Positions 1 to 42,292 of a DNA stretch of 42,292 bases are shown one piece after another. The stretch covers positions 63,922 through 106,213 of the forward strand of contig MGQK01000053.1 of assembly GCA_001797815.1 (NCBI GenBank). The letters run 5' to 3'. Under the pieces are notes generated by a model. That model saw only the letters and a list, made by a program, of their open reading frames with translations, searched no databases and was not told the DNA's origin. Every line of letters starts with the position of its first letter. Position 1 is the first letter of the stretch. Position numbers and translations under genes: made by a program. Origin of the DNA: Deltaproteobacteria bacterium RBG_13_61_14. Its GTDB lineage: Bacteria > RBG-13-61-14.

Positions 1-945
1 GCTCTTCGCGGGGGCAATGTGCTAGTCGCGGATCGAGCTATCCTCACTCCTGCTGGCTGTTTTGCAGACGGATCGGTCGTGGTGCCGCCTATTCAAGACC
101 CAACCTACATCGGCCGGCTTCTGGAAATTTGCCGCGAGCATTCGGTGAGGGTCTTGATCCCGCTGATCGATATTGATCTGCTCCAACTCGCCCCTCACCT
201 GGCGGACTTCGCCGTAACGGGAACCTACCTCGTGTGCCCGTCGCCGCCCTTGGTAGAGCTTTGTTTTGATAAGTTGCAATTTGAGGCCTTCGCCTGGAAG
301 CACGGTTTGAATCCTCCGCGCCGTTATACGGCCGAGCAATTTGATACAGCACCTTATCCTCTTTTTTATAAGAGGCGGCGCGGGTTTGGATCCATTGGCT
401 CCGGGCGTTGCGAAAACCCGACGGAGGCCCGGGCGGCGCTGCGGCGCGATCCGGACCTCATTTTTCAAGAGTTAATCGAGGCGCCGGAGATCAGTGTGGA
501 TTGCTATCTTTCACGGAAAGGTCGGAGCACGGTGCGGGTACAGCGTGTTCGGGACAAAGTAGTGGGAGGGGAAGTGTGGCAATCGCATACCATCAAGAAT
601 CCGGAGGTGGCGGACTTGGCCGAGCGAACCCTGAAGGCGCTTGCAGGACTCGGCTTAAAAGGGCCCTTGAACATCCAGCTTTTTGGGACCAATCCTCCGA
701 CCCTCCTCGAAGTGAACCCGCGGCTCGGCTCCGGCAGTGTCTTTTCCAATTTCGCCACCGGTGGCCGGCTACTCCGATCGGTGTTACACGAGGCTTGTGG
801 CGGCACTGCTTCCGGCGATCCCGACGATTACCGGGAAGGCTTGCAACTTTACCGGTATTTGGGTGACGTATTCCACGACGGGGCCCAGCCGATCCAAATT
901 TTTCCTCCATTAGTCGGAGATGATCATTCGCGCCATCCTCTTTGA
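1..945 (+). CDS. ATP-grasp family protein, carbamoyl-phosphate-synthase-like (5' end cut by window)
   Basis: The reading frame is open from base 1, so the gene starts upstream; 314 residues are visible and about 20 are probably missing. A GTG at 19 is internal: the residues before it (ALRGGN) continue an N-terminal Rossmann-like pre-ATP-grasp domain, and family members usually have a glycine-rich segment earlier. The central part has the nucleotide-binding region (FYKRRRGFGS, residues about 122-131) and an acidic/Asn metal-binding motif (LLEVNPRLGSGS, about 235-246), as in ATP-grasp carboxylate-amine ligases. Such enzymes activate a carboxylate with ATP and ligate an amine; the substrate here is unknown. 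The 3' end overlaps the HAD gene by 26 bases, so the two are probably translated together. The ATP-grasp fold is secure; the exact reaction is not. Confidence 0.82.
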   Translation, partial: ALRGGNVLVADRAILTPAGCFADGSVVVPPIQDPTYIGRLLEICREHSVRVLIPLIDIDLLQLAPHLADFAVTGTYLVCPSPPLVELCFDKLQFEAFAWKHGLNPPRRYTAEQFDTAPYPLFYKRRRGFGSIGSGRCENPTEARAALRRDPDLIFQELIEAPEISVDCYLSRKGRSTVRVQRVRDKVVGGEVWQSHTIKNPEVADLAERTLKALAGLGLKGPLNIQLFGTNPPTLLEVNPRLGSGSVFSNFATGGRLLRSVLHEACGGTASGDPDDYREGLQLYRYLGDVFHDGAQPIQIFPPLVGDDHSRHPL

Positions 946-1609
946 CCTTGACGATACCCTCTATCTGGAGAAGGAGTTCTTTCAGAGCGGCTTCGCGGTG
1001 GTGGCTGCCGAGCTGGAGGCGCGGGGGATCGGGAGCGCCGGCGAGATTCAAATCCTGCTGGAACGAATCCATTTGGGCGAAGGACGGGAGCGCGTATTGA
1101 ACAAAGCGGCGGCCAGGCTGCCTTTCCCGGAATCTTGGGTGGGCGAACTGGTGGATAGGTTCCGCGCGCATGCGCCGAAGATCCAGATTCAACCCGAAGA
1201 CTACGAGGTTCTACGGTGCTTGCGCCAACAATACCGGCTCGGGTGTATCACCGATGGATTTTCCGCCGTGCAACGGCGAAAGATCCAGGCGTTGGGAATT
1301 CAGGATTTTTTTAATGCTCTGGTCATTGCTGACGAGCTGGGTCGGCAATATTGGAAACCCCACCCTCTGCCTTTCCTCACTTGTTGCCAACAGCTTCAAG
1401 TTCCCCCAGCGCAGGCGGTGTTTGTAGGCGACCATCCGGAGCGGGATATACAGGGCGCCCGGAGAGCGGGCCTGACCAGCATCCGGATCCGCCGGGAGCA
1501 AAGCTACTTCTTCTATCGGGTCTCTTCCGGCCCCGAAAGGGCGGATTTCGAGATTTCCCGCCTTTCGGAATTGGAAGGCATCCTCCAGCATCTGCAAGGG
1601 AAAGCGTAA
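920..1609 (+). CDS. HAD-family hydrolase (phosphatase-like)
   Basis: A 229-residue haloacid-dehalogenase-fold protein. Motif I is FDLDDT near the N-terminus (nucleophile Asp and acid/base Asp), with a helical cap from about residue 15 to 85. Motif II lies in CITDGFS (about 108-114), a Lys in WKPHP matches motif III, and FVGDHPERDIQGA is motif IV. This is the usual layout of small phosphatases such as phosphoglycolate phosphatase or pyrimidine 5'-nucleotidase relatives. The first ATG at 920 fits because motif I must lie near the start; it sits inside the end of the ATP-grasp gene. In a glycan locus a sugar-phosphate substrate is plausible but is only an inference. Confidence 0.85.
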   Translation: MIIRAILFDLDDTLYLEKEFFQSGFAVVAAELEARGIGSAGEIQILLERIHLGEGRERVLNKAAARLPFPESWVGELVDRFRAHAPKIQIQPEDYEVLRCLRQQYRLGCITDGFSAVQRRKIQALGIQDFFNALVIADELGRQYWKPHPLPFLTCCQQLQVPPAQAVFVGDHPERDIQGARRAGLTSIRIRREQSYFFYRVSSGPERADFEISRLSELEGILQHLQGKA

Positions 1610-1616
1610 CTTCGCA

Positions 1617-2306
1617 GTGTGGAAAAAACTTTACCGGTGGTTTGAATACCCCCATCGCTTTTTGGCCGTGCGCGAGGTCTTGAACCGACGGGGTGTGAGG
1701 GTCTTGGACGTGGGTTGTGGAAACCACAGCCCTTCCTTGACTAAGCGTTACTTCCCCCACTGCATCTACCATGGCCTGGATCATGGCCATTGGAACGTGG
1801 ATTTCCGGGATGAACAAGCGATCGATGCGTTCTTCCACCTGGATCTCAATCACCCCCAAGCCTTGAATGGGCTTGCCGAAAACCGCTACGATGCGATCTT
1901 GTGTAGCCATGTATTGGAACACACACGCGATCCTTATACCGTGGTGCGCTTCCTCGTGTCCAAGTTGAAACCCGGTGGGGTTTTGTATATTGAGGTCCCC
2001 TCGCCAAAAACTTTACATTTGCCTCGGGCGCGCCAGGGCTGGTACGGGATCAAGGGTTGCTTGAACTTCTATGACGATGAAACGCACTTGACAATGGTGG
2101 ACCGAAACCGGATGGAAGATACTTTGCAGCAGCAAGGTTGTGCGATCCTCGCCTCTAGGCCTCGATTTCTCTGGCGACGGGTAATCCTCTTGCCGCTCTA
2201 TATAGGAGCAGGCCTACTCCTGCGAGGCTATATTCCCGCCAGCGTGGTATGGGACATCACTGGTTCAACCCATTATTTCCTGGCAGTGCGTAGCACCGGC
2301 TCTTAA
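1617..2306 (+). CDS. class I SAM-dependent methyltransferase
   Basis: A 229-residue Methyltransf_11/23-type protein. The SAM-binding motif I is VLDVGCGNHS (about residues 29-38). The later motifs are DAILCSHVLEHT (about 96-107) and LKPGGVLYIEVPSP. It starts with GTG at 1617, only 7 bases after the HAD stop codon, so it is in the same operon. A hydrophobic C-terminal stretch (about residues 185-205) may let it sit at the membrane. In this position it probably methylates a sugar or a glycan-linked intermediate; the substrate cannot be read from the sequence. Confidence 0.85.
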   Translation: MWKKLYRWFEYPHRFLAVREVLNRRGVRVLDVGCGNHSPSLTKRYFPHCIYHGLDHGHWNVDFRDEQAIDAFFHLDLNHPQALNGLAENRYDAILCSHVLEHTRDPYTVVRFLVSKLKPGGVLYIEVPSPKTLHLPRARQGWYGIKGCLNFYDDETHLTMVDRNRMEDTLQQQGCAILASRPRFLWRRVILLPLYIGAGLLLRGYIPASVVWDITGSTHYFLAVRSTGS

Positions 2307-2342
2307 AGTGGGGGTCGAGGAAAGCCCTCTTCGGGGAAAGGC

Positions 2343-3470
2343 ATGAAATCAAGATGGGAAACAGGATCGGAATTTGATTGGTCCGAAAACCTGTTAAAGC
2401 CGGAAGTCGCCCTTGCGGTCTGGCCGAAGCCGCTGGAACTCTTTGCCTCCGGCCGGGCCGCAGTTCTTTCCTTGCTCCGGCTTCTCAGCCAAGGTGCTCC
2501 CCGTCCCCGCTTGCATGTCCCGTCCTTCTTCTGCATGGAAGTAGCTACCTGTTTTAAGGCCGTGGCGGATATCGTCTGGTATCGGGATTTGCCCACCGAA
2601 CCCGTTCCCGACTTCGCCTCTTTGCAGGCCCGACCCGGGGAGTGGGTCCTGGCGGTCAACTTCTTCGGCCTTCGCACCGGCAGCGCCTGGCAGGATTGGT
2701 GCCAGCGCCACGATGACGTCCGCTTGATCGAAGATCATACCCACGATCCTTTATCGGACTGGGCGATGCAGAGCACGGCCCCTTACGCCTTCGCCTCCTT
2801 GCGCAAGACCCTGCCCCTGCCCGATGGCGCTATCCTCTGGTCGCCCCGGCAATTGCCTCTGCCCCCGCCGCTCGGGCCGGTTTCCCTGGGCGCTTATTAT
2901 AAGCTCTCCGCCATGATTTTGAAGCGCGCTTATTTGCAAGGCGCCGGCATCGCCAAAGAAGATTTCCGAACCTTGCAGGTGCAGGGCGAGGAAATGCTGG
3001 GCCAGGCTGACGATGGGGCCGCCTCCGATTTTACCCGGGCGGTTTGGCGACACCTCCCGGTTCTGGAATTCAGGTCCCGGCGGCAGGCCAACGTTCAACT
3101 CCTCCTCGCATCCCTGGCCGGACGGATCAACTCGTTTTGCCAACCCCTCTTCTCTTCCTGGAGCCGGGGCGCCGCCCCTTTCCAGGCGATCCTCCTGTGC
3201 GCAAGCCCGGAGATTCGCGAACAGCTCCGGCAACACTTGATCCAACACCACGTCTATGCCGCGGTCCATTGGCGGCAGGGAGACGGCGGCCTTTGCTCTG
3301 AGGACCCGGCCGCCCTGGACTTGTCCCGCCGCATCCTGACGGTGCCCGCCGATCACCGCTATTCTTCGGAAGATGTGGCGCGGGTGGCCCAATTGCTCAC
3401 CGCTTTTTTCTCTCCTGGCGCGAGGCCTCTCCCCAGCCCCGCCCCCGATCCCGACCGGGGACTGGTTTGA
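2343..3470 (+). CDS. DegT/DnrJ-like PLP-dependent transferase, divergent
   Basis: A 375-residue protein with aspartate-aminotransferase-fold signatures related to the DegT/DnrJ/EryC1 family, but divergent. FASGRAAVLSLLRLL (about residues 34-48) corresponds to the phosphate-binding start of the large domain. The Asp in LIEDHTHD (D131) matches the PLP N1 partner, and the Lys in ASLRKTLPLPDG (K155) is the likely Schiff-base lysine. Compared with the true DegT protein at 4564-5715, the SFNGNK motif is absent. It ends one base into the start codon of the next gene (TGATG), so the two are translationally coupled. The role is probably a transfer reaction in the glycan or lipid-linked pathway; the function is not established. 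Confidence 0.65.
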   Translation: MKSRWETGSEFDWSENLLKPEVALAVWPKPLELFASGRAAVLSLLRLLSQGAPRPRLHVPSFFCMEVATCFKAVADIVWYRDLPTEPVPDFASLQARPGEWVLAVNFFGLRTGSAWQDWCQRHDDVRLIEDHTHDPLSDWAMQSTAPYAFASLRKTLPLPDGAILWSPRQLPLPPPLGPVSLGAYYKLSAMILKRAYLQGAGIAKEDFRTLQVQGEEMLGQADDGAASDFTRAVWRHLPVLEFRSRRQANVQLLLASLAGRINSFCQPLFSSWSRGAAPFQAILLCASPEIREQLRQHLIQHHVYAAVHWRQGDGGLCSEDPAALDLSRRILTVPADHRYSSEDVARVAQLLTAFFSPGARPLPSPAPDPDRGLV

Positions 3471-4563
3471 TGCAGGTTTCCATCTTAACTCCGGATTCCC
3501 CGCGCTGGTTGGACCTGTTGACCCAATCCCCTCACGATTTCTATCATCTGCCCGGATATGTCCAACTGGAAGCCGATCGCATGGGCGGCGAGGCCCGCGC
3601 GATCGTGGTGGAGGACGCCGAGTGTTTCCTCTTCCTCCCCCTGGTGTTAAGAAAATTACGGGTTGGAGAAGAAGCCCTGCCTGGCGCCGAGGCCGCCCAA
3701 GACGGGATCTCTCCCTACGGCTATCCCACCCCGCTGGTCCGCGCCCCTTCTTCGGCCGGGGCGGCCGAGGAATTTCTGCAGGCCGCCTTGCCCAAACTCC
3801 AGGCGGAAATGGAGGCGCGCACGGTGGTCTCCGCGTTTATCCGCCTCCATCCGTTGCTACCCCTTCCCTGCGCGATCAAGGTTCTGAACTCTCACGGGAC
3901 CGTAGTCGAGCACGGCGAGACGGTCTGGATTGATTTATCCCTTGCCGAGCCTGAATTGTGGCGGCAGACCCGGGCCACCTATCGCAACAACATCAACAAG
4001 CTAAAAAAGCTCGGCCTCCAAACCCGGCTCCACCAAGATCCGGACGGGTTGGACCAATTTGTAGAAATTTACTACCGGACCATGGACACCGTGGCTGCCA
4101 GCGGTTGGTACTACTTTGGCCGCGATTATTTTCGCAGCTTGTTTCGGGCACTGGATTCCCGGATCAGTCTCTGCGTGGTGGAAGAAGGGAGCTCGATCGT
4201 TTCGGCCGGACTCTTTACCGAATGTTGCGGCATTATTCAGTACCATCTTTCCGGGACCGATCCGCAAAGCCCGCATCAGGACTCGACCAAGCTCATGCTG
4301 GATTTCGTCAAATCCTGGGCCAAGGCGCGGGGAAATCAAAAGTTCCACCTCGGGGGAGGCGTCGGCAGTCAGGCCGATTCCTTGTTCTTCTTCAAGTCCG
4401 GCTTTTCCAAACTGCGCGCTCGCTTTTCTTCCTGGCGAATCATTTTCCATTCCGAGCTTTACCAGCGAGCCACCGCCCGCTGGCAAGAGCTGGCACAACA
4501 GCCTCCCCAAGACGCCCGGGGCTTTTTCCCCGCTTATCGCCAGCCCCTGCCCGAACTCCACCG

Positions 4564-4567
<4 letters not shown>
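3470..4567 (+). CDS. FemAB/GNAT-type N-acyltransferase (Acetyltransf_6-like)
   Basis: A 365-residue protein resembling the BioF2-like/FemAB-related acyltransferases (PF13480 type) found in exopolysaccharide and PEP-CTERM loci. The N-terminal half has DFYHLPGYVQLEADRMGGEARAI, typical of the first GNAT-like domain. The second domain has TRATYRNNINKLKKLG (about residues 167-182), the signature RNNI-K-KK segment, followed by FVEIYYRTMD and a final GGGVGSQADSLFFFKSGFS motif. The ATG at 3470 is preferred over the TTG codon just before it. Start and stop codons overlap both neighbours (TGATG and ATGA), a tightly coupled operon. Likely role: transfer of an acyl or aminoacyl group to an amino sugar or lipid-linked glycan. 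The substrate is unknown. Confidence 0.78.
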
Positions 4568-5715
<1,148 letters not shown>

Positions 5716-5733
5716 AGACCCGTGTTTTTCCGC

Positions 5734-5759
5734 GGGCCGGGCCCCGCGCGCCCGGGCCC
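5734..5759 (+). terminator. GC-rich hairpin after the aminotransferase gene (possible terminator without U-tract)
   Basis: A strong inverted repeat, GGGCCGGGC against GCCCGGGCCC with one bulged C and a 7-base loop, lies 18 bases after the stop codon. No run of T follows (TGATTTCCC), so it is not a textbook intrinsic terminator. It may stabilise the 3' end or pause transcription. Confidence 0.35.
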
Positions 5760-5832
5760 TGATTTCCCACCCCAAATCTCCGGCTAAGCACTGGCTTCCT
5801 TCTCCGGGGTGAGGGGCGGGGTGTGGAGTGCG

Positions 5833-5876
5833 GCGGCTTGACGCCGCTTTCCGGCCCCGGCGGCTCGACGCCGGGG
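5833..5876. repeat. pair of GC hairpins of one type in the 391-base gap 5716-6106
   Basis: Two adjacent hairpins share a similar core: GCGGC-TTGAC-GCCGC (5833-5847) and CCCCGGCG-GCTCGA-CGCCGGGG (5855-5876). Both loops contain a T(T/C)GA core next to GGC/GCC arms. The pattern resembles intergenic palindromes that recur in large environmental genomes. Phrases with GGTCAAGCC also recur between about 5948 and 5990. Apart from this and the promoter at 6035-6063, I see no gene in the gap. Confidence 0.5.
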
Positions 5877-6034
5877 CGAGGGTCGGCTCACCTTCCGGGT
5901 GCCCGGCGGTATCATCCAATATTGCATGAGCAAGCCCGCGGAGCGCTCGGTCAAGCCGGAGCGAAGCCAAGCGCGGTCAAGCCCGCGCACTCCCTGGCGG
6001 AATTAGCCGGAGATTTAGGTCCCACCGGCTGGAC

Positions 6035-6063
6035 TGGTCAAACTTTCTTTTTTCTGTTAAAAT
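6035..6063 (+). promoter_or_regulatory. putative sigma70 promoter for the CapD-like gene
   Basis: TGGTCA (6035-6040), a 17-base spacer rich in T, then TAAAAT (6058-6063). The -10 matches five of six consensus bases and the -35 four of six. It lies 44 bases before the ATG at 6107. The same -10 hexamer is used by the stronger promoter at 8118-8146. Confidence 0.45.
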
Positions 6064-6106
6064 TGAGGGCTGGTAAAAGGCTTTCCAAAGCTGGCGGGGC
6101 ATCGCC

Positions 6107-7993
6107 ATGAAAAACCAAATTCTTAAACATCGCCGTATTATCATTATCATCTATCACTCCTTAATCTTTATCGCGGCCTACTGGCTGGCCTATGCCCTGC
6201 GCTTTGATTTCGATATTCCCGTCCGTCATTGGAACGTCTTTTTAATGACCCTGCCGATTGCGGCCGGGGCCCAAATCTTTATTTTTGATCGTTTCGATCT
6301 CTACCAGGGCTGGTGGCGGTACGTGGGGTTGCGCGACCTCACCACCATCATCAAGGCGAGCCTGGTTTCGGCTTTATTGGTCATGGCCATAGGGTACCTG
6401 TTCTTTCGCCAATCCGGGTTCCCCCGCTCCATCCCCATTCTCGATTTCGGCCTGGTGGTCGGGATGGTCGGCGGGTCTCGGTTCGGCATCCGGGCCTTTC
6501 GGGAAGGCCAATTGTTCAGCTTCCCCTGGCGCAGCCAGGAAGACGCCCTGCGCGTGATGATCGTGGGCGCCGGCGATGCCGGGGAAGCCCTGGGCCGGGA
6601 AGTGCACAAACATCCGGATTTGCATTGTAAGATCGTCGGCTATCTGGACGATTCTCCCTACAAGCAAAATATGCGCATCCATGGCTGCAAGGTGCTGGGC
6701 CGGGTGGATCAAGCCAAAGAAATTTGCGTCAAATACGAGGTGGATGAAATCTTCCTCGCCATCCCTTCCGCCACCGGCAAGCAAATGAAGCAGCTCCTCG
6801 GCTCGCTGGAAGAGATCGGCCTTCCCATCAAGACGGTGCCCGGTATCGACCAGACGATAGACGGGCGCGTGACCATCAACCAGCTCCGGGAAGTTCAGAT
6901 CGAGGACCTCCTGGGCCGGGAACCGGTGGAACTGAACAAACAGGCGATCGCCCATTATCTGAAAGACAAGAAGGTGCTCATCACCGGCGCTGCCGGCAGT
7001 ATCGGCGCGGAGATCTGCCGGCAGGTGCTGGCCTTCGACCCCAGCGAGCTGATCCTGGTGGATCATTACGAGAACGGCATTTTCGAAATGGAGCGGGAGC
7101 TCTCGGGGTTGAACCCTCGCGCCCGGCTTCTCTTCTTCGTGGGCGACGTCACCGATCCCCAGCGGATGGGGTCCATTTTGCGACAAACCCGCCCGGAGGT
7201 GGTATTTCACGCGGCGGCTTACAAACATGTCCCGGTGATGGAGAGCAACCTCGGCGAAGCGATCAAGAACAACATCAGCGGGACCAAGACCCTCGCTGAC
7301 CTCTGCCTGGCCCTTGATTACGTGGATCGCTTTGTCATGATTTCCACCGATAAGGCCGTGAATCCCTCCAGCATCATGGGCGCCACCAAGCGGATTGCCG
7401 AACGCTATATCCAGCATCTGCCCTCCACCAACAAGACTAAGTTCCTGACCGTGCGCTTCGGCAACGTCCTGGGGTCGGCGGGAAGCGTCATCCCCATCTT
7501 TAAGGAACAAATTCAAAAAGGCGGCCCGGTCACCGTTACCCATCCCGAGATGACCCGCTACTTCATGACCATTCCCGAAGCCACCCAGCTCGTGCTCCAG
7601 GCCGGGGCCATGGGCCAGGGCCGGGAAATCTTTGTGCTGGACATGGGCGAGCCGGTGAAGATCGTGGACTTGGCCACCACCCTGATTAAACTCTCCGGCC
7701 TGAAGCCGGGTGAAGACATCAAAATTGAATTCTCCGGCATTCGACCGGGCGAAAAGCTTTACGAGGAGCTGAACTTGGACAGCGAGCGGGTCTCTCGCAC
7801 CGGCCACGCCAAGGTCTTCATTTTCAATTGTAGCGATCTGTCTCCCGAGGACTTTCCCGCGCAAATCCAAGAGCTGATCGCCCAAGCCGATTCCGCGAGC
7901 GCAAGTGACCTCAAGAAGCTCATTGCTTACCTGGTGCCCGAGTATCAAGGTTCTGAACACCTTGTTTCTACGGCCATGAAAACCGGCACCTAA
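6107..7993 (+). CDS. CapD/PglF-type membrane-bound nucleotide-sugar 4,6-dehydratase/epimerase
   Basis: A 628-residue protein with the standard architecture of the CapD/WbpM/PglF/FlaA1-like family. Hydrophobic helices fill about residues 9-125. Next comes a CoA-binding/Rossmann-like domain (VMIVGAGDAGE, about 150-160), then the extended SDR catalytic domain with the NAD motif ITGAAGSIGAE (about 292-302). The stretch STDKAVNPSSIMGATK carries the family's SxxMxxxK active-site variant. Family members convert UDP-GlcNAc to a 4-keto-6-deoxy intermediate at the inner membrane. With the aminotransferase at 4564 this gives the first two steps of a bacillosamine-like amino sugar; the dedicated acetyltransferase of that pathway is not recognisable here. 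The length and all domains are complete. Confidence 0.93.
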   Translation: MKNQILKHRRIIIIIYHSLIFIAAYWLAYALRFDFDIPVRHWNVFLMTLPIAAGAQIFIFDRFDLYQGWWRYVGLRDLTTIIKASLVSALLVMAIGYLFFRQSGFPRSIPILDFGLVVGMVGGSRFGIRAFREGQLFSFPWRSQEDALRVMIVGAGDAGEALGREVHKHPDLHCKIVGYLDDSPYKQNMRIHGCKVLGRVDQAKEICVKYEVDEIFLAIPSATGKQMKQLLGSLEEIGLPIKTVPGIDQTIDGRVTINQLREVQIEDLLGREPVELNKQAIAHYLKDKKVLITGAAGSIGAEICRQVLAFDPSELILVDHYENGIFEMERELSGLNPRARLLFFVGDVTDPQRMGSILRQTRPEVVFHAAAYKHVPVMESNLGEAIKNNISGTKTLADLCLALDYVDRFVMISTDKAVNPSSIMGATKRIAERYIQHLPSTNKTKFLTVRFGNVLGSAGSVIPIFKEQIQKGGPVTVTHPEMTRYFMTIPEATQLVLQAGAMGQGREIFVLDMGEPVKIVDLATTLIKLSGLKPGEDIKIEFSGIRPGEKLYEELNLDSERVSRTGHAKVFIFNCSDLSPEDFPAQIQELIAQADSASASDLKKLIAYLVPEYQGSEHLVSTAMKTGT

Positions 7994-8117
7994 CCCTTCC
8001 CCTCTTCACCCTCCCTCTCTTACCCGCCCCCTCGTCCACCAGCGGCAGATCAGGCTGAACCATCACGCATCGTTCCGCAACCGTTCTGAAGCTGCTTAAC
8101 CGCCCAGGAATCAGGTC

Positions 8118-8146
8118 TTGACATCGCCCCGCGGATTTCTTAAAAT
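8118..8146 (+). promoter_or_regulatory. strong sigma70-type promoter for the UpxY-like gene
   Basis: A perfect -35 TTGACA (8118-8123), an exact 17-base spacer, and TAAAAT (8141-8146, five of six). Transcription would start near 8153, giving a leader of about 145 nt before the ATG at 8297. This is one of the best promoter matches in the window, and it separates the antiterminator gene from the glycan genes upstream. Confidence 0.75.
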
Positions 8147-8163
8147 AGAATATGCCAATTGAA

Positions 8164-8280
8164 CTGGATGGGTGGACCGGGGAAGAAGCAAACGGTCCAC
8201 TCCGTATATCAAAAATCCAGTGATATTTAATTTTTCCCTTTTGGATCACCGCAAGCGCACTGGATCAGGAGGTAATCCAG
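8164..8280 (+). promoter_or_regulatory. structured 5' leader with mutually exclusive pairings
   Basis: Four complementary blocks occur in the leader: CTGGAT (8164-8169), ATCCAGTG (8215-8222), CACTGGAT (8258-8265) and ATCCAG (8275-8280). Block 1 can pair with block 2 or 4, and block 3 with block 2 (8 bp) or block 4 (6 bp). Between blocks 1 and 2 is a separate hairpin, GTGGACCG/CGGTCCAC (8172-8179 with 8193-8200), with a 13-base purine-rich loop. Pairing of block 3 with block 4 would enclose the Shine-Dalgarno sequence. The complementarity is seen directly; switching behaviour is inferred. Confidence 0.5.
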
Positions 8281-8299
8281 CGCAGGACTTTGCGCGATG
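8267..8299 (+). promoter_or_regulatory. ribosome-binding site with a hairpin between Shine-Dalgarno and AUG
   Basis: AGGAGG at 8267-8272 is 24 bases before the ATG at 8297, too far for normal initiation, and no ATG, GTG or TTG lies at a normal distance. GCGCA (8280-8284) and TGCGC (8291-8295) form a 5-bp stem with a 6-base loop between them. Folding removes 16 bases and leaves an effective spacing of 8. An in-frame TAA at 8273 rules out an earlier start. Confidence 0.55.
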
Positions 8300-8881
8300 T
8301 TAAGAGTCGCCGAGAATCCCGTCCCCCGCTTCCCCATCGGCCGCCCGTTGTCGCAGGACATGGGCTCCTGGTGGGTAGCCCGGGTCAAGCCCAGGCAAGA
8401 AAAGGCCTTGGCCTGGGATTTAGCTCGGCTCGGGGTCGGCTATTACCTCCCGATGCTGACCAAGCGAACGCGAAGGCGGGACAACGGCAAGCTGCGCAAA
8501 TCTTTGGTCTGCGCTTTTCCCGGCTATCTTTCCGTGACTTATTATAAGGAACGAAAGGCCGAGATTTTACGCACCGGCCGCATCCTGAACTTGCTCAAAG
8601 TGAGCGGGCAGGAACAGTTCGTCCGGGAACTCGAGCAGATCTACCAGGCGCTGTCGCATTCCACCGAGTTGGAGGTTCAACCGCACCTGGCCGTGGGCCG
8701 ACGGGTGATGATCGCTTCCGGCCCGATGCAAGGCATCGAGGGAATCGTGACCGACCTGCGTCGGCCCCGCAAGGTTTTTCTCAACGTGGAGATTTTCAAC
8801 CGAGCGGTCATGGTCATGGTCTCCCCCGAAGAGTTGGTCCCGCTCGAAGAACCCAGGGAGGGAACACGACTAAGGGCGTGA
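8297..8881 (+). CDS. UpxY/RfaH-like NusG-family transcription antiterminator
   Basis: A 194-residue NusG paralogue. The N-terminal NGN domain begins at SWWVARVKPRQEKALAWDLARLGVGYYLPM (about residues 22-53), the usual W-x-V-x-x-K-P-R-Q-E pattern of the UpxY-like group. A KOW motif follows at VGRRVMIASGPMQGIEGIVTDL (about 134-155). Such factors bind RNA polymerase at specific operons, commonly surface-polysaccharide clusters, and suppress early termination. The gene lies inside such a cluster, has its own promoter and a long structured leader, and may control the genes after it or the locus as a whole. A second in-frame ATG at 8360 would remove the residues before the NGN domain and is an alternative start. 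Confidence 0.88.
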   Translation: MLRVAENPVPRFPIGRPLSQDMGSWWVARVKPRQEKALAWDLARLGVGYYLPMLTKRTRRRDNGKLRKSLVCAFPGYLSVTYYKERKAEILRTGRILNLLKVSGQEQFVRELEQIYQALSHSTELEVQPHLAVGRRVMIASGPMQGIEGIVTDLRRPRKVFLNVEIFNRAVMVMVSPEELVPLEEPREGTRLRA

Positions 8882-8951
8882 GCGCGCTTTTCCCAGCCTC
8901 GAATGGCCCCCGGCGGGTCCACGGCTTCGCGCACCGCTCCCGTTGTCCGAA

Positions 8952-10199
8952 ATGAGTTTTGCCACCACCCGCGAGCTCGACTTGCTGGCCCGCTGCCTGG
9001 CCCCTCCCCAGGAAGCGGAGGCTGCTCACTTGGCGGCAGCCGCACAACAAGTTTCCGATTGGTCCCATCTCTACCAATACGCGCATGAGCGCCTGGTTGC
9101 TCCCCTCCTTTACGCCCGCTTGCGCCACGCGAACCTGCTGGAAGTAGTACCCCCCGAAATCCGAAACCGTTTCCAGTGGATCTATGAACAAACCGCGGCG
9201 CTCAATGCCCTCCGCTTGCATCAGATCTTGAAGGTCTCCACTCCTCTGGTGGAACAGGGAGTCCGGACTCTCTACTTCAAAGGCACCAGCTTGATCCTGA
9301 CCGGAGATTACCCGGACCCCGGTCACCGGATGTTCGCGGACGTGGATTTACTGGCCAAGGAAGCGGACAAGGAAAATCTTCGCCACGCCTTTGCCCAGGC
9401 CGGCGGGTGGTGGGAACTGCCCGTTCCCGGTCGGCAAGCGGTGAAGGATACCAAGTGGGTGAACGCCTGGCGAACTCTGATCGAAGTGCATTGGCACCTG
9501 AAATCTTACAATGGCGTGCCCGGCCAGGTGGCGGAAGACCGGCTTTGGTCCTCCGCCCAGCCGTTGAACTACCGGGGAAAGATCGCGTGGGTTCCCGCGC
9601 CGGAGGACCGCTTCATCATGGCGGCCGTTCACAGCACGGTGCAGCATGCCTTCGATTCTTCTTTGTTGTTGGTGGCGCTGGCGGACCTGGCCCATATCGC
9701 GGGCAAAAATCGAGGATCTTTCGATTGGGACCGGATGGCCCAGGCGCTGGAGCGAGAGCGAATGCTGGAACACGTCACGGTGGCCACCCAACTGGCCTGG
9801 GAGGTGACCCGCTTTCCACCGCTCCAGGAGGGACTGGCCGCCTTCTGGCGTCGCCAACCCGGTCTGGAAACCATCACCACCCCCTTGGTCCGGCCACTCC
9901 TGCGCATGATCCGGAAGCCCTGGGTCTTTGCCAGTCTGGCCGAATCCCGGTTTCTCACCGCTCCCCCCTGGCGCCAACGCATCCAGGTGCTCGTCTCCAC
10001 CGTCTTCAGCAAACTCTTTCCCCATTCCTGGAAGAGCACCCCCTTCATGGAAAAAGGCGCCGAGGTGGAAGTGATCAAAATGAACACGACGCCTCAACGC
10101 CGGTTCTTCGATCTCGACTTTCTGTCCTATATCATCCAGTTGAACCGGTTTTATCGGCGGATCGGCTATACCGGCTTGAATGGCAAAGTGCATGACTGA
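8952..10199 (+). CDS. NTP_transf_5 family nucleotidyltransferase-like protein
   Basis: A 415-residue protein of the uncharacterised nucleotidyltransferase family (PF14907 type), common beside exopolysaccharide genes. The core motif is LYFKGTSLILTGDYPDPGHRMFADVDLL (about residues 97-124): Lys-Gly-x-x-Leu followed by Arg and the Asp-x-Asp pair expected to bind metal. Next come helical segments and a histidine-rich region (IEVHWHLKSYNG, AAVHSTVQHAFDSS). A TTG at 8943 is in frame, but the ATG at 8952 is the more likely start. The biochemical role of the family is not established. The gene lies 70 bases after the antiterminator gene and probably shares its transcript. Confidence 0.8.
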   Translation: MSFATTRELDLLARCLAPPQEAEAAHLAAAAQQVSDWSHLYQYAHERLVAPLLYARLRHANLLEVVPPEIRNRFQWIYEQTAALNALRLHQILKVSTPLVEQGVRTLYFKGTSLILTGDYPDPGHRMFADVDLLAKEADKENLRHAFAQAGGWWELPVPGRQAVKDTKWVNAWRTLIEVHWHLKSYNGVPGQVAEDRLWSSAQPLNYRGKIAWVPAPEDRFIMAAVHSTVQHAFDSSLLLVALADLAHIAGKNRGSFDWDRMAQALERERMLEHVTVATQLAWEVTRFPPLQEGLAAFWRRQPGLETITTPLVRPLLRMIRKPWVFASLAESRFLTAPPWRQRIQVLVSTVFSKLFPHSWKSTPFMEKGAEVEVIKMNTTPQRRFFDLDFLSYIIQLNRFYRRIGYTGLNGKVHD

Positions 10200-10247
10200 A
10201 CCCCGTCCCCTCGGGGAGGTGCCCGGAAAGGAAAAAACGGACGGCGG

Positions 10248-10730
10248 CTATTTCTGCTCGGATTTGAGAATGGCCACCCGGCCCGAGCGCACGAACTCGC
10301 GGATCCCCAAGGGCTTCAAGAGCCGGATCAAGTCCTCGATCCGGGCCTCGTCGCCGGTGGCCTCCAGGGTCACGCTCCGCTCCCCCACGTCGGCGATCCG
10401 GGCCTCGAACCGCTCCGCCACCCGGAACAACTCGTCCCGCTTGTCCTTGCTCACTTCCACCCGCACCAGCACCAGTTCCCGGTCCACGAACTCCTTCTGA
10501 GTCACGTCCCAGACCTTGATCACGTCAATCAGCTTGTTGAGCTGCTTGTTGATCTGCTCCAGCACCCGGTCATCGCCGGAGGTGACGATGGTCATGCGCG
10601 AGACCGTGGGATCCAGCGTCGGCGCCACCGAGAGGCTCTCGATGTTGTAACCCCGGCCGGAAAAAAGGCCGGCGATCCGGGCCAGCACCCCGAACTTGTT
10701 CTCCACCAAAACCGAGATCGTATGCCGCAT
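10248..10730 (-). CDS. ilvN: acetolactate synthase small (regulatory) subunit
   Basis: A 160-residue protein. The N-terminal ACT domain begins HTISVLVENKFGVLARIAGLFSGRGYNIESL, the hallmark of IlvN/IlvH, which binds valine for feedback control. The second domain has FVDRELVLVRVEVSKDKR and ends REFVRSGRVAI, as in the family. The frame is open further upstream, but the ATG at 10730 gives the standard N-terminus. It lies 38 bases after the ilvB stop, so it is the last gene of the ilvD-ilvB-ilvN operon. It converges on the nucleotidyltransferase gene; between them is only a short GC palindrome near 10208-10219. Confidence 0.96.
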   Translation of the reverse strand: MRHTISVLVENKFGVLARIAGLFSGRGYNIESLSVAPTLDPTVSRMTIVTSGDDRVLEQINKQLNKLIDVIKVWDVTQKEFVDRELVLVRVEVSKDKRDELFRVAERFEARIADVGERSVTLEATGDEARIEDLIRLLKPLGIREFVRSGRVAILKSEQK

Positions 10731-10768
10731 GGACCTTACCTCAAACCCTGGAAAATCTCTGCTCGGCC

Positions 10769-12514
10769 TCAACCGGTGATCTTGTCCCGGTCGGCGATGC
10801 TCACCTTCTTCTCCACTTCCTTCTTGCCCCGGCCCAGGAGCATGTCCCGGATGGAATGACCCGGCGGCACCATCGGATACACGTTCTCCTCCCGGTCCAC
10901 GTGAAAGTCGAGCACGCAGGTCTCGTCCGAGGCCAAGGCTTCCTTCAACGCCGGTTCCACCTGGTCGGGATGGGTGAGGGTGTAGCCCTTGGCCCCGAAG
11001 GCTTCGGCCACTTTCTGGAAATTGGGAGCGGTGGCCAGGCAGGACTGCGAGTAGCGCTGGTGGTAGAAAATCTCCTGCCATTGCCGGACCATGCCCAAAA
11101 ACTGGTTGTTGAGGATCACCACCTTCACCGGCAACCGGTACTGCACCGCGGTGCACAGCTCCTGGATGTTCATCTGGATCGAGCCGTCGCCGGCGATGTC
11201 AATCACCCGCCGGTCCGGGCAGCCCATCTGCGCCCCGATCGCCGCGGGCAGGCCGTAGCCCATGGTGCCGAGACCGCCCGAGGACAGGAATGAGCGCGGG
11301 CGGTTGAACTTGTAATAATGCGCCGCCCACATCTGGTTCTGGCCCACCTCGGTAGTGATGATCGCCTCGCCCTTGGTCAACTCGAACACCTTCTCCACCA
11401 CGAACTGGGGCTTGATCTTCTTCTTGCTCGGCGTGTAACTAAGCGGGTGCTCCTCGGCCCAGGCCCGCACCTGCTTCAGCCACCGCTCCCGCACTTTCAC
11501 CCACTGTCCGCTCCCGCCGCTCAGCTCCTTGAGCAGCTCCTTCAGCACCAGCTTGACGTCGCCCACGATGGGGATGTCCACCTGCACGTTCTTGGAAATG
11601 GCCGAAGGGTCAATGTCAATGTGCACCACCGTAGCGTTGGACGCGAACTCCTCGATCTTGCCGGTCACCCGGTCGTCAAAGCGGGCGCCAATGGCCAGGA
11701 TCAGGTCCGAATCGGACACCGCCAGGTTGGCGGCATAGGTGCCGTGCATGCCCAGCATGCCCAGGAACAGCTCGTGGGTGCCGGGGAAGCCGCCCAGCCC
11801 GAGCAAGGTCAGGGTCACCGGGATCTGGATCAGCTCGGCCAGCCGAATAAGCTCCTCGCTGGCCCCGGAGAGGATGACGCCCCCGCCCGCGTAGATCACC
11901 GGCCGGGTCGCCTTGCGGATCGCCTCCGCCGCCAGCTTGACTTGCTTGGGGTTGCCCTTGAGGTTGGGCCGATAGCCGCGCAGCTCCACCGGCTGGGGCT
12001 TGTGATGCACCGTGCGGGCGCTGGTCACGTCCTTGGGCAGATCCACCAACACCGGCCCCGGCCGGCCGGTGCGGGCGATATGGAACGCCTCATGCACGAT
12101 CCGGTCCAGGTCGGCCACGTCTTTCACCAGGTAGGAGTGCTTGGTGATCGGCCGGGTGATCCCGACGATGTCCGCCTCCTGGAAGGCGTCGCCGCCGATC
12201 AGGGCGGTGGTCACCTGGCCGGTCAGGGCCACGATCGGGATCGAGTCCATGTAGGCGGTGGCAATACCGGTGACCAGGTTGGTGGCCCCGGGCCCGGAGG
12301 TGCTCATGCACACCCCCACCCGGCCGGTGGCCCGGGCGTAGCCGTCGGCCGCGTGGGCCGCGCCCTGCTCGTGCCGGGTGAGCACGTGCCGGATTTCCGA
12401 GTCGAAGAGCACGTCGTAAATGTTGAGCACCACCCCGCCCGGGAAGCCGAAGAGCACCTCCACCCCTTCCTCCTGGAGCGACTGCACCAAAATTTCCGCG
12501 CCGGTTTTTTCCAT
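10769..12514 (-). CDS. ilvB: acetolactate synthase large (catalytic) subunit
   Basis: A 581-residue ThDP enzyme making acetolactate or acetohydroxybutyrate from pyruvate, the first common step of valine, leucine and isoleucine synthesis. The N-terminal PYR domain has the catalytic Glu in [20 protein letters not shown] and the [13 protein letters not shown] motif. A central FAD/Rossmann-like domain follows. The PP domain has the ThDP/Mg motif [18 protein letters not shown] ending in [13 protein letters not shown]. The length is normal. The start at 12514 (ATGGAAAAAACC) is 53 bases after ilvD. Confidence 0.97.
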
Positions 12515-12567
12515 GGGTTTGCTTCTCTCTTATCCAGGGTGTTCCATCGGGTTGATTCGGACAGGGA

Positions 12568-14229
12568 TCACGTCCCGAGCCGGCACACCGCCCCCTCGCT
12601 GGCCGAGGTCACCGTCGCCGCATAGCGCGCCAGAAAGCCGCTCCGCACCTTGGGTCGGAAGGGTTTCAATTTTTTAAGTCGCCGTTGGATCTCCGCGGCC
12701 GGCACTAAAAGTTCCAGCCGCCGGCGGGGGATGTCCAGCCGGATCCGGTCGCCGTCCTTGATCGCGGCGATCGGGCCCCGGGCCGCGGCCTCGGGCGAGA
12801 TGTGGCCGATGCAAGGGCCCCGGGTGCCGCCCGAGAAACGGCCGTCGGTAATCAGCGCCACCTGCTCGCCCAGGCCCAGGCCCACCAGGGCCGAGGTCGC
12901 GGCCAGCATCTCCCGCATCCCCGGCCCCCCGGCCGGACCCTCGTAACGCACCACCACCACCTCGCCCGGCTTGATCCGCCGGCCCAGCACCGCGGCGTTC
13001 GCCGCCTCCTCGCTGTCAAAACAGCGGGCCCGGCCCTCGAACTTCATCGCCTTGGCCGAGACCGCGCTCTGCTTGACCACCGCCCCTTCCGGCGCCAGGT
13101 TGCCCTTGAGGATGGCGATGCCGCCTTCCGCCGCATAGGGCCGCAGAAGCGGCCGCACCACCTCCTCGTTGATGTAGGGCTTCTTCTTCAAAAGCTCTTT
13201 CACCCGCCGGCCCGCGACCGTCGGATTGTCTTTGAGCAACTCCCGCAGCCGATACATCACCGCCCCGACGCCGCCGGCCTCGTCCAGGTCTTCCATCATG
13301 TGCTCCCCGGCCGGCCGCATCTTGGTCAGGTGCGGGGTGGTCCGGCTCAGCTTATCAAAAAGCTCGATCGGCAGCTTTAACCCCGCCTCGTGGGCAATGG
13401 CAATGAGGTGAAGCACGCTGTTGCTCGAGCCGCCCAGGGCCAGGTCCATGCGGATCGCGTTCTCGATCCCGGCGCGGTTGATGATCCGGCGCGCCGTGAC
13501 TTTCTTTTTCACCAGCGCCACCACCCGCTCGCCGCTCCTAAAGGCGATCCGGCGCTTCCGCGCCGAAGCGGCGAGCGCGGTGCCGCACCCGGGCAGGCTC
13601 ATGCCCAGGGCCTCGGTCAGGCAGGCCATGGTGTTGGCGGTGTAAAGGCCCTGGCAAGAACCCGGACCCGGGCAGGCCTCTTCTTCCAGGCAGGCCAGCT
13701 CCCCGATACTCATCTTGCCGGCCTGGACCAGGCCGACCGCCTCGAAGGTATCGCGGACCAGGCTCAGGCGCCGGCCACGGTAGCTGCCGTGGAGCATGGG
13801 GCCGGCGGTCACGACGATGGCCGGGATATCCAGCCGGGCCGCGGCCATGAGCATGCCGGGCGTGATCTTGTCGCAGTTGGTCAAGAGCGCCAGGCCGTCG
13901 AGCGCATGGGCGCTGGTGATGGCCTCCACCTCGTCGGCGATCAGCTCGCGGCTGGGGAGAGAGAACTTCATGCCCGGGTGGCCCATGGCAATGCCGTCGC
14001 AGATGCCGGGCACCCCGAACAGGAAGGGCACCCCCCCGGCCGCGCGCACGCCGTGCTCGATAGCGCGCTCGAGCTCGCGCATGCCGATGTGGCCCGGGAT
14101 CAGGTCGGTGAAGCTCGTGGCCACGCCGATAAAGGGCTTCTTGAGGTCGCCGCGGGATAGGCCGGTGGCAAAGAGCAAGGCCCGGTTGGGCGCCCGTTCC
14201 ACCCCTCGCTTGATCACTTCGCTTTTCAT
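12568..14229 (-). CDS. ilvD: dihydroxy-acid dehydratase
   Basis: A 553-residue IlvD/Edd-family Fe-S dehydratase, which turns dihydroxy-isovalerate and -methylvalerate into the matching keto acids. Cluster and metal-site motifs are visible: [31 protein letters not shown], and in the C-terminal part [37 protein letters not shown] is the conserved N-terminal block. The open frame extends 13 codons further, but the ATG at 14229 has an AGGA just upstream and gives the expected MKSEVIKRG start. It is the first gene of ilvD-ilvB-ilvN. Upstream is a CACAAAG-type palindrome whose loop contains a TATAAT on the minus strand (14293-14298) but no good -35. Confidence 0.97.
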
Positions 14230-14249
14230 CTTCCTGCTCTTTTCATTAC

Positions 14250-14313
14250 CACAAAGACACGAAGGCATTAAGCTTAAGGAATTTAAGACGTTATTATATT
14301 TAGTGTCTTTGTG
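14250..14313. repeat. CACAAAGACAC inverted repeat upstream of ilvD
   Basis: CACAAAGACAC (14250-14260) and its exact complement GTGTCTTTGTG (14303-14313) flank an AT-rich 42-base centre. The arms belong to the same family as 28201-28275 and the 34562 area (core CACAAAGG-CACGAAGG). It sits directly before the ilv operon, so it would be in the leader or promoter region. Confidence 0.65.
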
Positions 14314-14335
14314 CCTTTGTGTTTAAATCTTTTTC

Positions 14336-14374
14336 TTCCTAAAAATAAACAAACCCCGATGGCTCCCACCGGGG
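14336..14374 (-). terminator. intrinsic terminator of the DUF465 gene
   Basis: Reading the minus strand, CCCCGGT (14374-14368) pairs with ATCGGGG (14360-14354) including one G-U pair, with loop GGGAGCC. It is followed by TTTGTTTATTTTT. The hairpin starts 35 bases after the DUF465 stop. It also insulates the gene from the ilv operon, which runs in the same direction. Confidence 0.78.
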
Positions 14375-14409
14375 CAGGCCAGGAAAGGGTCACGGGTCGG
14401 GCCGGCCGC

Positions 14410-14652
14410 TCAGGCGGGGTTGACCGCCTTGCAGGAGCGGATCCGCTCCTCGATCCGATCTTTGCCCAAAAGTTTCAGTTTCTTGATTCGCTTCAACTCG
14501 ACCTCTTCCTCGGGGGTAAGGTAGTGAAGTTTCTCCAGCTCGGCTGCCCGGTGATCAAATTCTTCGTGCTCGTTCCACAATTGCTTGAATTCCTGATCTT
14601 CCTGGCACAGCCGAGCAATGATCTCTACTTCCTGCGGAGACCGATTACTCAC
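14410..14652 (-). CDS. DUF465 (YdcH-like) small coiled-coil protein
   Basis: An 80-residue, highly charged, helical protein with the DUF465 pattern: ARLCQEDQEFKQLWNEHEEFDHRAAELEK, then YLTPEEEVELKRIKKLKLLGKDRIEERI. The family is widespread and its function is unknown. The start is chosen as GTG at 14652 because AAGGAG lies 9 bases before it and the promoter at 14691-14720 would place +1 near 14684. An upstream in-frame TTG (14676) has no such site. It is the only gene on its transcript, given the dedicated promoter and terminator. Confidence 0.85.
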   Translation of the reverse strand: MSNRSPQEVEIIARLCQEDQEFKQLWNEHEEFDHRAAELEKLHYLTPEEEVELKRIKKLKLLGKDRIEERIRSCKAVNPA

Positions 14653-14690
14653 GGATTTTTTCTCCTTAAGATCCAAATGTTTTCAATATC

Positions 14691-14720
14691 ATTATAGGTT
14701 TGAGACCCGATTCTTGTCAA
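14691..14720 (-). promoter_or_regulatory. consensus sigma70 promoter inside the 3' end of tsaB
   Basis: On the minus strand TTGACA (14720-14715), an 18-base spacer and TATAAT (14696-14691) match both hexamers perfectly. The -10 overlaps the tsaB stop codon (14694-14692). It drives the DUF465 gene with a leader of about 32 nt. Confidence 0.82.
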
Positions 14721-15402
14721 CTAAGCGCAGCCGCTCGGCATCCGAGAGCCGGAGATACCGGGGCGTTAGCGCGTCCGGGTCTTTGCCTTCTCCGGCCAGG
14801 AGCCGCGGCCAGGCCAGACGGGCCAGAAAGAGCGCGCGTAGCGGGTCACAGCCGGCCGGCGCAAACCTTGCCCGCTCGCCCAAAGTGCCGCGAAGCAGCT
14901 CGCGGTAAACCCTGGCGCCCTCGCCGAACAGGAGCACCGGCTCGGAAATCCGCTCCGCCAGTTTCTCCGGCTCGATCGCCCAGTCCTCGCTCTCCCGCTC
15001 CGGCCGGCCTCCGCCCTTGCCCCGAAACAGCGCGGTGAAGACCTGACCCTTGCGCGCGTCCAGGACCGGCGCTAAAAGCCCGAAGGCAAAAGCGGCGTTT
15101 TCGACCAGGACTTCCAGGCTGTTGATCCCGACCAGCGGCTTGTTCAGGGAAAACGCCAGGCCCTTCATCGTGGCCAGGCCCACGCGCAACCCGGTGAACG
15201 ACCCGGGCCCCAGGTCCACGGCCAACCCGTCCAGCTCCTGGGGCTTCAGTCCATGCTGTTCGAGCAGGAAGGCGATGGAAGGCATCAGCCGCTCGCTGTG
15301 CTTGCGGGGCAGCTCCAGCGTGACCTCGCCCAGTAGCTGATCGTCCTCGGTGAGCGCCACGCTCCCGGCCAGGGTCGCGGTGTCAACGGCTAAAATTTTC
15401 AT
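14692..15402 (-). CDS. tsaB: tRNA threonylcarbamoyladenosine biosynthesis protein TsaB
   Basis: A 236-residue ASKHA-fold protein. It has the TsaB N-terminus MKILAVDTATLAGSVALTEDD and the diagnostic GLAVDLGPGSFTGLRVGLATMKGLAFSL (about residues 59-86), then VGINSLEVL. With TsaD and TsaE it forms the complex that puts the t6A modification on A37 of ANN-decoding tRNAs. tsaD and tsaE are not in this window. It starts 22 bases after the TPR gene and is probably cotranscribed with it. The length is typical. Confidence 0.93.
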   Translation of the reverse strand: MKILAVDTATLAGSVALTEDDQLLGEVTLELPRKHSERLMPSIAFLLEQHGLKPQELDGLAVDLGPGSFTGLRVGLATMKGLAFSLNKPLVGINSLEVLVENAAFAFGLLAPVLDARKGQVFTALFRGKGGGRPERESEDWAIEPEKLAERISEPVLLFGEGARVYRELLRGTLGERARFAPAGCDPLRALFLARLAWPRLLAGEGKDPDALTPRYLRLSDAERLRLVDKNRVSNL

Positions 15403-15424
15403 CTATCCAACTCTCGCCGCTCTC

Positions 15425-16258
15425 TTATCGCTGGGGATAATCCTTGCCCGTCCATTCCTTCCAATATTGCCGCGCCCGGGACTGCTCGAACTTGTTATAA
15501 GCCCGCTCCTCCGGGAAGGCGTTGGGGTCCATCTTCAACACCTGGTCGAGAGTATTGAGGGCCTCGTCCTTTTTTCCCTGGTGATAAAGGAACTTGGCCT
15601 GGTAAGTGTAGTTCTGGAAAAAACGCGGCTCAGTGGCAATGGCGTCCTTCAGCCGCTCATAGTTCTCGTTCGGGTCCTGGCCCACCATCTTGATCACCAC
15701 CCCCGGCACCCGCACGCTCACCTCGCTCGAGAACCGGGCGGTCGCGCCATACTTGTAGCCCTTGGCATTCTGGTCAATCCAGTCCATGTGCTTGGACAGA
15801 TCGAGGAAGATGGAGGCTTGCTTGAAGATGGAGGCGTTCTCATTGACCGAGGCGAGGTTGGTCGCGGCCCAGTAATGCCCGGCCGCGGTTTCCTTGACCG
15901 CGAGCGAGCGGGTGGCCGTGTCCAGGCCTTTCTGGAAATAGACCTTGCGCGCCGCGTAGTCCTGGTCCGAGTTCTTGGGCATCAGGTCGCCCCGCTGCCA
16001 GTATTCGTCGGCCAGCTCGGCCAAGAGGTCGGCGTTGTTGGGATCGGCCTTCACCGCCTTCTCTTCCAGGGCAATCGCCTGGTCAATGGTCTTCAGGCTC
16101 ATCTCCTCGTCCAGCCCGGCCCAGGCCTGGTCAATCAAGGCTTGCGCCTCCGGCTTCTGGCTCACGGGCTTCTTCGGCTCGCGGGCCGCTACTGAAAAAG
16201 TTACAGCCAGTAATATTCCGCAAGATATCACTGAAACCATGAGCCGATCACGTATCAT
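15425..16258 (-). CDS. exported TPR protein, TatT-like
   Basis: A 277-residue protein with a signal peptide (MIRDRLMVSVISCGILLAVTF...VAARE, cleavage near residue 25). TPR-like helices follow: AIALEEKAVKADPNNADLLAELADEYWQRGD and ALNTLDQVLKMDPNAFPEERAYNKFEQSRARQYWKEW. The middle has ENYERLKDAIATEPRFFQNYTYQAKFLYHQGKKDEA, which resembles TatT (TRAP-associated) periplasmic proteins. The start at 16258 has AGGAGG 6 bases upstream; an ATG two codons earlier (16264) abuts that site and is less likely. It probably acts as a periplasmic scaffold. No TRAP permease is nearby, so the family link is tentative. Confidence 0.7.
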   Translation of the reverse strand: MIRDRLMVSVISCGILLAVTFSVAAREPKKPVSQKPEAQALIDQAWAGLDEEMSLKTIDQAIALEEKAVKADPNNADLLAELADEYWQRGDLMPKNSDQDYAARKVYFQKGLDTATRSLAVKETAAGHYWAATNLASVNENASIFKQASIFLDLSKHMDWIDQNAKGYKYGATARFSSEVSVRVPGVVIKMVGQDPNENYERLKDAIATEPRFFQNYTYQAKFLYHQGKKDEALNTLDQVLKMDPNAFPEERAYNKFEQSRARQYWKEWTGKDYPQR

Positions 16259-16287
16259 TCCCATCCTCCTTTGCCGTCCCATCAGTA

Positions 16288-16318
16288 AGTAGGGGCACGA
16301 CAATGCCGTGCCCCTACT
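16288..16318. repeat. GTAGGGGC-type palindrome in the leader of the TPR gene
   Basis: AGTAGGGGCACG (16288-16299) pairs perfectly with CGTGCCCCTACT (16307-16318), a 12-bp stem with loop ACAATGC. It has the same outer arms as the repeats at 24493-24567, 25147-25174 and 27556-27585 in the nuo operon. Confidence 0.8.
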
Positions 16319-16333
16319 CGAAAGACACGGGCT

Positions 16334-16362
16334 AGTGTAGTGTATCAGTATTAGCTTTACAA
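16334..16362 (-). promoter_or_regulatory. weak putative promoter for the TPR-tsaB operon
   Basis: On the minus strand TTGTAA (16362-16357), a 17-base spacer and TACACT (16339-16334); each hexamer matches four of six consensus bases. If used, the palindrome at 16288-16318 would lie in the 5' untranslated region. Confidence 0.3.
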
Positions 16363-16384
16363 TGGATGCCGGGTTGTGCCGGGT

Positions 16385-16445
16385 TGTGGTGCCGGCTTCC
16401 AGCCTGCATCTGCGGAGGTTGAGCCGGCCAGAGGCCTGCACCACA
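16385..16445. repeat. imperfect palindrome with TGTGGTGC arms
   Basis: TGTGGTGC (16385-16392) pairs with GCACCACA (16438-16445). The interior carries related inverted words (CCGGCT/AGCCGG and CCAGCCTGC/GGCCTGC). It lies between the antitoxin gene and the TPR promoter region. The layout matches the palindromic intergenic elements common in such genomes, and it has no coding appearance. Confidence 0.5.
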
Positions 16446-16482
16446 AGGTAACGATATTTCGGTAATACTACATTCGATGTTT

Positions 16483-16821
16483 TCAAGCCCACGACTCCCG
16501 CTCGCGGCGCACATATTCGTCAGGATCAATGCCCTGCCAGGCCTCTTGGCCCAACCCGGAAAGTTGCAGGACCGGATCATCTGCCGGCATCGGCTGAAGG
16601 TCGCCGCTTTCGCGCGCCCGACCGATTTTGATCCGGCGAACGCGCAACGGGGAGAGGATCTGGGAAGAAGCGGGAATCGAGCGCAGATAGCTCCGGATGC
16701 TCTTCCGAACCCTGGCCAGGGCTTCCTTTTCAGTTTCTCCCCGCGCCCGGCAGCCCGGCAGCGCTGGCACCTCGGCCAGGAACCCGGCCCCATCTTGAAA
16801 AATCAGCACTTCGTATTCCAT
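16483..16821 (-). CDS. HicB-like antitoxin-family protein (orphan)
   Basis: A 112-residue protein. The N-terminal half is a HicB-type fold: MEYEVLIFQDGAGFLAEVPALPGCRARGETEKEALARVRKSIRSYL, the usual beta-strand, LPGC turn and helix. The C-terminal part is Arg- and Asp-rich and ends EAWQGIDPDEYVRRERESW. HicB antitoxins normally pair with a HicA RNase of about 60-80 residues; no HicA-like frame is visible on either side. An AAGG sits 8 bases before the ATG. Alone, it may be a degenerate toxin-antitoxin remnant or a regulator. Confidence 0.7.
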   Translation of the reverse strand: MEYEVLIFQDGAGFLAEVPALPGCRARGETEKEALARVRKSIRSYLRSIPASSQILSPLRVRRIKIGRARESGDLQPMPADDPVLQLSGLGQEAWQGIDPDEYVRRERESWA

Positions 16822-16839
16822 CGTCCTTTTCCTCGAGTT

Positions 16840-16868
16840 ATACTAGCGAAATTATCGCGTAAAATCAA
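16840..16868 (-). promoter_or_regulatory. putative promoter of the HicB-like gene
   Basis: On the minus strand TTGATT (16868-16863), a 17-base spacer and TAGTAT (16845-16840), each four of six to consensus. It would place +1 about 10 bases before the start at 16821, leaving little space beyond the ribosome site. This is modest evidence. Confidence 0.35.
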
Positions 16869-16972
16869 CGAGAGGTTTGGGCGTTATCTTTTTGAGAGGC
16901 TTAATTTTTTGTCCCGCTTCAATGATGAATACTTTTATGATATAAGGCAGGATTGGAGGCGAAGAAAGAATC

Positions 16973-17449
16973 ATGGCTGATGAACCCTTCCGCTACCACT
17001 TCAAACACCTCGCCGGCCGGCGGCAGCAGACCTTCCTGGCTATTGCCGAAGAGATCATCCCGGCCGATGATTCCGGCCCGGGCGGAGGCACGATTGCCAC
17101 CGCGGCGCTCGCCGACTGGGCCATCGCCCGCCTGGACCCGTCCCTGCAAAAGCTCCTCATGGTCTTCCTCACCGTCTGGGAATATCTCGGCCTCCTTTTC
17201 GGCGGCAAACCTTTCACCCGGCTCTCCTCTGAAGCCCGCCAGCGCCAGATGCGCTGGTTCGAGCGCTCGCCCATCCCTGCACTCCGCACCGGCTTTTTCG
17301 GGCTTCGGGCCATGGCGCTGATGGGCTTCTATTGCCGCGAAGACGTCTGGCCCAGCATCGGCTATGAAGGCCCGCTGCTCTTCGACCGGCCCTTCCCGGA
17401 CCCGGAGATCCGCGCCTTGCAAAAAGGCAAGGTGGGGGTTGCGCCATGA
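16973..17449 (+). CDS. small subunit of a GMC-type dehydrogenase (gluconate 2-dehydrogenase subunit 3-like)
   Basis: A 158-residue protein whose stop overlaps the start of the GMC oxidoreductase (ATGA at 17446). The N-terminal FKHLAGRRQQTFLAIAEEIIPADDSGPGGG resembles subunit-3 proteins of gluconate and related membrane dehydrogenases, which typically have an E-x-x-I-P motif near the start. No twin-arginine signal is seen. One hydrophobic stretch (LLMVFLTVWEYLGLLFGG, about residues 61-78) could contact the membrane. It probably helps the flavoprotein mature or dock. The third, cytochrome c subunit of gluconate dehydrogenases is not next to it. Confidence 0.68.
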   Translation: MADEPFRYHFKHLAGRRQQTFLAIAEEIIPADDSGPGGGTIATAALADWAIARLDPSLQKLLMVFLTVWEYLGLLFGGKPFTRLSSEARQRQMRWFERSPIPALRTGFFGLRAMALMGFYCREDVWPSIGYEGPLLFDRPFPDPEIRALQKGKVGVAP

Positions 17450-18942
17450 AGCTCGAAGTGGACGTGGCCATCGTGGGTTCCGGCGCCGGCGGCGGCGCGG
17501 TGCTGGATCGGCTCTTGCCCCTGATCGGCCAGGGCCTGAAAGTGGCGGTCCTGGAAGCCGGGCCTTACTTCACCCGCGACTACTTCACCCAGCGCGAAGT
17601 CGAGATGATGGGAATCTTCTGGGGCAACGGCGCCTGGCCCACGGCCGACGGCGCCATCACCATGATGATGGGCAAGGCCGTGGGCGGTTCTACTGCCATG
17701 TATACCGGCGTCACCTTCCGGGCGCCGGACGAGGTGCTCCTCGAATGGGGCATCCCCGGCCTGACCCCCGAAGACCTCAAGCCCCGCTACGAGGCGCTGG
17801 AGCAAGCCCTTAACGTGCACGCGCCGCCGGCCGACTTTGTCAACGACAACAACCGCCTCTTCAAGGAGGCCTGCGAAAAACTGGGCTGGCCCTGCGAAGA
17901 CCTGCGCCTCAACCTCCGCGACTGCGACCAGAACGGCTATTGCAACCTCGGTTGCGTCTCCGGCGGCAAGCAGGGCACGCTGGAATTGCAAATTCCCCGG
18001 GCCATCGCGGCCGGCGTGACCCTGGTGCCGAACTGCACGGTCGAGCGCGTCCAGGACCGCACCCTCTTCGCCCAGGTCCAGCCGGCGCCGGCCGGAACCC
18101 AGCCCGGGCCTTATCCGCCAGGCCCGCTCGAAATCAAGGCCCGCCTGATCGTGCTCGCCGCCGGCTGTCCCGGCACCCCGGCCCTGCTCCTGCGCTCGGG
18201 CCTGCCCGGCCTTTGCGACGCGCTCGGCCGCTACGTGACCGTGCACCCGGCGGTCACCGGGTTTGGCATTTATCCCCATCCGATCAAGAACTATCGCGGG
18301 TTCCCCAAAACCTATTACACGCCCCACTTCTCGAAAAGCCACGGTTACTATATCGAAACCTGTTTCTATTACCCCTTCAGCACGGCCAAGAGCGTCCACG
18401 GCTGGGGCCCGGAGCACCGCTCCCTCATGCGGCGCTATAACCGGATGCTGTCCATCCTCGTCCTGCTCCACGACCCGGCCCTGCCCGCGAACCGCGTGAC
18501 CCTGAGTCGCGGCCAAGCCAAGCTCATTTATCGCATCCACCCGGATAACATCAAGGCGCTGGCCCATGCCCAGGCGTCTTCGGCTGAAATCTTTTTCGCG
18601 GCCGGGTGCGACTCCGTGCACGTCTCTTTGGCCGACCAGTTCGAGCTAAGCCGGGCCGAGGCGGCCGCTGATCCCGGCCGCTTTATCCGGCCGGAGAACT
18701 TCATCCCCGGCACCACCCCGGTCTCCAGCGCCCACCCCCAGGGCGGCTGCCGCATGGGCATTGCCCCCAAGACCTCGATCACCGATCCTTTAGGCCGGGT
18801 CCACGGCTACCCCTGGCTCCGGGTCGCCGACTCGAGCCTCTTCCCTAAAAGCTCCCACGTCAACCCCTACCTCACCATCATGGCCCTGGCCGATAGGGTG
18901 GCGGATGGAATATTTGCAGATAGACGCGAATTTCTGCCATAA
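17446..18942 (+). CDS. GMC family FAD-dependent oxidoreductase
   Basis: A 498-residue flavoprotein. The ADP-binding motif VAIVGSGAGGGAV lies at the N-terminus and LEAGPYF a little later. GKAVGGSTAMYTGVTFRAP is the GMC signature 1 region. The C-terminal GMC_oxred_C domain has AHPQGGCRMG and LRVADSSLFPKSSHVNPYLTIMALADRVAD, with the His and Asn of the catalytic site. A Cys-rich insert, CDQNGYCNLGC (about residues 162-172), is typical of the long-chain-alcohol and sugar dehydrogenase-like members. With its partner at 16973 it likely oxidises an alcohol or sugar; the substrate is not predictable. Confidence 0.9.
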   Translation: MKLEVDVAIVGSGAGGGAVLDRLLPLIGQGLKVAVLEAGPYFTRDYFTQREVEMMGIFWGNGAWPTADGAITMMMGKAVGGSTAMYTGVTFRAPDEVLLEWGIPGLTPEDLKPRYEALEQALNVHAPPADFVNDNNRLFKEACEKLGWPCEDLRLNLRDCDQNGYCNLGCVSGGKQGTLELQIPRAIAAGVTLVPNCTVERVQDRTLFAQVQPAPAGTQPGPYPPGPLEIKARLIVLAAGCPGTPALLLRSGLPGLCDALGRYVTVHPAVTGFGIYPHPIKNYRGFPKTYYTPHFSKSHGYYIETCFYYPFSTAKSVHGWGPEHRSLMRRYNRMLSILVLLHDPALPANRVTLSRGQAKLIYRIHPDNIKALAHAQASSAEIFFAAGCDSVHVSLADQFELSRAEAAADPGRFIRPENFIPGTTPVSSAHPQGGCRMGIAPKTSITDPLGRVHGYPWLRVADSSLFPKSSHVNPYLTIMALADRVADGIFADRREFLP

Positions 18943-19012
18943 TGAGAGCGGCTCAGGTGTCAAGTGGCAGGTGTCAGGTTTTCAGAGCGCCAAGGGCGCG
19001 AATCGAAAATAG

Positions 19013-19031
19013 CCCAGGCCAACGCCCTGGG
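19013..19031. repeat. short CCCAGG/CCTGGG palindrome
   Basis: CCCAGG (19013-19018) and CCTGGG (19026-19031) form a small hairpin. GAGCGCCAAGGGCGCG (18985-19000) before it is another inverted word, and AGGTGTCA is repeated at 18955-18978. Together these fill the gap after the GMC gene, up to the pseudogene at 19040. Confidence 0.4.
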
Positions 19032-19039
19032 TAACGAAA

Positions 19040-19201
19040 ATGACATCCACAATGGAAATAATTCAGGAGATGATCCGCCGGATCGTGGCGAAGTTTGATC
19101 CGGAAAAGATCATCCTCTTCGGCTCCTACGCCGATATTGTCGGCGGCATCATTTACCCGGCCCTTCGGGAAGGGAAAGTGGTCTATGAGGGGGCCGCGTG
19201 A
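19040..19201 (+). pseudogene. internally deleted MNT-type nucleotidyltransferase
   Basis: The 53-codon frame reads as the two ends of an MNT-type minimal nucleotidyltransferase joined in frame. The first half, MEIIQEMIRRIVAKFDPEKIILFGSYA (residues 5-31), is the classical start with the GS motif. The second half, DIVGGIIYPALREGKVVYE (32-50), matches the family's C-terminal end. The middle 50 or so residues, which hold the catalytic D-x-D, are absent. The family partner, a HEPN protein, does not follow; an AT-rich unrelated gene does. The best reading is a decayed MNT-HEPN toxin-antitoxin or tRNA-modifying locus, although a short peptide could still be made. Confidence 0.7.
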
Positions 19202-19269
19202 AATAGGTATGGTGTCCATCAATTTTGTTAAATCTCCTTCAATTTTAACCTGAGGAGGAAGAACCCAAT

Positions 19270-19947
19270 ATGCAACACAATCTTAGCCTATTAAATAAGC
19301 TACATAAATATGAACAAAAATATCCCTGGGCTATTTTTGGCGTTCTTATAACAGTTATTCTAGCAGTTATTGGGATTATGATAGGAATTGCTGCTTCACC
19401 CAAAAATATTCAGCTTATTATTTATCATTTCGCCATATTTTTTATTTTATTAATTGTTTTTCTATTTATAATCTTAATTATTAAAAAGATTGTTTTCTAT
19501 TATATAAGTAAAAGATATTTGTTAGCAAAGTTATCGCTTAGATTAACAGACGAGGAATTCAATTATTTTAGAAACTACCTCGAATTTATCCTTACTATGA
19601 AATCTTCATTCGTATCCGCTTTGGGATTTCCATTAGATGCAGATTTATATTCTAAAATACCATGGGAAACATATTTCTTAAAAATTAATGAAGATACATG
19701 TTTTAAGCCATGGTTTACTGATATCCTGTCTTTGGTTACAGGTATTGATTCTGCAAATATAAACATAGAATTTGAATCAGAAAAATGCAGCGGACTAGGA
19801 TCGAGTATTAACGCAAACGCAGATGGGAAAATTACAGATTATAGAATATCTCATGAACAATTTACAAGGTGTATACGTTTATTTAGGGAATATAAAATAT
19901 TCAAATTCAATATGAAGACAAATACCTATGATGATATCATCGCATAA
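19270..19947 (+). CDS. AT-rich two-helix membrane protein of unknown function
   Basis: A 225-residue protein that I do not recognise. Two transmembrane helices are clear: AIFGVLITVILAVIGIMIGIA (about residues 21-41) and a very hydrophobic one (about 50-78) followed by KKIVFYYISKRYLL. The remaining 140 residues form a soluble domain of mixed charge (LTDEEFNYFRNYLEFIL... through ...FRNMKTNTYDD-like C-terminus). AGGAGG sits 11 bases before the ATG. The base composition is strikingly low in G+C (some 60-base lines only 10-30%), unlike both neighbours, so it was probably acquired from another genome. No partner gene is apparent. Confidence 0.75.
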   Translation: MQHNLSLLNKLHKYEQKYPWAIFGVLITVILAVIGIMIGIAASPKNIQLIIYHFAIFFILLIVFLFIILIIKKIVFYYISKRYLLAKLSLRLTDEEFNYFRNYLEFILTMKSSFVSALGFPLDADLYSKIPWETYFLKINEDTCFKPWFTDILSLVTGIDSANINIEFESEKCSGLGSSINANADGKITDYRISHEQFTRCIRLFREYKIFKFNMKTNTYDDIIA

Positions 19948-20108
19948 TACTTTATGTCAATGATGATAATAATGTGCTACCGGATCAGGGGAGATTTGCA
20001 GAGATTGGGGTCAAATCTGAACTTGAAAAAAGCTTCTCTCTTTGTCAGGAGTTGGCCCATTGAGACGTATTGATACCAATTTTACATCAAACATAGATTA
20101 ATGATCGG

Positions 20109-20176
20109 GTGCCACGGGCCAATCCCGAAGGGATTGCCCGTGCACTGGCAAGCCCTCCGGGCTTAGCCAGTGGCAC
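20109..20176. repeat. two-armed (cruciform-like) palindromic element
   Basis: An outer stem, GTGCCAC (20109-20115) with GTGGCAC (20170-20176), encloses two hairpins. Arm one is ACGGGC-C-AATCCC-GAA-GGGATT-GCCCGT and arm two is CACTGGC-AAGCCC-TCC-GGGCTT-A-GCCAGTG. Each arm has a single bulged base in the same relative area, so the arms look like diverged copies. It lies in the 415-base gap 19948-20362, which otherwise holds no gene. Near 20005-20025 is a phrase GGGGTCAAATCTGAAC similar to ends seen beside REP-type transposases, but no transposase is present. Confidence 0.65.
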
Positions 20177-20362
20177 ACTTGGGCAATACTATATGACCGA
20201 CGTAAAATTAGTATAAAACACAGAGCACACAGAGATCACGGAGCGACAAAAGTAATTTCACTCGGGGTTTTTCTGTAATCTTCGATTCCGCGGCCGAAAG
20301 CCTCACCCGCGCAACCGCTAAACATCGTTCACGTTCAATTTCACGGGATTATTGATGGAAAA

Positions 20363-21805
20363 TTAGCGCAGAAGATCTTCCGCGGTGAGGCCGGTGTTGG
20401 TTTTCAAGTCGCTGAAGTCCACCTGGCAAAAGGCTAAAGGGTCGTCGTAGCCCTGGAACTCGACGCGGAGCGGGAGCGAGGTCGAGGGGTCGAGGAAGAG
20501 GCGCATGATTTTCGGCTCGCGCGGGCCGGTCGGGACCTTGGTCTTGAGCTCGATCAGGATCCCGGCCGGCTCCTGGCTCCGGGCGGTGCGGACTTCCGAG
20601 TCGGCCAACTTCCCGCGCACCCGGTCGCGGATGGTGAAGAAGTCGAGGTCCTGGACATTGTCGCCCAACGAGCTGAAGAGCCGGGGGTCGTCGCGGGTAA
20701 AGGTCTGCTCGCCCATCACCCGGTAAACTCCGCCGGGCAGCAGGTGGATGAGCGGGTTCTGGCTGGGCACGTAGAACATGCGGCTGCCGGCGGACGATCC
20801 GAGCAGGATGTAGTTGGCCGCGAGCGAGAGCGTCTCGACCTCGAACCCGCGCTCGGACCGGAGATAACTGTAGCGGTCCTGCTTGAGCAGGCGCAGCCGG
20901 TGAAAGCGAAAGCGGGTGGCCATGGTCACGGTGTAGTCCCGGATGGGTTGAAGCGCCTCCTCGAACCGCTTGAGTAAGTCTTCCGCGTCCGGCGCCGGCT
21001 CAGCCGCGAGCTTCAACTCCGGCGCCGCGAGCTCACCCAGGCCCGCGCCTCCGGCCGGCTTGGCCAGGTTCCAGCCCATAGTCAGGCCCTGGAAATTCAT
21101 GTCCTCCGCAGAGAGCGGCGCATCGAGCTTGACCTCCCGGTAGGCATACACGTGCGCGGCCCTGGGCTCGCCCGGCCGGAAATATTCCATGCGCATGGGG
21201 AACCATGTGTCCGGGTCCACCCAGATCTTGCACAGGTCGAGATGGAAGTCCGGGTCCGGGATCTCGCCCCGGCGGATAGTGAGCAGCCAATACGGCTGAC
21301 CTTTGAACTGCACCCGCTCGGCGCTGATGGCGCCGGCCTGCAGCATCCGGTCCCAATCGCTAAAAAAGTCCCAGATGCCCTCGGACTTCAGGTTCTCGCC
21401 GTTGATGTAATAAGCCTTGGGATCCTCGGGAAACATGAGCACCACGCCCAGCATCCGGTAAGCGCCGGGCAGGACCAGGCGGGAAAGGTCGTCCTTCTCG
21501 GTGTAGCACTCCTGGTACCCGGGGTTCATCTGGTCGGGAAAGGAATACTTGGCTTCGAGGATGGTGCCGCAATACCACTTGGGCTTCTGGATGCACTTGA
21601 CCGAGACCACCCGGAAGGCATTGATCTCCTGGTTCTTGCCGCGGGCGCTGTAGTCCTCGTAAACCGCGGTGTAACTCTGGTGCCGGAAGAGCTCGGCCCG
21701 CATCCGCTCGTAGAGAGCGCGGGCGTCTTCGCCGGCGCCGAGGCTCCCGAGGCTGATGAGCATGGCCAGGGCCAGGACGGCGCCCGGGCGGGAAGGCTTG
21801 GTCAT
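20363..21805 (-). CDS. exported protein with duplicated LolA-like (DUF1571) domain
   Basis: A 480-residue protein with a signal peptide (MTKPSRPGAVLALAMLISLGSLGAGED). The mature part consists of two homologous halves. Repeat 1 (about 28-245) has ALYERMRAELFRHQSYTAVYED, PGAYRMLGVVLMFPEDPKAYY, KIWVDPDTWFPMRMEYF and LSAEDMNF. Repeat 2 (about 270-480) has DLLKRFEEALQPIRDYTVTMAT, PGGVYRVMGEQTFTRDDPRLF, RLFLDPSTSLPLRVEFQGYDDP and LTAEDLLR. The fold is that of outer-membrane lipoprotein-sorting relatives, which bind acyl chains in the periplasm. Its start overlaps the amidohydrolase stop by 4 bases, so the two are coupled. Confidence 0.72.
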   Translation of the reverse strand: MTKPSRPGAVLALAMLISLGSLGAGEDARALYERMRAELFRHQSYTAVYEDYSARGKNQEINAFRVVSVKCIQKPKWYCGTILEAKYSFPDQMNPGYQECYTEKDDLSRLVLPGAYRMLGVVLMFPEDPKAYYINGENLKSEGIWDFFSDWDRMLQAGAISAERVQFKGQPYWLLTIRRGEIPDPDFHLDLCKIWVDPDTWFPMRMEYFRPGEPRAAHVYAYREVKLDAPLSAEDMNFQGLTMGWNLAKPAGGAGLGELAAPELKLAAEPAPDAEDLLKRFEEALQPIRDYTVTMATRFRFHRLRLLKQDRYSYLRSERGFEVETLSLAANYILLGSSAGSRMFYVPSQNPLIHLLPGGVYRVMGEQTFTRDDPRLFSSLGDNVQDLDFFTIRDRVRGKLADSEVRTARSQEPAGILIELKTKVPTGPREPKIMRLFLDPSTSLPLRVEFQGYDDPLAFCQVDFSDLKTNTGLTAEDLLR

Positions 21806-22725
21806 GGACTCACCTCCGGCAGTTTACCGATCAGGGCCTCGGCGTTCTGGCCGAAGAATTTTTCGCGCAGTTTGTCATTCCCCTTGGTGGCCTGCATGCC
21901 CACTTTCACCGCATAATAAGGCAGGGTAAAGGGGAAGTCCGAGGCGTAGAGCACGCGGTCTTCCCCCATCTCGGAGAAGGCGCGGCGGATGACCGATGCC
22001 GGCTGGAAGCTCAAATCGGCATACACGTTCGCATATTTTTTGGCCAGCGACCAGACCACGCCCGGCTCGCCCAGGTTGTGGTGGGCCAGGATGAAGGGCT
22101 GCTCGGGGAAGGCCGCGATCAGCTTCTCGTAGGTGCGGGCGTCGCCGTATTCGGTGCGCTGGAAATGGGCGATGTAATAGGTGGCCTTGCCCGAGTGGAT
22201 CAGGACCGGCTGGCGATAGGGCCGGAAGGCCTCGACCAGCTCGAACCACGCCGGGTCGGTGAGCGGCAGGTTCTGGACAATGGGATGGAGCTTGAGCCCG
22301 AGGCAGCCCTGGGCCAGATAGCGCTCGAGCTTCTGGAGCCGCTCCGGGTCGCGGGGGTTGACCGAGGCGAAGGTGAAAAGCCGGGGCCGACTCTGGCTGC
22401 CCGCGGCCTGGCTTTCCCGGCACAAGGCCAGGTTGTCCTCGGTCGAGCGGAAAGGCTCGATGGGCTGGAGCACCGCGTGGGTCACGCCGGCCAAAGCCGC
22501 GAAGCGCCGCAGGTTCTTCTCCGTGCCCAGGTTGTTGCGGTGGTGGATGTGGATGATCTCCAGGTAGCGGGAGAGGGTGCGGAAGCCAAGCGGCGGCTGG
22601 TTGGCGCGAAATCCGCTCCATTCCATGAGCGCAGCCGGGGTCCATACCGGCTCCTCGTAGGCCTCGTCCAGGGGCTGGCCGTAAATCAGGTCGCCCACGT
22701 GGGTATGGATATCAATGATCTTCAC
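21802..22725 (-). CDS. amidohydrolase-family metal-dependent hydrolase
   Basis: A 307-residue TIM-barrel protein of the Amidohydrolase_2 type (PF04909). IDIHTHVG carries the metal-binding HxH pair (H7 and H9). HSGKATYYIAHF and FILAHHNLGEP supply further His ligands, and LYASDFPF carries the catalytic Asp. The start is GTG at 22725 with GGAGGGG just before it. Members act as decarboxylases or hydrolases on small acids; the substrate here is unknown. It is the first gene of a two-gene operon with the LolA-like protein. Confidence 0.83.
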   Translation of the reverse strand: MKIIDIHTHVGDLIYGQPLDEAYEEPVWTPAALMEWSGFRANQPPLGFRTLSRYLEIIHIHHRNNLGTEKNLRRFAALAGVTHAVLQPIEPFRSTEDNLALCRESQAAGSQSRPRLFTFASVNPRDPERLQKLERYLAQGCLGLKLHPIVQNLPLTDPAWFELVEAFRPYRQPVLIHSGKATYYIAHFQRTEYGDARTYEKLIAAFPEQPFILAHHNLGEPGVVWSLAKKYANVYADLSFQPASVIRRAFSEMGEDRVLYASDFPFTLPYYAVKVGMQATKGNDKLREKFFGQNAEALIGKLPEVSP

Positions 22726-22880
22726 GGCCCCTGCCCCTCCTTCTTTTCTATCATGTCTTAAAGCTCAAAAGCAACCCTGGTCGGGTCTCAATTATGGCGA
22801 TGGCTTCCCTCCATGGCATGGGTGGCATAAGAGCTTCACCTAACACCTAACCCGGCCGAGCCGGAACCAAAGAAGAGTTT

Positions 22881-23135
22881 CACGCAAAGACGCCAAGACG
22901 CCAAAGGTTCAAGCACTCGGGTTCAGAAGCGCCGGGAATGTTTTTCGTTTCTTCTTTTCTTCCCCAGCCCCGCCGCAAGGGAGCAAAGTCGCAAAGGAAT
23001 CACCCTTCGCGTCTTGAGGTTCTTGGCGTCGGGTTCTTCCCTCTTTCTCATCCGGGTTTGCCGGTCATCGCCCAACCCGAGCTCTCTCGCCGCACTTGAT
23101 AAAATCTTCAACTTGGCGGCTTCGCGTCTTGGCGT
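22881..23135. repeat. large imperfect inverted repeat of the CACGCCAAGACGC type
   Basis: ACGCCAAGACGC (22890-22901) is the exact complement of GCGTCTTGGCGT (23124-23135). In between are further words of the same kind (GCAAAGTCGCAAAGG near 22983-22998; CGCGTCTTGAGG and TTCTTGGCGTCG near 23008-23030). A short minus-strand frame across it (22923-23159) consists of translated repeat and is not a gene. Together with the promoter at 23302 it occupies the 771-base gap 22726-23496; the rest of that gap shows no gene. Confidence 0.6.
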
Positions 23136-23301
23136 GAGACTCTTCTGACGCTCGGGCATAAAATCGTGCTCACTTTGGCAATGATTTGAGTTGTAAGCGC
23201 CTAAAGCCTCTCTCGGACACGTTCCCGATCAAGGGTCTTCAACCTTACTTTCTCTAAAAATCGCAATCAACGGGGCCGTTAAGAATAGTGCCGGTTCATA
23301 C

Positions 23302-23329
23302 TTGACATTCGGCGGCAATATGCCAAAAT
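23302..23329 (+). promoter_or_regulatory. putative promoter of the nuo operon
   Basis: TTGACA (23302-23307) is a perfect -35. A 16-base spacer leads to CAAAAT (23324-23329, four of six). The ATG of nuoA is 168 bases after the -10, which leaves a long leader in which I see no clear structure. The -35 is the main evidence. Confidence 0.45.
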
Positions 23330-23496
23330 CAATCACGAAACCGCTAAGCAGTTCTCGTGCAGGGGTAAAAAGCGCAAGTCCCCTCAAAATTCATGCGCAG
23401 TTCCTAAAAGAAAAAGAAGAAATTCCAGATGCCGGCAATTCCCGACCGGGGGGCGGCTTTTAACTGACTCGTTGAAGAATTGTTTCAAGGTTCACC

Positions 23497-23967
23497 ATGC
23501 TGTTTAACTTCGCAACTGTCGGGGTGTTTCTGATCCTGGCTTTCCTTTTCGTCCTGGCCGCCCTGGTCACCAGCCGGCTCGTGGCGCCGCACCGGCCCGC
23601 GCCGGAAAAGCTCAAGACCTACGAATGCGGCGAGCCGCCCATCGGCCCGAGCTGGATCCGCTTCAACAACCGCTTCTACATCATCGCCCTGGTCTTTTTG
23701 CTCTTCGACGTGGAAGTGGTCTTGATCCTGCCCTGCGTGGTCGTGTTCCGCGGCTGGGCCGGGCTGTGGCAAGGGTGGTTCATCTTCTCCGAGATCCTCT
23801 TCTTCGTGCTCATCCTGATCGCCGGCCTGGCCTATGTCTGGGCCAAGGGCGACTTGAGCTGGGTCAAGACCACCCGGGCGGTCCTGGATACCGCCCCCGC
23901 TGCTCCCGCCGAACCCATTGCTTCCAGGCTGCAGCCCGCGGCCGGCGCTGCCCCGGGCCAGGAGTGA
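23497..23967 (+). CDS. nuoA: NADH-quinone oxidoreductase subunit A
   Basis: A 156-residue protein with three transmembrane helices. The cytoplasmic loop has [24 protein letters not shown], containing the conserved Cys-Gly-Glu-Pro, and helix 2 has [13 protein letters not shown] with its acidic residues. It is somewhat longer than usual (about 120-130) because of a C-terminal Ala/Pro-rich tail (about residues 128-156). NuoA helps form the quinone-site loop at the membrane end of the Q module. It is the first gene of the nuo cluster; AAGG precedes the ATG. Confidence 0.96.
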
Positions 23968-23975
23968 GAAACCCG

Positions 23976-24461
23976 ATGGAAGATATTTTACCCGGCCGGT
24001 TCCCTGATTACGTGCTCTTTGCCAAGGCCGACGACCTGATCAACTGGTCGCGCAAGAACAGCCTGTGGTGGATGCTCTTCGCCCTGGCCTGCTGCGGCAT
24101 CGAGTTGATGCAGGCCGGCGCCGTCCGCTCCGACCTCGACCGCTTCGGCGCCGTCTTCCGGGCCACGCCCCGGCAGAGCGACCTCATGATCGTGGCCGGC
24201 ACCCTCACCCTGAAAATGGCGCGCCGGGTGCGCCTGCTCTACGAGCAGATGGCCGAGCCGCGCTGGGTGATCGCCATGGGCAGTTGCGCCAATTGCGGGG
24301 GCCTGTTCAACTTAAGCTACTCGGTGGTGCGCGGAGCGGACAAGATCGTGCCGGTGGACATTTACGTGCCTGGGTGTCCGCCCCGGCCCGAGGCCCTGAC
24401 CCACGCGATCATCGAGTTGCAGAAGAAAATCACCGGCTCCAAGGTTTTGCGCAAGGCCTAA
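23976..24461 (+). CDS. nuoB: NADH-quinone oxidoreductase subunit B
   Basis: A 161-residue Q-module subunit that holds the terminal [4Fe-4S] cluster N2. All four ligand cysteines are visible: FALACCGIE (two adjacent Cys), MGSCANCGG and [10 protein letters not shown]. The ATG at 23976 is 8 bases after the nuoA stop, with AGGAG before it. The open frame continues far upstream inside nuoA, but that part is a shadow. Electrons arriving at N2 reduce quinone in the cavity formed with NuoD. Confidence 0.97.
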
Positions 24462-24492
24462 AGGGATGAATGCGGCCGTTTTGACTACGGGC

Positions 24493-24567
24493 GTAGGGGC
24501 GCGATTCATCGCGCCCGCTGATCGGCAATTGCTTCCAGAAGCCGGGCGCAATCAATTGCGCCCCTAC
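24493..24567. repeat. composite GTAGGGGC palindrome between nuoB and nuoC
   Basis: The outer arms are GTAGGGGCGC (24493-24502) and GCGCCCCTAC (24558-24567), exact complements. Inside are two further hairpins: GGGCGCGA-TTCA-TCGCGCCC and the near-perfect palindrome GGGCGCAAT-CA-ATTGCGCCC. It looks like two half-units in inverted orientation, the layout of BIME-like elements. It nearly fills the 159-base gap. Confidence 0.8.
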
Positions 24568-24620
24568 CATAAAGATTTCCAGGTAATTGCCGGGCTTTCT
24601 GATCTGGATAGGAATGCCTA

Positions 24621-25142
24621 ATGGCCACGCCGGCGGAAATCGCGGAACGGGTCCAGGCCCAGTTCGGGACGGCCGTGCTCGAGACCGTGCTCGAAGGCCG
24701 ACTGCCCCACCTGGTGGTGGAGGCGGGCCGGCTCCAGGAGGTCTGCGCCTTTCTCCGGGAAAGCCCGGAGCTCAAGTTTGACTTCCTCAGCGCCGTCGCC
24801 GGGGTGGACCTGGGCGAGCAGTTGCAGGCGGTTTACCTGCTCTACTCCTATGCTCATCATCATGCTTTCACCCTGAAGGTGAACGCGCCCCGCGACAACC
24901 CGGTGGTGCCCACGGTCTCGGGGATCTGGCCCGCGGCCGACTGGCACGAGCGGGAAACCTTTGACCTGATGGGCATCCGCTTCTCCGGTCATCCGGACCT
25001 GCGCCGGATCCTCTTGCCCGAGGACTGGGTGGGGCACCCCTTGCGCAAGGATTACAAATACCCGGAAAGCTACGACGGGATTACGCTCCGACGAGACGAG
25101 GAGGACTGGCCCGATCCCGGCGCGGAAGCATTGTATAAATAA
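24621..25142 (+). CDS. nuoC: NADH-quinone oxidoreductase subunit C
   Basis: A 173-residue 30-kDa-type subunit. The diagnostic region is WHERETFDLMGIRFSGHPDLRRILLPEDWVGHPLRKDYKYPES (about residues 111-153), with the conserved E-R-E-x-x-D-L and GHPLRKDY. It forms part of the peripheral arm and contacts NuoD. It is not fused to nuoD, unlike in E. coli. An AGGA lies 8-10 bases before the ATG. Confidence 0.96.
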   Translation: MATPAEIAERVQAQFGTAVLETVLEGRLPHLVVEAGRLQEVCAFLRESPELKFDFLSAVAGVDLGEQLQAVYLLYSYAHHHAFTLKVNAPRDNPVVPTVSGIWPAADWHERETFDLMGIRFSGHPDLRRILLPEDWVGHPLRKDYKYPESYDGITLRRDEEDWPDPGAEALYK

Positions 25143-25146
25143 TTCT

Positions 25147-25256
25147 GTAGGGCAGGTATCCAAACCTGCCCTACCCCTCACCCTAACCATCTCCCCCAGG
25201 GAGAGGGTATGGTGAGGGAAAATTGTTAGGGCACGATTGGATTCGTGCCCTAACAA
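25147..25256. repeat. three different palindromes in tandem between nuoC and nuoD
   Basis: First, GTAGGGCAGGT/ACCTGCCCTAC (25147-25174, 11-bp stem, 6-base loop). Second, CCCTCACC/GGTGAGGG enclosing TCTCCC/GGGAGA (25175-25218), similar to a repeat widespread in environmental genomes. Third, TTGTTAGGGCACGA/TCGTGCCCTAACAA (25223-25256, 14-bp stem, 6-base loop). They fill the 132-base gap almost completely. Confidence 0.85.
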
Positions 25257-25274
25257 GATAGATGATCTAGAAAA

Positions 25275-26396
25275 ATGAGTCCTCTGCAAACCGATATCTG
25301 GACCCTGAACATGGGTCCCCAACACCCCAGCACGCACGGGGTGATCCGGTTCGTGCTCAAGACCGACGGCGAGATCATTGCCGACGCCGACCCGGACGTG
25401 GGATTCCTCCACCGCGGCCTGGAAAAGATCGCCGAGCTGGTGCCCTACCCGTCCTTCATGCCTTACACCGACCGGCTGGATTACCTGGCCGCGATCAACA
25501 TGAACTGGGCCTGGGCGCTCTCAATCGAGCGGCTGGCCGGGATCGAGGTTCCCCCCCGCGCCGAGCATCTGCGGGTGATCACCGCGGAATTGAACCGCAT
25601 CGCCAGCCACCTCATCAGCGTGGGCGCGCTCGCCTCGGACATGGGCGCTTTCACCCCCTTTGTCCACGCCCTCCGCGACCGGGAGCGGATCAACGACCTT
25701 TTCGAAGAGCTGTGCGGGGCCCGGCTCACCTTCAACTATTGCCGGATCGGGGGGGTCAGCCTTGATGCGCCGCCGGGGTGGTTCGACCGGGTGCGGGGAT
25801 TCCTCGACTATTACGAGCCGATGATTGACGTGTTCAACCGGCTGATCACCGACAACAAGATTTTTGTCGAGCGGCTGCGCCGGGTGGCGCCGGTCTCCGC
25901 GGAGATGGCGATTGCTTACGGCCTGGTCGGGCCCAACCTGCGCGGGTCCGGGGTGAAATTCGATCTGCGCAAGGACGAGCCTTACGGGATTTATCCCCAA
26001 CTGGAATTCGAGGTGCCGGTGGGCCGGGGCTATCGCGACGGGGTGCTCGGGAGCTGTTTTGACCGCTACATGGTTCGGATCGAGGAGCTCCGGCAAAGCA
26101 TCAGGATCATCCGGCAGTGCCTGGACCGGATCCCGGAGGGCGAGATCCAGGCCAAGGTGCCCAAGGTGCTGCGGCCGGCCAAGGGCGAGGTCTATTGCCG
26201 GACCGAAGCGCCCCGGGGCGAGGTGGGTTTTTACGTGATCAGTAACGGCGAAAAGACCCCGGCGCGGGTCAAGATCCGCACCGGCTCCTGGTCGGCGATG
26301 AGCATCATCCGCGAGCTGTCCAAGGGCTGGATGATCGCGGACCTGGTCGCGATCATCGGCAGCCTGGACGTGATCGCGCCGGAGGTGGACCGCTGA
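25275..26396 (+). CDS. nuoD: NADH-quinone oxidoreductase subunit D
   Basis: A 373-residue 49-kDa-type subunit homologous to the large subunit of NiFe hydrogenases. GPQHPSTHGVIRF (about residues 13-25) is the quinone-site beta-hairpin with its His. PDVGFLHRGLEKIAE and SFMPYTDRLDY follow, and the C-terminus ends LDVIAPEVDR. It lacks the hydrogenase NiFe ligands, as expected. Together with NuoB it makes the quinone cavity. It ends 38 bases before nuoH; nuoE, nuoF and nuoG, which stand at this position in many operons, are absent. Confidence 0.97.
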   Translation: MSPLQTDIWTLNMGPQHPSTHGVIRFVLKTDGEIIADADPDVGFLHRGLEKIAELVPYPSFMPYTDRLDYLAAINMNWAWALSIERLAGIEVPPRAEHLRVITAELNRIASHLISVGALASDMGAFTPFVHALRDRERINDLFEELCGARLTFNYCRIGGVSLDAPPGWFDRVRGFLDYYEPMIDVFNRLITDNKIFVERLRRVAPVSAEMAIAYGLVGPNLRGSGVKFDLRKDEPYGIYPQLEFEVPVGRGYRDGVLGSCFDRYMVRIEELRQSIRIIRQCLDRIPEGEIQAKVPKVLRPAKGEVYCRTEAPRGEVGFYVISNGEKTPARVKIRTGSWSAMSIIRELSKGWMIADLVAIIGSLDVIAPEVDR

Positions 26397-26434
26397 GAAG
26401 AAGGCATTAGGCTTTAGGCATTAGTTTTAAGACG

Positions 26435-27550
26435 ATGAAAGAACTTTTAGATCAACTGATCGCGCTCGCGGTCGAAAAAGTTCCGCTCCTCGGTCAAGCG
26501 CCGGACTGGGTCTTTTACCTGCTCTGGATGCTGGTCGCCGGAGCGGCGCTCCTGGTTTACGCCAGCCTGATCGCCGGGATCACCTCCTGGGTCGAGCGCC
26601 GCATCGCCGGGAGAATGCAGGCCCGGATCGGGCCCAACCGGGTGGGACCGCGGGGCTTTTTCCAGTGGATCGCGGACGGGCTGAAGTCCTTGTTCAAGGA
26701 AGACGTGACCCCGGCCAACGCGGACAAGCCGCTCTTCCGGCTCGCGCCCTATCTCGTGTTCACCGGCATGTTCGGGGCCTGGGCGGTGCTGCCTTACAGC
26801 GCCCGGCTCTACGCGGCCGACCTCAACGTGGGCATCCTCTACGTGATGGCCATCACCTCTTTAGTGGTGATCGGCATCCTCATGGGCGGCTGGGCCTCGG
26901 GCAACAAGTGGGGCCTGTTCGGCGCGCTCCGCAGCTCCGCCCAGATCGTGAGTTACGAGGTCCCGGCCGGGCTGGCCATCGCCACCGCGGTCGCCCTCTC
27001 CGGCAGCTTGAGCCTGCAGGAGATGGTGAGAGCCCAGGCCGGGCCGCTCGGCATCCTGGGCTGGAATATCTTCAAGAGCCCCTTCGCCTTGGTGGCCTTC
27101 TTCGTCTATTTCATCGCCGCCGTCGCCGAGGGCAACCGCACCCCCTTCGACCTGCCCGAGGCGGAGAGCGAGCTGGTGGCTGGATACAATACCGAATACT
27201 CCGGGATGCGCTTCGTCTTCTTCTTCTTCGCCGAGTGGGCCAACCTCTTCCTGATCGGCGCCGTCTCCACCACCCTCTTCCTCGGCGGCTGGCAAGGCCC
27301 GCTCGCCAACCCGGATACTTGGTGGGGTGTGATGATCGGCGCGGGATGGTTTTTCCTCAAGGCCTGCTTCTTCGTGTTCGTGTTGATCTGGATCCGCTGG
27401 ACGCTCCCGCGGCTGCGGGTGGACCAGCTCATGGCCATGTGCTGGAAATACCTGGTGCCCATCGCCTTCGTCTGTCTGATCGGCACCATGCTCTGGATGA
27501 GTGTCTTCGGCGACCGCGCCTTCTTCGGCCTCGTCGCCGTTGGGCCATAG
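26435..27550 (+). CDS. nuoH: NADH-quinone oxidoreductase subunit H
   Basis: A 371-residue membrane subunit with about eight or nine helices. Signature segments are GRMQARIGPNRVGPRGFFQWIADGLKSLFKEDVTPANADKPLF-like (about residues 58-100), and FDLPEAESELVAGYNTEYSGMRFVFFFFAEW (about 238-268), which has the conserved acidic residues of the E-channel. It closes the quinone chamber and starts the proton path. It is slightly longer than usual (about 320-350). In the 38-base gap before it, the word GGCATTAG occurs twice. Confidence 0.96.
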   Translation: MKELLDQLIALAVEKVPLLGQAPDWVFYLLWMLVAGAALLVYASLIAGITSWVERRIAGRMQARIGPNRVGPRGFFQWIADGLKSLFKEDVTPANADKPLFRLAPYLVFTGMFGAWAVLPYSARLYAADLNVGILYVMAITSLVVIGILMGGWASGNKWGLFGALRSSAQIVSYEVPAGLAIATAVALSGSLSLQEMVRAQAGPLGILGWNIFKSPFALVAFFVYFIAAVAEGNRTPFDLPEAESELVAGYNTEYSGMRFVFFFFAEWANLFLIGAVSTTLFLGGWQGPLANPDTWWGVMIGAGWFFLKACFFVFVLIWIRWTLPRLRVDQLMAMCWKYLVPIAFVCLIGTMLWMSVFGDRAFFGLVAVGP

Positions 27551-27555
27551 AATAA

Positions 27556-27585
27556 GGTAGGGGCATGGCATGCCCTGCCCCTACC
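27556..27585. repeat. GGTAGGGGCA palindrome between nuoH and nuoI
   Basis: GGTAGGGGCA (27556-27565) pairs with TGCCCCTACC (27576-27585). The 10-base centre contains GGCATGCC, itself palindromic. It starts 5 bases after the nuoH stop. Same family as 16288-16318 and 24493-24567. Confidence 0.8.
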
Positions 27586-27606
27586 CTTGATTGAATAGAA
27601 ACGCGA

Positions 27607-28185
27607 ATGAACTACTTCAGGAACATCTGGGAAGCGATCTCCTCCATTGCCCAGGGCATGGCCGTGACCCTGCGCCAGTTCTTCACGAAGCCCGAGACTG
27701 TGCAATACCCGGAGGTGGACGTGCTCAACCCGCGGATGCCCGGCTACTCCGGCCATCTCAAGCCCGTCTCCGAGCGCTTTCGCGGTTTCCTGACCGTGGA
27801 CACCACGGTCTGCATTTCCTGCAACCAGTGCGCCCATGTCTGCCCGGTGGACTGCATCCTGGTCGAGAGCGAAAAAGGGCCCAAGACCACGGTGAATTCC
27901 CTGCGGCCGGACGGCAAGGAATCGCCCAAGACCCGGTACCCGGTCCAGTTCGACATCCATCTCGGCCGCTGCATGTATTGCGGGCTGTGCACCGAGGTCT
28001 GCCCCACGGGCTGCATCCATTTTACCCGCGAGTTCCGGGGCGCGGCCGGTGAATACCACAAGCTGATCCATCATTTCATCAGCCCGGAGGAAGCGGAGCG
28101 GGTGCGGAAGCTGGCGGCGGAGGAAGCGGCCAAGCCCAAGCCGGAAAAGCCGGTTGCGACCAAGGTGGAGGCTGAGAAAGAATGA
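27607..28185 (+). CDS. nuoI: NADH-quinone oxidoreductase subunit I
   Basis: A 192-residue 8Fe ferredoxin-type subunit. The two [4Fe-4S] motifs are CISCNQCAHVCPVDC (about residues 72-86) and CMYCGLCTEVCPTGC (about 122-136); they hold clusters N6a and N6b, which pass electrons from the peripheral arm to N2. A short amphipathic N-terminus (NYFRNIWEAISSIAQGMAVTLRQFF) lies on the membrane. The C-terminal 35 residues are Ala/Lys/Glu-rich. In the absence of NuoEFG, this subunit is the likely electron entry point. Confidence 0.96.
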   Translation: MNYFRNIWEAISSIAQGMAVTLRQFFTKPETVQYPEVDVLNPRMPGYSGHLKPVSERFRGFLTVDTTVCISCNQCAHVCPVDCILVESEKGPKTTVNSLRPDGKESPKTRYPVQFDIHLGRCMYCGLCTEVCPTGCIHFTREFRGAAGEYHKLIHHFISPEEAERVRKLAAEEAAKPKPEKPVATKVEAEKE

Positions 28186-28200
28186 AGAGGAAGAGATTAA

Positions 28201-28275
28201 ACACAAAGGCACCAAGACACGAAAGAAGAAAAATTCTTGTGTTTTCTTTTTACTTCGTGCCTTTGTGTCTTGGTG
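28201..28275. repeat. CACAAAGG-CACCAAGACAC palindrome between nuoI and nuoJ
   Basis: ACACAAAGGCAC (28201-28212) is complementary to GTGCCTTTGTGT (28257-28268). In an overlapping register CACCAAGACAC (28210-28220) pairs with GTGTCTTGGTG (28265-28275). The two registers overlap, so the element can fold two ways. It is the same family as 14250-14313. Confidence 0.75.
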
Positions 28276-28302
28276 GTTAAAATTTTTTGATGGAATGAAG
28301 CG

Positions 28303-28803
28303 ATGAACCTTACCTACCTGGCCTTTGTGGTCATGAGCGCCTGGGTGCTGCTGGCCGCGCTCTACGTGGTCACCACCCGCAACGTGGTGCGGGCGGCTTA
28401 CGGGCTTCTGGCCGCGCTCTTCGGCATCGCCGGCCTTTACGTGATCTTTGCCGCCGACTTCCTGGCCGCGGTGCAGGTGCTGATCTACGTGGGCGGGGTC
28501 AACATCCTCATCATCTTCGGGGTCATGCTCACCGAGCACCTGGGCCGGGTGCCCTTCCGGCTGGTCAATTTCAACCTGTTCCCCGCGCTCGCGGCCTGCG
28601 CCCTGGTCGCCTTTGCCCTGGTCCTGGGCGTCCTCATCTACCCCTGGCCCGAGTCCGCGGCCTCTTACGCTCCCACCAGCGCCCGCATCGGCCAGATGTT
28701 CCTGACCAAATACCTCTTGCCCTTCGAGGTGGCCAGCGTGCTTTTGCTGGTGGTGCTGATCGGCGCGGTGGCCGTGGCCCGCAAGGAGGTCCGCGACGAA
28801 TGA
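28303..28803 (+). CDS. nuoJ: NADH-quinone oxidoreductase subunit J
   Basis: A 166-residue membrane subunit with five predicted helices. The pattern is standard: VVTTRNVVRAAYGLLAALFGIAGLYVIFAADFLAAVQVLIYVGGVNILIIFGVML (about residues 22-76), including the VQVLIYVGG helix with the conserved pi-bulge region. The stop overlaps the nuoK start (ATGA at 28800). It links the Q module to the proton-pumping arm. Confidence 0.96.
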   Translation: MNLTYLAFVVMSAWVLLAALYVVTTRNVVRAAYGLLAALFGIAGLYVIFAADFLAAVQVLIYVGGVNILIIFGVMLTEHLGRVPFRLVNFNLFPALAACALVAFALVLGVLIYPWPESAASYAPTSARIGQMFLTKYLLPFEVASVLLLVVLIGAVAVARKEVRDE

Positions 28804-29105
28804 TTCCGGCGACTCATATTTTGGCGGTCGGCGCGGCCCTGTTCTGCCTGGGCCTGTTCGCGCTCCTCAGCCGGCGCAACGCCGTCGCCGTGTTCATGGG
28901 CATCGAGTTGATGCTCAACGCCGCCAACCTCAACTTCGTGGCCTTTAACCAGGCCCGGCCCGAGGCCCTCGACGGCCAGGTGGCCGCGGTCTTTGTGATC
29001 ATGCTCGCCGCGGCCGAGTTCGCCGTGGCCCTGGCCTTGATCCTCTCGCTCCACCAGATGTTCCACTGCGTCCACCTGGATGAGGCGGACGAGATGAAGG
29101 GGTGA
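28800..29105 (+). CDS. nuoK: NADH-quinone oxidoreductase subunit K
   Basis: A 101-residue, three-helix MrpC-like subunit. The membrane glutamates essential for proton transfer are present in FMGIELMLNAANLNFVAF and MLAAAEFAVALALI. Normal length. Translationally coupled to nuoJ by a 4-base overlap. Confidence 0.97.
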   Translation: MIPATHILAVGAALFCLGLFALLSRRNAVAVFMGIELMLNAANLNFVAFNQARPEALDGQVAAVFVIMLAAAEFAVALALILSLHQMFHCVHLDEADEMKG

Positions 29106-29152
29106 GGCAGGAAGAGTGAAGGATGAAGGGTGAATTAAGGTAGTTTGCAATT

Positions 29153-31228
29153 ATGGAATGGGTTGACACTCATCTCTGGACGATCCCGCTCATGCCGCTG
29201 CTGGGCGTGCTCGTCCACATCTTCCTCGGCGGCACCCTCGGCAAAAAGCTCGTGGGCATCCTCGCCTGCCTGCTCGTCTTCATCTCCTTCGGCCTTAGCG
29301 TGGTTGTCCTCCTTCGGCTCCTGGAACTGCCCGCCGAAGAGCGGCACCTCCTCGACAACTTCCTGCCCTGGATCCGGGTCGGCGCCTTCTCGGCCGACTG
29401 GGCTTTCCGGGCCGACACCTTGAGCGCGGTCATGCTCCTGGTGGTCACCGGCGTCGGCTTCCTGATCCACGTCTATTCCACCGGCTACATGCACGACGAC
29501 CCTAAATACATCCGCTTCTTCGCTTACCTCAACCTCTTTACCTTCTCCATGCTGGTCCTGGTGCTGGCCTCCAACGTCTTCCTCATGTTCATCGGCTGGG
29601 AAGGCGTGGGCCTCTGCTCCTATCTCCTGATCGGCTTCTGGTTCCACGACCTCAACAACGCCACGGCCGGCATGAAAGCCTTTATCGTCAACCGGGTCGG
29701 CGACTGGAGCTTCCTCTGCGGCGTCCTCCTCCTCTTCTGGTCCCTGGGAAAATACACCGGAACCTACACGGTGGACTTCTATGAGATCAACCGCCTCGCG
29801 CCGGAGCTCCCCGCCGGCATCGCCCTGGCCGTCGGCCTGCTCCTGTTCGGCGGCGCCGCCGGCAAAAGCGCCCAGATCCCCCTCTATGTCTGGCTGCCCG
29901 ACGCCATGGCCGGCCCCACCCCGGTCAGCGCGCTCATCCACGCCGCCACCATGGTCACCGCCGGCGTTTACATGATCGCCCGGTTTTCCGGCCTTTACCT
30001 GAGCGCGCCCGACGCGATGATGGTGGTGGCGACGGTCGGCGCGCTTACCGCGCTCTTCTCGGCCACCATCGCCCTGGCCCAGAACGACATCAAGAAGGTG
30101 CTCGCCTACTCCACCGTCAGCCAGCTCGGTTACATGTTCCTGGGCGTGGGCGTGGGCGCTTTCTCCGCCGGCATCTTCCACCTGATGACCCATGCCTTCT
30201 TCAAGGGGCTCCTCTTCCTCGGCGCCGGCAGCGTCATCCACGGCCTTCACGGCGAGCAAGACCTGCGCCGCATGGGCGCGCTCAAATCCAAGATGCCCTG
30301 GACCTGGCTCACCTTCATGGCCGCATGGCTGGCCATCGCCGGCTTCCCCGGCCTCTCTGGCTTCTTCTCCAAGGACGAGATCTTGTGGCAAGCCTTTTCC
30401 AGCGAGCACGGCCACTGGGCGCTTTGGCTGGTGGGTTTTATTGCGGCCGGGCTGACCGCTTTTTACATGACCCGGCTGGTGGTGATGACTTTTTACGGGG
30501 AGAGCCGCTGGCCCGAGCACGCCCACCCGCACGAGTCGCCGCGGAACATGACCGTCCCGCTCGCGGTCCTGGCGGTCCTCTGCGTGATCGGCGGCTACGT
30601 GGGCGTGCCCGCGATCCTGCACGGCGCCAACTATTTCGAGCACTGGATGGAGCCGGCCGTGACCTGGGCCGCCGGCCATGGCGGGGCCGAGGCGGCGGAG
30701 CACGCGGCCGAACTCGGCTCGCACGGGCTTGAGGCCCTGCTCATGGCGGCTTCGGTCGGGGTCGCCCTGCTTGGGATCGGCATCGGCTGGTGGATGTATT
30801 CCCGGAGGCGGGATATCCCGGAGGCGGCTTTCCAGCGCTGGCCCAACCTCTACCGCTGGGTGCTCAACAAGTATTACGTAGACGAGCTTTACCAGTGGCT
30901 GGTGGTGGACAACCTCCTGCGGCTCACCCGGCTGTCCGGCCGCTTTGACCTGGCCGTGATTGACGGCGCGGTCAACGGCAGCGCCTGGCTGACCGAGCGG
31001 GTGAGCGCGATCTCCGGCTGGATTGACAACACCTTTGTGGACGGCGCGGTCAACGGGGTGGCCGAGGTCACCCGGGCCGCGGGCGGCCGGCTGCGGCTAA
31101 TTCAGACCGGCCGGGTCCAGCAGTATTTGACTTTTGCCGCGGCCATGGTCGCGATCGGGGTGGCGGGGATCATCCTCTGGCCCTCGATCCAACCCTGGCT
31201 GGCGGAGCTATGGAGCGGCGCGATCTAA
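29153..31228 (+). CDS. nuoL: NADH-quinone oxidoreductase subunit L
   Basis: A 691-residue antiporter-like proton-pumping subunit, the most distal of the membrane arm. Core motifs are GWEGVGLCSYLLIGFW (Glu of helix 5, about residues 148-163) and GAAGKSAQIPLYVWLPDAMAGPTPVSALIHAATMVTAG (about 237-274), with the channel Lys and His. The C-terminal part (about 510-691) holds the extra helices and the long lateral helix HL plus the anchoring helix (FAAAMVAIGVAGIILWPSI). All parts are present and the length is typical or a little long. Confidence 0.97.
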   Translation: MEWVDTHLWTIPLMPLLGVLVHIFLGGTLGKKLVGILACLLVFISFGLSVVVLLRLLELPAEERHLLDNFLPWIRVGAFSADWAFRADTLSAVMLLVVTGVGFLIHVYSTGYMHDDPKYIRFFAYLNLFTFSMLVLVLASNVFLMFIGWEGVGLCSYLLIGFWFHDLNNATAGMKAFIVNRVGDWSFLCGVLLLFWSLGKYTGTYTVDFYEINRLAPELPAGIALAVGLLLFGGAAGKSAQIPLYVWLPDAMAGPTPVSALIHAATMVTAGVYMIARFSGLYLSAPDAMMVVATVGALTALFSATIALAQNDIKKVLAYSTVSQLGYMFLGVGVGAFSAGIFHLMTHAFFKGLLFLGAGSVIHGLHGEQDLRRMGALKSKMPWTWLTFMAAWLAIAGFPGLSGFFSKDEILWQAFSSEHGHWALWLVGFIAAGLTAFYMTRLVVMTFYGESRWPEHAHPHESPRNMTVPLAVLAVLCVIGGYVGVPAILHGANYFEHWMEPAVTWAAGHGGAEAAEHAAELGSHGLEALLMAASVGVALLGIGIGWWMYSRRRDIPEAAFQRWPNLYRWVLNKYYVDELYQWLVVDNLLRLTRLSGRFDLAVIDGAVNGSAWLTERVSAISGWIDNTFVDGAVNGVAEVTRAAGGRLRLIQTGRVQQYLTFAAAMVAIGVAGIILWPSIQPWLAELWSGAI

Positions 31229-31279
31229 ATTGTAGCCCGCCCTGGCCCGGCAAGGGTGGGTGAGGAAAAGGAGAGGCTG

Positions 31280-32800
31280 GTGTTGACCGCAACGAACATT
31301 CTGAGTTGGATAACGTTTACCCCCCTGATCGGGGCGGCCCTGATCCTGCTCCTGCCCGGCCGCAAGGTCAAGGCCATCCGCGGGGTCGCGGTCCTGGCCA
31401 CGGCCCTGAGCCTGCTCTTCAGCCTGGTCCTGCTCAGCCGGTTCGACAACGCCGGCCGGGGGATCACCGAATTCCAGTTCGTGGCGCAGCGGGACTGGAT
31501 CCAGGCCTTCTCCATCCAGTATTACATGGGCATTGACGGGCTTTCCCTGCCCCTGGTCATCCTCACCACCCTCCTCAGCTTCCTCTGCATCTTCGCCTCC
31601 TTCGGCATCGAGCGCTGGGTCAAGGCCTACATGGCCCTCTTCCTCCTCCTCGAAACCGGCATGCTCGGCGTCTTCTGCTCCCTCGACCTCTTCCTCTTCT
31701 ACGTCTTCTGGGAAGTCATGCTCCTGCCCATGTATTTCCTGATCGGCATCTGGGGCGGACCCCGCCGCGAGTATGCCGCCATCAAGTTCTTCCTCTACAC
31801 CCTCCTCGGCAGCGTGCTCATGCTCCTGGGCATCCTCGCCCTCTACTTCGCCAGCGAGCCGCACACCTTCAACCTGCCCCAACTGATCCTGACCTCCAGC
31901 CAGTGGTCCGGCAACCTCATCTGGGTGCCCTATTTCTGGAAGATCGTGTTCGTCCTTTTCTTCATCGGCTTCGCCATCAAGGTGCCCATCTTCCCCTTCC
32001 ACACCTGGCTCCCCGACGCCCACGTCGAAGCCCCGACCGCGGTCAGCGTGATCCTGGCCGGCGTGCTCCTCAAAATGGGCACCTACGGCATACTCCGCGT
32101 CAACTACCCCCTCTTCCCCGAGGCCGCCCACTGGTTCGCCTACCCCTTCCTCATCACCCTGGGCGTGATCAACATCGTTTACGGCTCGCTCTGCGCCATG
32201 GCCCAGACCGACTTGAAGAAGCTCGTGGCCTACAGCTCGATCGGGCACATGGGCTTTTGCCTGATCGGCATGGCCGCCATGACCAGCCAGGGCTTCCACG
32301 GCGCCGTGCTCCAGATGTGGAACCACGGCCTCATCACCGGCCAGCTCTTCCTTTTGGTGGGCGTGGTCTATGACCGGGCCCACCACCGCGACCTCGACGG
32401 CTTCGGCGGCCTGGCCGCGGCCATGCCCATCTACGCGGGCATGGTCAGCCTCGCCTTCATGGCCTCGCTGGGCCTGCCCGGCCTGGCCGGCTTTGTCAGC
32501 GAGGCCCTCTGCTTCCTGGGCGCCTGGCCGGTCTTCCCGGCCTCCACCGCCCTCAGCGTCAGCGGCGTGGTCCTGGGCGCCGCCTACTTCCTCTGGGCCT
32601 TCCAGCGCGTCTTCCTGGGACCGCTCAACCCCAAATACGAAAAGATTTCCGAGATCAACGGCCGCGAGCTTTTCACCCTCGCGCCCCTGGCCCTGCTCAC
32701 CGTCCTCATCGGCGTCTATCCCATGCCCATCCTGAACTGGATGACCGCGACCCTTAATCACCTGCAAGAGATCCTGGGCGTGGCCGGCCGGGGCATGTGA
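31280..32800 (+). CDS. nuoM: NADH-quinone oxidoreductase subunit M
   Basis: A 506-residue antiporter-like subunit. Channel motifs are FYVFWEVMLLPMYFLIGIWGG (Glu of helix 5) and FAIKVPIFPFHTWLPDAHVEAPTAVSVILAGVLLKMGTYG, with the Lys and His residues. The start is set at GTG 31280 because AAGGAG lies 6 bases before it. The open frame continues 8 codons upstream to another GTG at 31256, which has no ribosome site and would add charged residues. Confidence 0.95.
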   Translation: MLTATNILSWITFTPLIGAALILLLPGRKVKAIRGVAVLATALSLLFSLVLLSRFDNAGRGITEFQFVAQRDWIQAFSIQYYMGIDGLSLPLVILTTLLSFLCIFASFGIERWVKAYMALFLLLETGMLGVFCSLDLFLFYVFWEVMLLPMYFLIGIWGGPRREYAAIKFFLYTLLGSVLMLLGILALYFASEPHTFNLPQLILTSSQWSGNLIWVPYFWKIVFVLFFIGFAIKVPIFPFHTWLPDAHVEAPTAVSVILAGVLLKMGTYGILRVNYPLFPEAAHWFAYPFLITLGVINIVYGSLCAMAQTDLKKLVAYSSIGHMGFCLIGMAAMTSQGFHGAVLQMWNHGLITGQLFLLVGVVYDRAHHRDLDGFGGLAAAMPIYAGMVSLAFMASLGLPGLAGFVSEALCFLGAWPVFPASTALSVSGVVLGAAYFLWAFQRVFLGPLNPKYEKISEINGRELFTLAPLALLTVLIGVYPMPILNWMTATLNHLQEILGVAGRGM

Positions 32801-32801
32801 G

Positions 32802-34322
32802 GTGGCAAGCGTGACCCCGTTCCAGCTAGTCAAACCCGAGGAGTTGGCCTACCTTCTCCCTGAGCTGATCCTGGTCGGCACCCTGATCTGGAGCCTGCTC
32901 CTGGAACTCATCCTTCGCCCTCGGCAAAGCCGCTTCCCGGTCGCCGGCTTCACCCTGCTCGGCCTCCTCGCCGCCGCAGTGGCCGACCTCCGGCTCTTGG
33001 GAGAACCCGCCCGCACCCTCTTCAGCGGCATGATCGTGCGCGACGACTTCGCCATTATCTTCCAGCTCCTGGCCGCCTTCGCCGCCGGCCTGGTGGTCTT
33101 CGCCTCCATTTGGACCCGGGAAGTCTCGGACCAGCCCACCGCCGGCCAAGGCGAGTATTACCTCCTCATCCTCGGCGCCACCATCGGCATGTTCTTCCTG
33201 GTCGCCGCCCAGAACCTGCTCATGCTTTACCTGTCCATGGAACTCTTGAGCCTCCCCAGCTACCTGCTCGTCGCCTGGCCCAAGCGCTCCCGGCCCGCCA
33301 CCGAGGCCGGGATCAAATACGTGGTTTACGGCGCCGGCGCGAGCTGCGCCATGATCTACGGCATCTCCCTCCTCTACGGCCTCTCCGGCTCCCTCGAACT
33401 CCACGACCTCAACGCCTACGTGGCCGGACTCTCCGATCAGACCGCGCTCCCCGTTGCCACCTTCCTCGTCGCCCTGCTCCTCACCCTCGCCGGATTCCTC
33501 TTCAAGATCGCCGCCTTCCCCCTCTTCCAGTGGGCCCCAGACGTTTACCAGGGCGCGCCCACTCCCATCACCGCCTTCCTCGCCGTCGGAAGCAAGGCCG
33601 CGGGCATGGGCGCTTTGCTCCGCTTCCTCTACCTCGGGCTTTGCGTGCGCGGCTCCGCCGACCTCTTCACCGCGCTGGGCGGACTGCACTGGCCCATGCT
33701 CATCGCCGTGATCAGCGCGCTCACCATGACCGCCGGCAACCTCATCGCTTTAGCCCAGACCAATGCCAAGCGCCTGCTCGCTTACTCCAGCATCGCCCAC
33801 GCCGGCTACATCCTCATGGGCATCCCCCTCCTCAGCGTGGCCGGCCTGACCGCGGTCATCTTTTACCTGGCCGTTTACCTGGTCATGAACCTGGGCGCGT
33901 TCCTTTCCGTGATCATGCTCGAAAACCAGGGACTCCCCCCCGAGATCAAGAACTACCGCGGCCTCGGCGCCCGATCCCCCGCCATCGCCATCGCCTTCTC
34001 CGTATTCCTCTTCAGCCTCACCGGAATCCCGCCGCTCGGGGGCTTCATCGGCAAGTTCTACCTCTTCGCCGCTCTGATCCAGGGCCGGCTTTACTGGCTG
34101 GCAGTGGTCGGGGTGCTCAACAGCGTGGTCAGTTTGTATTATTACGCGAATATCGTGCGCCGGATGTTCCTGGAAAAACCTTTGGATGAAACCCCTGTCC
34201 CGGCCAGCCCCATGCTCCGCGGACTCCTCGCCGTCCTCGCCCTCATCACCCTCGCCCTCGGCCTCTACTGGATCCCCCTCTACCAACTCGTGGAATTCGC
34301 CGCTTCCACCCTCGGCCTGTAA
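32802..34322 (+). CDS. nuoN: NADH-quinone oxidoreductase subunit N
   Basis: A 506-residue antiporter-like subunit. MLYLSMELLSLPSYLLVAW (helix 5 Glu, about residues 140-158) and FKIAAFPLFQWAPDVYQGAPTPITAFLAVGSKAAG (channel Lys and partners) are diagnostic. LAYSSIAHAGYILMG follows. It starts at GTG 32802, one base after the nuoM stop; a second GTG at 32811 has AGGTGG close upstream and may be the true start. It is the last gene of the nuo cluster. No terminator hairpin with a U-run was found after it. Confidence 0.95.
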   Translation: MASVTPFQLVKPEELAYLLPELILVGTLIWSLLLELILRPRQSRFPVAGFTLLGLLAAAVADLRLLGEPARTLFSGMIVRDDFAIIFQLLAAFAAGLVVFASIWTREVSDQPTAGQGEYYLLILGATIGMFFLVAAQNLLMLYLSMELLSLPSYLLVAWPKRSRPATEAGIKYVVYGAGASCAMIYGISLLYGLSGSLELHDLNAYVAGLSDQTALPVATFLVALLLTLAGFLFKIAAFPLFQWAPDVYQGAPTPITAFLAVGSKAAGMGALLRFLYLGLCVRGSADLFTALGGLHWPMLIAVISALTMTAGNLIALAQTNAKRLLAYSSIAHAGYILMGIPLLSVAGLTAVIFYLAVYLVMNLGAFLSVIMLENQGLPPEIKNYRGLGARSPAIAIAFSVFLFSLTGIPPLGGFIGKFYLFAALIQGRLYWLAVVGVLNSVVSLYYYANIVRRMFLEKPLDETPVPASPMLRGLLAVLALITLALGLYWIPLYQLVEFAASTLGL

Positions 34323-34673
34323 CCGGAGGTCAGTAGTCCCTTACGGCTGAAATCGTTGTCAAAAAGGACATGAATTTATACCAGGATGGAAGAAAGAATT
34401 TCACGCCAAGGCGCAAAGCCTCCAAGATAATTTTTCACCACCGAGACACCCCTCGGCCTGAGCTCGGGCCGAAGGCAGAGAGCACAGGGGAAGAGGAGGA
34501 GGAGGAAGAGATTTTACCACTAAAGCACAAAGGATCAAAAAGGTGAAGAGAAAGAAATTATCCACAAAGGACACGAAGAGGCACGAAGGCTTTCAAAAAT
34601 GTCTGCTCTTACCTGTCTACTGCCTACTGTATGCTGCCTACTTTTCTGAATTACTGCCTACTGCTTTTGACCG

Positions 34674-34693
34674 TCAACCGTGAACCGTGAACC
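34674..34693. repeat. GTGAACC tandem repeat, inverted copy at 41397-41416
   Basis: Three copies of a 7-base unit (ACCGTGA/AACCGTG) form a 20-base stretch whose exact reverse complement is found at 41397-41416, 6.7 kb away. Tandem 7-base words of this sort are a recurring intergenic motif here, as are CTGCCTA nearby and CCAAAAT at 40612-40630. Confidence 0.6.
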
Positions 34694-34706
34694 TTTTCTG
34701 GAGTGG

Positions 34707-34765
34707 GACAGGCATTCCGCCTTCGCTGAGGACATAGCACTTCGGCGGAGTCTCTCCTGCCTGTC
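34707..34765. repeat. GACAGGCA palindrome
   Basis: GACAGGCA (34707-34714) pairs with TGCCTGTC (34758-34765), and inside TCCGCC (34716-34721) pairs with GGCGGA (34744-34749). The two stems are stacked with an asymmetric loop of 8 bases on one side. It is a hairpin element in the gap after nuoN. Confidence 0.55.
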
Positions 34766-34906
34766 ATCAACTTGAATTACTGTCCACCGGGCACTGTCAA
34801 CTATTCCATGCAAATATGTAAAGTATTATGTGAAGCTCTGACCCCGATCTTCCAGACTGAAAAAAATGCAACGATTGCAATTTTGATATTCATTTTTAGA
34901 ATCCTT

Positions 34907-36172
34907 TCATCTTTCCCAAACGATCAATGATGGTTTTTCTTCCCTTACGCATAACTGATAAATTTTTCCCGAATAAGGTTCAATGTAAATGTATCTAATC
35001 ATATCATGCGGTTCAGTAAAAGTTATTGTATTTTCATTAAGCTGGACCTGAGGAATGGTCTCACCTATAGCATTTAGTACTGCAATGTGATATGTTACTG
35101 TATTAGAACGGTTTAATGAGTAATCATATGATCGATAGTATATATATATATAACCACCATTATCAATACAAATTAGTCTATCACCCTCAGCTTTTCGCCC
35201 ATTTTCAACTTGTATTTTATAATTAGTATCTCCAACTTTGAATAAATATAGATTAGAGTTATAAGCCAATTGGGGTCCGATAAATTCTCTTTTAAGGTAA
35301 TTATTTAGAAATCTTAAAAAATAAGGGGCATCTTTTTCTTCTATAATATTGCATGGTGATCGTTCATGATATTTGGATAGAACATTAGGATATTTATTAG
35401 CAAGATATTTATCAACCACATAATCATTACTTTTGGGATTGCAACTATAAAAACGCTTTGTCTTATCTTCTGAATGCCTAATACTAGATAAAATGAATAG
35501 CATGCCGTCTTCAGATATAAAGGAATTATAAGCATGAACGGAAAGACCTTCCTGATTTCTGAATGTCTTAATTAGGTTTAATTGCGAATCGTAGATGGTG
35601 TTGGTGAGAAATATATTTCCATTACCATCTATTCCCAATGGTTCCCCTCCTCCAGGCACCGCCTTGATAAGCTTACCTTCAGGATTATATAATTTTGCAC
35701 CAAAGCCGTCACCATTTGCATCATAATCAAAAATATATATGTCTCCGTGCTTGTTGACTAAAAAGCCATCCGGTCCCAGATTTTCTGCCCCACAATCCAA
35801 TCCATTACAAATACCTCTGTGCAACGAATCAATGCCCTCATTCCAGCTGAACTCCCGGATCACCCGTTTCTTGTATTCAATCATCTTTGGAGGTTTCTTG
35901 GCGCTTTCCTGGGCCAAGGTAGGTTCCTGGACAACTGCTTCTCCCTTTTCCATCTCCGCCAGCCGCTCCTCATCTCCCCCTGGTGCCGGCATTGCTTCGC
36001 TCACTCTCGGGGGCGGAGCCTCCCTCTTCACCACCTGTTCTTCCGCTCCCACCTCCCGCTTCAATCCCTTCCCCCACAACCACCATCCTCCTCCAGCCAA
36101 CATCACCAGCGCTACGAGCAACGCTATCACCCAGCTCACCTTGCTCTTGCTGCTTTTCTTTTGCTCATTCAT
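34907..36172 (-). CDS. membrane-anchored beta-propeller-like protein with mosaic composition
   Basis: A 421-residue protein that I do not recognise as a family. The N-terminus is a lysine-rich cytoplasmic tail, one transmembrane helix (WVIALLVALVMLAGGGWWLWG, about residues 14-34) and a Pro/Glu-rich linker to about 100. The rest looks like a beta-propeller: repeated blocks such as GPDGFLVNKHGDIYIFDYDANG, LGIDGNGNIFLTN and CIDNGGYIYIYYRSYD, each a G-[DN]-I-Y/F pattern. It probably faces the periplasm. The start at 36172 has GGGGGAG close by. The first quarter of the gene is 55-70% G+C, the rest falls to about 30-37%, with the change near 35700-35850. This suggests fusion of a native anchor to imported DNA. 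Confidence 0.72.
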   Translation of the reverse strand: MNEQKKSSKSKVSWVIALLVALVMLAGGGWWLWGKGLKREVGAEEQVVKREAPPPRVSEAMPAPGGDEERLAEMEKGEAVVQEPTLAQESAKKPPKMIEYKKRVIREFSWNEGIDSLHRGICNGLDCGAENLGPDGFLVNKHGDIYIFDYDANGDGFGAKLYNPEGKLIKAVPGGGEPLGIDGNGNIFLTNTIYDSQLNLIKTFRNQEGLSVHAYNSFISEDGMLFILSSIRHSEDKTKRFYSCNPKSNDYVVDKYLANKYPNVLSKYHERSPCNIIEEKDAPYFLRFLNNYLKREFIGPQLAYNSNLYLFKVGDTNYKIQVENGRKAEGDRLICIDNGGYIYIYYRSYDYSLNRSNTVTYHIAVLNAIGETIPQVQLNENTITFTEPHDMIRYIYIEPYSGKIYQLCVREEKPSLIVWER

Positions 36173-36212
36173 CTTCACTCCCCCCGAGCGGAAGATGGTG
36201 CCAGGCACTGAC

Positions 36213-37052
36213 TTAGGTTTTTTCGAGGCAGACCGTCCGATGGAGATCGAGGAGGACGCGGAGCAGGTCTGGCAGGTCGGCCAGGGCCAGGGAGTTGGGC
36301 CCGTCACACAGCGCCCGGTCCGGGTCGGGGTGGACTTCCAAAAAAACGCCGTCCACCCCGGCCGCGACCGCGGCCCGGGCGAGCGGGGCGATGAAGCGGC
36401 GGTCTCCGCCCGAAGCGTTCCCCTGGCCGGCCGGGAGCTGGACCGAATGGGTGGCGTCAAAGACCACCGGGTATCCGAACCGGCGCATCAGGACCAGGCT
36501 GCGCATGTCCACCACCAGGTTGTGGTAGCCGAAGCTGGTGCCGCGCTCGGTGAGGATGATTTGCTTGGCGCCGCCGGCCTCGGCCTTGGCAATAGCCTGG
36601 CCCATGTCCTCCGGGGCCAGGAACTGGCCCTTTTTCAGGTTGAGCGCCTTGCCGGTCTTGGCCGCGGCCAGGATCAAGTCGGTCTGCCGGCAAAGGAAGG
36701 CCGGGATCTGGATCACGTCCAGCACCTCGGCCGCCGGCTCCACCTGGGCGAGGTCGTGGACGTCAGAGAGCACCGGCACGTCGAATTCCTGCCGCACTTT
36801 TTCAAGCACGCGCAGTCCTGCTTCGAGACCGGGCCCGCGGAAGGAGTTGACGCTGGTGCGGTTGGCCTTGTCAAAGCTGGCCTTGTAAATCCAGGGCATC
36901 CGGAGCGAAGCGGTGATGCGCTTGAGTTCCTCCGCCGTCTTGAGCGCCAGGGACTCGCTTTCGATCACGCAGGGGCCGGCGATGAGCAAGAGCGGCTGGT
37001 CGCCGCCGACCTTGACTCCTCGGATCTTCAATTCTTTGGCCGAAGCAAGCAT
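36213..37052 (-). CDS. kdsA: 3-deoxy-D-manno-octulosonate 8-phosphate synthase
   Basis: A 279-residue class I aldolase-fold enzyme that condenses PEP with arabinose 5-phosphate. The sequence has IAGPCVIESESLALK at the start, YKASFDKANRTSVNSFRGPGL, IQIPAFLCRQTDL, TERGTSFGYHNLVVDMRSL and DATHSVQLPAGQG. The Cys in AGPC places it in the metal-dependent class (Aquifex-type), not the Asn-containing E. coli type. The start lies 3 bases after the pyrG stop, so it is the last gene of kdsB-pyrG-kdsA. It marks a KDO-containing lipopolysaccharide. Confidence 0.96.
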   Translation of the reverse strand: MLASAKELKIRGVKVGGDQPLLLIAGPCVIESESLALKTAEELKRITASLRMPWIYKASFDKANRTSVNSFRGPGLEAGLRVLEKVRQEFDVPVLSDVHDLAQVEPAAEVLDVIQIPAFLCRQTDLILAAAKTGKALNLKKGQFLAPEDMGQAIAKAEAGGAKQIILTERGTSFGYHNLVVDMRSLVLMRRFGYPVVFDATHSVQLPAGQGNASGGDRRFIAPLARAAVAAGVDGVFLEVHPDPDRALCDGPNSLALADLPDLLRVLLDLHRTVCLEKT

Positions 37053-37055
37053 GGC

Positions 37056-38735
<1,680 letters not shown>

Positions 38736-39554
38736 TTATTCCTTTAGGGGCGCGGGTGACCCTGGGGGCGCGGGTGACCCCACCCGCGCCTTTAGCAGCG
38801 CTTCCGCTCGCCGCAAATCTTCCGGCGAGTCCACCCCGATCGAATCATGGGGCGTGGTCACCACTTTGATCTTGAAGCCCCAGGCCAATGCCCGCAACTG
38901 TTCCAGTTTTTCGGCGTCCTCCATGGCCGGCCGCGGCAGCCGGGCAAAGGCCTGGAGAAAATCGGTCCGATAGACATAAAGTCCCAGGTGCTTGTAAGGC
39001 GGGGGTTGGAGCTCGGCCGGCCGCTTCCCGCTTTCCTTCCAGGCCTGCACTAAATTCTCCCGGCCGCGGTAATAGGGCAGGGGCGACCGGGAAAAGTAGC
39101 AGGCAAAGTCCTGGTCATCGCAGACCACCTTGACCACGTTCGGGTCCAGGTAGTTCTGGGCTTCCGTAATTTCCACCTTGGCGCTGCCCATAGAGAGCTC
39201 TTCGTTTTCCAGGAAGGGGACCACGGCCCGGTCAATCGTCTCCGGGTGCATCAGCGGCTCATCGCCCTGGAGGTTGACGATCAACTCCGCGGTGCTCTTG
39301 GCCGCGGCTTCCGCCACCCGGTCGGTGCCGCTCTGGTGCTCGGTGGAGGTCAGGATCGCACAGCCGCCGAACGCCTCCACCGCCCGGAGCACCCGCTCGT
39401 CGTCCGTGGCTACCACGACCTCATCCACCCGGGAGGCGCGCCGGGCCTGCTCCCAGGTCCACTGGATCATGGGTTTGCCCAGGAGGGGGGCCAGGACTTT
39501 GGCGGGAAAGCGCTCCGAGCCGTAACGCGCAGGAATGATGGCCATGACTTTCAT
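38736..39554 (-). CDS. kdsB: 3-deoxy-manno-octulosonate cytidylyltransferase (CMP-KDO synthetase)
   Basis: A 272-residue nucleotidyltransferase. The signature is at the N-terminus: MAIIPARYGSERFPAKVLAPLLGKPMIQ. GTDRVAEAA and NLQGDEPLMHPETID follow, then PHDSIGVDSPEDLRRAEALL near the end. It couples KDO to CMP for lipopolysaccharide assembly. The C-terminal GSPAPPGSPAPLKE is encoded by a tandem repeat (38747-38790), so the family's usual end is at about ARV. The start is the ATG at 39554 (M-K-V-M-A) or the next one at 39545; there is almost no leader. The frame stays open to 40577, but that part is antisense to the sirtuin. Confidence 0.95.
   Translation of the reverse strand: MKVMAIIPARYGSERFPAKVLAPLLGKPMIQWTWEQARRASRVDEVVVATDDERVLRAVEAFGGCAILTSTEHQSGTDRVAEAAAKSTAELIVNLQGDEPLMHPETIDRAVVPFLENEELSMGSAKVEITEAQNYLDPNVVKVVCDDQDFACYFSRSPLPYYRGRENLVQAWKESGKRPAELQPPPYKHLGLYVYRTDFLQAFARLPRPAMEDAEKLEQLRALAWGFKIKVVTTPHDSIGVDSPEDLRRAEALLKARVGSPAPPGSPAPLKE
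38747..38790. repeat. tandem and inverted GGGGCGCGGGTGACCC repeat inside the end of kdsB
   Basis: The 16-base unit GGGGCGCGGGTGACCC occurs at 38747-38762 and again at 38765-38780 (period 18). The second unit is followed by ACCCGCGCC (38782-38790), which pairs with GGCGCGGGT (38767-38775) to make a 9-bp hairpin. It resembles the GTAGGGGC palindromes in the nuo gaps (TTAGGGGCGC start). Confidence 0.75.
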
Positions 39555-39568
39555 TGAAATCGCGCTCA

Positions 39569-39596
39569 AGTATAGCAGAGGTTGCCCTCGTGTCAA
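39569..39596 (-). promoter_or_regulatory. strong promoter of the kdsB-pyrG-kdsA operon
   Basis: On the minus strand TTGACA (39596-39591, perfect), a 16-base spacer and TATACT (39574-39569, five of six), with an extended -10 TG one base before it. Transcription would begin near 39562, only about 8 bases before the ATG at 39554. Confidence 0.8.
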
Positions 39597-39666
39597 ACTC
39601 AGGTTCAGGCAAGAGACCCGGTTCCCGGGCTTGCTCTCGCCGGCTTTGGCCCGGCCCGGCCGATAG

Positions 39667-39695
39667 TTGACAGCGGCATGGCCGGGTGGAAAAAT
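39667..39695 (+). promoter_or_regulatory. putative promoter of the sirtuin gene
   Basis: TTGACA (39667-39672), a 17-base spacer and AAAAAT (39690-39695, four of six). The ATG at 39756 is 60 bases after the -10. It is divergent from the kdsB promoter, with about 70 bases between the two -35 boxes. Confidence 0.55.
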
Positions 39696-39755
39696 TGAGC
39701 CAAGAAGGAAGATACCAAACCTTGTATCCAGGTTGCCAAATGAGGAACGATTGAA

Positions 39756-40568
39756 ATGGAAGAGCTGATCCAGCGGGCGGCCCGGGACCTGGTCCGTTCC
39801 CGGCATGCGCTGGCCCTGACCGGGGCCGGGATTTCCACCGAATCCGGGATCCCGGACTTTCGCGGCCCCGGCGGCATCTGGACCAAGAACCCGGAAGCGG
39901 AGAAAAAGGCTTATCAAGCCTATGCCCGGTTCCAGGCCGATCCCAAGCAATACTGGGAAGAGCGGTTGAGCCAGCCTTCCCTGCTGGGGAGCCTGGAAAG
40001 CCTGAAGCCCAATCCCGGCCATTTGGCCCTGGCCGAGCTGGAGAAGATGAACATCCTGAAATGCACCATCACCCAGAATATAGACAACCTCCACCGCCAG
40101 GCCGGCAGCCAAAACCTGCTCGAATATCACGGCAATGCCTTTCGGCTGAGGTGCAGCTCCTGCCACTCCCGGTATGACCCGGGCGAGTATGACTTGAAGC
40201 GGCTGAGGCAGGAAGGCAAGCTGCCGCCGGCCTGCAAGGAGTGCGGAGCCCCGGTCAAGTCGGACGTGGTCCATTTCGGCGAAGGGATCCCCGCGGACGT
40301 GGCCGAGCAGAGCCTGGAGCAAGCGAGCCTTTGCGACCTGATGCTGATCTGCGGCACCTCCGCGGTCGTTTACCCGTTTGCCCTGTTGCCCCGGGTGGCG
40401 CGGGAGCGGCAGGATGCCCGCCGGCATAGAGCGGTGACCATTATCGAGGTCAACGCCGAGCCCACGCCTTTGACTTTTGAGAACATCTCCGACTATCTCC
40501 TCCAGGGCAAGACCGGAGAAATCCTGCCCCGGATTTTGGAAGAAGTGAAAAAGCTGCGGAGAGAGTGA
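39756..40568 (+). CDS. NAD-dependent protein deacylase, Sir2 family
   Basis: A 270-residue sirtuin. LTGAGISTESGIPDFRGPGG (about residues 22-41) is the NAD-binding motif, TQNIDNLHRQAG carries the N-I-D of the active site, and YHGNAF holds the catalytic His. The zinc ribbon has CSSC and CKEC pairs (about residues 133-136 and 164-167). GTSAVVYPFA and IIEVNAEPTPL complete the family pattern. It removes acyl groups from lysines using NAD. Genes of this type regulate acetyl-CoA synthetase and other enzymes; no such target is next to it. Confidence 0.93.
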   Translation: MEELIQRAARDLVRSRHALALTGAGISTESGIPDFRGPGGIWTKNPEAEKKAYQAYARFQADPKQYWEERLSQPSLLGSLESLKPNPGHLALAELEKMNILKCTITQNIDNLHRQAGSQNLLEYHGNAFRLRCSSCHSRYDPGEYDLKRLRQEGKLPPACKECGAPVKSDVVHFGEGIPADVAEQSLEQASLCDLMLICGTSAVVYPFALLPRVARERQDARRHRAVTIIEVNAEPTPLTFENISDYLLQGKTGEILPRILEEVKKLRRE

Positions 40569-40684
40569 CCAGTGCACAGTGAAAAAAGGCTAAGGTTTGG
40601 CCCCAATCTGAAATCCAAAATCCAAAATCTAAAATTGATTGCGCTTTTGCGTTGGCGCAAGAAATCCCTTAAACTGGGCGCTCC

Positions 40685-41386
40685 ATGTTGACCGTCAATT
40701 ACCAGATCCTGGACGTCCGGCCCGGGCATCGGGTGCTCGACGCCGGGTGCGGGGCCGGCCGCCACTGCTTCGAAGCTTTCCGCCGGGGCTCCTTGATCTG
40801 CGGCATGGACTATGCCCGGCCGGAGGTGGAGAAGGTGATGTATTCGTTCGTGGCCGCCTCGGAAGAAGACCGGCGCCAGGGCGGGCAATGGGCGGTGCTC
40901 CGGGGCGACGTGCTCAGCCTGCCCTTTGCCGATAACCTTTTCGACCGGATCATCTGCGCCGAGGTGCTGGAGCACTTGCATGAGGACCTCCGGGCCATCG
41001 CCGAGCTCAAGCGGGTGCTCAAACCCGGCGGCCGGCTCGCGGTCACCGTGCCCACTTTCTTCACCGAGGCCGCCTACGGATTCCTCTCCCCCCTCTACTT
41101 CACCAACCCCGGCGGCCACGTGCGCAAGTTCATGCCCGACGAACTCGCGGCCAGGCTCCGCCATCTCGGCCTCAAGCTTTACGCCGTGGGCCACGCCCAC
41201 GCCTTCCACTCCCCCTACTGGCTGCTGCGCTGCGCTTTCGGCCTGCCCAACGAGAACCACCCGGTGCCGGCCACCTACCGCAAGTTCCTGGTCAAGACCA
41301 TCCTCTCCCCCACCCTCTCCCGCGTAGAAAAATTTCTGGATTGGGTTTTTCCCAAGAGCTTGATCATTTATGCGCAGAAGCCCTGA
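40685..41386 (+). CDS. class I SAM-dependent methyltransferase (Methyltransf_11)
   Basis: A 233-residue protein. VLDAGCGAGRHCFEA (about residues 18-32) is motif I, CGMDYARPEVEKV the acidic strand, RGDVLSLPFADNLFDRIICAEVLEHLHED the central block and LKRVLKPGGRLAVTVPTFF the last motif. The C-terminal part (HAHAFHSPYWLLRC, PATYRKFLVKTIL) suggests a lipid or quinone-like substrate; this is not certain. No Shine-Dalgarno is visible before the ATG; a weak -10 (TAAACT, 40670-40675) would put the start of transcription within a few bases of it, so the mRNA may be leaderless. The preceding gap contains CCAAAAT repeats. Confidence 0.82.
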   Translation: MLTVNYQILDVRPGHRVLDAGCGAGRHCFEAFRRGSLICGMDYARPEVEKVMYSFVAASEEDRRQGGQWAVLRGDVLSLPFADNLFDRIICAEVLEHLHEDLRAIAELKRVLKPGGRLAVTVPTFFTEAAYGFLSPLYFTNPGGHVRKFMPDELAARLRHLGLKLYAVGHAHAFHSPYWLLRCAFGLPNENHPVPATYRKFLVKTILSPTLSRVEKFLDWVFPKSLIIYAQKP

Positions 41387-41396
41387 AGAAGTTCGC

Positions 41397-41416
41397 GGTT
41401 CACGGTTCACGGTTGA
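41397..41416. repeat. inverted copy of the GTGAACC tandem repeat at 34674-34693
   Basis: The 20 bases, made of CGGTTCA units, are an exact reverse complement of 34674-34693. It lies 10 bases after the methyltransferase stop. Confidence 0.6.
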
Positions 41417-41692
41417 TGATTCTAGACTTGCCTGCCATTCAATTGTGAAATGTTGATAGCAAATTTCTGACCTCGATCCCTTCAAGCGTCCAACCCAAAT
41501 CGCCAAGCGGCCTGGCTTACTTTTTTTCCAAGGCTCTTGACAACCCGGCGGCTTGACTCTACCTTCCCTTTTGCCGGGTGAAACGGAGGCGGGCTTGGCG
41601 GGAGAGCAACTTGGTGAAACGAGCCTGCGGCCGGTCAAGAGATAACCCGTTGGACTTATCGCCAGGATGAGAGGGGGTGGAAATTGCATTCC

Positions 41693-41825
41693 TGGGTTTA
41701 GCTGGCTTTACCGATTTGCGCCGTGGCCGGCCGGCCAGCCGAAGGGCAGAGCCAAGGGGTGAGAAAGGGTGAGTAGGACATAGTACGAACCCAGCAAAGG
41801 CGGGAACACTCTAATTCCCGCTGAA
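41693..41825 (+). promoter_or_regulatory. structured leader or small RNA upstream of the last gene
   Basis: CTGGGTT (41693-41699) pairs with AACCCAG (41789-41795). Inside, GCTGGC (about 41701-41706) pairs with GCCAGC on the other side of a GC-rich loop. After the outer stem, GCGGGAA/TTCCCGC forms a hairpin with loop CACTCTAA. The AGGAGG for the next gene comes just after. Upstream, GATAA/TTATC (about 41640-41659) and CCCGGC/GCCGGG (about 41544-41579) are further small stems. No known riboswitch consensus is recognised by eye. The stems are seen directly; the identity is unknown. Confidence 0.45.
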
Positions 41826-41846
41826 CTAGGACCAAAGGAGGAAACG

Positions 41847-42292
41847 ATGAGAGAGGTAACATCAAGGCGCGGCTGGGCGTTGGCGGTCATCCTTGTCGCC
41901 ATGCTCACGATCTTAGGGACGCTTTATGCCAAGGAGACAAGCAAGAACCGATCGAGCTATGCCCCCGTCAATATTACGGAGGAATTCACAACAACCATGG
42001 CTCGAATGAAAGCGGCGAAGCCGGGGGTAATGAAGCGGCAGATGGATTTGCTTAATGAGCGTTACGACCTGAGCAACCGTCCGGCCAAGGGCGTCACCAT
42101 GTCCAGGGGCAAGCCGGTCCAGGAAGGCGTGCGGGTCAAGCTTCCCAAAGGCATGACCTGGGAGAAGCTGGCGGCCATGAGCCCCGAAGAGATCCGCGAG
42201 AAGGATCTCTTTCCCGCGGGTCTCTTTCCCCTTCCCCACCCCAACCACCCGGAAGGCGGCATGGTCTTCCCGAAATTTCACATTGACGCGAT
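41847..42292 (+). CDS. exported cytochrome-type protein, N-terminal part (cut by window end)
   Basis: The frame is open from the ATG at 41847 to the last base; 148 residues are visible. AGGAGG lies 6 bases before the start. A signal peptide or anchor is present (WALAVILVAMLTILGTLYAKE, residues 10-30). The following region, YDLSNRPAKGVTMSRGKPVQEGVRVKLPKG, then TWEKLAAMSPEEIREKDLFPAGLFPLPHPNHPEGGMVFPKF, matches my memory of the N-terminal part of a di-heme cytochrome c/peroxidase-like family annotated as cytochrome B6. No CXXCH heme motif is in the visible part; it would lie downstream. Confidence 0.65.
   Translation, partial: MREVTSRRGWALAVILVAMLTILGTLYAKETSKNRSSYAPVNITEEFTTTMARMKAAKPGVMKRQMDLLNERYDLSNRPAKGVTMSRGKPVQEGVRVKLPKGMTWEKLAAMSPEEIREKDLFPAGLFPLPHPNHPEGGMVFPKFHIDA

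Follow-up and report, generated by a model that had tools for sequence, protein, structure and literature searches.

Gene content and start codon

We analysed a stretch of 42,292 nucleotides from Deltaproteobacteria bacterium RBG_13_61_14 (contig MGQK01000053.1), hereafter the window, whose positions are used throughout; the promoter-like site, the leader elements and the gene described at 8118-8881 lie on its forward strand. Positions 8297-8881 hold a gene for a NusG paralogue of 194 amino acids that is similar to UpxY, RfaH and LoaP. The family was read directly from profile matches: the product matched PF02357 (NusG) with an E-value of 3e-8 and 34.5 bits against a gathering score of 22.2, and its best NCBIfam match was the UpxY antiterminator NF033644 (E-value 3.4e-20, 72.7 bits where the cut-off is 100), with RfaH and LoaP ranking next. 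A profile built from the product and its relatives matched the structures of NusG and RfaH. The original prediction had called the product an antiterminator, which can be kept in the sense of a NusG paralogue, but not at the level of the subfamily, where the UpxY score falls short. With its NusG-type protein and adjoining polysaccharide-type genes (GNAT, DegT, polysaccharide-synthesis (PF02719) and nucleotidyltransferase genes surround it), the gene resembles those of UpxY, RfaH and LoaP, but the protein scores below the curated cut-off of every one of these subfamilies, and whereas factors of this type usually serve long operons, a single same-strand gene lies downstream here. This gene (NTP_transf_5, PF14907) is followed by convergent acetolactate synthase genes in the part of the window that runs from 8297 to 10199.

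The likely start codon is the ATG at 8297-8299, which was chosen by codon usage statistics and gives the protein an N-terminal MLxLxDNPP that is conserved in relatives from Planctomycetota (33-39% identical). A start in relatives at the ATG at 8360, with a ribosome site of its own, had been named as what would speak against the original reading; AGGA is just 1 nt away from this ATG and so out of the normal range, and on this ground and because of the N-terminal extension common to the relatives it was rejected. The TTG at 8290 lies in another reading frame and was discarded.

Among the three genomes of the phylum examined, the gene was found in the window's own genome alone and was absent from the other two, and searches of IMG/VR and of plasmids for relatives gave no matches. 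The Planctomycetota relatives have nothing of this leader in common with the window and carry neither AGGAGG nor a 5-bp hairpin before the ATG, which says little at their distance. A motif around GTGCACC...ACG-GGACGGAGTC is common to the leaders of three of these NusG-paralogue genes; it is located about 97 nt (L005), 50 nt (L006) and 61 nt (L008) upstream of the ATG and may serve that group as an ops-like or RNA recruitment element. The motif is absent from the leader in the window.

Promoter-like site and putative leader RNA

A promoter-like TTGACA-17-TAAAAT is located at 8118-8146, with 11 of 12 consensus matches where 0.2 such sites were expected in the region. Taking this site as the reference, a putative 5' leader of about 145 nt (8152-8296; fold z-score -2.2) would begin 6 nt behind the -10 hexamer and reach as far as the ATG. 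It contains four copies of the word ATCCAG/CTGGAT in alternating orientation, at 8163 (S1), 8215 (S2), 8258 (S3) and 8275 (S4). S1 (8163-8169) pairs with S2 (8215-8221) in a predicted stable hairpin at 8163-8221 (-24.3 kcal/mol), the inner stem of which joins 8170-8179 with 8193-8202. S2, ATCCAGTG (8215-8222), can pair either with S1 or with S3, CACTGGAT (8258-8265), with which it forms a perfect 8-bp inverted repeat, and S3 is in turn complementary to S4, ATCCAG (8275-8280), a pairing that would place the AGGAGG at 8267-8272 in a 9-nt loop.

Several other elements were considered in the leader. An intrinsic terminator was sought in it and none was found. Scans with Rfam 15 at both thresholds returned no relevant match, and none at the gathering score. 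The sequence TTGGATCACC (8241-8250), just before the Shine-Dalgarno (SD) sequence, is identical to part of the usual 16S rRNA 3' tail; a pairing of it with GGTAATCC was dismissed, as it was absent from every fold and its predicted pairing was negligible. An open reading frame of 23 codons (MPIELDGWTGEEANGPLRISKIQ, 8152-8223) runs from the predicted transcription start into S2, where it ends. Such a location would be apt for a leader peptide; as a gene it was rejected, since its codons are not used as in coding sequence (LLR -8.9, lower than for 99% of real starts). A recognition hairpin of the LoaP type was rejected as well, since the target of LoaP is a hairpin with a UNCG tetraloop (PMC12691694) and the loop of the 8163-8221 hairpin has 13 nt.

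Elements in front of the start codon and their chance rates

The original prediction described a perfect AGGAGG (8267-8272) and a hairpin of GCGCA (8280-8284) with TGCGC (8291-8295) between it and the ATG, and both letters and coordinates proved exact. The spacing from AGGAGG to the ATG is 24 nt and, with 8280-8295 looped out, becomes 7 + 1 = 8 nt, as had been calculated. Taken alone, the hairpin GCGCA-N6-TGCGC has a predicted energy of -6.8 kcal/mol, a value that includes a possible sixth pair, G8285-U8290. That AGGAGG stands outside the normal range is correct, but it does not follow that the gene has no SD sequence there: the original prediction overlooked the SD core AGGA at 8284-8287, which precedes the ATG by 9 nt and, when aligned to AGGAGG, gives a spacing of 7 nt, within the modal range of the genome.

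For comparison, 922 genes were called in a background sample of 1.39 Mb of the same genome. Their SD words most often have a spacing of 5-8 nt, a further maximum near 24 nt is absent, and 59 of the 922 genes have AGGA at exactly the position equivalent to 8284-8287. The genes without a 4-base SD sequence in the normal range (506 of 922) make up about 55% of the sample, and the genome thus mixes SD-led and SD-less starts. AGGAGG at 13-30 nt showed no enrichment, be it in all genes or in the genes without a near SD sequence; a genome-wide class of distal SD sequences was likewise abandoned, since a rise at 19-25 nt in a rough initial profile vanished once more sequence was included and the genes were called more accurately.

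In order to place the hairpin against this background, its chance rate was determined in several ways. Hairpins with 5 bp or more that restore a 24-nt spacing to 5-11 nt follow 7.7% of 9355 SD-like 5-mers in the 1.39 Mb, and at random spacings of 16-33 nt a restoring hairpin follows 3.8% of SD-like 5-mers. An SD-like word at 16-33 nt precedes 46 genes, of which 2, the window's gene included, have such a hairpin, where about 1.8 were expected. Hairpins of at least 5 bp were found in 8.2% of random 24-nt stretches compared to 45 of 922 true upstream 24-mers. The frequency of the GCGCA/TGCGC hairpin is no higher than chance.

Candidate modes of translation initiation

The explanation that we prefer, and to which we give an even chance, is an ordinary translation start of the NusG-paralogue gene behind a structured leader, positioned by AGGA. 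The 30S subunit would start at the AUG at 8297, with AGGA (8284-8287) setting its place at a distance common in this genome. AGGAGG 8267-8272 would be there by coincidence or serve at most for initial docking (as a standby site), and the GCGCA/TGCGC hairpin would be a chance pairing that must melt. A strong SD sequence would not be required, as the many genes without a 4-base SD sequence in range indicate. Both the actual use of AGGA and the part given to AGGAGG are what we infer from the positions and the genome's habits. Against an ordinary start stands the weakness of AGGA (-4.0 kcal/mol), which moreover lies partly within the hairpin at 8280-8295.

A split ribosome-binding site, in which AGGAGG binds the 3' end of the 16S rRNA and the hairpin at 8280-8295 brings the AUG to 8 nt, appears doubtful, although its geometry is exact and there is a precedent. 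Hairpins between the SD sequence and the start codon that restore the spacing are indeed known from a few phage genes, as the original prediction had stated: in genes 38 and 25 of T4, the distances from the SD sequence to the AUG of 22 and 27 nt are reduced by a hairpin to 5 and 11 nt, respectively (PMC3014915). These sites were confirmed by mutants and, for gene 25, also by probing (Nivinskas 1999; Malys and Nivinskas 2009, as reviewed in PMC3014915). The window is similar in that its strong AGGAGG is 24 nt from the AUG, with a spacing-restoring hairpin between them; however, the absence of a near SD sequence that defines the T4 sites is not found here, with AGGA at the modal position, and whereas the T4 arrangement is confirmed by mutants, the hairpin in the window is known from its sequence and occurs at the chance rate given above. 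Standby-site mRNAs such as tisB (PMC7708055) would resemble the window in offering the ribosome a place of contact apart from a structured start, but the tisB standby site is about 100 nt upstream and needs 5' structure, whereas AGGAGG is 24 nt off.

The predicted stability of the bridging hairpin depends on the length of the RNA. Its pair probability was 0.97 in an RNA ending at the AUG, about 0.7 when extended to 8310, 0.06 to 8330 and 0.5 to 8360, the decrease in longer RNAs arising because the coding region competes for pairing; the values of 0.06-0.5 in the two longest folds speak against a split site. Rough energies, which ignore ribosomal unwinding and protein S1 and use the standard anti-SD sequence because the assembly lacks the 3' end of the 16S rRNA, point the other way. 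On 8152-8360, the split state (hairpin kept, AGGAGG and start region opened) would cost 8.0 kcal/mol for a gain of -10.7 kcal/mol, compared to a cost of 13.2 and a gain of -4.0 kcal/mol for the AGGA state (opened through the start region), and the opening costs ranged over 9-14 kcal/mol for the stretch from AGGA to the AUG versus 6-10 kcal/mol for the split state. A possible extended pairing of AGGAGGUaAUCC with the standard 16S tail would yield -15.8 kcal/mol. Since these approximate energies favour AGGAGG with an intact hairpin over AGGA, we do not count the split site as refuted.

A leader RNA switch seems slightly less probable still. In such a switch, the S1:S2 pairing would let CCUUUU or S3/S4 cover AGGAGG, and the S2:S3 pairing would free it; the balance would be tipped by the binding of a ligand or of a protein, for which the NusG paralogue is a candidate, or by ribosomes translating the upstream 23-codon reading frame. 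The anti-SD-like CCTTTT at 8237-8242 paired with 8267-8272 in a constrained S1:S2 fold. The 8163-8221 hairpin argues for a switch with a z-score of -4.2 (1 of 200 shuffles was as good, for a 60-nt stretch), as do the mutually exclusive S1:S2 and S2:S3 states, which are predicted to lie within about 1 kcal/mol of each other in transcripts ending at 8299-8330. SD-like words with flanking arms and an alternative partner are also rare (14 of 7628, or 0.18%, and 1 of 318 near gene starts, which is that of the window), albeit in a class that was defined after the sequence had been seen; the S3/S4 arms around AGGAGG are more unusual than the GCGCA/TGCGC hairpin. However, the two states are predicted to differ by only about 0.4 kcal/mol in what it costs to open AGGAGG, a comparable quadruple word occurs in about 5% of the upstream regions of the genome, and neither the Rfam scans nor the codon usage of the upstream reading frame speak for a switch. 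The combination of both ideas, namely translation gated by the leader, with the remote AGGAGG bridged by the hairpin and hidden or exposed by the two nearly equal folds S1:S2 and S2:S3, we consider unlikely.

It is very improbable that the CTGGAT/ATCCAG dyads serve a repressor as operators in the DNA, with the RNA pairings and the position of AGGAGG in the spacer as by-products. The fourfold occurrence of a single 6-bp word, its orientation alternating, behind a strong promoter-like site would fit, but CTGGAT-N9-ATCCAG was found at no other gene start in the 1.39 Mb, where the single other similar copy is intragenic.

Implications

Chance alone should produce a lone perfect AGGAGG accompanied by a small hairpin a few times in each genome, so that such a find needs the support of conservation or mutants. 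If true, the split site would represent the arrangement of T4 genes 25 and 38 in a bacterial chromosome, and it would put an operon-specific transcription factor under the control of RNA structure. A gated leader, if true, would belong to a chromosomal gene for a NusG paralogue in a sparsely sampled bacterial phylum.
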